From assembly GCF_025717675.1 (NCBI RefSeq), contig NZ_JAJIRT010000004.1:248001-312000 (forward strand): a DNA stretch of 64,000 nt. The letters are read 5' to 3'. The number at the start of each line of letters is the position of its first letter. Position 1 is the stretch's first letter. Shown piece by piece: positions 1-64,000 of the stretch. The DNA comes from Paucibacter sp. DJ2R-2. GTDB taxonomy: Bacteria > Pseudomonadota > Gammaproteobacteria > Burkholderiales > Burkholderiaceae_C. Under the pieces are notes generated by a model. It saw only the letters and a program-made list of their open reading frames with translations, ran no database searches and had not been told where the DNA came from. A program made the position numbers and the translations under genes.

Positions 1-1
1 C

Positions 2-142
2 GGGTCGAATGTCAGCACCGACATCGGCAGCACCGGCGACTATGTCCTGGAACTGCGCCACAGCGCCCAAGGCCCCGTGGTGCTCAGCCGTCAGATCAAT
101 CGCAAGGATCTGCAGCTGGCCATCGCCAAAGCACGGCTCTGA
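2..142 (+). CDS. C-terminal end of a lipoprotein-like paralog (partial)
   Basis: The reading frame is open from the left edge of the window and stops at TGA 140-142. The visible 46 residues end in a pattern (DYVLELRHSAQGPVVLS, then a charged R-K-D-x-x-L-A-x-A-K-A-R-L tail) that matches the C-terminus of the next gene (DYTLSLRNSASGSVLL, then a similar tail ending A-R-L). The two genes are therefore tandem paralogs. The function is unknown. The start, and any signal peptide, lie outside the window. Confidence 0.6.
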   Translation, partial: GSNVSTDIGSTGDYVLELRHSAQGPVVLSRQINRKDLQLAIAKARL

Positions 143-222
143 GCTCGGCTGGCGTCCGAAGCACACCAAGTCCAGTCAAAATACCAACTGACGCGACCGC
201 GCCCCGGCCAACCCCTGCTGCC

Positions 223-1083
223 ATGACAACCACTCACGAACTGCCCCATTTTTCCTTTGGCTCTGCCGCAGTGGCCTTGGCCGTGGCCCTGCTCGCCGGC
301 TGCGGCGGTGGCGGCAGCGAAACCTTGGCGCTGACGCCTGACCGTGAGATCAAGCAGATCAACACCGACACCATGCTCAACGCGGCAGCGATCGGCTATA
401 TCGCTCATCTGCATGCCTACCAGGACACGGCGCAACTGCTGCGCGAGCGCGTGCTGGAGCTCTACAAGACCCAGCTGGTCTCCGGCAAGTACGCCTGCGC
501 CAAGAGCGGCAGCCTGAGTCTGGAGCGCATCGGTGACATCTGGCGCTATGCCGCCCAGGACTGCGACATGATCAACGTCCAGATCCAGTCGGGTCAGTGG
601 GAAATCGACGCCAGCCAGGCGGCCAGCGCGGGCGTCAAGGTCAAGCTGATCAATGTGCTGTATCCCAAAGCCTTTGTCGACACCCCCAATATCGTCGTCA
701 ATGGCGCCTTCACCTTCGACATTCCGGGCAGCCCGACGCCGAGCAGCCAAGGCACCTTGACTTACAGCTACTCCAACACGGTGCGCGAATACGGTGACAT
801 CCGCCTGACCCAGCGCCAGGGCAGCAGCGTGTCCTATGACCAACGGAGCATCACCATCGTCAAGTCGCCGGTCACCAGCCTGGTGTTGACGGCCGCCGCG
901 AACGCGGCCAACGAACTCCGCGTCACCGCCGCCGACGGCTCCTCGGTCAGCCTGCCCCTGAACACCAGCAACGCCGCCGACTACACCCTGAGCCTGCGCA
1001 ACAGCGCCAGCGGGTCGGTGCTGCTGACCAAGACGGTGAGCGACCGCGACATGCGCCTGGCCCGCATCGCCGCCCGGCTTTGA
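223..1083 (+). CDS. Putative lipoprotein of unknown function
   Basis: This 286-residue protein has an N-terminal hydrophobic stretch ending in a lipobox (L-L-A-G-C, cysteine near residue 27) followed by four glycines, so it should be lipid-anchored after signal peptidase II cleavage. The ATG at 223 places the signal peptide correctly. The mature part is polar and probably rich in beta strands (many Ser/Thr/Val/Asn), and I recognise no catalytic motif. Its C-terminal third resembles the truncated gene just upstream, so this is a tandem duplication. It lies 80 bp after that gene and is probably cotranscribed with it. The lipoprotein call is firm and the function is unknown. Confidence 0.75.
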   Translation: MTTTHELPHFSFGSAAVALAVALLAGCGGGGSETLALTPDREIKQINTDTMLNAAAIGYIAHLHAYQDTAQLLRERVLELYKTQLVSGKYACAKSGSLSLERIGDIWRYAAQDCDMINVQIQSGQWEIDASQAASAGVKVKLINVLYPKAFVDTPNIVVNGAFTFDIPGSPTPSSQGTLTYSYSNTVREYGDIRLTQRQGSSVSYDQRSITIVKSPVTSLVLTAAANAANELRVTAADGSSVSLPLNTSNAADYTLSLRNSASGSVLLTKTVSDRDMRLARIAARL

Positions 1084-1143
1084 GGACGCATGCTCCGGGT
1101 TGACCCGGTGTGACCAATGGATGGGTCGAAGGCGAGGGCAAGA

Positions 1144-2214
1144 ATGAGCTCCAACAGCGACGCACCCACCATGAAACTCCTGATCCTCGGCGGCACCCAG
1201 TTCCTCGGTCGACACATGGCCGAACAAGCCCTGGCCGCCGGCCACGAGGTGACCCTCTTCAACCGCGGCAACCAGGGCCGGCGCCTGCTGGCCGGTGTCG
1301 AACAGCTGCAGGGCGACCGACGCGGCGACCTGTCCATCCTGCGCGGCCGGCGCTGGGATGCAGTGCTGGACCCGAGCTGCTACGTGCCGAGCGCTGCGCG
1401 CCGCAGCGCCGAGCTGCTGCGTGATGCCGTCGATCATTACTGCCTGGTCTCCACCATCTCGGTCTACCCGCAGATCGACGCGGACACCGACGAGCACGCG
1501 GCCGTCGCCGAACTCAGCGCCGAGCAACTGGCGCAGGCCGAAGCTCAGGCCACAGCCCCCGGCTCGCAGTCGGGCGGCGGCTATGGCGCGGCCTATGGCG
1601 GGCTCAAGGTGCTGTGCGAGCGCACTGTTCAAGACTTGATGGGCGAGCGCGCCCTGATCCTGCGCCCGGGCTTCATCGTCGGCCCCTATGACTACAGCCC
1701 GCGCCTGCCCTACTGGCTGCAGCGCTTGGCCGATTCAGCCCGCGATGGCGAGCCGGTGCTGGCGCCGGGCCGGCCCGAGCGGCCGGTGCGCTTGATCGAC
1801 GCCCGCGACATCGCCCGCTTTGCCTTGCAGCGAGCGCAAGCGCGCCAAGGCGGCCTGTTCAACACCGTCGGCGCCGACGGCCTCAATATGGGCGGCCTGC
1901 TGGAGACGGCGCATAGCGCCAGCGACAGCAAGGCCGAGCTGGTCTGGCTGCCGGATGAAAGCCTCCAGGCCGCCGGCATCCAACCTTTTGCCGACCTGCC
2001 CTACTGGCTGCCCGAAGCCGACAACGCCATGATGGACATGCGCAACCCAGCCGCCGCAGTGGCCGGGCTGCGCTTCACCGCGCTGGCCCAGACCCTGGCC
2101 GACACGGCGGCCTGGCTGAGCGCCGGCCCGCGCCCGAGCAGCCCATGCCTGAGCCGCGAGCGCGAACGCGCACTGCTCGAAGCCTGGCGGCCGGCTGCGC
2201 TGGTAAACCCCTAA
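1144..2214 (+). CDS. NAD(P)-dependent epimerase/dehydratase (SDR family)
   Basis: This 356-residue protein begins its Rossmann fold at residue 10 with the nucleotide-binding loop GGTQFLG, followed by a basic residue after beta-2 (N-R-G). The catalytic Tyr-x-x-x-Lys is visible as Y-G-G-L-K, and a GFIVGPYDY segment follows, all typical of extended atypical SDR reductases/epimerases. The substrate cannot be read from sequence. I chose ATG 1144 because GAGG at 1134-1137 sits six bases upstream. ATG 1117 is a longer alternative, and ATG 1171 would start right at the Rossmann strand. The gene stands alone between the lipoprotein and the carboxypeptidase. Confidence 0.8.
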   Translation: MSSNSDAPTMKLLILGGTQFLGRHMAEQALAAGHEVTLFNRGNQGRRLLAGVEQLQGDRRGDLSILRGRRWDAVLDPSCYVPSAARRSAELLRDAVDHYCLVSTISVYPQIDADTDEHAAVAELSAEQLAQAEAQATAPGSQSGGGYGAAYGGLKVLCERTVQDLMGERALILRPGFIVGPYDYSPRLPYWLQRLADSARDGEPVLAPGRPERPVRLIDARDIARFALQRAQARQGGLFNTVGADGLNMGGLLETAHSASDSKAELVWLPDESLQAAGIQPFADLPYWLPEADNAMMDMRNPAAAVAGLRFTALAQTLADTAAWLSAGPRPSSPCLSRERERALLEAWRPAALVNP

Positions 2215-2338
2215 CGCGCCAGCGCCACAGCAGGCCGCGAGGCGGGTTTCCACCGCTGGGCGCGGCCGGTCGCGCTGCGCAAACTGGTCGTTTGCAGCGC
2301 TTCATTCGGCGCAGCCAACCGCAGCGAGACCTGGCCCC

Positions 2339-4639
2339 ATGAAACACACCCTGCCCATCCTCACCGCCACCCTGGCCCTGCTCGGCCTGGGCCACGCTCC
2401 GGTTCAGGCGGCGGGCAGCCAGGGCACGGTCGGCCCGGGCATCGCCGGCCAGGAGATGGCCAGCCGCAGCATCATGCGCGCCTATTTCCGCGACATTCAG
2501 CAGGCCCGGGCCATTGCCCACAGCCGCTTCGAAACCCTGGAGTCCAAGTACGAACTCGGCTATGTGGTGGTGAACGCCAATGCCGAGGAGCAGCGCGAGC
2601 TGCGCGCCCTCGGATTCAGCTTGCAGGCCGATGCCAAATGGCAGGGTCGTCAGCTGGCCCTGGCACGCAGCGAGGAAAAAGCCGCCAAGCAGCGCCAGCA
2701 GCGCGCCCCGGGAGGGCCGCAGCCCAGCTTTGTCGGCATTCCGAACTACAGCTGCTACCCCACGGTGGAAGAGGTGTTCGCCGAGGGCGACGCCTTGATC
2801 GCGGCGCGCCCCGACCTGGCCCGCTGGGTGGACATCGGGGACTCCTGGCAAAAGACCCAGGGCCAGGGTGGCTACGACCTGCGCGTGCTGCGCTTGAGCA
2901 ACGCGGCCTACCCGAGCGGCAAGCCCAAGCTCTTCATCAACGCCGGCATCCACGCCCGCGAGTACGCCACCACGCCCCTGGTGCTGGAGTTCGCCAAGCG
3001 CCTGGTGAACGGCCACGGCGTCGACGCCGACATGACCTGGATCCTCGACCAACACGAGATCCACCTGCTGCTGGCCACCAACCCTGATGGCCGCAAGAAG
3101 GCCGAGACCGGCCTGCTCTGGCGCAAGAACACCAACACCGCCTACTGCGGCGCCAACAGCAACTCGCGCGGCGCCGACCTGAACCGCAACTTCGGCTACG
3201 ACTGGTTCGGCACGGCCACCGGCTCCAGCGGCAACGCCTGTTCCGACACCTACCGCGGCCCGAGCGCAGCCTCCGAGCCCGAGACCCAGGCCGTCGAGGC
3301 CTACATCCGCCGCCTCTGGCGCGACCGCCGTGGCCCCGGCCGCGACGACCCTGCGCCGGCGGACGCCAGCGGCATCCACCTCGACATCCACAGCCACGGC
3401 CGCCTGCTGCTCTGGCCCTGGGGCTCGAACGGCACGCCGGCGCCCAATGACACGCAGCTGGCCACCCTGGGCCGCAAGTTCGCGTTCTGGAACGGCCACA
3501 CGCCGCAGCGCTCCGTGGCCCTGTACGAGACCGACGGCACCAGCGACGGCCCGAGCTACGGCGAACTGGGCGTGGCCGCCTTCACCTTCGAGCTGGGCAC
3601 GGCCTTCTTTGAATCCTGTGGCTATTACCAGAACACCTTGCTGCCCAGCAATCTGCAGGCCCTGATCTACGCCGCCAAGGTCCTGCGCGCCCCCTACCAA
3701 ACGCCCGCCGGACCTGATGCGCTGAATGTCAGCGTCAGCGGCCTGGCCGCCACCGGTGTGCCACCGGGCACCGTGCTGCAGCTCAGCGCCAGCGTCGACG
3801 ACACGCGCTACAACAACAGCAATGGCGTCGAGCCCTCGCAGAACATTGCCGCAGCGCAGTTCTATGTCGACTTCCCACCCGGCGGCCGCCAGGCCTCGCC
3901 GCGGCCCATGCAGGCGGTAGACGGCGCCTTCGACAGCAAGCAGGAGGCCGTGCGGGCCACCGTGGACACCAGCGCCTGGGCGCCGGGCCCGCATCTGGTC
4001 TATGTGCGCGGCCGCGACGCTGCTGGCAACTGGGGTGCTTTGAGCGCCGCCTTCATCCGCATCGACCCGAACGCGAGCACCGCGCCGGTGGCCGCCTTCG
4101 AAGCGGTGGCCCAGGAGCGCAGCGTCACGTTCACCGACCGCAGCGCTGACAACGGCCAGATCGTCAGCCGCAGCTGGAACTTTGGCGATGGCCAGACCGG
4201 CAGCGGCGCCACCGTCAACCATGTCTACGCGGCCGACGGCAGCTACACAGTGAACCTCGCAGTGACCGACGACGAAGGCAAGAGCAGCAGCACCAGCAAG
4301 ACCGTCAGCGTGGCGGCCGACACCACGCCGGTGCTGAGCAATGGCCAAAGCCTCAGCGGCTTGGCCGGCAGCACCGGCAACTGGAGCTATTACCGTGTGC
4401 TGCTGCCCCAGGGGGCGCGCAATCTGGTGGTCAGCACCAGTGGTGGCAGCGGTGATCTGGATCTGTATGTTCGCTACGGCCAGGCGCCCGACGCTGGCAG
4501 CTACGACTGCCTCAAGGAAAGCGGCAGCAACAACGAGACCTGCAGCCTGCCCACGCCGACTCCGGGTTACGTCTACATCGGCCTGTATGCCTATGCCAGC
4601 TACAGCGGCGTCACGCTCAAGGTCACTTACACGCCCTGA
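2339..4639 (+). CDS. Secreted M14 zinc carboxypeptidase with PKD and PPC domains
   Basis: This 766-residue exoenzyme has a Sec signal peptide ending near A-Q-A (about residue 25). The M14 catalytic domain shows the zinc ligands H205-A-R-E208 and H351 (in D-I-H-S-H-G), the substrate-binding N-P-D-G and D-L-N-R-N-F motifs, and the catalytic glutamate E418 in T-F-E-L-G. A PKD domain starts near residue 582 (W-N-F-G-D-G core), followed by a bacterial pre-peptidase C-terminal (PPC) domain ending at the stop. Such enzymes trim C-terminal residues from peptides outside the cell, and the C-terminal domains usually help secretion or substrate binding and may be removed. The gene appears monocistronic. 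A structured repeat begins within its stop codon. Confidence 0.92.
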   Translation: MKHTLPILTATLALLGLGHAPVQAAGSQGTVGPGIAGQEMASRSIMRAYFRDIQQARAIAHSRFETLESKYELGYVVVNANAEEQRELRALGFSLQADAKWQGRQLALARSEEKAAKQRQQRAPGGPQPSFVGIPNYSCYPTVEEVFAEGDALIAARPDLARWVDIGDSWQKTQGQGGYDLRVLRLSNAAYPSGKPKLFINAGIHAREYATTPLVLEFAKRLVNGHGVDADMTWILDQHEIHLLLATNPDGRKKAETGLLWRKNTNTAYCGANSNSRGADLNRNFGYDWFGTATGSSGNACSDTYRGPSAASEPETQAVEAYIRRLWRDRRGPGRDDPAPADASGIHLDIHSHGRLLLWPWGSNGTPAPNDTQLATLGRKFAFWNGHTPQRSVALYETDGTSDGPSYGELGVAAFTFELGTAFFESCGYYQNTLLPSNLQALIYAAKVLRAPYQTPAGPDALNVSVSGLAATGVPPGTVLQLSASVDDTRYNNSNGVEPSQNIAAAQFYVDFPPGGRQASPRPMQAVDGAFDSKQEAVRATVDTSAWAPGPHLVYVRGRDAAGNWGALSAAFIRIDPNASTAPVAAFEAVAQERSVTFTDRSADNGQIVSRSWNFGDGQTGSGATVNHVYAADGSYTVNLAVTDDEGKSSSTSKTVSVAADTTPVLSNGQSLSGLAGSTGNWSYYRVLLPQGARNLVVSTSGGSGDLDLYVRYGQAPDAGSYDCLKESGSNNETCSLPTPTPGYVYIGLYAYASYSGVTLKVTYTP

Positions 4640-4849
4640 GAGCTTAAGAGCTTTTCTACTGCGCCACCGTCAGGCGTCGTTGGCCGGTTCTCGGAATCCT
4701 CACGTACAGGAAGTACGTTCCGGTTCCTGCGCGCCGGCCGCCTCGACCAGAGGCCGAGTCCTTCGCCAGGCAGATCAAGTCCTCAGGACTTGATCAGTCC
4801 GGGCTCAGCCTAGCCTGACGGCGGCTCGCTACGAAAACTCTCAAGCTCT
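4639..4849. repeat. Intergenic element made of nested inverted repeats
   Basis: Outer arms at 4639-4675 and 4813-4849 are imperfect inverted copies: AGAGCTT...GCGCC.CCGTCAGGC on the left pairs with GCCTGACGGCGGC...AAGCTCT on the right. Inside are a perfect 10-bp palindrome pair, GATCAAGTCC (4773-4782) and GGACTTGATC (4786-4795), and a CGTAC/GTACG pair at 4703-4717 bracketed by GGAA and TTCC. No protein is encoded. It fills most of the gap between the carboxypeptidase and the next gene and may also act as a transcription barrier. This is probably a copy of a genome-wide repeat family, which cannot be shown from one window. Confidence 0.65.
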
Positions 4850-4895
4850 GAAGCTACAGTGCGGTCCTTGTTCGACCCATCTTGAAGTCCGCCCT

Positions 4896-5525
4896 GTGAT
4901 CGATCTGCCCAAACTCAGCAAACCCGAAAGCGGCCCGGCGCCGCGCTGGTTCCACATCGCCGTGGCCGGCAGCATGGTGCTCAGCTCGGTGGCCGCGGTC
5001 TATGGCTCCTGGCGCACCAGCCAGACCATGGCGGCCCTGGTCAAGGAGAACACCCGGCTGGTGATGGCCAACTCGACACCGCTGCTGGAATTCGGCACCG
5101 GCAATCAGGTGGGCGGCAAGGCGCAGCTGAGTTTCACGGTGCAGAACGTGGGCAATGGGCCGGCACGGGTGGTGTGGTTCGAGCTCAAGTCGAACGGCAA
5201 ACCGGTTCCGCATGTGATCGAGATGGTGAACGAGGTGGCGCCGGAGCTCGGGCGCAAGCTGCTGATCAGCACCACGACCATCGCGCCGCGCCTGATTTCG
5301 GCCGGCAAGGAAATCCAGCTGTTCGGCTGGGACCGCCCGCCCGAGTCCGACGCCGCCGGCTTTGCGGCCTGGAACCGCTTTGACCAGCACCGCCAGCGCA
5401 AGCTCAGCGTGCAGGCCTGCTACTGCTCGGTGCTCGATGCCTGCTGGATTTCGAACCTCGAAGGCGACATCCCGAAGCCGGTCGAACGATGCGAGACCGA
5501 GGGCCGCCTCTCACCCCAAGGCTGA
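4896..5525 (+). CDS. Hypothetical membrane-anchored protein
   Basis: This 209-residue protein starts at GTG 4896. A single transmembrane segment spans about residues 20-40 (F-H-I-A-V-A-G-S-M-V-L-S-S-V-A-A-V-Y), preceded by a Pro/Lys-rich tail and followed by a soluble domain. The soluble part has a beta-sandwich look (S-F-T-V-Q-N-V-G-N-G-P-A-R-V), as in many bacterial signal-anchored proteins of unknown role. A cysteine cluster (C-Y-C-S-V-L-D-A-C) lies near the C-terminus and could form disulfides or bind metal. I do not recognise a named family. It converges with the lipoprotein gene downstream, with 14 bases between them. Confidence 0.65.
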   Translation: MIDLPKLSKPESGPAPRWFHIAVAGSMVLSSVAAVYGSWRTSQTMAALVKENTRLVMANSTPLLEFGTGNQVGGKAQLSFTVQNVGNGPARVVWFELKSNGKPVPHVIEMVNEVAPELGRKLLISTTTIAPRLISAGKEIQLFGWDRPPESDAAGFAAWNRFDQHRQRKLSVQACYCSVLDACWISNLEGDIPKPVERCETEGRLSPQG

Positions 5526-5539
5526 GGCGGCCTCGCGCC

Positions 5540-5914
5540 TCAGCTGCCGCAGGACGGCACTTGCGGCTTCTGGCTGGTCTTCATGCACTGCTTGAAGCCT
5601 TGCGGCAGGTCACGCATCTCCTGCGTCTGACCTGCGGCCACCGTGAACTGGCGGATCACCTGATGGGTGCAGGTGGTGGCTGGCTGGCCGCCCTCGCCCT
5701 CGGCCGTGCTGCAGCGGCTGGTGTAGAGCGCGTAATGGCATTCACCGCTGGGGCTGGCCACGCACTGGAAGTTGGCCGTGCCGGCGGCGTTCATGCTCAG
5801 CTTGCTGCTGTTGCCGCCTTCGGTGTGCGTCACGTGAATGGCGCAACCCGTGGCCAACAAGGCCAGCGCGGCGGCGGCGGAAAAAGACAAGAGGGAGCGA
5901 ATGGCGGTCTTCAT
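5540..5914 (-). CDS. Small putative lipoprotein
   Basis: This 124-residue protein has a clear lipoprotein signal: M-K-T-A-I-R, a hydrophobic core, then the lipobox L-A-T-G-C with cysteine at about residue 24. The mature part contains several cysteines (a C-x-x-x-x-x-x-x-C-H pattern, C-S-T-A, T-T-C-T-H, K-Q-C and a C near the end), suggesting disulfide bonds in the periplasm. I recognise no known domain. It is transcribed away from the following gene and converges with the membrane protein before it. Confidence 0.65.
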   Translation of the reverse strand: MKTAIRSLLSFSAAAALALLATGCAIHVTHTEGGNSSKLSMNAAGTANFQCVASPSGECHYALYTSRCSTAEGEGGQPATTCTHQVIRQFTVAAGQTQEMRDLPQGFKQCMKTSQKPQVPSCGS

Positions 5915-6258
5915 GGATGGGCTTTCCAGCGAGGCGCTGGTTGTTGGTGGATGGTTGTTGAGTAGGTCAGTGATGACACTGCCGGTGAATCGCGGCTTGG
6001 AGCCTGGATCACTGCAGATGGACGCATCCTAGGAAGGGCCGACACGGCCGTCCTGCGTTTTGCGACCCACTGCATGAATCGAGGCCTGAAGCGTCATGCC
6101 GGCGCCACTTTCGTTTCGCTTCGCACCTGATTCGTGCGTTCTGTGCCGCCCAAGCTGCAGACGGTCGGAGCCGGCTGGCTGGGCTCGAAGCTCGCCCCTA
6201 CATTGCGATCCATGCCCTCGCTGCCGAGGGCGCCCCGCACAACTTCGGAAGGTCCGCC
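5915..6258. other. Divergent intergenic region, 344 bp
   Basis: This gap separates two divergently transcribed envelope-protein genes and must hold both promoters. I see no convincing -35/-10 pair, no RNA gene and no long repeat. A plausible ribosome binding site (GGAAGG) sits about six bases upstream of the ATG at 6259. Confidence 0.4.
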
Positions 6259-6834
6259 ATGTCGACAAGCCCTCGCCTCTTCAGCACCCTTGCCCTTTCC
6301 GTCAGCCTCGGTCTGGGCCTGATGGCTTCGGCCGCACAGGCCGGCGACGACGCCAACAAGCCCAGCAAGTCCTTCAGGGCCGGCGTGGACATCAGCGAAC
6401 AAGCGGACCTCAAAGACATCGGCCTGCCGGCCTACCCCGGCGCGCGGATCCACCGCGACAAAAAGGACGACAAAAAGGAAGACAACGGCAACGCCACCAT
6501 CGGCTTTTCCTTCGGCCCCTTCGGCATGAAGCTGGTGGTGTCCAAATTCGCCAGCAACGACGAGCTGGAACAAGTCAGCCGCTACTACCGCGAGGCCCTG
6601 GCCAGCTACGGCACGGTGCTGGACTGCAGCCCCGGCAGCCCCGAGGCCTTGGCCGCCCAGGCCCGCAAGAGCCGCAAGGAAAAAGACCCCAACGGTTGCG
6701 GCGACGTCAGCGGCGACCGTGACGAACGCGTCTACAAGGTCGGCACCGAGAAGAACTTCCGCCTGGTCTCGCTCAAAACCGTGGGCCGTGAAGTGCAATT
6801 TCAGCTGATGCGGCTGGAGCTCAAGGGTCTCTGA
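6259..6834 (+). CDS. Secreted protein of unknown function
   Basis: This 191-residue protein has a Sec signal peptide (hydrophobic core and a cleavage site at A-Q-A, about residue 29). The mature protein has a Lys/Asp-rich linker (R-D-K-K-D-D-K-K-E-D) and a motif G-L-P-A-Y-P-G-A-R that recurs in periplasmic proteins annotated only as hypothetical. The two cysteines (in L-D-C-S-P and N-G-C-G-D) could pair. No catalytic motif is visible. GGAAGG upstream supports the ATG at 6259. Confidence 0.7.
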   Translation: MSTSPRLFSTLALSVSLGLGLMASAAQAGDDANKPSKSFRAGVDISEQADLKDIGLPAYPGARIHRDKKDDKKEDNGNATIGFSFGPFGMKLVVSKFASNDELEQVSRYYREALASYGTVLDCSPGSPEALAAQARKSRKEKDPNGCGDVSGDRDERVYKVGTEKNFRLVSLKTVGREVQFQLMRLELKGL

Positions 6835-6890
6835 CGCAGAACCCTGTACGGCTCCCCATTTTTTTATCAGGCCGTGAGGCCGCTTCAACG

Positions 6891-7637
6891 ATGCCTCTGT
6901 TTTCACCCACGATCCAGGCTTTCTGGCACGCCAGCTTCCTCGCCGGCGAACGGCTGTCTCAGGACGAAGACTTCACCGTCGTCGTCAATCCCAGCTTGGG
7001 GGAGGATAGACGGCTCATGATCCTGCGCCGCGCTGATGGCCGGGTCCATATCGCCCTGAGACCCGAAGTCGCCGAGCAACTGGAGCTCGCCCGCCTGCCG
7101 GGCCTGAGCGAGCCCCTGCTGCGGCAAGAGCTGAGCGAACACCACCTCCAGCTCCATGGCGCGGACCTGGTCTTCCATTTCAGCGAGGCCGATCAACACA
7201 GCCTGCAACTGGAGCAGCCGGCCCCGGGCGTGCGCCTCTTGACTGCCGCGGACGCGGCCGCTTTCGCCGAGTTCCAAGCCTCAGCCTCGGAGCAAGATCT
7301 GGACGATGCCTACGTGGAACTCGACCACTGGGCGGTGTTGGGCGCCTTTGAAGGCGAGCGCCTGGTGTGTGCGGCCAGCATGTACCCCTGGGATGATGCT
7401 GCTGACGATGAAGAACAAAGCAAGATTGCCGATGTCGGCGTGCTGACTCTGCCCTCAGACCGCGGCCGGGGCCATGCCCGCCGCGTGATTCGCGCGATCG
7501 CTCGTCACGCCTATGAACAGGGTTATGAGATGCAATACCGCTGTCAGACCGACAACGCCGCGTCGGCCGCTTTGGCGCGGGCTGCGGGGCTCAGTCTGTT
7601 TGGCAGCTGGGAAGTGCTTACCGCTGAGCAGGATTAG
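6891..7637 (+). CDS. GNAT family N-acetyltransferase
   Basis: In this 248-residue protein the acetyl-CoA-binding motif A of the GNAT fold is seen near residues 185-205: V-G-V-L-T-L-P-S-D-R-G-R-G-H-A-R-R, where R-G-R-G-H-A is the pyrophosphate-binding loop. It is followed by the motif B region (N-A-A-S-A-A-L-A-R-A-A-G). The N-terminal half is a separate, less conserved domain. The acceptor substrate is unknown. The stop codon TAG (7635-7637) is also the first three bases of the MITE-like element that follows, so insertion of that element may have supplied the present C-terminus. Confidence 0.8.
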   Translation: MPLFSPTIQAFWHASFLAGERLSQDEDFTVVVNPSLGEDRRLMILRRADGRVHIALRPEVAEQLELARLPGLSEPLLRQELSEHHLQLHGADLVFHFSEADQHSLQLEQPAPGVRLLTAADAAAFAEFQASASEQDLDDAYVELDHWAVLGAFEGERLVCAASMYPWDDAADDEEQSKIADVGVLTLPSDRGRGHARRVIRAIARHAYEQGYEMQYRCQTDNAASAALARAAGLSLFGSWEVLTAEQD

Positions 7638-7880
7638 CCCGGATGTTTCACGAGGTCGGCCCTGGCCGGTCCGCAGCACCGATGAGCACGATGATCTCTC
7701 GCTTCGACCTTCGATCCATTTTGGACACTGGGCCTACGCGGGCTTGCGCGGCCCAGACCTTGCCCCTGACGCCTCAACTCCTCGCCGATGCCACTGGGCA
7801 TCAGCTGCGGCCGTCTCGGCGCCACTGGCTGCGGCCTGGACGCACGCAATTCCCGCGTCCCTCGTGAAATATCCGGGCTA
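7635..7880. mobile_element. MITE-like element with 21-bp terminal inverted repeats
   Basis: The 21 bases at 7635-7655 (beginning TAGCCCGGAT, ending TTTCACGAGG) match the reverse complement of 7860-7880 at 20 of 21 positions. The 246-bp interval encodes no credible protein, so it looks like a non-autonomous element or an internally deleted insertion sequence. I see no clear target-site duplication. I cannot assign the IS family. The remaining gap to the CoA-transferase gene (7881-7969) holds nothing recognisable. Confidence 0.6.
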
Positions 7881-7969
7881 GGGCCTGTTCACACGACGTC
7901 GATGGGCCGCGACAGCAAGCCGGCAGCCAGGCCTGCGGCGCCGCTTGACGCCAGAAACGCCGGGCGAGC

Positions 7970-9268
7970 TCACAGCAAATTGATCTTCCTCGCCGCCGCC
8001 CGCAACTCCTCCCGGAAGTTCGGGTGCGCAATGTTGATCAGCTCCAGCGCGCGCTGCTTGGCCGATTTGCCGCGCAGCTGGGCGACGCCGAACTCGCTGA
8101 CGACGTAGTTGATGTCGTTCTTGCTGGTGCTCATATGCGTGCCCGGGGTCAGCGTGGGCACGATGCGGCTGATGCTGTCGTCCTTGGCGGTGGAGGGCAG
8201 GACGATGAAGGCCTTGCCGCCGCGCGAGCGGTTGGCGGCGCGCACAAAATCGCTCTGGCCGCCGGTGCCTGAATACGGCGTGGGGCCCAGGCTCTCCGAG
8301 CCGCACTGGCCCAGCAGGTCGATCTGCAGCGTGGCGTTGATGGCGACCAAGTTGTCGTTCTGGCCGGCCAGATAGGGGTCGTTGGTGAAATCGACCGGGT
8401 GCATTTCCAGGCCCGGGTTGCGGTCCATGAAACGGTAGAGCTTCTGCGAGCCCAGCGCAAAAGTGGCAACCATCTTGCCCGGCAGGTAGTTCTTGCGCTT
8501 GTTGGTAACGGCGCCGCTCTCGACCAGGCTCATGATGCCGTCGCCGATCATCTCGGTGTGCACGCCCAGGTCGCGCTTGGCACTGAGCTGCATGACCACG
8601 GCATCGGGAATGCCGCCATAGCCGATCTGCAGGGTCGAGCCGTCCTCGATCATGTCGGCCACGTACTTGCCGATCGCCTCTTGCACCGGGCCGATCTTGG
8701 GCAGGCCCACCTCGGCCACAGGCTCGCTGCTCTCGATCAGGCCGCTGACCTGGGAGATGTGCACGGTGCAAGCGCCGTTGGCGAAGGGCACATTGGGGTT
8801 GACCTCGAGGATCACGGCGCGCGCTTTCTTGATGGCGGCCATGGTGTAGTCGGCCCCGAGGCTGAGCGAGAAGTAACCATGGGCATCCATGGGCGAGGCC
8901 ATGGAGAGCACCACATCGGCCGGGATCTGGCCGCGCTCGATCAGGGACGGCATTTCGGAGAAATAGCTGGGGATGAAGTCGACCCAGCCTTCCTTGCCGC
9001 CGGCGCGCGAGGCGGCGCCGTAGAAGAAGGCCACATGGCGCACATGCTCGACGGTCTCGGGGTCGAAGTAGCCGTATTTGCGCACGGCCAGGATCTGGCC
9101 CAGCTTGATGTCGTGGAACTGCCGGCGCGCGGCGGACAGCGCATGCAAGAGCGTCGGCGGCTCGCCCACCCCGGTCGGGATGATGATGAAGTCGCCGTTG
9201 CGCAGCAGGCTCAGCGCATCTTCGGCCGCGGCCAGGCGGGTCTTGCGGTACAGATCTTGGACGGACAT
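7970..9268 (-). CDS. Acetyl-CoA hydrolase/4-hydroxybutyrate CoA-transferase family protein
   Basis: This 432-residue protein shows the hallmarks of family I CoA-transferases of the Cat1/AbfT type: the glycine-rich G-Y-G-G-I-P-D-A-V segment and the catalytic glutamate E239 in H-T-E-M-I-G-D-G, which forms the glutamyl-CoA thioester. It is followed by the CoA-binding C-terminal domain with G-T-G-G-Q-S-D-F. It would move CoA between acetyl-CoA and a short carboxylate (acetate, propionate, succinate or 4-hydroxybutyrate) in the cytoplasm. The exact pair is not readable. I chose ATG 9268 (M-S-V-Q-D-L-Y) over an upstream in-frame ATG at 9325 because the extension is Arg-rich and not family-like. Confidence 0.88.
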   Translation of the reverse strand: MSVQDLYRKTRLAAAEDALSLLRNGDFIIIPTGVGEPPTLLHALSAARRQFHDIKLGQILAVRKYGYFDPETVEHVRHVAFFYGAASRAGGKEGWVDFIPSYFSEMPSLIERGQIPADVVLSMASPMDAHGYFSLSLGADYTMAAIKKARAVILEVNPNVPFANGACTVHISQVSGLIESSEPVAEVGLPKIGPVQEAIGKYVADMIEDGSTLQIGYGGIPDAVVMQLSAKRDLGVHTEMIGDGIMSLVESGAVTNKRKNYLPGKMVATFALGSQKLYRFMDRNPGLEMHPVDFTNDPYLAGQNDNLVAINATLQIDLLGQCGSESLGPTPYSGTGGQSDFVRAANRSRGGKAFIVLPSTAKDDSISRIVPTLTPGTHMSTSKNDINYVVSEFGVAQLRGKSAKQRALELINIAHPNFREELRAAARKINLL

Positions 9269-9409
9269 GGGGAGCCTGCCTTTTCTATGCTGCCGGCGGC
9301 GCGGGCCTTCCCGCGCCTGGGACAATGACGATCACCCCATCCTAGGCCGGGCAGCTTGCGGCGCGCTTGCAAAAGTGCGCGGAACTTCAACCTGACCTGA
9401 CCCTCGCCC

Positions 9410-10165
9410 ATGAGTTCCGCCCCCCATGTCCGCCCCTATGTCCAGGAAACCCTGGGCACGCTGAGCCTGCAGTTTTCCCACAGCGCCATCCAGAGCCGCA
9501 TGGAACTGCTGCGGCCCGACGCCCTGGACCTCAGCTACACCCAGCTGATGATGGGCTTTCTGCTGTTCCAGCCGGCCCCGGCGCGCCTGGCCATGATCGG
9601 CCTGGGTGGCGGCTCCCTGGCCAAGTTCTGCCACCGCCACCTACCCGCGGCCCAGATCCAGGTGCTGGAGATCAACCCCCATGTGATCGCCCTGCGCCAG
9701 CGCTTCGGCGTGCCGGCCGACAGCGCGCGCTTCTTGGTCAGCGAGGCGGACGGCGCTGATTTCGTGGCCGCGCCACCGGCGCCACTCGATGTCTTGATGG
9801 TGGACGGCTTCGACCGCGAGGGCACGCCGCCGGCCCTGTGCTCGCAACGCTTCTACGCCGATTGCCACGCCGCCCTGGCCGCAGACGGCCTGCTGGTGCT
9901 GAATCTTCACAGCCACCATGCCGATGTGGAGCTGCATCTGGCGCGCCTGCGCGCCCTGTTCGGCGACGCGCTGCTGCAGGTGAACGACCCCGACGGCTGC
10001 AACCGCATCGTCATCGCTTGCCGGGGCGAGCTGCTGAGCCAGCCACGCGCCCATCTGCTGCGCCAGCCGGCGGGCCTGGACGGCGAGGCCTGGGCCGATC
10101 TGCGGCCGGCCATGGCGCGGGTCCATGCGGCCTGGCTGCGCTTGCAGAGTCAGGCCCAGCGCTAG
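9410..10165 (+). CDS. Spermidine synthase-like SAM-fold protein
   Basis: This 251-residue protein has a Rossmann-type methyltransferase/polyamine synthase fold. The glycine loop is I-G-L-G-G-G-S-L-A, the acidic residue ending beta-2 lies in V-L-E-I-N-P, and the active-site strand is L-D-V-L-M-V-D-G-F-D. This pattern matches spermidine-synthase-like proteins such as the COG0421 group. Length and lack of transmembrane helices mark it as the stand-alone type. Aminopropyl transfer is possible, but such paralogs often have unknown substrates. It is divergent from the CoA-transferase gene. Confidence 0.8.
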   Translation: MSSAPHVRPYVQETLGTLSLQFSHSAIQSRMELLRPDALDLSYTQLMMGFLLFQPAPARLAMIGLGGGSLAKFCHRHLPAAQIQVLEINPHVIALRQRFGVPADSARFLVSEADGADFVAAPPAPLDVLMVDGFDREGTPPALCSQRFYADCHAALAADGLLVLNLHSHHADVELHLARLRALFGDALLQVNDPDGCNRIVIACRGELLSQPRAHLLRQPAGLDGEAWADLRPAMARVHAAWLRLQSQAQR

Positions 10166-10305
10166 GGCCCATGCAGCGGCCGCCCGCTCACGCCCGGCGC
10201 TGTCGTTTCACACCGGCCTCTGTCCATCCGTCGCAGCCCGCTGGGGCGGGGCGGGCCTGAGCCCTAGCATGCGGGCATTGAGATTCCCCAGAGCGAGGAG
10301 CCCGC

Positions 10306-11250
<945 letters not shown>

Positions 11251-11292
11251 AGCCCAAGCCACCACGCCGCCCCCATCACAGAGACCGCCGCC

Positions 11293-12618
11293 ATGAACGC
11301 CTTCCTCGCCCTGGTCCGCAAAGACCTGTACCTGCATTTCTCCAACCGCCGCGCAGTGCTGATGAGCATCATCGCGCCCATCCTGATTGCCGCCTTCTTC
11401 GGCAGCCTGTTCGGCGGCAAAGGGGGCGGCAGCAGCAAAGCCAGCCCCGTGCCGATCGCCATCAGCGACCTGGACCACAGCCCCCTGACGGCCAAGATCA
11501 GCGCAGCCCTGCAGGCCGACACCAGCCTGGCCGTGCAGAGCCTGGACGCCGACGCCGCCCTGGCCCAGGTGAAAGCGGGCAAGCTGCGGGCGGCCATCGT
11601 GCTGCCGGCCGGCTTTGGCGAGCAGGCGGGCCGCGCCTTGTTCGCCGGACCCGAGGGCAAGCGCCCCGAGATCACCCTGCACTACGACCCTTCGCAGGCC
11701 ATGGTCCTGCCCATGGTGCGCGGCCTGCTGGCCCAGCATGTGATGCAGCTGGTCAGCGCCGACACCTTCAGCGGCCAAGGCGCGCCGGTGATGAAGGACA
11801 TGCGCGCCCAAGTGGCCGACAACACGGCGCTGCCGGCCGAGCAACGCCAGGAGCTGACGGCCATGTTCGACAGCATCGCCCGCGTGCAGGAGCGCAGCGC
11901 CCGTGCACCGCAAGCTGGGGCTTCAGCAGCTTCAGCCGCTGACACAGGCCGCAGCAGTTTCACCATGAGCCCGCCCTTCAGCACCCGCGAGCTGGAAGCC
12001 AGCGCCAAGGCCGATGTTCCCTACAACAGCTATGCCCATTCCTTTGCCGGCATGGGTGTGCAGTTCATCCTGATGATGGCCGTGGACATCGGCGTGGCCC
12101 TGCTGCTGATGCGCCGCCAAGGCCTCTGGCAGCGCCTGCGCGCAGCGCCCTTGTCCAAAGCACGTTTGCTGGGCAGCCGCATCGCCAGCTGCACCCTGAT
12201 CTCGCTGATCATCTTCGTGCTGATCTATGCGGTCGCCATCGCCGCTTTCGGTGTGCGGGTGCAGGGCAGCTGGCTGGGCTTTGCGGCCGTGCTGCTCGCC
12301 TTCTCCCTGCTCACGGCCAGCTTCGGCTTGCTGATCGCGGCCCTGGGCAAGTCGCCCGAGGCCACCCGCGGTCTGGCCATCCTGGCCACCTTGTTGATGG
12401 TCATGCTGGGCGGCGCCTGGGTGCCGTCCTTCGTCTTCCCCGAATGGCTGCAAACCGCCTCGCTTTTCATCCCGACCCGCTGGGCCGTGGACGGGCTCGA
12501 CGCCATGACCTGGCGTGGCCTGCCCTTCAGCGAGGCGCTCGCCCCGGTCGGCGTGATGCTGGGCTTTGCACTGGCCTTTGGGGCGCTGGCGATTGCGAGG
12601 TTCAGCTGGGAGGAGTGA
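11293..12618 (+). CDS. ABC-2 type transporter permease
   Basis: This 441-residue permease has the ABC-2 layout: one N-terminal transmembrane helix (about residues 22-37), a large extracytoplasmic domain (to about residue 245), then five C-terminal helices containing M-G-V-Q-F-I-L-M-M-A, L-I-S-L-I-I-F-V-L-I and a terminal F-I-P-T-R-W-A-V-D-G-L. This resembles the YhgE/Pip or NatB-like half of heterodimeric or homodimeric exporters. It is cotranscribed with the ATPase upstream and converges on the M61 peptidase gene. Confidence 0.9.
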   Translation: MNAFLALVRKDLYLHFSNRRAVLMSIIAPILIAAFFGSLFGGKGGGSSKASPVPIAISDLDHSPLTAKISAALQADTSLAVQSLDADAALAQVKAGKLRAAIVLPAGFGEQAGRALFAGPEGKRPEITLHYDPSQAMVLPMVRGLLAQHVMQLVSADTFSGQGAPVMKDMRAQVADNTALPAEQRQELTAMFDSIARVQERSARAPQAGASAASAADTGRSSFTMSPPFSTRELEASAKADVPYNSYAHSFAGMGVQFILMMAVDIGVALLLMRRQGLWQRLRAAPLSKARLLGSRIASCTLISLIIFVLIYAVAIAAFGVRVQGSWLGFAAVLLAFSLLTASFGLLIAALGKSPEATRGLAILATLLMVMLGGAWVPSFVFPEWLQTASLFIPTRWAVDGLDAMTWRGLPFSEALAPVGVMLGFALAFGALAIARFSWEE

Positions 12619-12634
12619 GGGGGGAGGGAACTCA

Positions 12635-12682
12635 GTGAACGGGTGAACGGGTGAACGGGTGAATCGTGAATCGCGAATGGTT
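12635..12682. repeat. Short tandem 8-mers (GTGAACGG), left copy of an inverted pair
   Basis: Three consecutive copies of GTGAACGG are followed by degenerate GTGAATCG, TGAATCG and CGAATGGTTG units. A related block in inverted orientation lies at 14919-14946, so the two flank the M61 peptidase gene. The block is in the convergent gap between the ABC permease and the peptidase. No function is apparent. Confidence 0.5.
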
Positions 12683-12723
12683 GGGTCCGGAACGGCCGTG
12701 AGGCTCACCAGTTCACCCACTCC

Positions 12724-14697
12724 TCACTTCCGCGGCGCCAGCACGCCGCCATCCAGTCGCTCCGCACCGCCCTCGATGCGGCTCAGGCGCGGGTAGCGCA
12801 GGCCGCCGCGGTAGTCGATCTTGACCTGGCGGTAGCGGTCGCCCTCTCGCAGCAGCAGCTCCAGCGGCGCGGCGCCACTCTTGTTGGCCGTGATGGCGGC
12901 GGACAGGCGCTCGCTCTTGTAGGCCTGGTGGTTGACGGCCACCACGGTGACGGCGCGGCTCAGGCCCGCCTCGAAAGCGGGGCTGCCCCAGAGCACGGCC
13001 TCGACCTTGCCGTCGCGCTTGAGGTTGAGGCCCAGGCTGTAGGCGAAGTCGTCGTTCTTCCATTCGGAATCATCGGCGCGAGCGAACTCGCTGGGTGTCT
13101 CGGCCCAGCTCAGGCGCCAGCCGGCACGGGCCAGGCCGTCCAGCGGCGCCTCGGGGCCTTTGTGGTCCAGGCGTTGGCGCAAGAAGGCGGCCCAGTCACG
13201 CGGCTGCACACGGTTCAGAGTGGCGACGATGTCCTCGAAGGTGTAGGTCAGCGGCGCGATGCGGCCGTCTTCCACACCGAAGAACAAGCGCGCGAAATCA
13301 TCGAGGCTGCGCGCCCCGCCGCTCTGCTCGCGAATCCAGGTGTCGGCGTCGAGCCAGATCAGGCCGCTCTCGGCGTAGTAGTCGGCGCCACGCTGCCAGC
13401 TTCCCCAGTCATTGCCGCTGCGGCTCTTGGCCATGGCGGCTTCGTTGGTGGTGTCCTGCAGAGTGCGCCAGATCCGGCCGGCGCGGTGGCTGTAGGTGGC
13501 CGCGATCTCGGCCCAGGCGTCGCGCGCCTGCTCGGGGCTGACCAGGCCAGCGCGCACCGCCAGCACCCGGCCCCAGTAATCGGTCTGGCCCTCATACAGC
13601 CAGAGCAGGCTGTCCTGCATGGGCACGTTGTACTGCGGTGTCCAGAGGTCGGCCGGGCGGCGGAACTTGCCGTTCCAGGAATGGGTGTACTCATGCGGCA
13701 GCAGGCTGCGGCTGCCGGCGCGCTTGCCCCAGTCCTTGAAGTAGCCCAGGCCCACGCCGTTCTCGCTGCTCTCGTGGTGCTCCAGGCCGATGCCGCTCAT
13801 GCGGCCGGAGATGGCCAGCAGAAAGTCGTAATGCTTGAAATGCCGGGAGGCGAACAGGCGGTCAGCCTGGACCACCAGGTTTTTGTGGGCCTGGATCTGC
13901 GCTTCGCTGACCTGTAACTCGGCGGGGTCATCGGCCATGAGGTTGAGCACCACGGGCTTGGGATGGCCGGGCGGGTCCAGTTCGATGCGGCGGGTGTGGG
14001 CGCCGGCGAACATAGGCGAATCGGCCAGGGTCTCCAAGCTGACCTGCTTGAAGCGCAGGCGCTGGCGGCCCGGCCCTTCCTCGACTTGGCCGTCTACACG
14101 CAGGGCGCTGGCCTGGGTCCAGCCGGCCGGCAGGCTCACCTCGGCCTGCATCTGGATGGCGCTGGCATGGTGGCCGGCCGGGTAGAGCAGCATGCTGATC
14201 CACTGCAGGTTCAGCATCTCGGGCGTCATCACCACCCGGCCCCCTTCACGCTGCACCGGGCTCAGGAACTGGAAGGCCAGGTTCAGCTCGTTCACGCCAG
14301 CCGGCACCTCGACATGAAAAGCAAAGGGGTCCACCGTGTCACGCAGCCAGGCCAGCTCCTGCGTGCCAGCATGGATCTTGAGTCCGGCCAGGCGGTCCAC
14401 CGTGCCATAGGGGCCATGGGCACCGGGCAAGTAACGCGGAAACAGCAGGGTCAGGCGTCCGGCCTTCACGGGCAGTTGCTGGCGCACCTGGAAGATGTGG
14501 CGATCCAGATCGGTGGCATCAACCTGGATGCGGATGGGGCCGAGGTAGGGCTGGTCCTGGGGCGGCGGAATCGGGTGCTGGGCCTGGGCCGACCCGAGGC
14601 TGAACAGACCGCAGAGGCTGAGGACGGCGCTCGCAGCGGCGACCCGCGTCAAACGAGCCCAGCCTTGCGGCATTGGCAACATCGGAATGTGCGACAT
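12724..14697 (-). CDS. M61 family metallopeptidase (glycyl aminopeptidase type) with PDZ domain
   Basis: This 657-residue protein has a Sec signal peptide ending at A-Q-A (about residue 39). The zinc motif is H335-E-Y-T-H339-S-W-N-G-K, with the third ligand E369 in W-L-Y-E-G, the classic M61 signature. An N-terminal beta domain precedes it, and a PDZ-like domain (V-L-W-G-S-P-A-F-E-A-G-L) lies near the C-terminus. It should be a periplasmic or exported aminopeptidase favouring N-terminal Gly/Ala. ATG 14697 is preceded by a strong GGAGGAGAG ribosome binding site, so the longer open frame upstream is not used. It is flanked by inverted short repeats. Confidence 0.92.
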   Translation of the reverse strand: MSHIPMLPMPQGWARLTRVAAASAVLSLCGLFSLGSAQAQHPIPPPQDQPYLGPIRIQVDATDLDRHIFQVRQQLPVKAGRLTLLFPRYLPGAHGPYGTVDRLAGLKIHAGTQELAWLRDTVDPFAFHVEVPAGVNELNLAFQFLSPVQREGGRVVMTPEMLNLQWISMLLYPAGHHASAIQMQAEVSLPAGWTQASALRVDGQVEEGPGRQRLRFKQVSLETLADSPMFAGAHTRRIELDPPGHPKPVVLNLMADDPAELQVSEAQIQAHKNLVVQADRLFASRHFKHYDFLLAISGRMSGIGLEHHESSENGVGLGYFKDWGKRAGSRSLLPHEYTHSWNGKFRRPADLWTPQYNVPMQDSLLWLYEGQTDYWGRVLAVRAGLVSPEQARDAWAEIAATYSHRAGRIWRTLQDTTNEAAMAKSRSGNDWGSWQRGADYYAESGLIWLDADTWIREQSGGARSLDDFARLFFGVEDGRIAPLTYTFEDIVATLNRVQPRDWAAFLRQRLDHKGPEAPLDGLARAGWRLSWAETPSEFARADDSEWKNDDFAYSLGLNLKRDGKVEAVLWGSPAFEAGLSRAVTVVAVNHQAYKSERLSAAITANKSGAAPLELLLREGDRYRQVKIDYRGGLRYPRLSRIEGGAERLDGGVLAPRK

Positions 14698-15044
14698 GGT
14701 GGTTCTCTCCTCCCTGGGCCAGCGCTTGAAAGAGCGGCGCGCACTGGCGATCTTGTGAACTGGATTCGATTCGGCTGCTCTGATCAGGCAGCCGCCACGA
14801 TAGCGAGCGGCAGCGCTTTGCAAATCCAGGTTGACCCGCCCTCGTGAGCATTCACACCCGGCGCTGGCGGCCAGGCTCAAGTAAGGCAGACCGTAGCGCG
14901 GCCGCCTGCCCCGCTTGTTCAACCATTCACCATTCACCTGTTCACCACACACCCCAAGGTGAACATTGCCACCCCCCTCATTTCCCGCTCCGGCCGTGGC
15001 TTGGCCTCCGCTACAGTGAGGCCACGTCCTCCCGGAGCCGCAGC
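14698..15044. other. Divergent intergenic region, 347 bp
   Basis: This region holds the upstream regions of the M61 gene (minus) and the ClpP-like gene (plus). It contains the right-hand ATTCACC-type repeat block and no gene I can support. I see no clear promoter hexamers. Confidence 0.4.
14919..14946. repeat. ATTCACC repeats, right copy of the inverted pair
   Basis: The sequence reads as CAACCATTCAC, CATTCACC, TGTTCACC. Its reverse complement (GGTGAACAGGTGAATGG...) aligns with the left block at 12635-12682, allowing a 6-base gap. A further inverted AAGGTGAAC follows at 14955-14963. Confidence 0.45.
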
Positions 15045-16736
15045 ATGAGCCTGAAGAACCACGATCCGACGCAGGCGGATCACTCCGGCGAGAGCGCCAG
15101 CCAGACCCCGGCGCCGGGCGGCGACCCGACCGGCTGGCAACAGGCCGCCAAGGCTCGCCCCCGCTCGGCCAGCCCAAAGCGCGCCGCCCACCCAGTGCCC
15201 ACCGAACGCCGACCCGGCTATCTCGCCTCGCACTGGCATGGCGAGCAGAACCTGGCGCAAAGCTTCTGGCTTAACAATGTGCTGCTGTCGGTGCCGCTGG
15301 CCATGCTGCTGACCGGCGTGATGAGCTGGATCAGCGTCAAGGGCGGCAGCCTGCAAATCAGCGCCATCGCCACCTTGCTGGGCTGGCCGCTGCTGATGGC
15401 CTTCAATGTCTGGTGCATCGTCGGCGCCTGGCGGGCCGCGCGCGAATACCTGCGCATGGGCGGCGCCGCGCTCTGGACCTGGCTGGCTCGCCTGTCCCTG
15501 GGCCTGGGGGCGCTGCAAATGGCGGCCTCGCTGCTGTTCGGCTTGCTACCCGATCTGGGCGAGTACTGGCAGATGGCGCGCGGCATCGACCCGATCGGCC
15601 AAGCCACGCTGAAGGTGTCGGCGGACGGCCATGTCGTGCAGCTGCGCGGCCCGATCGGCATGGGCGATGCTGGCCGCCTGCAACGTCTGCTCGAGGCCAC
15701 ACCGACGGTGCGTCGCCTTGAGCTGGCTTCGCCCGGCGGCCGGGTCTATGAGGCCGAGCAGGTGGTGGCCTTGATGAGCAAGAGCCGCTACAACACCCGC
15801 GCCGTGGGCAATTGCGAGAGCGCCTGCACCCTGCTTTTTCTGGCCGGCCGCGAGCGCCAGCTGATGCCCGGCGCGCAACTGGGCTTCCACCGCGCCTCCA
15901 CCGGCACCTACAACCCGGTGTTCGACGAGCTGGCCAACCAGGAGCTGGCCGCCCTCTACCGGCGCATCGGTCTGCCCGAAGACTTCATCCGCCGAACGGT
16001 CAAGACGCCGTCGAGCAGCATGTGGTACCCACACAGCGACGAACTGGTGGCCCACGCCTTGATCGCCGCTCTGCCGCAAACCCTGGATGTGGCCCTGCCG
16101 GCCGGCCAGGACAACCAGGCGGCCGATTTTGCCGACGCCCTGCAAGGCAGCCCGGCATGGCATGCGCTGGACCAGCGCTTTACCGGCACCCTGGAACGCC
16201 TGGCTGCGCGCATGCAGGCGGCCCGCGCCGCGGCCGCCACTGACGAAGCGCTGCAAAGCCTGGGCTATGCCGAGCTGGCGCCGCGCATGCCGGAGCTGAT
16301 CGCCTCGGTCAACCCCGTCCAGCGTCGGCAATATGCGCAGCTGCTGCGCGCCCAGCTGAAAACAGCACTGGGCCAGCCGGGCACAGGGAGCGAAGCTTGC
16401 CTGGCCTTGCTGTCAGGCCAGGTGGCGCTGCGCCGGCAGCTGCCGCTGGAGCTGCAGATCCGGGAGACCGCCTGGTTGGTCGAGGCCGCACGCAGCGAGC
16501 CGCCGCGCTTTGCACCCAAGCCCGCCACGGCCATCGAGCTGGAAGTGATGCGGCGCACGCTCGGCTCGCACAGCCCGGGCTTGCTGGCCGGCTTGTGGGA
16601 GCAGACCGCGGCGCCGCCCAGCGGCCGCGCCGCCGCCAACCGCTGCGAGACCGTCATCCAGACCCTGGACCGCGCCGCCGCTCTGCCGGTGGCCCAGCGC
16701 GAACTCGCCGAACGGGTGTTGTTTCAGCGGCTCTGA
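15045..16736 (+). CDS. Membrane protein with periplasmic ClpP/crotonase-like serine hydrolase domain
   Basis: This 563-residue protein begins with a polar N-terminus of about 70 residues. Transmembrane helices lie near residues 75-98, 103-128 and 145-170. After these comes a domain with the ClpP-like pattern: a G-P-I-G strand-turn, L-A-S-P-G-G-R (oxyanion region), the candidate nucleophile S259 in N-C-E-S-A-C-T-L, and the candidate base H282 in G-F-H-R. This matches predicted periplasmic ClpP-fold proteins of the COG3904 type. The C-terminal 200 residues are helical with no recognised domain. Start ATG 15045 follows CCGGAGCCGC. The substrate and proteolytic activity are unproven. Confidence 0.7.
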   Translation: MSLKNHDPTQADHSGESASQTPAPGGDPTGWQQAAKARPRSASPKRAAHPVPTERRPGYLASHWHGEQNLAQSFWLNNVLLSVPLAMLLTGVMSWISVKGGSLQISAIATLLGWPLLMAFNVWCIVGAWRAAREYLRMGGAALWTWLARLSLGLGALQMAASLLFGLLPDLGEYWQMARGIDPIGQATLKVSADGHVVQLRGPIGMGDAGRLQRLLEATPTVRRLELASPGGRVYEAEQVVALMSKSRYNTRAVGNCESACTLLFLAGRERQLMPGAQLGFHRASTGTYNPVFDELANQELAALYRRIGLPEDFIRRTVKTPSSSMWYPHSDELVAHALIAALPQTLDVALPAGQDNQAADFADALQGSPAWHALDQRFTGTLERLAARMQAARAAAATDEALQSLGYAELAPRMPELIASVNPVQRRQYAQLLRAQLKTALGQPGTGSEACLALLSGQVALRRQLPLELQIRETAWLVEAARSEPPRFAPKPATAIELEVMRRTLGSHSPGLLAGLWEQTAAPPSGRAAANRCETVIQTLDRAAALPVAQRELAERVLFQRL

Positions 16737-17321
16737 AGCTGGCGGGCCTTGCCAGGCAAGACCTGACCCCAGGTCCGGCCCGTACACCCCGCCCCAGACT
16801 GGCGCAGATCAGCACCGGGCCGAGGCGCCGCGCACCACAAGCGAGCAAACGACGGGCTGGCGCATGATCTGAGGCTCGCCCAGACACCCCCTCAAGCGCG
16901 GGGTCCCCAGGGAATACGCGTAGCGCTGACACGCGACTGTCACGGGCGCTTGGGTATGCTGACCAACGGAAAAGTGCTGGAGGAGTGGAAGCGTGAGAAG
17001 GCGCTCCGGGCCTCAGTCAACAAGGGTCAAGTCTTGCCCCTCGTGCTGAATGCCCACCAAGGAGACCGTCTTCTTTCTTTTTCCATGATTCGCAAACGTT
17101 TGGCAGCTTGGATTCAGGCGTACAGATGTCTTGCAAATGCCCTTGCTAGAACTGCCTGGCGCGAGCCTCGCGGCGGCTTGCTCTGCGGAGCGCGCGGCGG
17201 CGATGACCCGACCTGGCAGGCCAGTACCGTCCTGGAAACCGGTCTTTGAAGGCGGCTCCGTCGCATCACGTACTGCAATCTTGTTTCACATCCTTGTTCA
17301 ACCTTTGCTGAGAACCACACC
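16737..17321. other. Intergenic region, 585 bp, with back-to-back hairpins
   Basis: No gene is supported here. Just after the stop of the ClpP-like gene, 16744-16782 can fold as an outer GGGCC/GGCCC pair enclosing TTGCC/GGCAA and GACCTG/CAGGTC hairpins. It includes GCAAGACCTGACCCC (16756-16770), a 14-15-mer that recurs in the window, with an inverted near-copy at 17024-17037. The rest presumably carries the promoter of the PEP-CTERM gene, but no hexamers stand out. Confidence 0.4.
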
Positions 17322-18137
17322 ATGTTGATCCAAAAGACTTCCCTCGCCCTGGCTCTGGCCTTGGCCGCCGCTGTGCCCGCCCATGCGGACATCTCTGTCG
17401 CCGGCACCGGCGGCACCTACACCCAGTCCTTCGACAGCCTGGCCAACAGCGGCAGCGCCGCCGTGGCTTGGGCGAACGACAGCACCTTGGCCGGCTGGAG
17501 CCTGTTCAACAAGGACAGCGTGGCCATCGCCACCTACACCGCTGACAACGGCGGCTCCAACGCCGGCAGCTTCCGCAGCTACGGCGCCGCTGGCGTGGCC
17601 GAGCGCGCCCTGGGTGGCTCTGCTTCGGGCGGTACCTACTTCGGTTCGCCGGCTTCCAATACCGTGGCCGGCTGGATCGCCGTCGCCCTGAACAACGACA
17701 CCGGTGCAGCACTGAGCGGCTTCAAGCTCGCCTTCGACGGCGAACAATGGCGCAATGGCGGCAACGCCGCCGCCCAGACCATGGTGCTGGAATATGGCTT
17801 CGGCGCCAGCTTCGCTACCGTCGCCAGCTGGACCGCCCCGGGCGGCAACTTCGACTTCACTTCGCCGGTGGTCGGCGCCACCGCTGCTGCTGTTGACGGC
17901 AACGGCGCGGGCCTGGTGGCCGGCCGCGGTGGTGAAGTGAGCACCACCTGGGCCGCCGGCGACACCCTGTGGGTGCGTTGGGTCGAAAAGAACGACGCCG
18001 GCAATGACCACGGTCTGGCCATCGACAACGTCAGCATCCAGGCCGTGAGCGCCGTGCCGGAACCTTCGACCTACGCCATGTTGCTGGCCGGTCTGGGCTG
18101 CGTGGGCTTCATCGCCCGCCGTCGCAAGGCTGCCTGA
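17322..18137 (+). CDS. PEP-CTERM sorting domain-containing protein
   Basis: This 271-residue exported protein has a Sec signal peptide (cleavage near A-H-A, about residue 23) and a C-terminal sorting tail: V-P-E-P-S-T-Y-A, a hydrophobic helix (M-L-L-A-G-L-G-C-V-G-F-I-A) and R-R-R-K-A-A. The PEP motif and helix are the substrate signal of the exosortase system (EpsH/XrtA family), which cleaves and probably attaches such proteins at the envelope or in the exopolysaccharide matrix. The mature part is Gly/Ala/Ser/Asn-rich, probably a beta sandwich, with no enzymatic motif. A strong terminator follows. Confidence 0.88.
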   Translation: MLIQKTSLALALALAAAVPAHADISVAGTGGTYTQSFDSLANSGSAAVAWANDSTLAGWSLFNKDSVAIATYTADNGGSNAGSFRSYGAAGVAERALGGSASGGTYFGSPASNTVAGWIAVALNNDTGAALSGFKLAFDGEQWRNGGNAAAQTMVLEYGFGASFATVASWTAPGGNFDFTSPVVGATAAAVDGNGAGLVAGRGGEVSTTWAAGDTLWVRWVEKNDAGNDHGLAIDNVSIQAVSAVPEPSTYAMLLAGLGCVGFIARRRKAA

Positions 18138-18150
18138 GCCTTCTGCCCTC

Positions 18151-18199
18151 GGTGAGTGAGCGGCGCGGCCCACCGCCGCGCTGCCTCACCATTTTTTTT
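18151..18199 (+). terminator. Rho-independent terminator after the PEP-CTERM gene
   Basis: The stem has two parts: GGTGAG (18151-18156) pairs with CTCACC (18185-18190), and GCGGCG pairs with CGCCGC inside it. A run of eight T residues (18192-18199) follows directly. It lies 14 bases after the stop and separates this gene from the metallohydrolase. Confidence 0.8.
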
Positions 18200-18299
18200 C
18201 AAACCGGGGCGCCTGTGCTGTCACAGCGCAGGCGCTGCCGGCGATTGCCCGATTTCCGCGCCGCCACTGCGCCGCGCCACTTTGCCAGGTCGAACCACC

Positions 18300-20639
18300 A
18301 TGCCCAGAAACGCCTCCCTGCTCAAACACATCCCGCGCGCCATCGCGCTTTTGCTGAGCGTTTCTGCCGCCGGCATGGCGGTGTCCGGGCCTTTCAGCCC
18401 CGACCACCAAGAGTTTGAAGCCAGCCTCTACGTGCCCTACCGGGCCGATGCCAAGGCGATCGCCGAGGCCCGCAGCTTCATCTTGAAGTTCGAGTACCCG
18501 CAGGTCGCACTGGCCCAGACCGTGTCCTGGCGCCTGGAACTGCTCGACCCGCAAGGCCAAGTGGCCCAGCGCTGGTACGGGGTCGAGACCCTGGTCCGAG
18601 GCGAGATCGAAGTCAAGGTGGACTGGGCCGGCCGCCAGAACGGCATCGCCGCCGCCGACGGCGTCTACCAAGTTCGCCTGACCGCCTCCTCGGTGGAAGC
18701 GCAGGAACTGCCCTCCGTGGGCGTGATGGCTGACTTTGTCGAAGCCAATCTGAGCGCCGCCGATGCAGAGCTGGTCGAGCAAACCTGGGATATGCAGGTT
18801 GGCTACGTCGCGCCGCCGCAGATGCCCGCCTTCCGCCCCATGCCGACCACCGCCTCCAAGGCCGCGGCGGCCAAGCAGGTTAGCAAGCCCGGCGTAAAAG
18901 CGCTGGCCGCACCGGTCACCGGCGGCCTGCCCTACACCGTCTACCTGGGCAATCTGCACAGCCAAACCGGCCACAGCGACGGCGGCGGCCCGATCGGCAA
19001 CTGCAGCGGCGAACAGAACCCGCAATCGAATATGGGCCAGGGCCCAGCCCAGGCTTACCAGTACGCCATGGAGCGCGGCCTGGACATCCTGCTGACCTCC
19101 GAACACAACCATATGTTCGACGGCTCCACCGGCACGAACACCGGCCAGACCCCGGCCTACGCCAAGGACCTGTACAAGGCCGGCCTGGCCGCAGCGCGCA
19201 ACTTCAATGCCGCCAATCCCAAGTTCCTCGGCGTCTACGGCATGGAGTGGGGCACCATCAGCGGCGGCGGCCACCTGAACATCCTCAACTCGCCCGACCT
19301 GCTGGGCTGGGAATACAACGCCAATGGCGAGCTGCTGGCCGATGTCTTCACCGAAAAGAACAACGCCGCCAAGCTCTACACCTTGATGGCTCAGCGCGGC
19401 CTGATCGGCCAGTTCAACCACCCGGCCAGCTCCGGCCAGTACCTGGTCAACGGCGTCGCCCTCGGCTACACGCCGGACGGCGAACAAGCCATGGCCTTGT
19501 GCGAGGTGATGAACACGCCCGCCTTCTCCAACACCACCAACGAGAGCGACAACGGCAACAGCGGCTACGAAGGCGCGTGCAAGAAGGCCCTGGAGGCCGG
19601 CTTCAAGATCGCCTTCACCACCAACCAGGACAACCACTGCGCCAACTGGGGTGCGTCCTCGATCAACCGCAACGGCATCCTGATCCCCAATGGCACGCCG
19701 CTGACCATGGACTCCTTCATGGAAGCCATCAAGGCCCGCCGCGTCTTCGCCACCATGGACAAGACCTCGCAGCTGGTGCTGACGGCCAACGGCCGTCTGA
19801 TGGGCGAGACCTTCACCAACGCCGGCCCGCTGAACCTGGTCGCCAACTACGCACCGGGCGCCGGCAAGAGCGCCGCCACGGTCAAGATCTATGAAGGTGT
19901 GCCGCAGCGCAACGGCACCATCACCGAGCTGTCCAGCAGCGCGGTCAACAACTTCACGCCCTCGGTCGGCAAGCACTTCTACTACGCCAAGGTCACCCAG
20001 AACGACGGCAAGATCCTCTGGTCGGCGCCGATCTGGGTCAATCAGGTGGTGGACAACACGGCCCCGGTGGTCAGCGCCAGCGTCACCGGCAACAGCGGCA
20101 CCTTGACCCTGCAAGCCGAAGCCAGCGACGACATCGGCGTCACGCGCGTCGACTTCCGGGTCGACGGTCAGCTCAAGGGCAGCGCCAGCAGCGCGCCCTA
20201 CAGCCTGCAGATCGCCTCTAGCAGCCTCAGCAACGGCAGCCACGTCCTGAGCGTCGAGGCCGTGGATGCAGCCGGCAATGTCGGCAGCGCCAGCCCGGTG
20301 AACTTCAACGTCAGCAATGTGCTGGACGTGACGGCCAGTGTCAGCCTGCGCCAGTCCGGCCTGGTCTACAACCGCGTCACCCAGCTCTACAGCGGCAGCA
20401 TCACCCTGAGCAACAGCAGCAACGCGGCCCTGGCTGGCCCGCTGCAACTGGTGATCCAGGGCCTGCCGGCCGGCGTCACCCTGGTCAATGCCAGCGGCAT
20501 CCGCAATGGCCTGCCCTACATCAGCCTGAACGCCGCCAGCCTGCCAGACGGCGCCCGCATCACCGTGCCGCTGAGCATCAGCAACCCCGGCAAGCTGGGC
20601 CTGAACTACAGCGCCCGCCTCTATTCCGGCAGCTTCTGA
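18300..20639 (+). CDS. Secreted PHP-type metallohydrolase (CehA/McbA-like) with Ig-like domain
   Basis: This 779-residue protein has a signal peptide at residues 1-28. After an N-terminal beta domain, the catalytic domain starts with L-G-N-L-H220-S-Q-T-G-H225-S-D227, continues with L-T-S-E-H-N-H and later Q-F-N-H-P, the metal-binding pattern of PHP-fold phosphoesterases/CehA-like hydrolases. A bacterial Ig-like domain (D-N-T-A-P-V-V...V-E-A-V-D-A-A-G-N-V) and a C-terminal beta domain follow. It likely hydrolyses phosphoesters or similar bonds outside the inner membrane. I chose ATG 18300 because it gives a proper signal peptide; the frame is open further upstream, across the terminator. It sits between two PEP-CTERM genes. 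Confidence 0.82.
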   Translation: MPRNASLLKHIPRAIALLLSVSAAGMAVSGPFSPDHQEFEASLYVPYRADAKAIAEARSFILKFEYPQVALAQTVSWRLELLDPQGQVAQRWYGVETLVRGEIEVKVDWAGRQNGIAAADGVYQVRLTASSVEAQELPSVGVMADFVEANLSAADAELVEQTWDMQVGYVAPPQMPAFRPMPTTASKAAAAKQVSKPGVKALAAPVTGGLPYTVYLGNLHSQTGHSDGGGPIGNCSGEQNPQSNMGQGPAQAYQYAMERGLDILLTSEHNHMFDGSTGTNTGQTPAYAKDLYKAGLAAARNFNAANPKFLGVYGMEWGTISGGGHLNILNSPDLLGWEYNANGELLADVFTEKNNAAKLYTLMAQRGLIGQFNHPASSGQYLVNGVALGYTPDGEQAMALCEVMNTPAFSNTTNESDNGNSGYEGACKKALEAGFKIAFTTNQDNHCANWGASSINRNGILIPNGTPLTMDSFMEAIKARRVFATMDKTSQLVLTANGRLMGETFTNAGPLNLVANYAPGAGKSAATVKIYEGVPQRNGTITELSSSAVNNFTPSVGKHFYYAKVTQNDGKILWSAPIWVNQVVDNTAPVVSASVTGNSGTLTLQAEASDDIGVTRVDFRVDGQLKGSASSAPYSLQIASSSLSNGSHVLSVEAVDAAGNVGSASPVNFNVSNVLDVTASVSLRQSGLVYNRVTQLYSGSITLSNSSNAALAGPLQLVIQGLPAGVTLVNASGIRNGLPYISLNAASLPDGARITVPLSISNPGKLGLNYSARLYSGSF

Positions 20640-20671
20640 TCTGCTGCGCACGCAGCTCTCAAGGACATCTC

Positions 20672-21316
20672 ATGAACAAGTTTTCTTCTTTCCCCGCCCT
20701 GCAACGCAGCGCCCTGAATCTGGCCCTGGCCGCCAGCGCCCTCTGCGCGACCTCGGCCTGGGCCGACACCAGCTTCCATGCCAGCGTCAACACGGCCGCC
20801 TGGGCCGGCGCCAGCGGCTGGCTGGATTTCCAGTTCAACCCCGGCCAGAGCCCGGCCCCGGCTGCTCAAGTGCGAATCAGCAACTTCAGCGGCAACTTCG
20901 GCAGCCAGCTCTTCCTCGAAGGCCAGGCCTCGGGCAACCTGGCCGATGGTTTCATCCTGGGCAACGGCAGCGCCTTCAACGACCTGTTCCACGCCATCCA
21001 GCTGGGCAGCAACTTCAGCTTTGACCTGACGTTCAGCGGCGATGTCTTCAGCACACCGGGCCAGGTCGGCACGACCTTCAGCCTCGGCCTCCTGGCCGGC
21101 GACCAGCAAAGCTACCTCGGCAACCCCGCCGGCGCGCTGTTCCAAATCGACCTGATGCCGGCCGACGCCGGTGCGCCCGCCAGCACCACGCTGAGCCTGC
21201 TGGGCGGCCAAAGCATCGCCACGGTCAGCGCTGTGCCGGAACCGCAGAGCTATGCCCTGCTGCTGGCAGGCCTGGGCGTGATCGGCTTGCTGGCGCGTCG
21301 CCAGCGCGCGGCTTAA
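20672..21316 (+). CDS. PEP-CTERM protein (NF038129-like)
   Basis: This 214-residue exported protein has a Sec signal peptide cut near S-A-W-A-D (about residue 31). The mature start F-H-A-S-V-N-T-A-A-W-A-G and G-W-L-D-F-Q-F-N-P-G resembles the small PEP-CTERM family I know as NF038129. The tail V-P-E-P-Q-S-Y-A-L-L-L-A-G-L-G-V-I-G ends in R-R-Q-R-A-A and is the exosortase signal. It follows the metallohydrolase by 32 bp and is probably cotranscribed with it. Confidence 0.87.
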   Translation: MNKFSSFPALQRSALNLALAASALCATSAWADTSFHASVNTAAWAGASGWLDFQFNPGQSPAPAAQVRISNFSGNFGSQLFLEGQASGNLADGFILGNGSAFNDLFHAIQLGSNFSFDLTFSGDVFSTPGQVGTTFSLGLLAGDQQSYLGNPAGALFQIDLMPADAGAPASTTLSLLGGQSIATVSAVPEPQSYALLLAGLGVIGLLARRQRAA

Positions 21317-21319
21317 GCC

Positions 21320-22870
21320 TTAGCGGCTTCGGGCGGCCATCCAGGCCGCCACCGCCGCCCGCTGGGCCTCGCTGTAATGCAGGCCCAGCTTGGAGCGTCG
21401 CCAAAGCACGGCCTCTGCATCGAGCGCCCATTCCTGCTCGCACAGATAGTGCAGCTCGGCCTCGAACAGGCCGGGCGCCACTTCGATACCCAGCTCGGCA
21501 AGGCTGCGCGCTGCTCCCAGCAGCAGATCCACGCGTGAACCATAGGCCCGCGCCAGGCGCCGTGCCAGGGCCGGCGGCAGGTAGGCGTGGCGCGCCTGCA
21601 GCGCTTGCACAAAGCGTTCGAAATCGCGGTCGGGGCGCTTCGGCGCACCGATCCACGCGGACAAATCCCCGCCGGGCAGGCAGGCCGCAGCGGTCCAGGC
21701 CGGGCGTGCGTCTCCAAGCATCTCGCCCAGCAGATCGGCCGCATCCTCGGCCAGCTTGCGGAAGGTGGTGATCTTGCCGCCCCAGACGCTGAGCAAGGGC
21801 GCGCCATCACCATGGGTCTCCAGCAGATAGTCGCGCGTGACCGCACTGGCGTCGCCCGAGGCATCGTCGAGCAGAGGACGCACGCCGGCATAGCTCCACA
21901 GCACCTGATCCGGACGTACCGGCTCCTTGAAGTAACGGCTGGCCTGCTCGCACAAGTAAGCGACTTCCTGCGCCTCGATCTCGGCCTTGGCAAAGCCGGC
22001 GATGGCGTCATCGGGCAGCTCCACATCGGTGGTGCCGATCAGGGTGAACTCACCCTCGTAGGGAATGGCGAAGATGATGCGCCGGTCGGGGTTCTGAAAA
22101 ATGTAGGCATGGTCATGGTCAAAGCGGCGGCGCACGACGATGTGGCTGCCCTTGACCAGGCGCAGGCTTTTGGTCGCCAGGGGCTCTCCCGCGGCCGGCC
22201 GAGCCACTTGGCGCAGAAAGGTCTCGGCCCAGGGACCTGCGGCATTGACCAGGGCGCGGGCATGGACCTGACGCTCCAGGCCGGCCTCGCTCAAGCTCAC
22301 GCGCCAACCACCGCCCTCGGCCGCGGTTTCGCGCTGCGCCGCCGTCACTGTGCAGCGGGTACGGATCTCAGCTCCCCGGGCGCGCGCGTCCAGGGCATTG
22401 AGCAACACCAGGCGGGCGTCATCGACCCAGCCGTCGGAGTAGACGAAGCCGCGTTCGAACTCGGGCTTGAGCGGCGCGCCCAAGGGGCTGCCGCGCAGAC
22501 GCAAACCGCTGGAACCGGGCAACCACTCGCGCCGGGCCAGGTGGTCGTAGAGGAAGAGGCCGATGCGGATCATCCAGGCCGGCCGCATGGCTCGGTCATG
22601 CGGCATCACAAAGCGCAAGGGCCACATGATGTGCGGGGCGCTTTTGAGCAGCAGCTCGCGCTCCTGCAGCGCCTTGCGAACCAGGGAGAACTCGTAGTAC
22701 TCAAGGTAGCGCAGGCCACCATGGATCAGTTTGGTGCTCGATGAGGAGGTGTGAGCCGCCAGGTCCGAGGCCTCGGCCAGCAGCACCCGCCAGCCCCGGC
22801 CCGCAAGATCGCGGGCGATGCCGGCGCCATTGATGCCGCCGCCCACCACCAGTACGTCAAAATGGTCCAT
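21320..22870 (-). CDS. glpD: Aerobic glycerol-3-phosphate dehydrogenase
   Basis: This 516-residue FAD enzyme oxidises sn-glycerol-3-phosphate to dihydroxyacetone phosphate at the inner membrane, passing electrons to quinone. The N-terminal FAD-binding loop is [10 protein letters not shown], followed by the GlpD signature [14 protein letters not shown]. The C-terminal domain carries Y-A-G-V-R-P-L. Length is normal for GlpD. It is transcribed divergently from glpK with only 30 bases between start codons, so its promoter must overlap the start of glpK. No glpF or glpR is seen nearby. Confidence 0.95.
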
Positions 22871-22900
22871 CCCCGGACTCTAAGCCAAGGGCTTGCTGCC

Positions 22901-24394
<1,494 letters not shown>

Positions 24395-24406
24395 ATCCGG
24401 GTCGAG

Positions 24407-24445
24407 AATAAAAAACCCCGCCGCGGCACGAGGCCGGGGCGGGGT
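24407..24445 (-). terminator. Rho-independent terminator of the TonB receptor gene
   Basis: Read on the minus strand, a GC-rich stem (ACCCCGCC/GGCGGGGT, 24415-24422 with 24438-24445) is followed by a T-rich run (plus-strand AATAAAAAA at 24407-24415). It is placed for the minus-strand receptor gene, whose stop is at 24467. On the plus strand it lacks a T run, so it would stop glpK transcription less efficiently. Confidence 0.8.
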
Positions 24446-24466
24446 CGGGTCAAACGCTGACGGTGC

Positions 24467-27202
24467 TTACTTGAACTGGTAGCTCAGGCTGCCGTACCAG
24501 AAGCGACCGCGCGGGTCGGTGAATGACGCGGCATAACCGGCTGCATGCGAACCGTAGGACGAAGACGCGACATAAGGCGGCTCGGCGTCAAACACATTGC
24601 GCACGCCCAGGCGAGCGGTCACGCCCTTGATGCCCTTGTAGGCGACCGACATATTGACTCGCTCGCTGTTGCGGACCTGGTGCGGTGCATTGACGCCAAT
24701 ATTGGCATCCACTGACGCGGCCGACTCCAACCAGCCACGCGTGTAGACATGCTCCAACGTCAGGCTGACCGTGCTGTATTGCCATTCCGCCGTTGCCGTG
24801 TGCTGCCAGCGAGGCACCGGGGCCACGGTACTGTCGCCACCTGTGCCGGCGAAGTGGCCGGTCGGGCCACCGGCGTACTTCTGCGCGTCGTACTTGATCA
24901 CGTAGGAGCCAGCAACTCCCAGATTCAAGCGGCCACCTTCACCCAGGTTCAAACGGCCGCGCACGTCCACGTCCACACCCGAAATGTTCAGATCGCCGAG
25001 GTTGTCGACCGGCGTTTCCACGAACAGGATGAACTTCTGCGCATTGCGCTTGACGCGGCTGCCATAGCGCGACAGCAGGTCAGGCGTGGTCAGCAAGGTG
25101 TCGGCAGCAATGACGCCGATCGTGTCCTTCTTGTGGATGTTGTAGTAGTCCAGGGACATCGAGATGGCCTTGGCCGGCTCGAACACCACACCGGCCGTGA
25201 ACTGACGGCTCTTCTCAGGCTTCAAATTGGGCGCGGCAGAGGACTTGGTCGGCACCTGCGTATTGCAGCGGCCGGCCAGTTCGGTCGGATCCGGGCACAG
25301 GGGATCTTCCACGCTGTCGGCGGTGTTGCCGAAGGACGGAGGCGAATTGACGTCCCACAGCGTCGGCGCACGGAAACCTGTGCCCACAGCGGCTCGCATC
25401 ATCAGCTCTCGGCTGGGCTGGAAGCGCATGGTGGCGCGCGGGTTGAAGCTGGAACCGAAATCGCTGTACTTGTCATAGCGGGCGGACAGACCGGCTTCCC
25501 AACCCTTGGCGAAAGGCAGGGACAGTTCGGCAAACAAAGCCTTCAAATTGCGCGAGGCCTTGGTGGCGGGCACTGTGCCTTCACCGCCGATGTGCTGGCC
25601 GGCAGCATAGTCGGCGTTGAGCGGCCGGTCATCGGCCTTCTCATTGCGCAGGTCCACGCCAGCGGCCAGACCCATATTGCCGCCCGCCATGGCCATCAGC
25701 TCCTTGGTGACCTTGAAGTCAAAGGCGGTGGTGGTGCTGGAGGACTCGCGCATCTTGCCTTCCATCGCAGCCGAAGCCCAGAGCGCATCATGCGTCGCGT
25801 CGCCAGGGCCGAAGGGGTTCAGATTGCCGGTGGCAAGCGCCTTCAGGAAGCGGCCTTCATGGATATAGCCCTTGTAGTCCAGCAGGCCTTCGGCACGGGC
25901 CACATTGATGGCGGTGTCGTAGTCCCAGCCTGCGAGCACGCCGGTGGAGCCGAAGACAAAACGCTTCTGGGTGTTGGTGTTGTCGCTGATGCGGTTGCCG
26001 GCCGGGATGGCGCGCAAGGCAATGCCAGCCATGCCGGTGGCGGGCACGGTATAGCCCAGCTTGGTCAGCAGCTCGCGCGGGTAGTACTTGCTGGTCACCG
26101 GCATCAGGACCGGCTCGAAAGCAAACTTCTCGGCGTTGAAGGGGCCGAAGCCTTCGCGAATTGGGGTCGGTGCAACGCGACCGATGCCCTGGTTGCGGGC
26201 AAACGAGCCCTCGACGAAGAGCTGGTGATCCTTGGCGGCGTTGAAGGTCACGCGACCGAACACATCCGCCTTGTCCTGGTCAGGCAGGTTGTCCAAGGTG
26301 GCCGCAAAGATGAAGCGGCAGGTGCGACGCTCCAGCCCGTTGGGCGAGGGACCGCGCACGACGATGAAGGAGGTCGGTTCACCGCAGGGGGTGAAGCGCG
26401 GGTCGGCTGGGTACTCAGGATAGGCACCAGGGCCGATCAGGCCTTCGATATAGCCCGGGAACGGGGCGCTGGACGAGGGCTTGTCGGAACCCGGCACTTC
26501 GTCGACGCCGCGGTTGTAGAAGCCCTGGTCGATGGCGCGCAAGCGGGTGTTCTTCTGAACATTGGCGGTCAGCAGCACATTGAAGCCGTTGCTGGCGATG
26601 TCGCCAAAGCCGACGGCCAGGGTGGCACCCTTTTCCGCGCCGCCGATGCCGGCTTCGGTGTTGCCGTAACGCACCGAGACTTCACCGTTGCGATAGTCCC
26701 TGCGGGTGATGAAGTTGATCACGCCGGCAATCGCGTCGCTGCCATAGATGGCCGACGCGCCGTCACGCAGCACTTCGATACGGTCGATGGCGGCAAAGGG
26801 AATGCTGTTCAAGTCGACTGAAGCCGCGCCACCGATATTGCCGAACGGGTGGTTGGCCAGACGGCGGCCGTTCAGCAGGACCAAGGTGGAATTGGGGCCC
26901 ATGCCGCGCAGATTGGCATTGGAGGTGCCGTAACCCGTGCCCTGACCGGTGTCGGACAGCATGGCGGAGTTGGCCGAGATGCGCTTGAGCAGTTCCTCGG
27001 TGTTGGTGGCACCGCTGGCTTCGATTTGAGCGCGCGTGACCACGGTCACCGGCAGGGCGGTTTCCGAATCCAGACGCTTGATCGAGGAACCGGTGACAGA
27101 CACGCGTTCCAAAGACTCCTGAGCCATGGCGGGCGCCATCAAGCTCAGTCCGCTGGCATAGACCAATGCCAGAGCGGTACACAACCGTTTCTTCTTCAAC
27201 AT
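24467..27202 (-). CDS. TonB-dependent outer membrane receptor
   Basis: This 911-residue protein has a signal peptide (residues 1-28, ending A-M-A-Q), then a plug domain with V-S-V-T-G-S-S-I-K-R (TonB-box-like), L-R-G-M-G-P-N-S-T-L-V-L-L-N-G-R-R and R-I-E-V-L-R-D-G-A-S-A-I-Y-G-S-D-A-I-A-G, and a 22-stranded barrel ending in the outer-membrane C-terminal signature (L-S-Y-Q-F-K). The ligand is unknown. I chose ATG 27202 because AAGGAGAG lies just upstream; a start nine codons earlier is possible. The gene has its own terminator. No transporter partner is adjacent. Confidence 0.93.
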   Translation of the reverse strand: MLKKKRLCTALALVYASGLSLMAPAMAQESLERVSVTGSSIKRLDSETALPVTVVTRAQIEASGATNTEELLKRISANSAMLSDTGQGTGYGTSNANLRGMGPNSTLVLLNGRRLANHPFGNIGGAASVDLNSIPFAAIDRIEVLRDGASAIYGSDAIAGVINFITRRDYRNGEVSVRYGNTEAGIGGAEKGATLAVGFGDIASNGFNVLLTANVQKNTRLRAIDQGFYNRGVDEVPGSDKPSSSAPFPGYIEGLIGPGAYPEYPADPRFTPCGEPTSFIVVRGPSPNGLERRTCRFIFAATLDNLPDQDKADVFGRVTFNAAKDHQLFVEGSFARNQGIGRVAPTPIREGFGPFNAEKFAFEPVLMPVTSKYYPRELLTKLGYTVPATGMAGIALRAIPAGNRISDNTNTQKRFVFGSTGVLAGWDYDTAINVARAEGLLDYKGYIHEGRFLKALATGNLNPFGPGDATHDALWASAAMEGKMRESSSTTTAFDFKVTKELMAMAGGNMGLAAGVDLRNEKADDRPLNADYAAGQHIGGEGTVPATKASRNLKALFAELSLPFAKGWEAGLSARYDKYSDFGSSFNPRATMRFQPSRELMMRAAVGTGFRAPTLWDVNSPPSFGNTADSVEDPLCPDPTELAGRCNTQVPTKSSAAPNLKPEKSRQFTAGVVFEPAKAISMSLDYYNIHKKDTIGVIAADTLLTTPDLLSRYGSRVKRNAQKFILFVETPVDNLGDLNISGVDVDVRGRLNLGEGGRLNLGVAGSYVIKYDAQKYAGGPTGHFAGTGGDSTVAPVPRWQHTATAEWQYSTVSLTLEHVYTRGWLESAASVDANIGVNAPHQVRNSERVNMSVAYKGIKGVTARLGVRNVFDAEPPYVASSSYGSHAAGYAASFTDPRGRFWYGSLSYQFK

Positions 27203-27449
27203 ACGACTCTCCTTCTTTGTTCGAATCATGTGCAGTGGACTCGGACCGTCAGCCAGGCTGCCGGCCCAAGCCGCAAGGCCACACGCGGATGGTGCGGTGG
27301 CAGGATTCTTCTCCCCAGTCCGGTCCAGTCGTGCGGGGGCAAACCCTTCGAGTTGCCTTTTCGCATCGCCTCAATTCAGGGGGAATGACTTTCCGCACAT
27401 GACAAGTCCATCGATGCGGCCTAGCCAGGATGCCCGCCTCACGGCGGAC

Positions 27450-30590
<3,141 letters not shown>

Positions 30591-30623
30591 GGGGGCGAAG
30601 GTCAGCGCAAGCCCGGCCCTGGC

Positions 30624-31778
30624 TCAGGCGGAGTGCTGGCTGAGCTTGTGGATCACACGCCCCAGGAATTTTTCGACCTCCTGGCTCTTGCCCAGGGCGC
30701 CCATGGCCGCCTCCAGATGCTGCTTGATGATGCTGCTCAGGTGGTCTTCCTGCGACTGGCTCAGGCCCAGGTGTAGAAAGCTGTTCTCGACCTCGGCGTT
30801 GAGGCTGCCAAAGACTTGCTTGACCTCCTCACGCTGCGCCTGATTGCGGGCCGAAATATCGGTCAGCGCATCACGGGTCATGCTGACCAGATGGCGCACA
30901 TCGGCCAGATCCTTGGTGGCCACCACGGCCTCCAATGCGCCGACTCGCTGCACCGCGCCTTCCACGAGCAAGGCGACATTGTCGATGGCACGGCCCATGC
31001 GCTCGGACTCGGCGCGGTCCATGTCGGCGCTTCGATCCATGCGCAAATCACGCACAAACAGCACCACACGTCCATAAGAAAAGCCGGTGTGAGGACCGAA
31101 GGGGCGGATGCGCTGACCCTCGGTCTGGCTCTGCAGATGATCGAGGATGGAGTTCTCCAGCGCGCTGCAGGGACCCTTGGCATTGCCGGAGTAGACCTCG
31201 CTGCCAGCACGGATGCGCACACAACCGTCCAAGGCGTAGCGCTGCAAGGCCTCGATCATGGCGCGCGCGACCGCCTCATAGCTGTCGCTAACCACCAACT
31301 GGCGTTGAAACTCCAGCACCACGCCGGCCTCACCCACCATATCGGCAGAAGAAAGCACGGCATTCATCACCTCGTCGAGCTGACCGCTCAGCTCACGCTG
31401 GCGGTCGCGGTGGGCCAGCACCAGGTTGATCTTGGCCAACAACTCGGGCGCGTCGAAGGGCTTGGACAGGTAGTCTGCACCGCCGGCCGCGTAACCCTGC
31501 AAGCGCTCCTCGATGCTGGTGCGCGCGGAATGGAAGATCACCGGAATCTCGGCGCTGGCGCCACCGGCTTTGAGCTGGCGGCAGGTCTCGTAGCCGTCCA
31601 TCTCTGGCATATCGACATCGAGCACCACCAGATCGGGTGGATCACTCTGGCAGCGGGCCAAGGCCTCGGCCCCGCTGGTCACTTGGCTCACCTGGAAGTC
31701 GCCTTCCAGCGTGGCTTCCAACATTTGCAAGGTCAGCTCGTCGTCATCGACCAGCAAAACATGAGAACGCACCGTCAT
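30624..31778 (-). CDS. Response regulator with non-DNA-binding output
   Basis: This 384-residue protein has an N-terminal receiver domain with the acidic pair D-D-D near residue 12, phospho-acceptor D54 in V-V-L-D-V-D-M-P-E-M-D-G, and K-P-F near residue 107. The remaining 250 residues have no helix-turn-helix; a long helical segment with a GAF-like look (E-A-V-A-R-A-M-I-E-A-L...) is followed by a coiled region. The output is thus likely protein-protein or enzymatic. It precedes the hybrid kinase by 33 bp, so the two probably form an operon and a phosphorelay. Confidence 0.85.
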   Translation of the reverse strand: MTVRSHVLLVDDDELTLQMLEATLEGDFQVSQVTSGAEALARCQSDPPDLVVLDVDMPEMDGYETCRQLKAGGASAEIPVIFHSARTSIEERLQGYAAGGADYLSKPFDAPELLAKINLVLAHRDRQRELSGQLDEVMNAVLSSADMVGEAGVVLEFQRQLVVSDSYEAVARAMIEALQRYALDGCVRIRAGSEVYSGNAKGPCSALENSILDHLQSQTEGQRIRPFGPHTGFSYGRVVLFVRDLRMDRSADMDRAESERMGRAIDNVALLVEGAVQRVGALEAVVATKDLADVRHLVSMTRDALTDISARNQAQREEVKQVFGSLNAEVENSFLHLGLSQSQEDHLSSIIKQHLEAAMGALGKSQEVEKFLGRVIHKLSQHSA

Positions 31779-31987
31779 ATTGTTTGACTCCCCTGGCGAT
31801 CATGCTCGTTCGAAGGTGGCTCAGACACCCCGAACACGGCTCCATCAGACTTCTGGTTTCGACGCCCTGGCGCCGAACTTGAGAAAGCCGAAGGATGCCG
31901 GACCATTGAACCAGCAAAGCCGCGCAGTGACCAGCCCTGTTCTCTGCCTCGCAACAAGGCTGGCGCGGGGCCGCAACGCCCCTGCGA

Positions 31988-32569
31988 TTAAAAGCCCAGG
32001 CTTTGCCCCGCACCGGCCAGGGTGGCCAGGCCAATCACGGCGAAGATGGCCGCGGCGATGCCGTGGACCAGGCGCACCGGAATACGGCCGGCGATGCGCT
32101 CGCCGAGCAGCACGGCCGGCACATTGGCGATCATCATGCCCAGGGTGGTGCCGGCCACCACGGCCACAAAGGCCTGGTACTGCGCGGCCAGGGCGACGGT
32201 GGCGATCTGCGTCTTGTCGCCCATCTCGGCCAGGAAAAAAGCGACGATGGTGGTGCCCAGCACGCCCAGCTTCAGGCCCTTGCCGCCCTCCTCTTCCTCG
32301 TCGATTTTGTCCGGGATCAGGGTCCAGCCGGCCATGGCAAGGAAGCCCACGCCCAGCACCCACCGCATCACGGAAGGGCTGACTTGCGCGGTGATCCAGG
32401 CGCCCAGGGCGCCGGCGCCGGCGTGGTTGACCACGGTGGCGATGAAGATACCGAGGATGATGGGCAGCGGCTTGCGAAAGCGCGCGGCCAACAAGAAGGC
32501 CAGGAGCTGGGTCTTGTCGCCGATTTCAGCGAGGGCCACGATGCCGGTGGAGACGAGGAAGGCTTCCAT
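31988..32569 (-). CDS. TMEM165/GDT1 (UPF0016) family cation exporter, probably Mn2+
   Basis: This 193-residue inner membrane protein has six predicted helices in two repeats, each with the family motif E-x-G-D-K-T (A-E-I-G-D-K-T-Q near residue 14 and A-E-M-G-D-K-T-Q near residue 115). The acidic residues of these motifs form the cation path. Bacterial members such as MneA export manganese. That role is strongly supported here by a yybP-ykoY riboswitch in the leader. Start ATG 32569 gives the usual M-E-A-F-L-V-S N-terminus. No good Shine-Dalgarno sequence is adjacent; AGGAAG lies about 17 bases upstream, next to a strong hairpin. Confidence 0.92.
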   Translation of the reverse strand: MEAFLVSTGIVALAEIGDKTQLLAFLLAARFRKPLPIILGIFIATVVNHAGAGALGAWITAQVSPSVMRWVLGVGFLAMAGWTLIPDKIDEEEEGGKGLKLGVLGTTIVAFFLAEMGDKTQIATVALAAQYQAFVAVVAGTTLGMMIANVPAVLLGERIAGRIPVRLVHGIAAAIFAVIGLATLAGAGQSLGF

Positions 32570-32591
32570 AGAGGGCGAACACTTTTCTTCC

Positions 32592-32638
32592 TGCGGCCGG
32601 CATGTAAGGAACCAATGACCACGCACACGCCGGCCGCA
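32592..32638 (-). promoter_or_regulatory. Leader hairpin between riboswitch and start codon
   Basis: A perfect 10-bp inverted repeat, TGCGGCCGGC and GCCGGCCGCA, with a 27-base loop sits 22 bases upstream of the exporter ATG, directly before AGGAAG. It is a plausible expression platform that controls ribosome access or transcript folding in response to the aptamer. No T run follows, so translational control or Rho-dependent control is more likely than intrinsic termination. Confidence 0.5.
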
Positions 32639-32652
32639 AAGCAGGTGTGGGT

Positions 32653-32790
32653 GGTCAAAGGTCTTGCCAGGGGTCAGGTCTTGCGTGTGGCGCAAACCTC
32701 GACACTGCCCGCGCCATGGTCGAACGCTCGACCAAGTGTGTTGACGCGGGCCGGCAGCCGGGGTGGCTGCAGCGGCTACTCCCCAATGAC
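32653..32790 (-). ncRNA. yybP-ykoY manganese riboswitch aptamer
   Basis: On the minus strand the 5' conserved element CATTGGGGAGTAGC (32776-32790 region) and the 3' element GGCAAGACCTTTG (ending at 32653) match the two conserved strands of the yybP-ykoY (mntP-type) aptamer. Between them are GTCAACACACTT, a GGTCGA/TCGACC hairpin (32718-32733) and a CCCGCG/CGCGGG stem, as expected for the junction-containing fold. It precedes a Gdt1-type exporter, a common target of this Mn2+-sensing class. A second GCAAGACCTGACCCC at 32670-32684 sits inside the aptamer and pairs with GGTTTGCG. Confidence 0.85.
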
Positions 32791-32848
32791 GCCGCAATTG
32801 TAGCCGGCGCCGCTGGCTGGCCCTGCCTGCGGGCGCGGAGGCAGCTCT

Positions 32849-34384
32849 CTATTTGCGCCCGCCGCGTTTGAGCGTCGGGCTGGCCAGGTCGACCTCCTCG
32901 GCCTTGAGCAGCAGCGCATCGGGGAACTGCTGACGCAGGGCCAAGCCGCCCTGTTTGAAATCGGCCACGATGACGGTGCGCAGGCGCTCGGCCTGCCAAT
33001 GGCGGCTGGCCAGCAGCCGGGTCGATTCGCCGTCCAACGCCGCCAGCTCTTCGGGCACCCGGCTCAGCTCGGCCAGGGGGCGGCCGCGGATCAGGCCATC
33101 AGCGGCCAGACCGGCCAAGCCGGCCGTGGTCTCCAGCTGGCGGCCGAACTCGCCGATCAGCACCGCGCGGCGTGCCACCAATTCAGGGTCGGGCACGCGC
33201 TCGGCGGCCATGCGGCGGATCTCCTGCTGCATCAGCGCGGCCACCTCGCCGGCGCTCTCATGCTTGGTCTGGGCGCTGGTGATCAGCACCGCCCCGCCCG
33301 GCAAGGCCTCGATGCCGCTGGCCGCGCCATAGCTGAGGCCGCGCTTGATGCGCACCTCCTGGTTGATGCGCGAGGAATAGCCGACGCCCAGCACCGTGTT
33401 GGCCAGGGCATTGGCTTGCTGAGTCACCACCTCCAGGGCCTGCGTCTCGGGCTGCAGCTGGGCCAGCGGCACCGGGCTGGGCGCGGCGGCCGGCGCCATC
33501 ACCAGCACCGCACTCTGGCCCGCACCGGGCAGGTCGACCAGCACCGTCTTGGTGGCCAGGGGCTTGGGAGCCAGGGCCGGCATCTGCGGCAGGGCCGTGC
33601 GCGGCGCGCGCCACTTACCGAAATGCTTGTCGGCCAAAGCGCGCGCCTGGGCCGGGTCGATGTCCCCGGCCAGGATCAGGGTGACCCGGTCGGGCCGCAG
33701 ATGCAGTCGGTGGAAGGCGCGCACATCGTCGAGCTGGATGCGCGCCAGGGTGGCTGGTGTCGCCTGGCGGCCCTGCGGGCTGTCGCCCCAGTAGAGGCGG
33801 CGCGCCACTTGCGCCGCCAGCTGGGCGGGGTCGGAGCGGCCCAGCTTGAGGGCATCGGCAGCCTGCGCCTGCATGCGCGCGAACTCCTCCTCGCTGAGGC
33901 TGGGGCTGCGCAGCATCTCGGCCAGCAGGCCGAGGCTGGCGTCCAGGCGGTTGCTGGCCACGGTCACGCCGAGCTGGCTGCTGCGCGCGCCGCTGCCGAT
34001 CTCAAGCTGTGTACCCAAGCCTTCGACGGCGGCGGCCAGCTCGGCCGCCGGCACGGCCACGGCGCCACGCTGCACGCCCTTGCCCATCATGGCGACGCTG
34101 AGCTCGGCCAGACCGGCCTTGCCCGGCGGGTCATAGACGGCACCGGTCTGCAGCAGCAGCATGGCCGTCACCAGAGGCTGGCGGTGCCGCTCCACCACGG
34201 CCAGGCCCAGGCCATTGGGCAGGCGAGACTGTCTGAACTCCGGCAGCTCCAGCGCCTGGGGCGAAGCCGGCCGGGGCGGCGAATCAAAACCCACCTGAGC
34301 CGTAGCGAGGCCCGGCAGCCAACCCAGTGCGGCCACCAAGGCAGCCTGCGCCGCGGGGCGCCACAGCCTTGCGAGCGCGCTCAT
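32849..34384 (-). CDS. M16 family peptidase-like protein, catalytically inactive subunit
   Basis: This 511-residue exported protein has a signal peptide ending near L-A-T-A-Q (about residue 30) and the two-domain M16B fold (R-L-P-N-G-L...L-L-Q-T-G-A; L-S-Y-G-A-A-S in the second half). At the active-site position it reads G-L-A-E-L-S-V-A-M-M instead of H-x-x-E-H, so the zinc ligands are missing. Such subunits pair with an active M16 partner. Its ATG overlaps the stop of the active subunit gene by four bases (ATGA), implying coupled translation and a heterodimer. Confidence 0.9.
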   Translation of the reverse strand: MSALARLWRPAAQAALVAALGWLPGLATAQVGFDSPPRPASPQALELPEFRQSRLPNGLGLAVVERHRQPLVTAMLLLQTGAVYDPPGKAGLAELSVAMMGKGVQRGAVAVPAAELAAAVEGLGTQLEIGSGARSSQLGVTVASNRLDASLGLLAEMLRSPSLSEEEFARMQAQAADALKLGRSDPAQLAAQVARRLYWGDSPQGRQATPATLARIQLDDVRAFHRLHLRPDRVTLILAGDIDPAQARALADKHFGKWRAPRTALPQMPALAPKPLATKTVLVDLPGAGQSAVLVMAPAAAPSPVPLAQLQPETQALEVVTQQANALANTVLGVGYSSRINQEVRIKRGLSYGAASGIEALPGGAVLITSAQTKHESAGEVAALMQQEIRRMAAERVPDPELVARRAVLIGEFGRQLETTAGLAGLAADGLIRGRPLAELSRVPEELAALDGESTRLLASRHWQAERLRTVIVADFKQGGLALRQQFPDALLLKAEEVDLASPTLKRGGRK

Positions 34385-35808
34385 GGCTTGCCCCCCTTCT
34401 TCTTGCTCGCCGACCCATCGGCCTCGTACAGCACGGTGACGCGCGCACCGCGCAGCACATCGCGCTTCAGCACCCGCTGCACATCGGCGGCCGTGACGGC
34501 CTGCAAATCGTTCAACTCGCGGTTCACCCACTGCACATCGCCACGCAGTAGAGCCGCCTCACCCAGCACTTCGCCCAAGCCCAGCGGCGTCTGCCGGCGG
34601 ATCAGAGCAGCGGTCAGCAGCTGGGCCTTGACCTTCTCCAGCTCGGCCGGGGCGATGGGCTCCTCGGCCAGCTTGAGCAACTCGCGCGTCAGCGGCGCCA
34701 CCAAATCGGCGGCGCTCTGCTTGCCGGCGGCGATGGCATGGGCCACCAGCAGACCGGCATCGGCATTGAGCTGGGCCTCGAAGCCGGCGCTCTGCGCCAG
34801 CTGCTCGCGATACACCAAGCTCTCGTTCAGACGCGAAGACTCGCCCATGGCCAGCAGGCCTTGCGCGACCTGCCAGACCGGCGCATCGGCGCTCGAAGCC
34901 TTGGGGCCTTGCCAGATCAGCAGGGCCGCCGGCAGCGGCACATTGGGTGCCTTGAGCTGGTGCAGCTCGTCGCGCGCGCGCCGCGGCTCGGCCACCTGGA
35001 CGCGGGGCACGGGGCTGCTGGGCGGGCGGATGCTGCCAAAGTAATGATTGACCCAGCGGTTCAGCTGCACCGGGTCGAAGGCGCCGGTGACGATCAGCAC
35101 CGCGTTGTCCGGCCGGTAGTACTGGGCATGGAAGGCGCTGACGTCCTGCACGGTGGCGGCGTCCAGCTCCTCGATGCTGCCGATCACCGGGCGGCGGTAG
35201 GGATGTTGAAGATAGCCCAGGCGCGGCACGGCATTGAACAGGCGGCCATAGGGCTCGGCCAGCACGCGCTGGCGATACTCTTCCTTGACCACCGCGCGCT
35301 CGCTGTCGAAATTGGCCTGGTCCACGGTCAGATTGGACATGCGCTCGGCCTCGGCCCAGAGCAGAGGTTCCAGATGGTTGGCCGGCACGACGCTGTGGTA
35401 GGCCGTCATGTCATCGGCGGTGAAGGCATTGTTGCTGCCGCCGACATCCTCGGTCATGCGGTCGAACTGCTCGTTGGCCATGTAGCGGGTGCGCTTGAAC
35501 ATCATGTGTTCAAACAGATGCGCGAAACCGCTGCGGCCGGCCGGGTCGTCTTTGCCGCCGACCCGGTACCAGAGCTGCACGCTGACCGTGGCACCGGCTT
35601 GGGGCAAGGCGATCAACTCCAGGCCATTGGCCAGGATGCGCCGCTCGAAGGCCAGCGGGGCGATCTTCAGCGGCGCGGCCGCGCCTTCCTGGGCTGCCGC
35701 AGCCTGAGCCCAGAGCACGGGGCTCCAGGCGCTCAGCAAAGCCAGGCTGATACCAGCGCTCAAGCAGCGGCGCCGCGAGTGTCGCGCCAGCCCCTCCTCG
35801 CCCCCCAT
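34381..35808 (-). CDS. M16 family zinc peptidase, active subunit
   Basis: This 475-residue exported protein has the inverted zinc motif H97-L-F-E100-H101 in F-A-H-L-F-E-H-M-M-F-K and a downstream E-R-A-V-V-K-E-E region supplying the third ligand. It belongs to the pitrilysin/processing-peptidase (M16B) family and probably degrades or processes peptides in the periplasm together with the inactive partner that follows. The signal peptide lies at about residues 1-33 when started at ATG 35808 (R-R-R-C-L-S-A-G-I-S-L-A-L-L). A GTG a few codons upstream is an alternative. The two genes form an operon. Confidence 0.92.
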   Translation of the reverse strand: MGGEEGLARHSRRRCLSAGISLALLSAWSPVLWAQAAAAQEGAAAPLKIAPLAFERRILANGLELIALPQAGATVSVQLWYRVGGKDDPAGRSGFAHLFEHMMFKRTRYMANEQFDRMTEDVGGSNNAFTADDMTAYHSVVPANHLEPLLWAEAERMSNLTVDQANFDSERAVVKEEYRQRVLAEPYGRLFNAVPRLGYLQHPYRRPVIGSIEELDAATVQDVSAFHAQYYRPDNAVLIVTGAFDPVQLNRWVNHYFGSIRPPSSPVPRVQVAEPRRARDELHQLKAPNVPLPAALLIWQGPKASSADAPVWQVAQGLLAMGESSRLNESLVYREQLAQSAGFEAQLNADAGLLVAHAIAAGKQSAADLVAPLTRELLKLAEEPIAPAELEKVKAQLLTAALIRRQTPLGLGEVLGEAALLRGDVQWVNRELNDLQAVTAADVQRVLKRDVLRGARVTVLYEADGSASKKKGGKP

Positions 35809-36023
35809 GTTTTCCGTTCTGTACTTGCTGCTCACGCTGATCCCATCGTCTGATGCTCTTTTCGCTGCGGCGCCTCGCGCCACCGCCCATGCTGCCACAA
35901 GGGCGCCCCGGCTCCGTGAAAGCCGGCAGGTGAATACAGCCACGGCCGCTGCTGACAGCCCATGTCAGCAGCATCCTGGCAAGATGCCCAGGCCCTGTTG
36001 AGCAGCCTTGAGGAGACCCTTGC

Positions 36024-36413
36024 ATGAACTATGCCTACACCATTGTCTACGTGGCCGATGTGGCTGCTTCTCTGGCCTTCTTCGAGGCCGCCTTTGGCCT
36101 GAAGCAGCGTTTCTTGCATGAATCGGGCGCTTACGGCGAGCTGGATACTGGCGCCACGGCCCTGGCCTTTGTCGACCACGAAACCGCGCTGGACAGCGTC
36201 GGCCAGCCCTATGTGGCGGCGGCTGAGAGTGCCCGGCCGCTGGGCATGGAGATCGGCTTGAGCACCGACGATGTGCCAGCCGCCTTCGCCCGCGCCGTCG
36301 CCGCCGGCGCCACGCCGCTAAAGGAACCGGTCACCAAGCCCTGGGGCCAGACCGTCGCCTATGTGCGCTGCCCGGACGGCAGCCTGGTCGAGCTTTGCAC
36401 GCCGATGGCGTGA
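36024..36413 (+). CDS. VOC (glyoxalase/bleomycin resistance) family protein
   Basis: This 129-residue protein has the two beta-alpha-beta-beta-beta modules of the vicinal oxygen chelate fold: Y-T-I-V-Y-V-A-D-V at the N-terminus, F-F-E-A-A-F-G-L, then G-M-E-I-G-L-S-T-D-D-V and V-R-C-P-D-G-S-L-V-E-L-C-T-P at the C-terminus. The last segment contains the usual metal-site glutamate (E in V-E-L). It may be a dioxygenase, lyase or binding protein; the substrate is not readable. It overlaps the start of the TfoX-domain gene. Confidence 0.85.
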   Translation: MNYAYTIVYVADVAASLAFFEAAFGLKQRFLHESGAYGELDTGATALAFVDHETALDSVGQPYVAAAESARPLGMEIGLSTDDVPAAFARAVAAGATPLKEPVTKPWGQTVAYVRCPDGSLVELCTPMA

Positions 36414-36667
36414 CGCGCATGCGCGGCCTCGGTCCCCGCAGCCAGGAGCAACTCGCAGCGCTGGGCATCCACGACCTGGCCCAGCTGCGCCAGCAGGATG
36501 CCTACGCACTGTATGCCGAGCTCAAGTCACGATGGCCCGGGGCCAGCCTCAATCTTCTGTATGCCCTGATGGGTGCGCAGGAAGACCGCGACTGGCGCGA
36601 CATCGCCCGCGAGCGCCGCAGCGAAGCCCTGTTGCGCCTGGACGACCTGGGTCTGGCACCCCGCTGA
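36410..36667 (+). CDS. Stand-alone TfoX C-terminal domain protein
   Basis: About 85 residues containing R-G-L-G-P-R-S-Q-E-Q-L-A-A-L-G-I and L-Y-A-L-M-G-A, the helix-hairpin-helix-like pattern of the TfoX/Sxy C-terminal domain. The N-terminal TfoX domain is absent. A GTG start at 36410 overlaps the VOC stop codon (GTGA), favouring coupled translation; the ATG at 36419 is an equally possible start. It forms an operon with VOC and DinB genes. Its role in competence is not demonstrated for isolated domains. Confidence 0.75.
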   Translation: MTRMRGLGPRSQEQLAALGIHDLAQLRQQDAYALYAELKSRWPGASLNLLYALMGAQEDRDWRDIARERRSEALLRLDDLGLAPR

Positions 36668-36684
36668 AACCTGAGGAGACACGC

Positions 36685-37281
36685 ATGAAGCCCGATACCC
36701 ACACCGATCCCCTGTCTCACCATTTGCTCAGCATGGCCTACAACAATGCCTGGGCCAACCACCGTCTGCTGGCGGCCTGCGCCCGGCTGAGCCAGGCCGA
36801 GCTGCAAGCCAAACGCTGCAGCTTTTTTCCCAGCATCCAGGCGACGCTGAACCACAACCTTTGCGTGGACTGGTTCTATGTCGACGCGCTGGAGCGCGAA
36901 CTGGCGGGCCAGGCGCCGCACCCGGACTGCTACCAGTTCTTTGCTGTCGACGAGCCGTTTCAGAGCGCCGCCGAGCTGCAGCGCGAGCAGGCCGCCGTCG
37001 ACCGGCGCCTGCTGGCCTACTGCGCGGCCCAGCGCGACGGCGAGCTGGGCCGCATCGTCACCATCGCCCGGCCCGGCGGTGCGCAGCAGGACAGCCGCAC
37101 GCGCCTGCTTTCCCATCTGCTGCAGCACCAGATCCACCACCGCGGTCAGGTCCACGCCATGCTGTCCGGCACCGCCGTCAAGCCACCTCAGCTGGACGAG
37201 TTCTTCTGCGCCGGCGAGGCGGATCTGCGCGCCGAAGAGTTCCGCGCGCTGGGCTGGAGCGAGGCCCAGGTCTGGGGCTGA
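36685..37281 (+). CDS. DinB/YfiT-like four-helix protein
   Basis: This 198-residue protein begins with N-N-A-W-A-N-H-R-L and contains the metal-binding histidines of the DinB superfamily: H in T-L-N-H-N-L and the H-x-x-x-H pair in L-L-Q-H-Q-I-H-H-R-G-Q-V-H. Family members bind Ni or Zn and act as thiol transferases or have unknown functions. GAGGAGA precedes ATG 36685. It is 17 bases after the TfoX-domain gene and so the third gene of this small operon. Confidence 0.87.
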   Translation: MKPDTHTDPLSHHLLSMAYNNAWANHRLLAACARLSQAELQAKRCSFFPSIQATLNHNLCVDWFYVDALERELAGQAPHPDCYQFFAVDEPFQSAAELQREQAAVDRRLLAYCAAQRDGELGRIVTIARPGGAQQDSRTRLLSHLLQHQIHHRGQVHAMLSGTAVKPPQLDEFFCAGEADLRAEEFRALGWSEAQVWG

Positions 37282-37293
37282 CCCGACCCTGGC

Positions 37294-38877
37294 TCAGACC
37301 TCTGGCGCGGCCGGCGCGCCCAGGGCCTGCAAGGCCTGGCGGGTGTCGTTGAGCACGCGCTGGGCGACTCTGCGCTCGGTCTCGGGCAGCTGGCGCGCCG
37401 CTTCTGCCTCCAGCAGCAATGGCCGCAACAAAGCGTTGGCGCTGGCGCGGAACTCCTGCCCCAGGGTGTCGAGCTGGGCAAAGCTGTCGGCACGCATGGC
37501 TGTGAGGCGCTCGCGCAGCGCCGCCTCGAAGGCCTCGCGCTTGTGGCGCAGCTCCTCGTCCTTGCGGCCGGCCTTGTCCATCATCCACTTGAGCAGGCCT
37601 GCCACCAACAAAGCCCCGCCGGCCAGCGGCACGACCGGCGCGATCACCGGCAGCACGGCCGCTGCACCCAAGGCATAGACGGCCACGCCCGAGCCGGCCG
37701 CCGCCACGGCACCGGCGCCCAAGGTCAGCTCGGCCGCGCTCTCCGTGGAATTCTTGAGCCGCGTGCTGATTTGCAGCGCCGGCATCAGGCGGCGCAGCTG
37801 GCTGTGGTGCGGACGCTCCAGCACGCTGGCATGGACCAGGCTGAACTCCTCGCGGAACAGGCGCAGCTCTTCCTTCAGCAGGCGCAGCTGCCCTTCCTGG
37901 CGGCGGGCGGCGCGGTCCAGGCGGCGCTCGAGTTCCTTGGCAAAGGTCGAACGCGCCATCTCGGCCCAGACCTTGTGCTCGGTCCAGTCGTCGGTGCGCA
38001 GGCGCTCCAGCATCTGCAGCTCGACGGCATTGCCGGCGTCGTGGATCAGCTCCTCGAAGTCCTCCTCGAAGCTGCGTTTCTCATGGGCGATGCGCGCCTC
38101 CACCATGGCGAGGCGCTGGCCCACCTGCTGGAACAGCTGCTCCACCCGCTGCGCATAGGCGGCCGCCGAACCCGCATCTGGAACCGGCGCCAGCAAGCCG
38201 CGCTCGAACTCGCTGAGCCGCCGAGCCAGCACGCTCAGGCTGGAGCTCATGCCCTGTTGCAAGACCTGCTCACTGCTGGCGCCGTCCAGATAACGGCCCA
38301 CGCCCAAGGCCAGATCCACATCACCCGAGAGCCGCGCCGCCGTCTGCGCTGCCGGCAGCAAGGGCCGGCCGCCGAACAGGCGAGCCGACTGGCGGCTGAC
38401 GGTCTTCCACAGCGAAGGCGCGGGGCCCAGCGATTCCGCCAGGCGCGGCAACTCCTCCCCGGGCAAGAGCAAGGCCTGGGCCAGCTCCTGGGCAAATTTG
38501 TAGGCCTGCTCACCCTGCAGCTGCAGCAAGGGCCGGGCATCGAGAAAGGCCTGGCGGCGCTGCGCCTCAGGCGCCTCGGCGCTGGCCCGCCTGAGCTGGG
38601 CGAACGCCGCCTTCTGCTCCAGCGGCGACTCCAGCGCGCGCAAGGCCGCATGGGCACCCAAGGCCGAGTCCTGCAAGCGCGCCGCCAAGGCCGACACCAA
38701 CTCGTACTCTCCCAGGGTGACAAATCCATCGGCCGCAGCCAGCGCCGCCAGGGCGCGGATGAAGGCGGCGGAGAAGCCGCCGTCCGCGCGAGCGAACTGC
38801 TCCAGATCAGGGCGATCCAGCGCCGTGCTGCTGGGCGCTACGAGAGGGTTGAGGGGCTGAGAAGAACTCACAGGCAT
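37294..38877 (-). CDS. TerB-like, coiled-coil membrane protein of unknown function
   Basis: In this 527-residue protein residues 30-120 have a TerB/tellurite-resistance-like helical pattern (A-L-A-A-L-A-A-A-D-G-F-V-T-L-G-E-Y-E). The middle is strongly charged and helical (long coiled coil with R-L-D-R-A-A-R-R-Q-E-G-Q-L). Near residues 405-445 a Gly/Ala-rich double transmembrane hairpin is seen (G-A-G-A-V-A-A-A-G...L-P-V-I-A-P-V-V-P-L-A-G-G). Another coiled coil ends the protein. The layout recalls proteins that accompany dynamin-like GTPases, but no GTPase is adjacent. It lies 58 bp after the GST gene. I give no function. Confidence 0.7.
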   Translation of the reverse strand: MPVSSSQPLNPLVAPSSTALDRPDLEQFARADGGFSAAFIRALAALAAADGFVTLGEYELVSALAARLQDSALGAHAALRALESPLEQKAAFAQLRRASAEAPEAQRRQAFLDARPLLQLQGEQAYKFAQELAQALLLPGEELPRLAESLGPAPSLWKTVSRQSARLFGGRPLLPAAQTAARLSGDVDLALGVGRYLDGASSEQVLQQGMSSSLSVLARRLSEFERGLLAPVPDAGSAAAYAQRVEQLFQQVGQRLAMVEARIAHEKRSFEEDFEELIHDAGNAVELQMLERLRTDDWTEHKVWAEMARSTFAKELERRLDRAARRQEGQLRLLKEELRLFREEFSLVHASVLERPHHSQLRRLMPALQISTRLKNSTESAAELTLGAGAVAAAGSGVAVYALGAAAVLPVIAPVVPLAGGALLVAGLLKWMMDKAGRKDEELRHKREAFEAALRERLTAMRADSFAQLDTLGQEFRASANALLRPLLLEAEAARQLPETERRVAQRVLNDTRQALQALGAPAAPEV

Positions 38878-38935
38878 GGGGCTCCGGGCTGATCGATCAG
38901 ACCCGCATCGTCCCAGATTCTTCCGTGCGCGCGCC

Positions 38936-39631
38936 TCAGGCTTGCGCCGGCGCGCGCAAATCCTGCAAGCAAAGTCCGGCCGCGCGGGCCTCGGCCTCGT
39001 GTGCTTCATCGCGCCAGGTCTCGGCCAGAGCGGCGCGGTACCAGGCTTGCATAGCGGGCAGACCCAGCAGGCGCTGGGCATAGGCTTGCGCGGGCTCGCT
39101 CAAGGCCGGTGTGTAGCTCTGCACCCGGAAGGCCACAGGGGCGAAAAAAGCGTCGACTGCGGTGAAGGCTGGGCCGGCGAGAAAGGGGCCGCCAAAGCGC
39201 CTCAGGCCTTCCAGCCACAAGGCTTCGATGCGCTGCCAATCGGCCAACAGGGCAGGCGACCAGTCGCCCACCTGAACACGCAAGCCGCAGTTCATGGTGC
39301 AGACGTCGCGCAGGCGCTGAAAGCCGGAATGCATCTCGGCGCAGGCACTGCGCGCCCAGGCGCGGGCCGCGCGGTCCTGGGGCCAGACCCGCGGGTCCAG
39401 TTCGGCCAAGTATTCGACGATGGCCAGTGAATCCCAGACCGTCAAGCCTTCATCTTGCAGACAGGGCACGCGGCCGGTCGGCGAAAACAGGCGGTAATCA
39501 CCGGCGCTGCCCGGCGCCTGGCCAAAAACCACCAAGCGCTCCTCGAAAGGAATCGCCAGCTGCGTCAACAGCAGCCAGGGGCGCAGAGACCAGGATGAGT
39601 AGTTCTTGTTGGCGATATAGAGCTGCAGCAT
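38936..39631 (-). CDS. Glutathione S-transferase family protein
   Basis: This 231-residue protein has the thioredoxin-fold N-terminal domain (I-A-N-K-N-Y-S-S-W-S-L-R-P-W, where the Ser/Tyr residues contact glutathione; G-R-V-P-C-L with the cis-proline; D-S-L-A-I-V-E-Y-L) and an all-helical C-terminal domain. It probably conjugates or reduces small electrophiles in the cytoplasm. ATG 39631 gives the standard M-L-Q-L-Y start. It precedes the TerB-like gene on the same strand. Confidence 0.9.
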   Translation of the reverse strand: MLQLYIANKNYSSWSLRPWLLLTQLAIPFEERLVVFGQAPGSAGDYRLFSPTGRVPCLQDEGLTVWDSLAIVEYLAELDPRVWPQDRAARAWARSACAEMHSGFQRLRDVCTMNCGLRVQVGDWSPALLADWQRIEALWLEGLRRFGGPFLAGPAFTAVDAFFAPVAFRVQSYTPALSEPAQAYAQRLLGLPAMQAWYRAALAETWRDEAHEAEARAAGLCLQDLRAPAQA

Positions 39632-39889
39632 GGCGAAAACTCGTGGGCAAAGTGGCGGGTGCCAGCATAAGCCAGGGCGCAGCGCCACGGGATGCGAACA
39701 GTCTGCAACGCTGGCCACTCCAACCATGCCGATCCGCAGCTCATCGCGGCCAAGCTTCCGTCTGTCCCGGCAGCTGGGTGAAGGCTATGCAAGTGTGACT
39801 ATGCTGCGAGCCTGCAGTTCCCCGTCGGGCCCGGCGCCGCGCCAGGATTCGACCCCAACGTTTCTGCCATTCTTTTTTCTGAGGTGCAC

Positions 39890-41968
39890 ATGACATCGTC
39901 TGTTTCTGCTTCTGTTTCTACGGTTCGCGCATTCGGTCCCTCCTTGCTGACCCTGGCCAGTCTGGCCCTGGCCGCCACCTTGTCCCAGAACGCCATCGCG
40001 GCGGCTGCAGTCAAGGCCAGTGTTGAAACGCCGCTGATTGCGCGCTCCGCCCTGTTCGGCAACCCCGTCAAGAGCGGCGCCCAGCTGAGTCCGGACGGCC
40101 AATGGCTGTCCTGGATGGCGCCTGTCAATGGCGTGATGAATGTCTGGGTGGCGCCGGCCGACAAGCCCGAGGCGGCGAAGTCCATCACCGAATCCAAGGA
40201 CCGCCCGATCCCCGGCCATTTCTGGTCGGGCAACAGCCAGCAGGTGCTGTTCGTCAAGGACAACGCCGGCGACGAGAACTTCCACCTCTACGGCGTGGAC
40301 ATCAAGACCGGCGCACAGCGTGACTACACGCCCTTCGACAAGGTGCGCGTGCGCCCCACTGGCTTCTCGACCCGGCGAGTCGATGAGATCCTGGTCGGCA
40401 TCAACAACCGCGACCCACGCTGGCACGATGTGCACCTGCTCAACCTCAAGACCGGTGAGCTGAAGCTGGTCATGCAGGCGGATGGTTATGCCGGCTTCCA
40501 GGCCGACAACGATCTGAACCTGCGCCTGGCCCTGCGCCCCAACGCCGCCGGCGGCATGGACTTCTTCAAGGTGCAAGACGGCAAGGTCGAAGACAAGCCC
40601 TATCTGAGCACCAATCTGGAAAACAGCAGCACCTCGCCCCTGGGCTTCACCCATGACGGCAAGACCCTGTACTGGATGGACTCCCGCGAGAGCGACACCA
40701 CCGCCGTGATCGCCGAGGACGTGGCCAGCGGCAAGCGCACCGTGCTGGCGCAGGACGCCCGCGCCGACCTCGGCGATACCTTGCGTGACCCGGCCAGCGG
40801 CGTGGTGCAGGCCTATGCCGTCGAGTACCTGAACAGTGAGTGGAAGTTCCTGGACAAAGCGCTCAAAGCCGACTTTGACTGGCTGCAAAAGCAGCTGGGC
40901 AAGGGCGAGGTCTATGTCGCCAGCCGCACCCGCAATGACGACAAATGGATCGTCGGCATCGACCCGGTGTCGAAGGTCGCCGCCACTTACCTCTACGACC
41001 GCAAGGCCAAGAAGCTGCAGGCGCTCTACGTCGCCCGCCCGGAGCTGCAGGGCGCGCCCCTGGTGGACATGCACGGCGTGGAGATCAAAGCCCGCGACGG
41101 CCTGATCCTGCCCAGCTACCTGACCCTGCCCAAGGACGCCGACAAGAACGGCGACGGCAAGGCCGACAAGCCGGTGCCCATGGTGTTGTTCGTGCACGGC
41201 GGCCCCTGGGCCCGTGATGGACATGGCTACAACGGCTACCACCAGTGGCTGGCCAACCGTGGCTATGCCGTGCTGGCGGTCAACTTCCGCGCCTCAACGG
41301 GCTTTGGCAAGAAATTCCTCAATGCCGGCAACAAGCAATGGGGCCTGGCCATGCACAACGATCTGCTGGACGCTGTGGACTGGGCGGTCAAGCAAGGCGT
41401 GACGACCAAGGACAAGGTCGCCATCATGGGCGGCAGTTATGGCGGCTACGCGGCCCTGGCCGGCGTTGCCTTCACCCCCACCACCTTTGCCTGCGCCGTG
41501 GACATCGTCGGCCCCTCCAACCTGGAAACTCTGCTCAGCACCATCCCGCCCTACTGGGAAGCCGGCCGCAAGCAGATGTACAGCCGCATGGGTGACCCGA
41601 CCACCGAGGAAGGCAAGGCCATCCTGCGCGCCGCCTCGCCGCTCTACAAGGCCGACCAGATCGTTCGCCCCCTGCTGATCGGCCAAGGTGCCAACGATCC
41701 GCGCGTCAAGCAAGCCGAAAGCGACCAGATCGTCCAGGCCATGCAAGCCAAGAAGATCCCGGTCACCTACGTGCTCTACCCCGACGAAGGCCACGGCTTC
41801 AACAAGCCCAACAACCGCATCGGCTTCAACGCCGTGGCCGAGGCTTTCCTGGGCCAATGCCTGGGTGGCCGTGTCGAGCCCCTGGGCGAGACCGTGCGCC
41901 AGTCCACCGCGCAAGTCGTGACCGGTGCGGAGCATGTGCCGGGTCTGGAGGCGGCCGCGAAGAAGTAG
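39890..41968 (+). CDS. S9 family prolyl oligopeptidase-like peptidase
   Basis: This 692-residue exported serine peptidase has a signal peptide at about residues 1-36, then a beta-propeller domain (S-P-D-G-Q-W-L-S-W-M repeats), then an alpha/beta hydrolase domain. The catalytic triad is visible: S516 in G-G-S-Y-G-G-Y, D603 in G-A-N-D-P-R-V and H635 in D-E-G-H-G-F. H-G-G-P-W forms the oxyanion loop. It resembles dipeptidyl/acylaminoacyl peptidases of family S9C. ATG 39890 is preceded by GAGG five bases upstream; GTG 39884 is less likely. It converges with the urease operon across a long inverted repeat. Confidence 0.93.
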   Translation: MTSSVSASVSTVRAFGPSLLTLASLALAATLSQNAIAAAAVKASVETPLIARSALFGNPVKSGAQLSPDGQWLSWMAPVNGVMNVWVAPADKPEAAKSITESKDRPIPGHFWSGNSQQVLFVKDNAGDENFHLYGVDIKTGAQRDYTPFDKVRVRPTGFSTRRVDEILVGINNRDPRWHDVHLLNLKTGELKLVMQADGYAGFQADNDLNLRLALRPNAAGGMDFFKVQDGKVEDKPYLSTNLENSSTSPLGFTHDGKTLYWMDSRESDTTAVIAEDVASGKRTVLAQDARADLGDTLRDPASGVVQAYAVEYLNSEWKFLDKALKADFDWLQKQLGKGEVYVASRTRNDDKWIVGIDPVSKVAATYLYDRKAKKLQALYVARPELQGAPLVDMHGVEIKARDGLILPSYLTLPKDADKNGDGKADKPVPMVLFVHGGPWARDGHGYNGYHQWLANRGYAVLAVNFRASTGFGKKFLNAGNKQWGLAMHNDLLDAVDWAVKQGVTTKDKVAIMGGSYGGYAALAGVAFTPTTFACAVDIVGPSNLETLLSTIPPYWEAGRKQMYSRMGDPTTEEGKAILRAASPLYKADQIVRPLLIGQGANDPRVKQAESDQIVQAMQAKKIPVTYVLYPDEGHGFNKPNNRIGFNAVAEAFLGQCLGGRVEPLGETVRQSTAQVVTGAEHVPGLEAAAKK

Positions 41969-42707
41969 ACCGCTGAACCGCTGGCTCACTCATCGCCCGA
42001 TCCTGGGCGGTGATCTGCGCCCTGGAGTCTGTCATGGCTCTGGGGCGCTTTTCTTTGCCGGGACGGCGAGAACCACCTGGGCCCAGTGGCGGGGAGCAGA
42101 ACCCTGCGGTCGACCCGTGTGCGGATCGCTCACGCTGCGGTGGCTCGTCCCGCCGCCGGGCTCATGGTTCGCGGGTCGGCTCTGTGAGCCGACTCCCCTC
42201 GGTGCTCACTGCGCGGCTCAGCGGCGCCAAACTCCCTCCGTTCGCTGCGCTCACTGTGGTCAAACAGTGGCGCCGAGTCAGAACTTGAAGCGCGTGAGTA
42301 CACGCGCCTGAGCCGCTCCGCTGCGCCCTCGGCCGCGCACAAATCGCTCGTCGGCGGGCCGAGCCACCTTCGGATGTGGCGCGCTCCACCGTTGATGGGG
42401 CACATCGCCCGCGATGCAAGCGCCCTGCAGCCCGGGCCGCTGCCGGGCGATTTGTGCAGGGCCGAGCAGCACAGTGCCTCGGGGCGCGCGCGTACCCGCG
42501 CGCTTCAAGCTCTGACTTGTCGCGTCTGTCTGAACGAAGCGAACGCAGGGAGCGGAGTGAGTTATGCGCCAGCCCCGAGGCGCGAGCAGCGCAGGGAAGT
42601 CGGCCCGGCAGGGCCGACCCCGTAACCATGAGCCCGGTGGCGGCGCGGGCTGCAGGGCCTCACGAGAACGACCCAAAGCTTGTTTCGTACCGAATATGTG
42701 CCCTCGC
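41969..42707. other. Convergent intergenic region, 739 bp
   Basis: This lies between the 3' ends of the S9 peptidase and ureG. Apart from the long inverted repeat (42158-42635) I see only a short CGCCC/GGGCG hairpin near 41996-42011 that could help end peptidase transcription. Open frames in both directions across this region are Arg/Ala/Ser-rich and not protein-like. Confidence 0.5.
42158..42635. repeat. Long imperfect inverted repeat (two arms of about 190 nt)
   Basis: The left arm 42158-42347 and right arm 42447-42635 are inverted copies. Both outer ends read GGGCTCATGGTT (right arm as its complement), the middle shares CTGCGTTCGC/CTCCGTTCGC and GTCAGA.CTTGAAGCGCG, and the inner ends share CTCGGCC...CACAAATCGC. 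The 99-nt spacer is partly self-complementary too, so pairing may extend inward. No coding sequence is credible. This is probably a pair of inverted copies of a dispersed repeat and could form a cruciform or a long RNA hairpin from either strand. Confidence 0.7.
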
Positions 42708-43382
42708 TCAGCCGCCAGACCCCAACATCCCCCGCTCCTCGATGAAACGCACCACCTCGGCCACGCCGGCCAGGGTCTTGAGGTTGCTCATCACGAAGGG
42801 CTTGCTGGCGCCGCGCATGCGGCGGGTGTCGGCTTCCATGATCTCGAGATTGGCGCCGACATGCGGGGCCAGGTCGGTTTTGTTGATGACGAAGAGATCG
42901 CTCTTGGTGATGCCCGGGCCGCCCTTGCGCGGGATTTTTTCGCCAGCGGCGACGTCGATGACGTAGATGGTCAGGTCGCTCAACTCGGGGCTGAAGGTGG
43001 CGGCCAGGTTGTCACCGCCCGATTCGACGAAAACCACATCGGCATCGGGGAACTGCGCCAGCATGCGGTCGATCGCCTCCAGATTGATGGAGCAGTCTTC
43101 GCGGATGGCGGTGTGCGGGCAGCCGCCGGTCTCCACGCCCAGGATGCGCTCGGCCGGCAGGGCGCCGCTGATGGTCAGCAGGCGCTGGTCTTCCTTGGTG
43201 TAGATGTCGTTGGTGATGGCCACCAAGTCCCAGCGCTCGCGCATGGCCTTGCACAGCATCTCCAGCAAGGTGGTCTTGCCCGAACCGACCGGGCCGCCGA
43301 TGCCCACGCGCAGGGGCGGCAGGCGCTTGCTGCGACCGGGAATGTGGTGCAGCGGGGTCAGGTGCGAGGTGCTTGGATTCAT
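42708..43382 (-). CDS. ureG: Urease accessory GTPase UreG
   Basis: This 224-residue SIMIBI-class GTPase has P-loop [10 protein letters not shown], the metal-binding C-P-H motif ([11 protein letters not shown]), V-F-V-E-S-G-G-D-N, and base-specificity motif I-N-K-T-D-L-A-P. It binds nickel with UreE and drives its delivery to UreABC in complex with UreF and UreD. The N-terminal extension M-N-P-S-T-S-H... precedes the core. The ATG overlaps the ureF stop by four bases (ATGA). Last gene of the urease operon. Confidence 0.96.
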
Positions 43383-44053
43383 GATCGGAACAGGCGGGAG
43401 TACTGGGTTTCGTGGCGGGCCGAGAGAATCGCCAGCATGGGAGAAAAAGCCTGACGCCGAGATCCATCGGTGGTGATCGCCTCGGCCACCGCCGCGGGAA
43501 TCTCGGCGGCCAGGCGGGCCAGGATGCGCTGACCGGCGCTCTGCCCCAGCGGCACCGACTTGATGGCTGCGCCGACCATGGCCTCGGACCAGGCGAAGGC
43601 GTAGGCCAGCAGCGCATCCTCGGGCGCGGCCTCGCTGGCCGCCAGAGCCAGGGCCATCACCAGCGGGTAGCAGGGCTGACCCAAAGCCTGGCACTGGGCG
43701 ATCTGCGCCGGGGTGGCGGTGTCGTGGTTGCGCAGCCAGTCCAGCAGCGAACGGCCCATCTGCTCGGACTGCAGGCGCAGCTCGGCGCTCTCGCGGGTCT
43801 GCAGCAGCCAATCGTTCAGGCGGCGCAAAGTGGCCAGGTCGTCTTCGCGCCAGGCGCGCAAGGCCTGGGCCGCCAATGACAGGTCGCCGCGCGCCTGGCT
43901 CAGGCGCAGCTGCTGCGAGAGCCAGTGGGCGGTGCTGGCTTCGTCATGCACCCAGCCATGGGCCACGGCCGATTCGATGCCCTCGGAATAGGAGAAGCCG
44001 CCGATCGGCAATGCCGGCGAGGCCAGCCAAAGCAGTTGCAGCAGGGCGCTCAT
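43379..44053 (-). CDS. ureF: Urease accessory protein UreF
   Basis: This 224-residue all-helical accessory protein has the family start [21 protein letters not shown] and the C-terminal region [16 protein letters not shown]. UreF acts in the UreD-UreF-UreG complex that inserts nickel and CO2 into apo-urease. It overlaps both ureE (upstream) and ureG (downstream) by ATGA, so the three are translationally coupled. Confidence 0.95.
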
Positions 44054-44601
44054 GGATGATCGTGATGATGATGGTGAGGGTGGTGAGCATGAACATGGTC
44101 GTGCCCATGGTCATGGCTGTGCCCATGCGCCGCCGTATAAGCCCCGCCCTCCGGCTCGAAGGGCGCGTCCAGCGCCTGCACCTGCAGATGCGGCTGGGCG
44201 CGCAGCATGTCGGCCAGCACATGGTCGGGCTCGATCTGCAAATAGCCGGGCTGCAACTCGATGGGCACATGGCGGTTGCCCAGGTGGTAGGCCGCGCGGA
44301 TCAGGTCAAAGGGCGAACCGTGCTCCGCGCAAGCGCTGATGCGCAGCAGCGCCTGGGGCGCCGCCTCGACGCGGATCAGGCTGCCATCCTCGGCCAGCAA
44401 CACATCGCCGCCGCGCAGCTGGCTGCCGCGCGGCAGGAACACACCCAAGGCCCGGCCGCTGGAGTCCTCGGCCTGAAAGCGGCTCTTCTGCCGCGTGTCC
44501 CAGTCCAAGCTGAGGCTGGCCGCACGGCGCAGCAGCGCTGGTGCCAGTCCCTGGCCTTGCGGGATCAGGCGGGCCACTTGCAAGTGCGCTGCGGCGCTCA
44601 T
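44050..44601 (-). CDS. ureE: Urease accessory metallochaperone UreE
   Basis: This 183-residue nickel chaperone has an N-terminal peptide-binding domain and a C-terminal metal-binding domain ([10 protein letters not shown], including the conserved interface histidine). The C-terminus is a long His-rich tail (about 15 His in the last 27 residues) that stores or buffers nickel. The start overlaps the stop of the preceding GNAT gene by ATGA. The low-complexity tail is encoded by CAT/CAC repeats near 44055-44130. Confidence 0.94.
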
Positions 44602-45086
44602 GCCAGCACCAAGGTCATATAGCAGCTGTGGGGGTCGAGCTGGTAGCGGCCGAAGGGCTCGCAGACGATAAAACCCTCGCTGGCATAGAGCTGGTGGGCC
44701 GGCTCGAAAAAAGCCTGCGTGCCGGTTTCCAAGCTCAAGCGGCGATAGCCGCGCTGACGAGCCTCGGCCAACACATGGCGCAGCATGCGTCGCGCCAGGC
44801 CGCGGCCACGCAGCGCGGCGGCGGTGCGCATGGATTTCAGTTCAGCGTGCTCCTCATCCATGCGCTTGATCGCGGCGGTGGCAGCCAGAATCGGGCCCGC
44901 CGGCTCGTTCAACCACGCCGTCCAGAAGGCGATGTCCGGCTGGCGCAGCTTGTTCATGTCCAGCGCATGCACGCTCTCCGGCGGCGAGGTGGCGCGCATG
45001 TCTTGAAGATGCTCTTCCATGAAGGCGGCAATGCGCGGGTCGCTGAGGTCATCGAGGCGGATCAGCAGGTCGGTTTCGGTGGGCAT
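44598..45086 (-). CDS. GNAT family N-acetyltransferase within the urease operon
   Basis: This 162-residue protein has the GNAT acetyl-CoA motif A: E-L-K-S-M-R-T then R-G-R-G-L-A-R-R-M-L, followed by G-Y-R-R-L-S-L-E-T-G and Y-A-S-E-G-F. The A-E-L-K-S-M-R pattern is typical of a small bacterial subgroup. It begins 14 bases after the ureC stop and overlaps ureE by ATGA, so it is a true operon member. The acceptor is unknown and no link to urease maturation is established. Confidence 0.88.
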   Translation of the reverse strand: MPTETDLLIRLDDLSDPRIAAFMEEHLQDMRATSPPESVHALDMNKLRQPDIAFWTAWLNEPAGPILAATAAIKRMDEEHAELKSMRTAAALRGRGLARRMLRHVLAEARQRGYRRLSLETGTQAFFEPAHQLYASEGFIVCEPFGRYQLDPHSCYMTLVLA

Positions 45087-45100
45087 GGCAAGTGGGGGTA

Positions 45101-46831
45101 TCAGAACAAGAAATAGCGTTGGGTCATAGGCAGGCTCTGCGCCGGCTCGCAGCTGAGCAGCAGGCCGTCGGCGCGCACGGCATAGCTTTGCGCATCGACC
45201 TCCATGCGCGGCGCGTAATCGTTGTGAATCATGTCGCGCTTGCCCAGGCCGCGGATGCCGCGCACGGCGGACAGCGTCTTTTGCAAACCATAACGCTGGC
45301 CCACCCCGGCCGCCAGGCCGGCCTGCGACACAAAACTCAGCGAGCTGCGCGCCAGGGCGCCGCCGAAGGCCGCGAACATGGGCCGGTAGTGCACCGGCTG
45401 GGGCGTCGGGATGGAGGCATTGGGGTCGCCCATGGCGGCCAAGGCGATGCTGCCGCCCTTGAGGATGATGCTGGGCTTGACGCCGAAGAAGGCCGGTTTC
45501 CAGAGCACCAGATCGGCCCACTTGCCGACCTCGACGCTGCCCACCTCGTGGCTGATGCCATGCGCAATCGCCGGGTTGATGGCCAGCTTGGCCACATAAC
45601 GCTTGACCCGCGCGTTGTCATTGCCAGGCCCATCACCAGGCAAAGGCCCGCGCTGCACCTTCATCTTGTGCGCCGTCTGCCAGCAGCGCAGGATCACCTC
45701 GCCGACCCGGCCCATGGCCTGGGAGTCGGAGCTGAACATGCTGATGGCGCCCAGGTCGTGCAGGATGTCTTCGGCCGCAATGGTCTCGCGGCGGATGCGG
45801 CTTTCGGCAAAAGCCAGGTCCTCGGCAATCGCCGGGTCCAGGTGGTGGCAGACCATGAGCATGTCGACATGCTCGTCCAGGGTGTTGATGGTGTAGGGCC
45901 GAGTCGGGTTGGTGGAGCTAGGCAGCACATTCGCCTCGCCCACCACCTTGAGGATGTCGGGCGCATGGCCTCCGCCGGCCCCCTCGGTGTGGAAGGTGTG
46001 GATGGTGCGGCCTTTGAAAGCGGCCACCGTGTCCTCGACAAAGCCGCTCTCGTTGAGCGTGTCGGTGTGGATGGCGACTTGGGTGTCCGTGGCCTCGGCC
46101 ACGTTCAGGCAGTTGTCGATGGCGGCCGGCGTGGTGCCCCAGTCCTCGTGCAGCTTGAGGCCGATGGCGCCAGCCTCGATCTGCTCCTGCAGGGCCAGGG
46201 GCTGGCTGGCATTGCCCTTGCCGAGAAAGCCCAGGTTCATGGGAAACGCATCGGCCGCCTGCAGCATGCGCTCCAGATGCCAGGCACCGGGCGTGCAGGT
46301 GGTGGCCAGGGTGCCGGTGGCCGGGCCGGTGCCGCCGCCCAACATGGTGGTCACGCCGCTGGCCAGGGCTTCCTCGATCTGCTGCGGGCAGATGAAGTGG
46401 ATGTGGGTGTCCACCGCGCCGGCGGTGACGATCAGCCCTTCGCAGGCGATCACCTCAGTGCCGGGGCCGATGATGATGTCCACGCCGGGCTGGGTGTCGG
46501 GGTTGCCGGCCTTGCCGATGGCGACGATGCGGCTGTTCTTGAGGCCGATATCGGCCTTGATGATGCCCCAGTGGTCGAGGATCAGGGCGTTGGTCATGAC
46601 CGTGTCGACCGCGCCTCCGTCCTTCCCATCACCGCGGCCGCGCTGCGACTGCGCCATGCCGTCGCGGATCGTCTTGCCGCCGCCGAACTTGACCTCCTCG
46701 CCGTAGCCTCCCGCGCGCAGGGTCAGGTCTTGCTCGACCTCGATGATCAGTTCCGTGTCGGCCAGGCGCAGGCGGTCGCCCACGGTGGGGCCGTACATCT
46801 CGGCATAGGCGCGTCGTCCCAGCGTGGCCAT
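45101..46831 (-). CDS. ureC: Urease alpha (catalytic) subunit
   Basis: This 576-residue catalytic subunit hydrolyses urea to ammonia and carbamate. The nickel ligands are visible: H-x-H in V-D-T-H-I-H-F, the carbamylated lysine K226 in G-L-K-L-H-E-D-W-G, histidines in [13 protein letters not shown], and the flap/catalytic region M-V-C-H-H-L-D. The start ATG 46831 overlaps the ureB stop (TGATG); a GTG one codon upstream is possible. It has a small [10 protein letters not shown] insert near residue 65. Assembles with UreA and UreB. Confidence 0.97.
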
Positions 46832-47136
46832 CACAAGCTCCCTTGCACCAGGCCGCGAAAGCCGTGAACGATGCGCGCGCCGGCCAGGTCCACCAGCTCC
46901 ACGGTGCGCTGCTGGCCGGGCTCGAAGCGCACGGCCAGGCCGGAGCCGATGTTCAGCCGCATGCCGCGCGCCGCGGCGCGGTCGAACTGCAAGGCCGCAT
47001 TGGTTTCGGCGAAATGGTAGTGGGAGCCGACCTGGATGGGCCGGTCGCCCGCGTTCTGCACCACCAGGCTCAGCGTGCGCCGGCCGGGGTTGAGCAGGTG
47101 CTCGCCCTCGGGCGTGAACAGCTCGCCGGGAATCAT
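46831..47136 (-). CDS. ureB: Urease beta subunit
   Basis: This 101-residue structural subunit has the family start M-I-P-G-E and the hallmark [11 protein letters not shown] and [15 protein letters not shown]. It forms the (UreABC)3 trimer with UreA and UreC. Its start overlaps the HupE/UreJ stop by ATGA, and its stop overlaps the ureC start. Confidence 0.96.
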
Positions 47137-47714
47137 GCGCCGACCACCCGGGTCATCAAGGCCAGGCCCAGCAGCGCAATGCCGCCACCCAGCACGCGGC
47201 TCAGCGGCAGGGCCCAGCGCGCCTGCGTGCGGCGCAGCCACAGGCCCAGGCCCAGGCCGGCCACATGGAGCAGCCAGGTCGCCAGCACCATGCCCAGCAA
47301 GGCCAGGCCGCCGTCCAGCTCAGCACCATGGGCCACGCCGTGGAAGCAGGCAAAGAAGCCCACCAGACCCATGGCCAAGGCTGGCGCCAGTGCGCGCCGG
47401 GTGGCGGCGAGCAGGCCCAGGGCCAGCACCGAGGCGGCGATCATGGGCTCGACGGCCGGCAGCTCCAGGCCGCTCAAGCCCAGCAGCGCACCGACCAGCA
47501 GCAGCACGGCAAAGGCCAGCGGCGCCTGCCAGGGCCGACGCAGGGCCAGGCCGCTCCACAAGCCCACGGTCAGCATGGCCGCCAGGTGATCGGCCCCGCT
47601 CAAGGGGTGGAAGAAGCCGGTGATGAAGTCATGGCCGTGGGCGGCATCGCCGGTGTGCGACACGGCCACCAGGGGCAGCAAACCAGCGAGGGCGGAGACG
47701 AGAGCGCGTTTCAT
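47133..47714 (-). CDS. HupE/UreJ family nickel transporter
   Basis: This 193-residue membrane protein has an N-terminal signal or first helix, then [18 protein letters not shown], the histidine-rich motif of HupE/UreJ, and five or six further helices including C-F-H-G-V-A-H-G. It likely brings nickel across the inner membrane for urease. Insertion between ureA and ureB is a known arrangement in Burkholderiales. The gap after ureA is 44 bases, and it overlaps ureB by four. Confidence 0.9.
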
Positions 47715-47758
47715 GAGGGCGGATTCCTGTCGGTGTCGTGGAAATGGATGAGGGGCGA

Positions 47759-48061
47759 TCAAACAATCGGTTGGTGGACCGTGACCAATTTGCTGCCATC
47801 CGGGAAGGTCGCTTCCACCTGGATGTCGGGAATCATCTCGGCCACGCCGTCCATCACATCGGCGCGGCCGAGCAGTTCACGGCCCTCGCTCATCAGTTGG
47901 GCGACGGTCTTGCCGTCGCGGGCGCCCTCCATCACGGCGGCGCTGATGAAGGCCACGGCCTCGGGATAGTTGAGCTTGAGCCCGCGGGCGCGCCGGCGTT
48001 CGGCCAGCAGGGCGGCGGTGAAGATCAACAGCTTGTCCTTCTCTCTCGGCGTCAGTTCCAT
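47759..48061 (-). CDS. ureA: Urease gamma subunit
   Basis: This 100-residue structural subunit begins [12 protein letters not shown] and contains L-K-L-N-Y-P-E-A and [14 protein letters not shown], typical of UreA. Start ATG 48061 has AGCAGGA upstream; the frame extends 12 codons further but the family start is clear. It is the first gene of the operon here. The usual first gene, ureD, is not found between it and the divergent kinase. Confidence 0.96.
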
Positions 48062-48092
48062 GGTGTCCTGCTCGGGTGTTGCGAGGGCTGTT

Positions 48093-48107
48093 TGCAAGTC
48101 CCGTGCC
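48093..48107 (-). promoter_or_regulatory. Sigma-54 (-24/-12) promoter of the urease operon
   Basis: On the minus strand the sequence C-GGCACG-GGAC-TTGCA matches the sigma-54 consensus TGGCACG-N4-TTGCW at all but the first base. The invariant GG and GC are separated by ten bases. The implied transcription start near 48083 leaves a leader of about 20 bases with AGCAGGA before the ureA ATG. Sigma-54 control of urease (via NtrC) is common under nitrogen limitation. I did not identify an enhancer site. Confidence 0.7.
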
Positions 48108-48131
48108 GACTTGGAGACCGCAGCGCGCAGG

Positions 48132-48147
48132 CGGCACGAAACCTGCT
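48132..48147 (+). promoter_or_regulatory. Possible divergent sigma-54 promoter for the permease-kinase gene
   Basis: GGCACG-AAAC-CTGCT has GG-N10-GC spacing and one mismatch in the -12 block. It faces away from the urease promoter, with the two -24 elements 25 bases apart. The implied start is about two bases before the ATG at 48160, which would give a leaderless transcript, so this is tentative. Confidence 0.3.
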
Positions 48148-48159
48148 CGCAGTTCGCCC

Positions 48160-51100
48160 ATGAGCGCCCTGCCCCACGATGTGCCGCTGCCCCTGCATCC
48201 GCCCCTTCATCCGCCCGAAGCCGGCCCGGCGCCGCAGCGCGTCATCAAGATCCGACGCGACTACAACGCCTGGGTGGCGCGTGAAACGCTGGAGGACTAC
48301 GCCCTGCGCTTCACGCCGCAGCGCTTTCGCCGCTGGTCGGGCTTCCGGGTGGCCAACACGGCCTTCGGCGCGGCCTCCTTCCTGATCCTGGAGGCCGTGG
48401 GCGCCACCTTGCTGCTGCAGTACGGCTGGGCCAATGCGGCCTGGGCCATCGTCGCCACCGGCCTGATCATCTTTCTGGCCGGCCTGCCCATCAGCATCTA
48501 CGCCGCCCGCTACGGCGTGGACATGGACCTGCTGACCCGCGGCGCCGGCTTCGGCTACCTGGGCTCGACCCTGACCTCGCTGATCTACGCCAGCTTCACC
48601 TTCATCTTCTTTGCGCTGGAAGCGGCCGTCATGGCCTACGCCCTGGACTTGGCGCTGGACATCCCGCCGCGCTGGGGCTACCTGATCTGCGCCCTGCTGG
48701 TGATTCCCCTGGTCACCCACGGTGTGTCGGTCATCAGCCGCCTGCAGCTGATCACGCAACCGCTCTGGCTGGTCCTGTTGCTGCTGCCTTTCGCGGCGGT
48801 GCTGTGGCAAGAGCCGCAGGCCTTTGCCGGTGCACTGCACCATGCTGGAGCACTCTCGGGCACGGCTGGCTTCGAGTTGCGCCACTTTGGTGCAGCGCTG
48901 ACCGTGGGCATCGCCCTGATCACGCAAATGGGCGAACAGGCCGACTACCTGCGCTTCATGCCCGCCCTGCCGGCCGATGCCGCGCCGGCGCAGCGGCGGC
49001 GCTGGTGGGCGGCGGTGCTGGTGGGCGGGCCGGGCTGGGTGCTGCTGGGCGTGCTCAAGATGCTGGGCGGCGCCTTGCTGGCCTGGCTGGCCCTGAGCCA
49101 CGCCGTGCCGGCCGAACGCGCGGTGGACCCCAACCAGATGTACCTGGCCGCCTACGAGTATGTGTTCCCGCACTACGGCTGGGCGGTGGCGGCCACGGCG
49201 CTGTTCGTGATCGTGTCGCAGCTCAAGATCAATGTCACCAATGCCTATGCCGGCTCGCTGGCCTGGAGCAATTTCTTCTCGCGCCTGACGCACAGCCACC
49301 CGGGGCGGGTGGTCTGGGTGGTGTTCAACACCTTGATCGCCTTCTTGCTGATGGAGATGAATGTCTTCGAGGCCTTGAGCGCCGTGCTGGGCCTGTACGG
49401 CAATGTGGCCATCGCCTGGATCATGGCCGTGGTGGCCGATCTGGTGATCAACAAGCCCCTGGGCCTGTCGCCCCCGGGCATCGAGTTCAAGCGCGCCCAT
49501 CTCTACGACGTCAACCCGGTCGGCGTCGGTGCCATGGCCCTGGCCTCGGCGCTCTCGGTCAGCGCCCACCTGGGACTGTTCGGGCCGGATGCCCAGGCCT
49601 TCTCGGCCCTGATCGCCCTGGTGACGGCCTTGCTCGCCTCGCCCTTGATCGCCTGGGCCACGCGCGGGCGCTACTACTTGGCGCGTGCACCGTTCGGTGA
49701 AGACCAAGACGATGGCCGCCCCCTGCGCGCGCGCCGCTGCGTCATCTGCGAGCGCGAGTACGAAGGCCCGGACATGGCCCAATGCCCCGCCTACCAGGGC
49801 GCCATCTGCTCGCTCTGCTGCAGCCTGGACGCGCGCTGCGGCGATCTCTGCAAACCCCAGGCCCGGCTCTCGGCGCAATGGTCGGGCGCGCTGCGCCGCC
49901 TGCTGCCGCGGCCGCTGTGGCCGGTGCTGGACAAAGGCCTGGGCCATTTCCTGCTGCTGATGGGCGTGCTGCTGCCCCTGCTGGCGGCGCTGTTCGGCCT
50001 GCTCTACCACCAGGAGCTGCAAAGCCTGGGGTCCGGCGAAACGCCGGCCAGCCTGCGCGCCGGCTTCCTCAAGGCCTATGTGCTGCTGAGCCTGGGCCTG
50101 GGCATTGCCGCCTGGTGGCTGGTGCTGGCCCACCAGAGCCGCGAGGTGGCACAGGAGGAATCGAACCGCCAGACCGAGGCCTTGATGCGCGAGATCGCCT
50201 CGCACCGCCGCACCGACGAGGCCTTGCAGGCCGCCCGCGTGTTGGCCGAGCGCGCGCAAGCCGCGGCCGAGGCCGCCAACCAGGCCAAGAGCCGCTACGT
50301 CAGCGCCATCAGCCACGAGCTGCGCACCCCCCTCAACAGCATCCTCGGCTATGCCCAGCTGATGGCCGAGGACACGCACGAGCTGCCGCCGCGCCGGCGT
50401 CAGGCCGTGCAGGTGATCAAGCGCAGCGGCGAACACCTGCTGAGCCTGATCGACGGCACCCTGGACCTGGCCCGCATCGAAGCCGGCCGCCTGAGCCTGG
50501 AGCTGGCGCCCCTGCGCTTCGAGGACTGCATGCACGAACTGGCCGAGATGTTCGAGCCCCAGGCTGCCGCCCAGGGCTTGCAGTTCCGTTTCGAGGTGCA
50601 GGGCGAGCTGCCGGCCTGCGTGCGCGGCGACGAGCGGCGGCTGCGCCAGATCCTGATCAATCTGATCGGCAATGCCATCAAGTTCACGCCGCGGGGTCAG
50701 GTCACCCTGCGCGTGCGCCATGCCCGCGAGCTGGCCCTGATCGAGGTGGAGGACAGCGGCCCCGGCCTGGACGCGGCCGAGCTGGCGCGCATCTTCGAGC
50801 CCTTCACCCGCGGCAGCAGCCGCGGCACCGGCGCCACCGTCGGCGCCGGCCTGGGCCTGACCATGGCGCAGATGCTGGCCCGGCTGATGGGCGGCGAGTT
50901 GAACGCACGCAGCACGCCGGGCCAGGGCTCGGTGTTCAGCGTGCGCCTGTTTCTGCCGGCCTTGCCGGACAGCACCCTGCCGCCGGCGCGCGCGCCCCGC
51001 CCGCGCCTGGGCTATGCCGGGCCGCGCCGCCTGCTGCTGCTGGTCGACAACGAAGAGGCCGACCGCCAGCTGTTGATCGAGCTGCTGGCGCCGCTGGGCT

Positions 51101-51642
51101 TTGAGCTGCGCAGCGCCAGCAGCGGCCATGATGCGCTGGACCTGATCGTCAGCGGCGGCCTGCGGCCCGACGCCGTCCTGCTGGACCTGGCCATGCCCGG
51201 CATCGACGGCTGGGAGACCCTGCGCCGCCTGCGCGCCCTGAACCTGCCCCAACCGCCACGCGTGGCCATCGTCTCGGCCAATGCCTTCGAGAAAGGCCAG
51301 GAACATGAGGGCGGCATCAGCGCCGCCGACTTCATCACCAAGCCGGTGCGCCATGCCGAGCTGCTGGACTGGCTGGGCCAGGCTTTGGCGCTGCAATGGT
51401 TGGATCAAGCCACGGAAGTGCCGGAAGCCTTGCCGCTGAAGCAGACGCCCCTGCCTGCTGAACACCTGCCGGCCCTGCGCGAGGCCCTGGAGCTGGGCCA
51501 CTACCGCGGCGTGCTGGCCGCGCTGGACCGCATGCGGGCCGGCCAACCCGACTGCCAGCCTCGTGTGGAGCAGCTGCGCGAGCAGGCGCGGCAGTTCCAG
51601 TTCGAAGCCATGCTGCTGAACCTGGAGGCCACGCCATGCTGA
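48160..51642 (+). CDS. NCS1-type permease fused to hybrid sensor histidine kinase
   Basis: This 1160-residue protein carries at residues 35-510 a complete NCS1 (purine-cytosine permease-like) module with about twelve transmembrane helices, starting [18 protein letters not shown]. Residues 527-564 carry eight cysteines (C-x2-C-x11-C-x7-C-x2-C-C-x5-C-x3-C) that could bind zinc or an Fe-S cluster. Two more helices (about 597-617 and 638-657) and a coiled coil lead to the kinase: H719 in S-H-E-L-R-T-P, then N-A-I-K-F-T and G-L-G-L-T-M. A receiver has D1009 (L-L-D-L-A-M-P-G) and a helical tail ends the chain. It overlaps the LuxR-type regulator by seven bases. It probably senses a nitrogenous solute; the ligand is unknown. 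Known parallel: CbrA (SLC5 type). Confidence 0.9.
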
Positions 51643-52625
51643 CCACGACATTCAGCAGCACTGAGGGGTCGCGCAGCGAGCGCGTGCTGATCGTCGACGA
51701 TGTGCCGGACAACCTGGCCCTCTTGCACGACGCGCTCGATGAATCGGGCTACACCGTCTTCGTCGCCACCAGCGGCGAGGCGGCCCTGGCCCGCGCGCGC
51801 CAGGCCCAGCCCGACATCGTGCTGCTGGACGCGGTGATGCCGGGCATGGATGGCTTTGAGCTGGCCCGCCGGCTCAAGGCCGCGCCGGCCACGGCCGGCA
51901 TCCCGCTGATCTTCATGACCGGCCTGACCGAGACCGAGCATCTGGTGGCCGCGCTCGAAGCGGGCGGCGCCGACTATGTGACCAAGCCCATCAAACCCAA
52001 GGAGGTGCTGGCGCGCATGCAGGTCCATCTTCGCGCTGCTGCCCAAGCGCAAGGCGCTGTGCAGACGCGGCGCGCGCTCGATGCCTTCGGCTACGCCAGC
52101 GTCACCGTGCGCCTCAGCGACGGCCGCCTGATGTGGCAGACACCGCTGGCGCGCGAACTGCTGCAGCGCCACTTCCCGGCCGAGCCCGGCGGCCTGCTGC
52201 CAGCGCCGGTGCGCACATGGCTGGCCCGGCAATCGATCAGAGTCTCGGAACTGTCGCGCGAGCCGCCGCGCTTTCAGCACGAACAAGGCGCCTGCCGCCT
52301 CAGTTTTGCCCTGCACCCCTCGGGCCTGGATGCCTTGGACGAAGGCGACGAATGCCTGCTGGTCATGCGCGAGCACAGCGACGCCGCCCTGATCGAAGCC
52401 ATGGGCCTGAACTTCCGCCTGACCGCGCGCGAGGCCGAGGTGCTCTACTGGGTGGTCAAGGGCAAGATCAACCGCGACATCGGTGACATCCTCGGCGCCA
52501 GCCCGGCCACGGTGAAGAAGCATCTGGAGCGCGTCTTCGCCAAGCTGGGCGTCGAGACCCGCACCTCGGCGGCGGCCATGGCCTTGAACCGCCTGCGCCA
52601 GCTGCACCCGCAGTGGGAGTTGTGA
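51636..52625 (+). CDS. LuxR/NarL-type response regulator
   Basis: This 329-residue protein has a receiver domain with D-D near residue 22, phospho-acceptor D65 in V-L-L-D-A-V-M-P-G-M-D-G and K-P near residue 115. A middle region of about 120 residues without a recognised domain (it may be PAS-like) follows, then a LuxR helix-turn-helix (L-T-A-R-E-A-E-V-L...I-L-G-A-S-P-A-T-V-K-K-H-L). The start overlaps the kinase stop (ATGCTGA), so it is the coupled partner. It lacks an AAA+ domain and cannot itself activate the sigma-54 urease promoter. Confidence 0.92.
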   Translation: MLTTTFSSTEGSRSERVLIVDDVPDNLALLHDALDESGYTVFVATSGEAALARARQAQPDIVLLDAVMPGMDGFELARRLKAAPATAGIPLIFMTGLTETEHLVAALEAGGADYVTKPIKPKEVLARMQVHLRAAAQAQGAVQTRRALDAFGYASVTVRLSDGRLMWQTPLARELLQRHFPAEPGGLLPAPVRTWLARQSIRVSELSREPPRFQHEQGACRLSFALHPSGLDALDEGDECLLVMREHSDAALIEAMGLNFRLTAREAEVLYWVVKGKINRDIGDILGASPATVKKHLERVFAKLGVETRTSAAAMALNRLRQLHPQWEL

Positions 52626-52647
52626 GGCCGCCCTCGGGCTGGCTTGA

Positions 52648-54813
52648 TCAGCGCCGCGCGGCCAGCCAGTCCTGCAGCTCGGCCGGCGGCATGGGTCGGC
52701 CGAAGCAATAACCCTGAGCCTCCTCGCAGCCGAGCTCGATCAGGATCTGGCGCTGGCCCTCGGTCTCCACGCCCTCGGCCACCACGGCCAGGCCCAGGGC
52801 CCGGCCGATGCCAAGCACGGCGCTGGCCAGGGCGCGGTCGTCGGCATCGGTTTCCAGGTCGCGCACAAAGCTGCGGTCCAGCTTGAGCTCGCTGACCGGC
52901 AGGCGTTTGAGGTAGCCGAGGCTGGAATAGCCGGTGCCGAAATCGTCGAGCGAGAGCCGCACGCCCATGGCGAAGAGCTTGGCCAGCTGCCCGGCGGTGC
53001 GCGGATCGTGGTCCAGCAGCAGGCGCTCGGTCACCTCCAGCGTCAGCTGCTCGGGCCGCAGGCCATGCCGGCTCAGCAGGGAGGCCACATGCGCGGCCAC
53101 ATCGTCCTGCTGGAAACGGGTGGGCGAGACATTGACCGAGACTGCGCGGATGCCGGCCCCTTGCTCCTGCCAAGCCGCCAGCTGCTCGCAGGCCGCCTCC
53201 AAGACCCAGGCGTCCAAGGCATTGACGAGGCCACACTCCTCGGCCACCGGGATGAATCGATCGGGGGGCACCGGGCCGCGCTGCGGGTCGGTCCACCGCA
53301 GCAAGGCCTCGGCGCCGACCACCGCGCCGTCGCGCAGTCGCAGCTTGGGCTGGTAGTGCAAGCGCAAGGCCTGGGTCGACATGGCCAGGCGCAGCGCGCC
53401 TTCCAGCGCCACGCGCTCGTCCAGGGCTTGGTTCATGGCCGGTAAAAAGAAGCGCGCGCAATTGCGACCGGCGCGCTTGGCCTCGTACATGGCAATGTCG
53501 GCGTCCTTGAGCAGCTGTTCCGGGTCCTGCCCGTCCTCGGGGAAGCAGCTGATACCGATGCTGGCGCTCATCAGCAGCGGCGCCTGATTGGGCAATTGCA
53601 GCGCAGGCTCCAGGGCGGCCAAGAGCTTGTCGGCGACTTGCATGGCCTGCGTGCCGCTGCAACCGGGCAGCCAGGCCACAAACTCGTCGCCGCCAAAACG
53701 GGCCAGGGTGTCGGCCTCGCGCAGACAGGCTTGCAGACGTGTGGCCACCTGGCGCAAGACCTCGTCACCGATGGCATGGCCGAAGCTGTCGTTGACGGTC
53801 TTGAAGCGGTCCAGATCCAGCAACAATAGGGCGGCCGGGCTGCCGCTGAGCATGGCCACCGGCAGGGCCTGGCCCATGCGGTCGTGGAAGAGGCTGCGGT
53901 TGGGCAAGCCGGTGACGCCATCGAAGTAAGCCAGGCGTTCGATCTGGCGCAGATGCTCGTCGTGCTTGAGCGCCACACTGCAGAGCTGGGCACAGGCCTC
54001 GACCATGCGCCGGTGGAAAGGCGCCACTTCGCGCGCCTCACGGTAGTAGAGCGCGAAGGTGGCCGCGACACGGCTGCCGTCGAGCAGGATGGGGGTGGAC
54101 CAGCATGCGCCCAGGCCGGCCGCCAGCGCCAGCTCTTTGTAGTCGGCCCAAAGCGGATCCGTGGCGATGTCGCGCACCTGCACCGCCTGCTTGCGCCAGG
54201 CAGCCGTACCGCAGGAACCCACGGAAGGGCCGATCTGCACGCCCTCGAGTGCGCTGCTGTAACTGAAGGGCAAGCTCGGCGCGGCCAAAGGGTGCAAATG
54301 GCCCGGTGCGTCCACCGCCAGCACCGAGCAGATCACATCGGGCGCCAGCGCCTCGACCCGCCGACACAAAAGGTCCATCACCACCGGCAGGGGCCGGCCC
54401 ATGGCCACGGCTTCCAGCACCTGGTTCTGCAGCTGAGCCACGCTCTCTCTCTCGCTGCGCTCGTCCATGGGCCGCAAGGCCAGCACAGTCAGGGGCGGCG
54501 CATCGTCGCTGTCATGGGCCTGGAACTGCAACTCGAAGCTGGCCAGACCGCCGGTGGCCAGGCGCAGCTGGGCATGAAAACTCTGGCGCTTCGGGCTGCG
54601 GCTTTGCGCCAGCAAGGCTTGCCAGCGGGTCGAACTGATGTCGGGAAAGCAATCGGAGAGGCTGTCGGCGGCCACCGCCTGATCGAGAAAGAATCGGTTG
54701 GCATGGCAGATGCGGCCCATGCCATCCACCCAGACCAAGCCCAAGAAGGCCTGGTCCAGCGATGCGCAGAGGGCTTGGGCGTCAAGCGACGCGAGTCGGG
54801 TCAAGGATTGCAC
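52648..54813 (-). CDS. PAS-GAF-GGDEF-EAL cyclic-di-GMP protein
   Basis: This 721-residue cytoplasmic protein has a PAS domain at about residues 12-115, GAF at about 130-285, diguanylate cyclase GGDEF motif intact at residues 374-378 (R-F-G-G-D-E-F), and phosphodiesterase EAL motif intact at 502-504 (G-A-E-A-L-L-R-W) with further EAL-domain signatures (D-D-F-G-T-G-Y-S-S and K-L-D-R-S-F-V). Both activities are possible, and the net one cannot be read. The partner signal is unknown. It converges with the LuxR-type regulator. Confidence 0.94.
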   Translation of the reverse strand: MQSLTRLASLDAQALCASLDQAFLGLVWVDGMGRICHANRFFLDQAVAADSLSDCFPDISSTRWQALLAQSRSPKRQSFHAQLRLATGGLASFELQFQAHDSDDAPPLTVLALRPMDERSERESVAQLQNQVLEAVAMGRPLPVVMDLLCRRVEALAPDVICSVLAVDAPGHLHPLAAPSLPFSYSSALEGVQIGPSVGSCGTAAWRKQAVQVRDIATDPLWADYKELALAAGLGACWSTPILLDGSRVAATFALYYREAREVAPFHRRMVEACAQLCSVALKHDEHLRQIERLAYFDGVTGLPNRSLFHDRMGQALPVAMLSGSPAALLLLDLDRFKTVNDSFGHAIGDEVLRQVATRLQACLREADTLARFGGDEFVAWLPGCSGTQAMQVADKLLAALEPALQLPNQAPLLMSASIGISCFPEDGQDPEQLLKDADIAMYEAKRAGRNCARFFLPAMNQALDERVALEGALRLAMSTQALRLHYQPKLRLRDGAVVGAEALLRWTDPQRGPVPPDRFIPVAEECGLVNALDAWVLEAACEQLAAWQEQGAGIRAVSVNVSPTRFQQDDVAAHVASLLSRHGLRPEQLTLEVTERLLLDHDPRTAGQLAKLFAMGVRLSLDDFGTGYSSLGYLKRLPVSELKLDRSFVRDLETDADDRALASAVLGIGRALGLAVVAEGVETEGQRQILIELGCEEAQGYCFGRPMPPAELQDWLAARR

Positions 54814-54926
54814 ATCAGCCTGCTCGCTCCGGGTGGATCCACAGCCATGGTACGCCCCGCCCTGAGCCGAGGTGCGCCGCAGTGTTGTCCCTGCGCCGCA
54901 CTCGGGGACTCACAGGGCCCGGGCGC

Positions 54927-55868
54927 TCACACCGTCTGGGGAAGCGGCTGCGGACGACCGAACAAACGGCGGGCGCGCCGCTTCAGGTCCAGCCATTGCT
55001 TGGCACGCGAGCGATCGATACGCTTGACATCGATGAGGGTCAGGTCTTGACAGGCCGAGAGGGTGTGCAGGCCGTCGGGATGATCGGCTCGCGCCATGGC
55101 ACCTTGCAAGAACAGCCCGGTGGGCGCGTACTGCACGCGCTCCAGGCTGAGCTGCTCGAAGCGCAGCATGCGGGTTGCGCCGCCATAGGTCTGCGAGCTG
55201 TCCTGCACCGGCAGCATCACAGCGCCATCGGCCGCATGGAAGGGCCGACCGGCCGGCCGGGCGCCGCTGCGGTCGACCCGGATGGGGTTGCCCGCATGGA
55301 GTGTCCAGGGCCCGGTCAGCGCCGGTGCATGCGCCAGATGCAGCTCGCGTTGGTCGCGCGCACCTTTGCCCACCAAGGAGAAGAACATCCACCAACGGCC
55401 CTGATGCTCGATCAGCGAAGCGTCGGCCACCGGCAGATCGCTGAGCAGGGCGCATTCGCGCTGCCAGTGGTTCAGGCTGTCGTCGCCGCGGTAAAGCGCC
55501 ACCTCGCCGGCTTGGGCGCTCTCGGGCACCATGAAGGTGGCGCCTTCATGCTCGAAGACCTGGGGGTAGGACAGATGAAAAGGCCGGGCCAGCACCGTGC
55601 GCTGGCTGCGCCACTGCAGATCGGCCGCGCTCAGCTCATGGCGCTCGATCACCGCGTGCTTGGTCCGGTAGTCGAAGGCTTCGACGAACACATGCAAGGC
55701 ATCACCGCGGCGCAGTCCAAAAGGATCAGCCAGGTAGCGCCAGGGTCCGGCCGAGGGCAGCCAGACGATGGACGGGGCCAGGGCTTGCAGGCGGGCCGCG
55801 TCGAGCTCGGCAATCGGCGCCGGCACGATGCCGACCTGCCAGAAGTCGGTGCGCGGCCGCTTAAACAT
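54927..55868 (-). CDS. GINT1 N-terminal domain-like (beta-propeller) protein
   Basis: This 313-residue protein matches the pattern I associate with the N-terminal domain of glucosamine inositolphosphorylceramide transferase 1 and GH43-like five-bladed propellers: W-R-Y-L-A-D-P-F, H-L-S-Y-P-Q-V-F, M-V-P-E-S, L-Y-R-G, V-A-D-A-S-L-I-E-H-Q-G-R-W-W-M-F-F. Such proteins occur next to glycan biosynthesis genes. The start overlaps the end of the glycosyltransferase gene by eight bases (ATGTTTAA). Catalytic residues are not certain, so it may be a binding module. Confidence 0.7.
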   Translation of the reverse strand: MFKRPRTDFWQVGIVPAPIAELDAARLQALAPSIVWLPSAGPWRYLADPFGLRRGDALHVFVEAFDYRTKHAVIERHELSAADLQWRSQRTVLARPFHLSYPQVFEHEGATFMVPESAQAGEVALYRGDDSLNHWQRECALLSDLPVADASLIEHQGRWWMFFSLVGKGARDQRELHLAHAPALTGPWTLHAGNPIRVDRSGARPAGRPFHAADGAVMLPVQDSSQTYGGATRMLRFEQLSLERVQYAPTGLFLQGAMARADHPDGLHTLSACQDLTLIDVKRIDRSRAKQWLDLKRRARRLFGRPQPLPQTV

Positions 55869-56961
55869 GGGCCGGACTGCCCTGCAGCTGCGGCTGGGCG
55901 CCCGGAGCCTTGGCGCGGCGGCTCAGCACATCGCGGTAGAAAGCGATCACGCGGGCCACGGCCTGCGGTCGTTCATAGGCGCTGAGGCAGTAGTCGACAC
56001 GCTGGCGGTCGACCGACTGGCCGGGCTGCGGACGCAAGGTAGCCAGGCGTTCGCGCAAGGCGCGGCCCAGGGCCGCCACATCGCCCACCGGCACCAAGGT
56101 GGCCGGCTGGCCGGCCAGCATTTCCTGCGGCCCCTGGGTGGCCGTAGAAATGATGGGCAGCCCGGCCCGCATGGCTTCCAAAATCGCCAGCGGAAATGCT
56201 TCCTCACGCGAGGCGGAAACAAACAGGTCCAGGGACTGCAAAGCCGCGTCGACCTGAGCTCGGTAGCCCAGCAAGTGGATGCGTGGGTCGGCGCCGCAGA
56301 GACGCTGCAAGGCCTCGCGCTCCTTGCCCTCACCCAGAATGACCAGGGCTGCATCGGCCGGCGCTTCGGCCTGGAAGGCCTGGATCAGCAGGTCCATGCC
56401 CTTGCTGGGATGCAAACGCCCGACCGAGCCGACCAGGAGCTGATCGGGGCGCAAACCCAGCTCGCGACGCAAGCACAGCGACAAGGGCGCCGGCCCACGT
56501 TCGGGCGCCCAGTTGTGGATCACGCTGACGGCACCTCCATAAGCCTGCAGCAGCTGGGCCTGGCTGCGGTTGACGCAAATCAGGCCGTCCTGGCGGGCGT
56601 GGTGGTGGGCTTTGTAGCCCACATGGAGCGTGGCCACGCGGGCCGCGCCACGGACCTCGGCCACCGCCTTGCAAGCCGGACCCAGGTGGCCGTGACAGAT
56701 GTCGGCACCCAGGCGACGGGCCAGGCGGCGCACCCGGCAGCCGCGCAAGAGCGGCAGCGCCAGGCCATGAAACTGGATGCCGGGGCCCAACTCGCCGGCC
56801 ACGGCCGAGCCGCGGCTGCCGATCACATGCACGCGGTGGCCGAGGGCGGCCTGGGCATGGGCGAGGTCGATGCAATGGCGTTCACCGCCGGCAATGCGCG
56901 AGGAAAACACCACATGAACGATGGTGAGCGCGGAGCTGTTGGCGGGGCTGGCGAGGGACAT
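55861..56961 (-). CDS. Glycosyltransferase family 4 protein
   Basis: This 366-residue GT-B protein has an N-terminal acceptor domain with V-F-S-S-R-I-A-G-G-E-R-H and a C-terminal donor domain with V-G-S-V-G-R-L-H-P-S-K-G-M-D-L-L and the E-x7-E motif (S-R-E-E-A-F-P-L-A-I-L-E-A). It retains the fold of a retaining GT4 enzyme such as those adding hexoses to lipopolysaccharide or exopolysaccharide. ATG 56961 is the likely start. It forms an operon with the GINT1-N-like gene. Confidence 0.9.
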   Translation of the reverse strand: MSLASPANSSALTIVHVVFSSRIAGGERHCIDLAHAQAALGHRVHVIGSRGSAVAGELGPGIQFHGLALPLLRGCRVRRLARRLGADICHGHLGPACKAVAEVRGAARVATLHVGYKAHHHARQDGLICVNRSQAQLLQAYGGAVSVIHNWAPERGPAPLSLCLRRELGLRPDQLLVGSVGRLHPSKGMDLLIQAFQAEAPADAALVILGEGKEREALQRLCGADPRIHLLGYRAQVDAALQSLDLFVSASREEAFPLAILEAMRAGLPIISTATQGPQEMLAGQPATLVPVGDVAALGRALRERLATLRPQPGQSVDRQRVDYCLSAYERPQAVARVIAFYRDVLSRRAKAPGAQPQLQGSPAHV

Positions 56962-57280
56962 ATTGGGGGTCTCGGAGGCGGGCGATCGGTGTATCAAAAT
57001 GAAACCGCAGCAAATCTTAACAATGCTTAACGTGTCAATTCCACCGTACAGGCCCCGTGTTTGCTGGGGTTTGGGCCGAAGTTGCAGCGGACGGGCTGCC
57101 GAGGCGCGGTGTTTGACACGCTTGCCTCGAGTTTGTTCATCGAGCGCACGCAATGAAAGCTTTTGCGCCCTTGGCATTGCTTTTCTGGAGGCGAAGCACA
57201 GGCCGTTCTCGATCACCGCGCGCACCGCGTTTCGCCCTGATGCAGCTCCGCCGGTAGGGGCTGCGGCACAATCCCGGCCC
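56962..57280. other. Divergent intergenic region, 319 bp
   Basis: This lies between the glycosyltransferase (minus) and the LacI-type regulator (plus). It contains an A/T-rich stretch near 57000-57035 and a TTGACA at 57113-57118 with a poor -10 (TTCATC) seventeen bases later, which could serve the regulator. No gene is supported. Confidence 0.35.
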
Positions 57281-58396
57281 ATGTCCAAGCGCTCGCCGTC
57301 CTCGGCCCCACCGGCACCGCCGCCGACCGGGGCTTCTGCTCCATCGCCTGCCGCCGCCTCGGTGGCACGCCCCGCCGCGGGACCCGCCGAACAGCGCCGC
57401 CTGCAGATGGCCGATATCGCCCGCCTGGCCGGCGTCTCGGTGTCTACCGTTTCACGCGCCTTGAGCGGCAGCACGCTGGTCAATGCTGAGACGCGGCAGC
57501 GGGTGGCCGAGTTGGCCCGTTCGCTGAACTACTCGATCAACCTCGGTGCGCAGAACCTGCGCCTGCAGAAAAACCGCACCGTGGCGGTGGTCGTGCCCTT
57601 CGAGGCGGCCTCGCGCCAGCACATCTCCGACCCCTTCTTCCTGGCCCTGGTGGGCAGCATTGCCGATGCGCTGACCGACCAGGGCTACGACATGCTGCTC
57701 TCGCGCGTCGACGCCGAGCACCTGGATCTGGCCGCACAGTTCTACGACTCGGGCAAGGCCATCGGCGTGATCATGGTGGGCCAGTGGCGCCACCACGACC
57801 AGCTCAACGCCCTGGCTGCACGCCAACTGCCCTTGGTGGTCTGGGGTGGCGCCCTGCCGCAGCAGCTCTACTGCACCGTGGGCGGCGACAACGCCGACGG
57901 CGGCCTGCAGGCGACGCGCCATCTGCTGGCGCTGGGGCGGCGGCGCATTGCCTTCCTTGGCGACGCCCAGCTGCCCGAAGTCTGGCTGCGCCGCGAGGGC
58001 TACCATCAGGCCTTGAAGGAAGCCGGCCTGCGCGCCGATCCGGCGCTGGAGTTGGCCCTGCCCTTCGAGCCGGCCGGCGCGCGCCTGGCACTGGAGCGCT
58101 GGCTGCCCGAAGCGCCGAACTTCGATGCCGTGGTCGCCTGCAGCGATTTGCTGGCCCTGCAAGCCATTCACACCTTGCGGGCGCGTGGCCGGGTGGTGCC
58201 CGATGACGTGGCGGTGGTCGGTTATGACGATATGCCCCTGGCCGCCTACTGCGACCCGCCGCTAAGCACGGTGCATCAGCCGGTGTCGAAAGCGGGCACC
58301 GAACTGGTGGCCGCTCTGATGGCCCAGCTGCGCGGTGAGCGCAGCGATTCACGCACCCTGGGCGTGAACCTGATCGTCCGGCGCAGCGCCGCCTGA
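57281..58396 (+). CDS. LacI family transcriptional regulator of the sucrose operon
   Basis: This 371-residue protein has a Pro/Ala-rich N-terminal extension of about 42 residues, then the helix-turn-helix M-A-D-I-A-R-L-A-G-V-S-V-S-T-V-S-R-A-L-S-G with the LacI hinge, then a periplasmic-binding-protein-like effector domain (V-V-V-P-F-E...D-P-F-F). It probably represses the adjacent sucrose operon and is released by sucrose or a derived sugar phosphate. A near-perfect palindrome lies downstream in the promoter of the TonB receptor, and a half-site overlaps the end of its own gene. The regulator is transcribed in the same direction as its target. Confidence 0.92.
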   Translation: MSKRSPSSAPPAPPPTGASAPSPAAASVARPAAGPAEQRRLQMADIARLAGVSVSTVSRALSGSTLVNAETRQRVAELARSLNYSINLGAQNLRLQKNRTVAVVVPFEAASRQHISDPFFLALVGSIADALTDQGYDMLLSRVDAEHLDLAAQFYDSGKAIGVIMVGQWRHHDQLNALAARQLPLVVWGGALPQQLYCTVGGDNADGGLQATRHLLALGRRRIAFLGDAQLPEVWLRREGYHQALKEAGLRADPALELALPFEPAGARLALERWLPEAPNFDAVVACSDLLALQAIHTLRARGRVVPDDVAVVGYDDMPLAAYCDPPLSTVHQPVSKAGTELVAALMAQLRGERSDSRTLGVNLIVRRSAA

Positions 58397-58398
58397 CG

Positions 58399-58409
58399 AT
58401 CGATTGCAA
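58399..58409. promoter_or_regulatory. Half-site of the LacI-type operator
   Basis: ATCGATTGCAA repeats the right half and centre of the palindrome at 58462-58477. It lies three bases after the regulator stop. The 63-base distance between centres (about six helical turns) would suit looping by a tetrameric LacI protein. Confidence 0.45.
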
Positions 58410-58461
58410 GAGTTTTGTCAAAAACCTTGTTGCCATTAGGCAGATACGCGTTTCCCCTTGT

Positions 58462-58477
58462 TTGCAATCGATTGCAA
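58462..58477. promoter_or_regulatory. LacI-type operator, perfect 16-bp palindrome
   Basis: TTGCAATCGATTGCAA is a perfect palindrome with the central CG typical of LacI/GalR-family operators. It is placed about 140 bases upstream of the TonB receptor start and downstream of a possible -35 TTGTCA (58415-58420), as expected for a repressor site on the operon promoter. The likely binder is the LacI-type protein just upstream. Confidence 0.75.
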
Positions 58478-58617
58478 TAAGTTCCAGAATGGTGCCCAAG
58501 AAGACGGCAGTGGTGCACGATGCCCTAAAAGGCAGCAAGCCCACCAGCGGTCTCGATGTTCCGCGGGGCACGCCGCCTTCCCTGAGCATGCCCCGCCCCT
58601 CCAAGGAGACAGATACC

Positions 58618-60918
58618 ATGCGACAGCACCAGCCATTCTTTTCCCGCCGCCCAGCTTTGGCCGCCATCACCCTGGCCCTGCTGCAACTGCCAGCCCTGGC
58701 TCAGCAAGCGGCCGCGCCCGCCGGCGAGGCCGAAGCGGCCCAGGACAGCAAACAAGGGGCTGACAAACAAGACCGGCTGAAACTCAACCAAGTGGTGGTG
58801 ACCGGCAGCTCGGTGCGCACGACCAAGATGAAGCAAAGCCTCTCGGTCAGCTCCATCGACAGCGAGCAGATCGCCAAGGCCGGCGCCAGCAGCGCGGCCG
58901 AGCTGCTGCGCAGCGTGCCGGGCCTGCGCTCGGAATCGACCGGCGGCGAGGGCAATGCCAACGTCACCGTGCGCGGCGTGCCGCTGTCGGCCGGCGGCTC
59001 GCGCTATGTGCAGATGCAGGAGGACGGCCTGCCCGTGCTGCTCTTCGGTGACATCTCCTTCGGCACCGCCGACCAGTTCCTGCGCGCCGACTACAGCACG
59101 GCCCGCCTGGAGGTGGTGCGCGGCGGTTCGGCCTCCACCCTGGCGTCCAACTCGCCCGGTGGCCTGATCAACTTCATCAGCAAGACCGGCGCCGGCAAGC
59201 CCGCAGGTGCCATCGGCCTGAGCGTGGGCCTGGACGACCGCCTGATGCGCCTCGACGCCGACTACGGCGGCAGCATCGGCAATGGCACCAGCTTCCACAT
59301 CGGTGGCTTCCAGCGCATCGGCGAAGGCGGCCGGCCGACCGGCATGAATGTCGAGAACGGCGGCCAGATCCGCGCCAAGCTGACGCAGAAGATAGCCGCG
59401 GGCTATGTGAGCGTCAGCGTCAAGGCCTTGAACGACCGCACGCCCTCCTTCATGCCGGTGCCCGTCACGGTAGACAAGGGTCAGATCCGCACCATCTCCG
59501 GCATCGACCCGCGCACCGCCTTCTTCATCACCCCCAGCCTGGCCAAGGACAGCGGCTACAACAAGGACGGCGGCACCAGCACCAGCAACACCCGCGACGG
59601 CCTGCGCATCAAGAGCCTGGCCCTGGGCTTCGAGGCCGGCCTGGATCTGGGCAACGGCTTCAGCGTGGAAGAGAAGTTCCGCAAGGCCAGCAACTCGGGC
59701 CGTTTCATCGCACTCTTCCCTGCAGACAACGGCAACAACGGCGCCGATAAGTCCTTCACCGGCACCTTGTTCAACACCTCGCTCGACAACTTTGACAACA
59801 CCTTCAACGACCTGAAGCTGAGCAAGGTGATGCAGAGCGACGGCGTCAAAACCACCCTGGTCGCCGGCCTGTTCTACGGCGTGCAGAACGTGGCCCAGAC
59901 CTGGTTCTGGAACCAGTACAAGCTGAGCATGCAGGGCGAGGGCTCGCAGGTGCTGAACGCCGCCGGTCAGCCGGGCACCGGCCCGATCGCCGAAGGCTGG
60001 ACCACCTGGGGCGGCTGCTGCACCCGAACCTTTGACGTGCAGTACACCCAGACCTCGCCCTACGCCGCGGCTGCGGTCGACCTGGGCAGCCTGACACTCG
60101 ACGGCAGCCTGCGCCGCGATGAGCAAAAGGCCAGCGGCTACTCCCTGTCCGGCAACAACACAGCCAAGACCTGGGACGCAGCCAGCCAGAAGACGGTCAA
60201 CTACAAGGTCGGCCACACCTCCTACTCGCTGGGCGCCAACTACAGCGTGACGCCCAATCTGGCCGGCTTCGCCCGCGTCAGCAACGGCGTCTCCTTCAGC
60301 GCCGACCGCCTGCTCTACGGCAATCCGCTGGACGGCTCGGTGCCCATCAGCGTCAACGAGATCGACCAGGTGGAAGGCGGCCTCAAATGGCGCCAGGCCG
60401 GCCTGAGCCTGTTCGCCACCGTGTTCAACGCCCGCACGACCGAAAGCAACTTCGAGATCACCACCCAGAAGTTCAGCGCCAACAAGTACAAGGCCAGCGG
60501 CCTGGAGCTGGAAGCGGCCTACAGCTGGGGCGACTTCAGCCTGAGCGGCGGCGCCACCTTCACCAGCGCCAAGATCAAGGCCTCGAACGACGCCGCCATC
60601 GTCGGCAAGAAGCCGCGCCGTCAGGCCAACTTCGTCTACCAGCTGGCGCCGAGCGTGATGCTCGGCCAGATCGAGGTGGGCGCCGCCCTGGTCGGCTCGG
60701 GCAAGTCCTACGGTGACGATGCCAACACCATCACCATGAAGGGGTACACCCTGGTCAATGCCTTTGTGAACCTGCCCCTGGGTGACAAGGCCCAGCTCTC
60801 GCTGTCGGCGAACAACCTGTTCAACACCCTGGCCTACACCGAGATCGAGGGCGACGGCCATGCCGCACGCGCCTTCAACGGCCGCAGCCTGCGCGCCACG
60901 CTGAAGTACAACTTCTGA
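58618..60918 (+). CDS. TonB-dependent receptor, probably for sucrose
   Basis: This 766-residue outer membrane protein has a signal peptide (ending A-L-A-Q, about residue 28), then plug domain motifs (V-V-V-T-G-S-S-V-R, L-R-S-V-P-G-L-R-S-E, R-L-E-V-V-R-G-G-S-A-S-T-L-A-S-N-S-P-G-G) and a barrel ending in an aromatic residue (L-K-Y-N-F). AAGGAGA lies nine bases upstream of ATG 58618. The sugar operon context makes it the outer-membrane entry step for sucrose (compare SuxA of Xanthomonas). First gene of the operon, followed after 13 bases by the kinase. Confidence 0.9.
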   Translation: MRQHQPFFSRRPALAAITLALLQLPALAQQAAAPAGEAEAAQDSKQGADKQDRLKLNQVVVTGSSVRTTKMKQSLSVSSIDSEQIAKAGASSAAELLRSVPGLRSESTGGEGNANVTVRGVPLSAGGSRYVQMQEDGLPVLLFGDISFGTADQFLRADYSTARLEVVRGGSASTLASNSPGGLINFISKTGAGKPAGAIGLSVGLDDRLMRLDADYGGSIGNGTSFHIGGFQRIGEGGRPTGMNVENGGQIRAKLTQKIAAGYVSVSVKALNDRTPSFMPVPVTVDKGQIRTISGIDPRTAFFITPSLAKDSGYNKDGGTSTSNTRDGLRIKSLALGFEAGLDLGNGFSVEEKFRKASNSGRFIALFPADNGNNGADKSFTGTLFNTSLDNFDNTFNDLKLSKVMQSDGVKTTLVAGLFYGVQNVAQTWFWNQYKLSMQGEGSQVLNAAGQPGTGPIAEGWTTWGGCCTRTFDVQYTQTSPYAAAAVDLGSLTLDGSLRRDEQKASGYSLSGNNTAKTWDAASQKTVNYKVGHTSYSLGANYSVTPNLAGFARVSNGVSFSADRLLYGNPLDGSVPISVNEIDQVEGGLKWRQAGLSLFATVFNARTTESNFEITTQKFSANKYKASGLELEAAYSWGDFSLSGGATFTSAKIKASNDAAIVGKKPRRQANFVYQLAPSVMLGQIEVGAALVGSGKSYGDDANTITMKGYTLVNAFVNLPLGDKAQLSLSANNLFNTLAYTEIEGDGHAARAFNGRSLRATLKYNF

Positions 60919-60931
60919 TCGCGGCGGCCTC

Positions 60932-61948
60932 ATGCAGCAGCCTAGCTCTGCCGTCTTGCTGGTGGGCGAGGCGCTGGTGGACGAGTTCCACGAGCGCCAG
61001 GTCGCCGGCGGCGCGCCCTTCAATTTGGCGCGCTCGCTGGGCGCCTTGCTGGCCGACGGGCCCGGGTCGCAAGCCCCGGTGTGCTTCGTCAGCCGCATCG
61101 GCCACGGCGATGCCGGTGGCGCCCTGATCCGCACCAGCCTGCAGCGCTTCGGCCTGGCGACCGAGGGCGTGCAGATCGACCCCACGCATGCGACCGGCCG
61201 CGTCACCGTCAGCGAGCAGTTCGCTGCCGACGGCAGCCCGGCCGGCCACAGCTTTCACATCCACACGCCGGCCGCCTGGGACTTCATCGCCTCGGAACCG
61301 GCCTTGGCATCACTGGAAGCCCTGCGGCCGCGTTTCCTTTACTTCGGCACCTTGGCGCAGCGTGGCGCGGTCTCGGGCGCCAGCATCCAGGCCCTGGCCA
61401 AGCAAGCCCGCAGCCTCGGTTGCACGCGCTACCTGGACCTGAACCTACGCGCCGGCACCGACACGCCCGAGCTGGCCGCCGCCTCGCTGGCCCAGGCCGA
61501 CTGGCTCAAGGTCAACGACGAAGAGCTGGGCTTGCTCTTCCGCTGGTTCGGCCGCGTCGGCGATGCGGCGCTGAACCCGCTGGGCGACGCCCAAGCCTTG
61601 AGCTCGGCCGTGGCGACGCTGATGCAGCGCTTTGGCTTGCAGCGCCTGATCCTCACCCGCGGCAGCGCCGGCTATGCGGCCTTCGCCGCTGACGGTGAAC
61701 TGCTGGCGCAAGGGTCAGGTCTTGCCATCGCCCAACTGGTCGACACCGTCGGCGCGGGCGATGCCTTCAGCGCCATGCTGCTGGCCAGCCAGATGGGCGG
61801 CCATGCGCTGCCGGACAGCCTGCAACTGGCCAATCGCTATGCCGCGGCCCTGTGTGGCGAGCGCGGCCCCATGCCCGAGGACGACGCCTTCTTCCTGCCA
61901 TGGCGGCAGGCCCTGCAGCAACAGACGCTGACGGAAAACGCCTCATGA
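60932..61948 (+). CDS. PfkB family carbohydrate kinase, probably fructokinase
   Basis: This 338-residue kinase has N-terminal V-G-E-A-L-V-D-E and G-G-A-P-F-N-L-A (substrate lid), and the C-terminal PfkB signature D-T-V-G-A-G-D-A-F with the catalytic aspartate. It would phosphorylate the fructose released by sucrose phosphorylase. It follows the TonB receptor and overlaps the transporter start by ATGA. A GGGTCAGGTCTTGC copy lies inside the gene (61712-61725). Confidence 0.9.
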   Translation: MQQPSSAVLLVGEALVDEFHERQVAGGAPFNLARSLGALLADGPGSQAPVCFVSRIGHGDAGGALIRTSLQRFGLATEGVQIDPTHATGRVTVSEQFAADGSPAGHSFHIHTPAAWDFIASEPALASLEALRPRFLYFGTLAQRGAVSGASIQALAKQARSLGCTRYLDLNLRAGTDTPELAAASLAQADWLKVNDEELGLLFRWFGRVGDAALNPLGDAQALSSAVATLMQRFGLQRLILTRGSAGYAAFAADGELLAQGSGLAIAQLVDTVGAGDAFSAMLLASQMGGHALPDSLQLANRYAAALCGERGPMPEDDAFFLPWRQALQQQTLTENAS

Positions 61949-63276
61949 GTCATATGAACAAACCCAGACTCAGCTTCTGGCAGATCGTCAACATGAACAT
62001 CGGATTCTTCGGCATCCAGTTCAGCTTCGGTCTGCAGCAGAGCAATATGAGCCCGATCTACCAGTACCTGGGCGCGGACGAAGCCAGTCTGCCCTTGCTC
62101 TGGCTGGCCGGGCCCATGACCGGCCTGCTGGTGCAGCCCCTGGTCGGCGCCTTCAGCGATCGAACCGTCAGCCGCTGGGGCCGGCGCACGCCCTACTTCC
62201 TGATCGGCGCCCTGCTCTGCAGCCTGGGCCTGCTGGCCATGCCCTTCAGCCCGACGCTGTGGTTTGCCGCCGGCCTGCTCTGGATCCTGGACGCCGCCAA
62301 CAACGTGACCATGGAGCCCTACCGCGCCTACGTCTCAGACCGGCTCAACACCAGCCAGCATTCCCTGGGCTTTCTGACCCAAAGCGCCTTCACCGGCCTG
62401 GCCCAGACCCTGGCCTATCTCGCGCCCACCTTGCTGGTGCTGATGGGCATGGACAAGGACGCGCTGGGCAGCAACAACATCCCGCAGATCACCCTGACGG
62501 CTTTTCTCATCGGCGCCGTGTTTTCCATCAGCACGGTCTGGTGGTCGGTGCGGCGGGTGCCTGAGTTGCCGCTGAGCAGCGATGAGCTGGAGCAGATGCG
62601 CCGACAGCCGCGCGGCCTGGGCGCCGCGCTGCGAGAAATCTGGAGCGCGCTGCGCGAAATGCCGCGCACCATGCGCCAGCTCTGGTGGATGAAGCTATTC
62701 CAGTGGTACGCCATGATGTGCTACTGGATCTACATCGTGCCGTCACTGGCTCTGACGCTCTTCCAAAGCAGCGACCCGCATTCCCAAGGCTTCCGAGACG
62801 CCGGCCTGGTGAACGGACAGATCGGCGGCTTCTACAACTTCGTCGCCTTCCTCGCGGCCTTTGCGATGGTGCCCTTCACCCGGCGCTTTGGCCCCAAGCG
62901 CGTGCATGCGCTGTGCCTGGTGCTTGCCGGCGCTGGCATGTGGGCCATTCCCGAAATCCAGAACCGCTGGCTGCTGCTCCTGCCCATGCTGGGCGTGGGT
63001 CTGGCCTGGGCCAGCATCATGGGCAACCCCTATGTGCTGCTGGCCGGCAGCATCCCGCCCGAGCGCGCCGGGGTGTACATGGGCATCTTCAATATGTTCA
63101 TCGTCATCCCCATGCTGATCCAGATGGTGACGCTGCCGCTGATTTATCACAGCCTGCTGGGCGGCCGCCCGGACCATGTGATCCGCCTGGCCGGTGCGCT
63201 GCTGGTCTGCGCCGCGATCGCGATGCTGCGCGTGCAGACCACGCCTCAGCCTTCCCCGTCCGAATTGAAATCATGA
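61945..63276 (+). CDS. MFS sugar transporter (sucrose/H+ symporter-like)
   Basis: This 443-residue inner-membrane protein has twelve predicted helices, with the MFS loop motif S-D-R-T-V-S-R-W-G-R-R-T-P-Y between helices 2 and 3. It resembles SLC45/GPH-type sucrose transporters. M-S-H-M-N-K is the N-terminus; the ATG overlaps the kinase stop (ATGA) and its own stop overlaps the start of the phosphorylase gene (ATGA). Imports the disaccharide into the cytoplasm. Confidence 0.9.
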   Translation: MSHMNKPRLSFWQIVNMNIGFFGIQFSFGLQQSNMSPIYQYLGADEASLPLLWLAGPMTGLLVQPLVGAFSDRTVSRWGRRTPYFLIGALLCSLGLLAMPFSPTLWFAAGLLWILDAANNVTMEPYRAYVSDRLNTSQHSLGFLTQSAFTGLAQTLAYLAPTLLVLMGMDKDALGSNNIPQITLTAFLIGAVFSISTVWWSVRRVPELPLSSDELEQMRRQPRGLGAALREIWSALREMPRTMRQLWWMKLFQWYAMMCYWIYIVPSLALTLFQSSDPHSQGFRDAGLVNGQIGGFYNFVAFLAAFAMVPFTRRFGPKRVHALCLVLAGAGMWAIPEIQNRWLLLLPMLGVGLAWASIMGNPYVLLAGSIPPERAGVYMGIFNMFIVIPMLIQMVTLPLIYHSLLGGRPDHVIRLAGALLVCAAIAMLRVQTTPQPSPSELKS

Positions 63277-64000
63277 AGAACCAAGTCCAACTGATCACCT
63301 ACGTCGACCGCCTCGGTGGCCGCCTCGACGGCCAGGACCTGCAGCGCCTGCGCCGCCTGCTGGGCCAAGGCGGCGCGCTCGGTGAGGTCTTCGGCGGCGT
63401 GCACCTGCTGCCTTTCTTCCATGCCATCGACGGCGCCGATGCCGGCTTCGACCCGATCGACCACACCCAGGTCGACCCGCGCTTAGGGACTTGGGACGAC
63501 ATCAAAGACCTGACGGACAGCCTCGACGTCATGGGGGATGTGATCGTGAACCACATGTCGAGCAGCTCGCCCCAGTTCCTGGACTACTCGGCGCGCGGCG
63601 ACGCCTCGCCCTATGCCGGCCTGTTTCTGACCCTGGATGCAGTCTTTCCGGAGGGCGCCACCGAAGCCGATCTGCTGGCCGTCTACCGGCCGCGCCCCGG
63701 CCTGCCGGTGCAGATGGCCACACTGAAGAACGGCCAGAAGAAGCTGCTCTGGACCACCTTCACCGCTGCCCAGATCGACATCGCCGTGCACCATCCGCAG
63801 GGCCGCGCTTACTTGCTGAGCATCCTTCAGACCTTTGCCGACAAAGGCATCCGCATGGTGCGCCTGGATGCCGTGGGCTACGCCATCAAGAAGGCCGGCT
63901 CCAGCTGCTTCATGATGCCGGAGACTTTTGCCTTCATCGATGAGTTCGCGGCACAGGCGCGCAGCCTCGGCATCGAGGTGCTGGTCGAGATTCATGCTTA
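63273..64000 (+). CDS. Sucrose phosphorylase (GH13), partial at window end
   Basis: The first 242 residues are visible and run off the right edge. The N-terminus V-Q-L-I-T-Y-V-D-R-L-G-G, G-V-H-L-L-P-F-F, D-H-T-Q-V-D-P-R-L-G and V-N-H-M-S-S-S-S-P-Q-F are typical of sucrose phosphorylase. The nucleophile D199 is in R-L-D-A-V-G-Y and the acid/base E239 is in L-V-E-I-H, just before the window end. It converts sucrose plus phosphate to glucose-1-phosphate plus fructose. Glucosylglycerate or related phosphorylases of the same subfamily are less likely given the fructokinase. Start overlaps the transporter stop. Confidence 0.93.
   Translation, partial: MKNQVQLITYVDRLGGRLDGQDLQRLRRLLGQGGALGEVFGGVHLLPFFHAIDGADAGFDPIDHTQVDPRLGTWDDIKDLTDSLDVMGDVIVNHMSSSSPQFLDYSARGDASPYAGLFLTLDAVFPEGATEADLLAVYRPRPGLPVQMATLKNGQKKLLWTTFTAAQIDIAVHHPQGRAYLLSILQTFADKGIRMVRLDAVGYAIKKAGSSCFMMPETFAFIDEFAAQARSLGIEVLVEIHA

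Follow-up and report, generated by a model that had tools for sequence, protein, structure and literature searches.

The 64-kb window analysed here carries, at positions 48160–51642 of the forward strand, a single frame of 1160 residues that the frame itself, Pfam and alignment identify as a hybrid sensor kinase with an NCS1-like permease input domain. Hydropathy, profile comparison and conservation place the permease domain at residues ~24–510 (48229–49689), with ~12 hydrophobic segments in the hydropathy plot. An eight-cysteine module follows (residues 524–567; 49729–49860; delimited by conservation and alignment), and between it and the kinase lies a two-helix membrane hairpin (residues ~596–652; 49945–50115), visible as two extra hydrophobic segments at ~598–613 and 636–652. 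Pfam locates HisKA at residues 709–776 and HATPase_c at 823–932 (together 50284–50955), and a C-terminal receiver at 960–1070 (51037–51369); the protein thus has the domains of a hybrid histidine kinase together with its conserved His and Asp, H719 (codon 50314–50316) and D1009 (codon 51184–51186) being kept in 80 of 81 aligned homologs. No HPt domain for a relay from D1009 appears in the Pfam results. Alignment agreement is highest in the permease (0.71) and reaches 0.59 in the kinase core. The kinase gene overlaps by seven bases the gene of a 329-residue LuxR-type response regulator (51636–52625, forward strand; Pfam receiver and GerE), whose receiver aspartate we take, from the usual motif, to be D65 and whose GerE domain contains K294. 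This arrangement bears out the initial annotation, which had described the single frame with all its domains, the H719 kinase and D1009 receiver, the eight-Cys segment at residues 527–564, the two extra helices and the seven-base overlap.

On the reverse strand, divergent from the kinase gene as had also been noted, lie urease genes: ureA (urease gamma; 47759–48061; Pfam), for which inspection favours an ATG start at 48061 over a TTG at 48097; a nickel/urease-associated gene of the HupE/UreJ family (47133–47762; Pfam); and a gene at 45101–46834, used as a tblastn query, whose product we take to be UreC (urease alpha). Between the two operons, a sigma-54 -24/-12-like candidate promoter faces the kinase (CGGCACGAAACCTGCT; 48132–48147, forward strand; motif match at 10 of 12 positions) and another faces ureA (CGGCACGGGACTTGCA; 48093–48108, reverse strand; 11 of 12 when scored by hand). 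The latter fell outside the scan of the whole group, in which the gap was delimited at the tblastn hit. In that scan, such sites were found toward the kinase at 59 of 89 loci (0.4 in shuffles) and toward ureA at 58 of 89 (1.0 in shuffles). The promoters of both urease and kinase appear to depend on sigma-54, and their back-to-back placement suggests that both products are probably made under nitrogen limitation, through NtrC.

The permease half alone matches no Pfam model. None of 72 homologs matched the NCS1 model PF02133 directly at E ≤ 0.1, and residues 1–640 gave no Pfam match, including to the SLC5/SSF domain, up to E 10, although few matches above 0.1 survive the HMMER filters. In the PDB, a direct sequence search with the permease half found no match and a profile search nothing credible. 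Kinship to NCS1 emerges through a chain of profiles: the A1 alignment profile matches a protein, L285, at 167 bits, and L285 is itself a PF02133 member (35.9 bits against a cut-off of 23.5). In hhalign, the permease profile scored 99.2% (E 7.8e-20; a single-target comparison) against an NCS1 alignment including Mhp1, and 95.3% against Mhp1 plus L289. Because of this chain to PF02133 members and Mhp1, the permease half is assigned as NCS1-type by profile homology, without a direct family-model match; its sequence similarity to Mhp1 and to CodB-like relatives is remote. The claim of a full NCS1-like transporter is therefore upheld by the profile chain and qualified by the PF02133 result, while that of a fusion between an NCS1-type permease and a hybrid kinase is supported by the chain and the Pfam kinase domains together. 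An invariant lysine, K356, falls at the Na2 site of Mhp1 (S312/T313), with an uncertainty of one column.

The eight cysteines (C527, C530, C542, C550, C553, C554, C560 and C564) form the other distinctive element. All 81 rows have C527, C530, C550 and C553, and 80 have the other four, the sole exception being L090, a kinase-less protein; two kinase-less relatives retain both CxxC pairs. The module is cytoplasmic if the permease has 12 transmembrane helices. A search for it in 200 genomes across the phylum gave 28 matches in 26 genomes, all within fusion frames, and the idea of a mobile domain was rejected on that ground; a further match of 32 codons, in a 27th genome, was taken as spurious. 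The module is thus nearly invariant and was met only in the NCS1-permease–kinase family. Profile databases, against which the segment was to be compared, returned weak matches, mostly to zinc folds, and none that was significant for the whole module in the Pfam or PDB sequence searches. With 27 rows, Pfam gave a zinc ribbon (1; best E 0.0073), C2H2 (3; 0.018) and Prok-RING_1 (3; 0.027), and the PDB gave short C2H2 pieces (best E 0.0017), RING (0.45 and 9.2) and zf-HIT (9.8), with no significant profile match to RING or zf-HIT fingers in either. These weak matches prompt the guess that the module may hold zinc. No match to STAC was found in the linker among Pfam models.

The nitrogen role proposed from the back-to-back urease genes was put to the refutation test set out beforehand, a tally of neighbouring genes, and emerged with a strong phylum-wide link to urea, its ABC transport, and formamide. 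Urease, urtABC or fmdA surround 70 of 81 homologs in a set from the order and family, 28 of 35 in a class and phylum set, and 62 of 80 in a named set; these samples overlap, their loci are related and species are partly repeated. Among uncut stretches only, urea or amide genes occur at 62/70, 24/26 and 46/57 homologs. Stretches with no urea gene number 11/81, 7/35 and 18/80, or 8/70, 2/26 and 11/57 when uncut, including loci of Zoogloea, Denitromonas and Azonexus. Recurrent neighbour clusters received the NCBIfam names UrtA, UrtB, UrtC, UrtE, urease beta and FmdA, and none of the recurrent clusters annotated was an allantoin, purine or pyrimidine gene. From the suggested context of urea, allantoin or pyrimidines, urea accordingly stands, and the other two were set aside for want of such neighbours among the annotated clusters, though rare links in few loci may exist. 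Deposited annotations agree: fmdB, a formamidase and a HAAT transporter diverge from the kinase on pBVIE02 of B. vietnamiensis, urtABCDE plus a formamidase accompany it on a Klebsiella plasmid, and urtABCDE lie three genes away on pSymB of S. meliloti. The permease-kinase fusion occurs in 26 of the 200 genomes sampled across the phylum, and the family is old. In a set of 300 genomes from the order, 49 of the 50 that have the kinase also encode urease gamma or UrtA, compared with 90 of the 250 that have no kinase. Of the order's 122 urease-positive genomes, 74 are without the kinase, so urease can do without it.

A candidate operator would connect the partner regulator to urea uptake. The palindrome TACGYCA-N2-TGRCGTA stands before urtA in 38 of 40 loci in which the urtA promoter runs in the kinase's direction; these promoters, with 30 distinct sites, lay outside the matrix-building set. 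It was found at 0 of 20 urtA promoters of kinase-negative genomes and at 7 of 20 distant urtA promoters of kinase-positive genomes, among them the source genome's own urtA, the predicted target there, which lies beyond the window, ~17 kb downstream of the kinase. Of the regulator's 329 positions, residue 294, in the recognition helix, shares the most mutual information with operator type; its K/N change is a single event on the tree. The window's own urease–kinase gap contains no such palindrome. In the corresponding clade A gaps, 23 of 89 passed the shuffle-derived 99th percentile, but in seeded controls the counts were 15 and 49 of 89, the latter apparently by picking up conserved sigma-54 elements; with controls as high as this, no palindrome is claimed for these gaps.

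Together, these features suggest that the fusion is probably a sensor switching on high-affinity uptake of urea and small amides. We consider it likely that external urea and short-chain amides, such as formamide, are the cues to which the two-component system responds, and that it induces urtABCDE, a scheme in which we infer the ligand, the direction of the signal, the phosphotransfer route and the role of NtrC. The NCS1-like domain, with its transporter fold, would act as the receptor and change state on ligand binding; the signal would pass through the cytoplasmic eight-Cys module and the hairpin to the kinase, whose H719 would phosphorylate the partner regulator, with D1009 as an intermediate or sink. 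The regulator would then bind the palindrome upstream of urtA, with kinase and urease genes transcribed under nitrogen limitation via NtrC. A fuller version, to which we give about an even chance, would have an NCS1-derived urea transceptor with the invariant lysine in place of the sodium site and with permease and kinase coupled by a two-zinc eight-Cys module peculiar to the family, all within an ancient, plasmid-mobile sensor–regulator–palindrome unit for urea and formamide scavenging across Pseudomonadota.

True transceptor activity, with the permease still transporting urea or amides, instead of serving as a dead receptor, and the kinase reading flux or occupancy, would refine and overlap this explanation and is a serious possibility, falling somewhat short of even. 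CbrA both transports histidine and signals, and has K196 where K356 stands here, with proton-driven transport, according to the available portion of the report (PMC13022988). Kinase-less forms with a partial Cys module (L090 and Streptomyces L358) also speak for transport, whereas many homologs already adjoin a dedicated ABC transporter.

The usual cargo of NCS1 proteins is a nucleobase, hydantoin or allantoin, and the Mhp1 entry is titled a hydantoin transport protein. The system might therefore regulate urea and amide uptake while its permease senses another cue (ammonium state, a nucleobase, hydantoin or another amide) or serves as an anchor, the signal arriving via the Cys module or another protein. 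The near-invariance of that module and the remoteness of Mhp1 and CodB-like relatives would fit, yet we think this unlikely: the permease is the most conserved part of the protein, the annotated recurrent neighbours include no purine, pyrimidine or allantoin cluster, and even kinase-less relatives sit in a similar context. Of the relatives found that have neither kinase nor Cys module, L285 is the closest, and its neighbours include AmiR/ANTAR, a nitrilase-type amidase and a UrtA-like binding protein. The CodB-like L288 likewise lies among amidase or urea genes. A Cys module serving as a redox or iron-sulphur sensor, coupling nitrogen uptake to redox state, appears slightly more doubtful still; eight nearly invariant cysteines and the precedent of thiol-based redox kinases such as AccS (PMC6456745, in the excerpt available) favour it, against the mostly zinc-type matches and the retention of both CxxC pairs in two kinase-less relatives. 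Chance proximity, the kinase having been carried along with urea operons by descent, is very improbable: the loci are not independent, since the homologs are related, and the urease-divergent layout goes back to essentially a single origin (2 tree changes, rows without urea genes omitted), but at least four arrangements exist, with urtA divergent, with ureA divergent, with urease upstream and co-oriented, or with fmdA downstream. Some of these are shared by more than one class, and the operator also occurs at distant urtA genes, which argues against chance.

The preferred reading, a urea and amide sensor, places the protein beside CbrA, CrbS and RpuS, SLC5-STAC kinases in which, in the sections of the reports at hand, a LeuT-fold transporter is likewise N-terminal to a kinase with a small cytoplasmic linker between, and of which CrbS partners a LuxR-type regulator acting on an imperfect inverted repeat (PMC13022988, PMC5715377, PMC9100948). 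Unlike these, the transporter here is NCS1-like rather than SLC5, the linker is an eight-Cys module without significant Pfam match plus a two-helix hairpin, and the ligand is probably urea or an amide rather than histidine, acetate or pyruvate. Ks-Amt5 also joins a nitrogen-solute transporter fold to a histidine kinase, but, as partially available (PMC5764959), it has an Amt fold and comes from an anammox bacterium, in contrast to the NCS1-like fold here, met in 26 of the 200 genomes sampled phylum-wide. Compared with the NCS1 transporters Mhp1, CodB-like proteins and MetT, with which it shares profile–profile similarity to the alignment including Mhp1, the permease differs in the lack of direct PF02133 matches (0/72 rows), the invariant Lys in the Na2-site region and the kinase fusion. 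MetT, an NCS1 protein for metformin, shows that NCS1 ligands extend to ring-less ones (PMC13390362). AmiC/AmiR and the fmdCABDEF cluster of M. methylotrophus share substrates and formamidase–ABC transporter gene content; that fmd cluster is reported to be induced by formamide and urea, and AmiC/AmiR is instead a binding protein with an antiterminator (PMC10781810, PMC13209695, both seen as extracts, which name no sensor for fmd).

If correct, this reading would account for urea detection in many bacteria of soil and water; a candidate sensor, partner regulator and DNA target are now named for urea and formamide uptake, the NCS1 class would join SLC5 and Amt among transporter-fused kinases, and a natural urea biosensor could come from the fusion. 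The expectation that an NCS1 version is little described agrees with the literature: among the matches listed, in a search that covered few subscription journals, no description of an NCS1-fused kinase was found, nor of a urea-sensing kinase controlling urea uptake. The nearest reports concern other urease regulators and, in the available part of PMC9535007, urea chemotaxis in H. pylori. An earlier glimpse of the family may exist in Dechloromonas aromatica, where the accessible part of a 2009 study (PMC2907700, Table 4) lists a 1131-aa histidine kinase and a 308-aa CheY-like receiver beside UrtA; sizes and position fit, the likeness being one of description only.

The fusion frame proposed in the initial annotation was borne out with all of its parts: positions 48160-51642 (+ strand) encode a hybrid kinase of 1160 aa comprising an NCS1-like permease, an eight-cysteine module (C527, C530, C542, C550, C553, C554, C560, and C564), a two-helix hairpin, HisKA and HATPase_c domains, and a receiver. 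The gene for the partner LuxR-type regulator (51636-52625) overlaps the kinase gene by seven bases, as had been claimed, and the described back-to-back placement with urease also holds, with genes for urease gamma and HupE/UreJ lying divergently upstream of the kinase. The urease gene probably starts at the ATG at 48061; thus, the urease-kinase gap spans 98 bases.

Homologous loci were compared in three sets: 80 order/family stretches of up to 20 kb, hand-picked for genus spread, which make 81 with the window and include L090, a locus without a kinase; 40 class/phylum stretches, reduced to 35 kinase loci by exclusion of the standalone permeases L285-L289; and 80 named loci, partly from the same species as the other sets. 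Urease, urtABC, or fmdA was detected by tblastn in 70/81, 28/35, and 62/80 stretches, respectively, and in 62/70, 24/26, and 46/57 of those free of contig-end cuts; at unchanged thresholds, one of the five standalone permease stretches (L288) contained such genes. Recurrent neighbour clusters received the NCBIfam names UrtA, UrtB, UrtC, UrtE, urease beta, and formamidase FmdA, and a window-like regulator lay 2-5 kb downstream on the same strand in 78/81, 30/35, and 73/80 loci. The nearest upstream divergent urea gene was ureA in 37/81 order/family and 53/80 named loci, urtA in 17/81 order/family and 24/35 class/phylum loci, and fmdA in 2/81 order/family loci. On a FastTree tree of 117 permease halves (41 urt, 37 ure, 20 none, 17 other urea layouts, and 2 fmd), all 37 urease-divergent rows fall inside one 42-row clade (support 97) nested in a wider tree with urtA-divergent rows. 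Neighbour counts and tree thus place the urea link in several layouts. According to the deposited annotations, fmdB, formamidase, and HAAT transporter genes diverge from the kinase and LuxR regulator on Burkholderia vietnamiensis pBVIE02, and three small genes separate urtA-E from the kinase on Sinorhizobium meliloti pSymB. In one homolog without nearby urea genes (L070, 2352-7498), the kinase adjoins apparent nifHDK. A 407-aa frame called opposite the regulator in eight loci (cluster 17; e.g., L115 7922-9142) is probably a gene-calling artefact, since tblastn found the regulator in 8/8 of them.

Co-occurrence was assessed in 300 genomes of the order, 53 of which match the permease half. Removal of three weak matches (G437, G563, and G628) left 50, among them G571, where only 40 residues of the Cys segment were matched, close to a contig start, and G663, the genome of kinase-less L090. 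UrtA (TIGR03407, E <= 1e-120) is present in 115 of the 300 genomes and urease gamma in 122. UrtA occurs in 46/50 kinase-positive versus 69/250 kinase-negative genomes, urease gamma in 48/50 versus 74/250, and either of the two in 49/50 versus 90/250; because these genomes are related, Fisher p-values for the co-occurrence overstate the case.

The operator candidate is a palindrome: TACG-N8-CGTA was found in 30 of 39 dereplicated urtA-kinase gaps, versus 0.0 in shuffles, and the full palindrome, ATACGTCA-N2-TGACGTAT, passes in 41 of 42 training gaps. The matrix built from these gaps was applied to 40 unused loci with urtA in the kinase's direction (19 order/family and 21 named); 38 pass, with 30 distinct sites and TACGCCA-N2-TGGCGTA as a frequent form. 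At divergent loci, 41/43 pass (training gaps included), the failures being L252 and L264. A matrix of all 79 sites was then used on urtA promoters away from the kinase in 20 kinase-positive genomes and in 20 kinase-negative ones, the latter hand-chosen for high-scoring UrtA from the 69 that have this gene; one stretch had only 538 bases. The palindrome was present in 7/20 kinase-positive versus 0/20 kinase-negative genomes. Among these seven are the window's own genome (G000:C29:316954-316971, GTACGCCATCCGCCGTAT), G598, already in the matrix via L077, and G686, whose site is identical to that of G598. Twelve of the 13 failing kinase-positive genomes have a second urtA near the kinase, and the promoter of this nearer urtA carries the palindrome in 10/10 fetched cases (14.0-30.2 bits). 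The thirteenth, G457, has neither a second urtA near the kinase nor the palindrome and counts against the operator reading. The window's own genome holds 16 places within two mismatches of the consensus versus 96 for a backwards-read control pattern; both outer TACG/CGTA arms are kept at only two of the 16, one of which is urtA.

Judging from covariation, the regulator probably binds this palindrome. A regulator together with urtA or fmdA is present in 86 loci; the operator arms are intact in 73 of these, and 68 could be assigned to one of three operator types. Among the regulator's 329 positions, position 294, which we take from the family's known structure to lie in the recognition helix, has the highest mutual information with operator type: N accompanies TACGTCA, K TACGCCA, and T the TACGCA type. 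The K/N switch is a single event on the tree and therefore proves little by itself. Four D294 rows in two separate subclades (L060/L088 and L273/L281) are the only rows whose half-site has G as its sixth base. Five T294 rows in two places (L214; L271, L279, L280, and L282) have A at this base on at least one side, a weaker pairing because four H294 rows and 7/31 N294 rows share the A on at least one side. An imperfect inverted repeat is reported to be required likewise by CrbR, the regulator of an SLC5-fused kinase (PMC5715377).

Gaps upstream of the kinase also carry sites of the sigma-54 promoter type (-24/-12-like, GG and GC fixed, at least 10/12 positions). In urease-kinase gaps, such sites face the kinase in 59/89 (shuffles 0.4) and ureA in 58/89 (shuffles 1.0); in urtA/fmdA-type gaps, they face the kinase in 16/42 (shuffles 0.65) and the urea gene in 2/42 (shuffles 0.6). 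The window has one site toward the kinase (48132-48147, + strand) and one toward ureA (48093-48108, - strand). Since Pfam reports no AAA+ domain in the window's regulator, activation of these promoters would fall to a different protein, presumably NtrC. Within 48132-48163, the distance from the end of the -12 element's GC to the kinase ATG is 13 bases, which would make the kinase transcript nearly leaderless; the genus relatives L014 and L016 share this distance, and L017 has 17 bases.

The permease domain has diverged beyond direct recognition by the searches used. No Pfam model matches residues 1-640 of the window protein, PF02133 at E 0.1 matches 0/72 homologs, and other Pfam matches among these homologs are scattered (PAS domains in one member, weak chance matches). 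In the PDB, no chain matches the window protein, and the permease profile yields only E values of 1.3 and above. The 72-row profile finds the standalone permeases L285 (167 bits), L286 (59), L287 (50), L288 (25), and L289 (22), of which PF02133 scores L285, L288, and L289 above and L287 below its cut-off, with no match to L286. Profile-profile comparison gave 99.2% (E 7.8e-20, one target) with L287, L288, L289, and Mhp1, and 95.3% (E 2.3e-8) with Mhp1 and L289. Because of this profile chain and the matches to the Mhp1 sets, the domain can be classed as a divergent NCS1 relative. K356 (K333 in the cut sequence) is invariant (72/72 rows) and aligns with Mhp1 S312 to within one column in the profile-profile alignment; A309, S312, and T313 of Mhp1 form the Na2 site. 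CbrA, a different transporter-kinase, is reported to carry a lysine, K196, in its Na2 site and to have proton-driven transport (PMC13022988). Among the relatives found that lack both kinase and Cys module, L285 is the closest; its neighbours are an amidase of the nitrilase type, a binding protein that resembles UrtA but scores below the UrtA cut-off, and a regulator of the AmiR/ANTAR type. At L288 (4049-7710), a urtBCDE-urease locus, a CodB-like NCS1 permease is flanked by an aliphatic amidase on one side and a formamidase on the other, a further hint that small amides may be handled by NCS1 proteins.

The Cys module (C-x2-C-x11-CP-x6-CSLCC-x5-C-x3-CK in the window) lies between permease and hairpin; with 12 helices before it, it would be cytoplasmic. 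Its profile matches 28 places in 26/200 genomes, all within fusion frames of 894-1223 codons, plus one 32-codon match elsewhere. Weak matches are mostly zinc fingers, and one guess, with modest support, is a two-site zinc module coupling permease to kinase. Kinase-less permeases ending in a partial Cys module occur at L090, within the order in a genome of 1.5 Mb, and at L358 (9001-10581, a Streptomyces plasmid), possibly an ancestral or split form.

We propose that the kinase senses urea or short-chain amides. Under nitrogen shortage, the sigma-54 promoters would drive expression of urease together with kinase and regulator; urea or formamide would fill the NCS1-like pocket, the Cys module and hairpin would relay the change to H719, and the phosphorylated regulator would activate urtABCDE, and urt-fmdA in the second clade. 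Because no HPt domain is reported by Pfam, H719 may hand the phosphate straight to the regulator. The kinase is a variant of the transporter-fused kinases, outside the SLC5-STAC set; no NCS1-fused and no urea-sensing kinase appeared among the matches listed for the literature searched, mostly without subscription journals. In a 2009 genome paper on Dechloromonas aromatica, a table places a histidine kinase of 1131 aa and a receiver of 308 aa next to UrtA (PMC2907700). Records label the kinase 'ATP-binding protein', 'response regulator', 'ArcB', or 'integral membrane sensor hybrid histidine kinase'.

This is an old and widespread family. Searches with the permease half matched 17/18 genomes of the genus and 224/399 of the GTDB family (217 without seven weak matches, E above 1e-20), as well as 14/229 in the class sample (one a partial frame, one a standalone permease) and 29/200 in the phylum sample, 26 of them with the fusion. 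H719 and D1009 are kept in 80/81 aligned members, and none of the eight cysteines is present in fewer than 80/81. Mean agreement with the window across these members is 0.71 for the permease, 0.67 around the Cys segment, 0.59 for the kinase core, and 0.53 for the receiver; the input half is thus the most constrained part. Bearers named among the best 80 matches include Roseateles, Pelomonas, Variovorax, Acidovorax, Hydrogenophaga, Rhizobacter, Zoogloea, and Azohydromonas. L276 and L284, members of 894 and 899 codons in a different class, have no receiver and no same-strand regulator after the kinase; fmdA-fmdB lie downstream of them. Matches occur in 532/72,556 plasmid records, 342 of these from Klebsiella and 307 typed conjugative. 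On a conjugative K. pneumoniae ST307 plasmid (L356, NZ_CP022920.1, 2897-13231), kinase, regulator, urtA-E, formamidase, and palindrome lie together; the regulator, absent from the record's table, was found by tblastn. The urt-formamidase cluster of this lineage is discussed in PMC13060141, where 'histidine kinase' and 'two-component' do not occur. Two phage records ("Acinetobacter phage MD-2021a", CAKLQH020000001.1 and CAKLQF020000001.1) each contain two matching places, of which the best carries the annotation arcB; these records may be host DNA.
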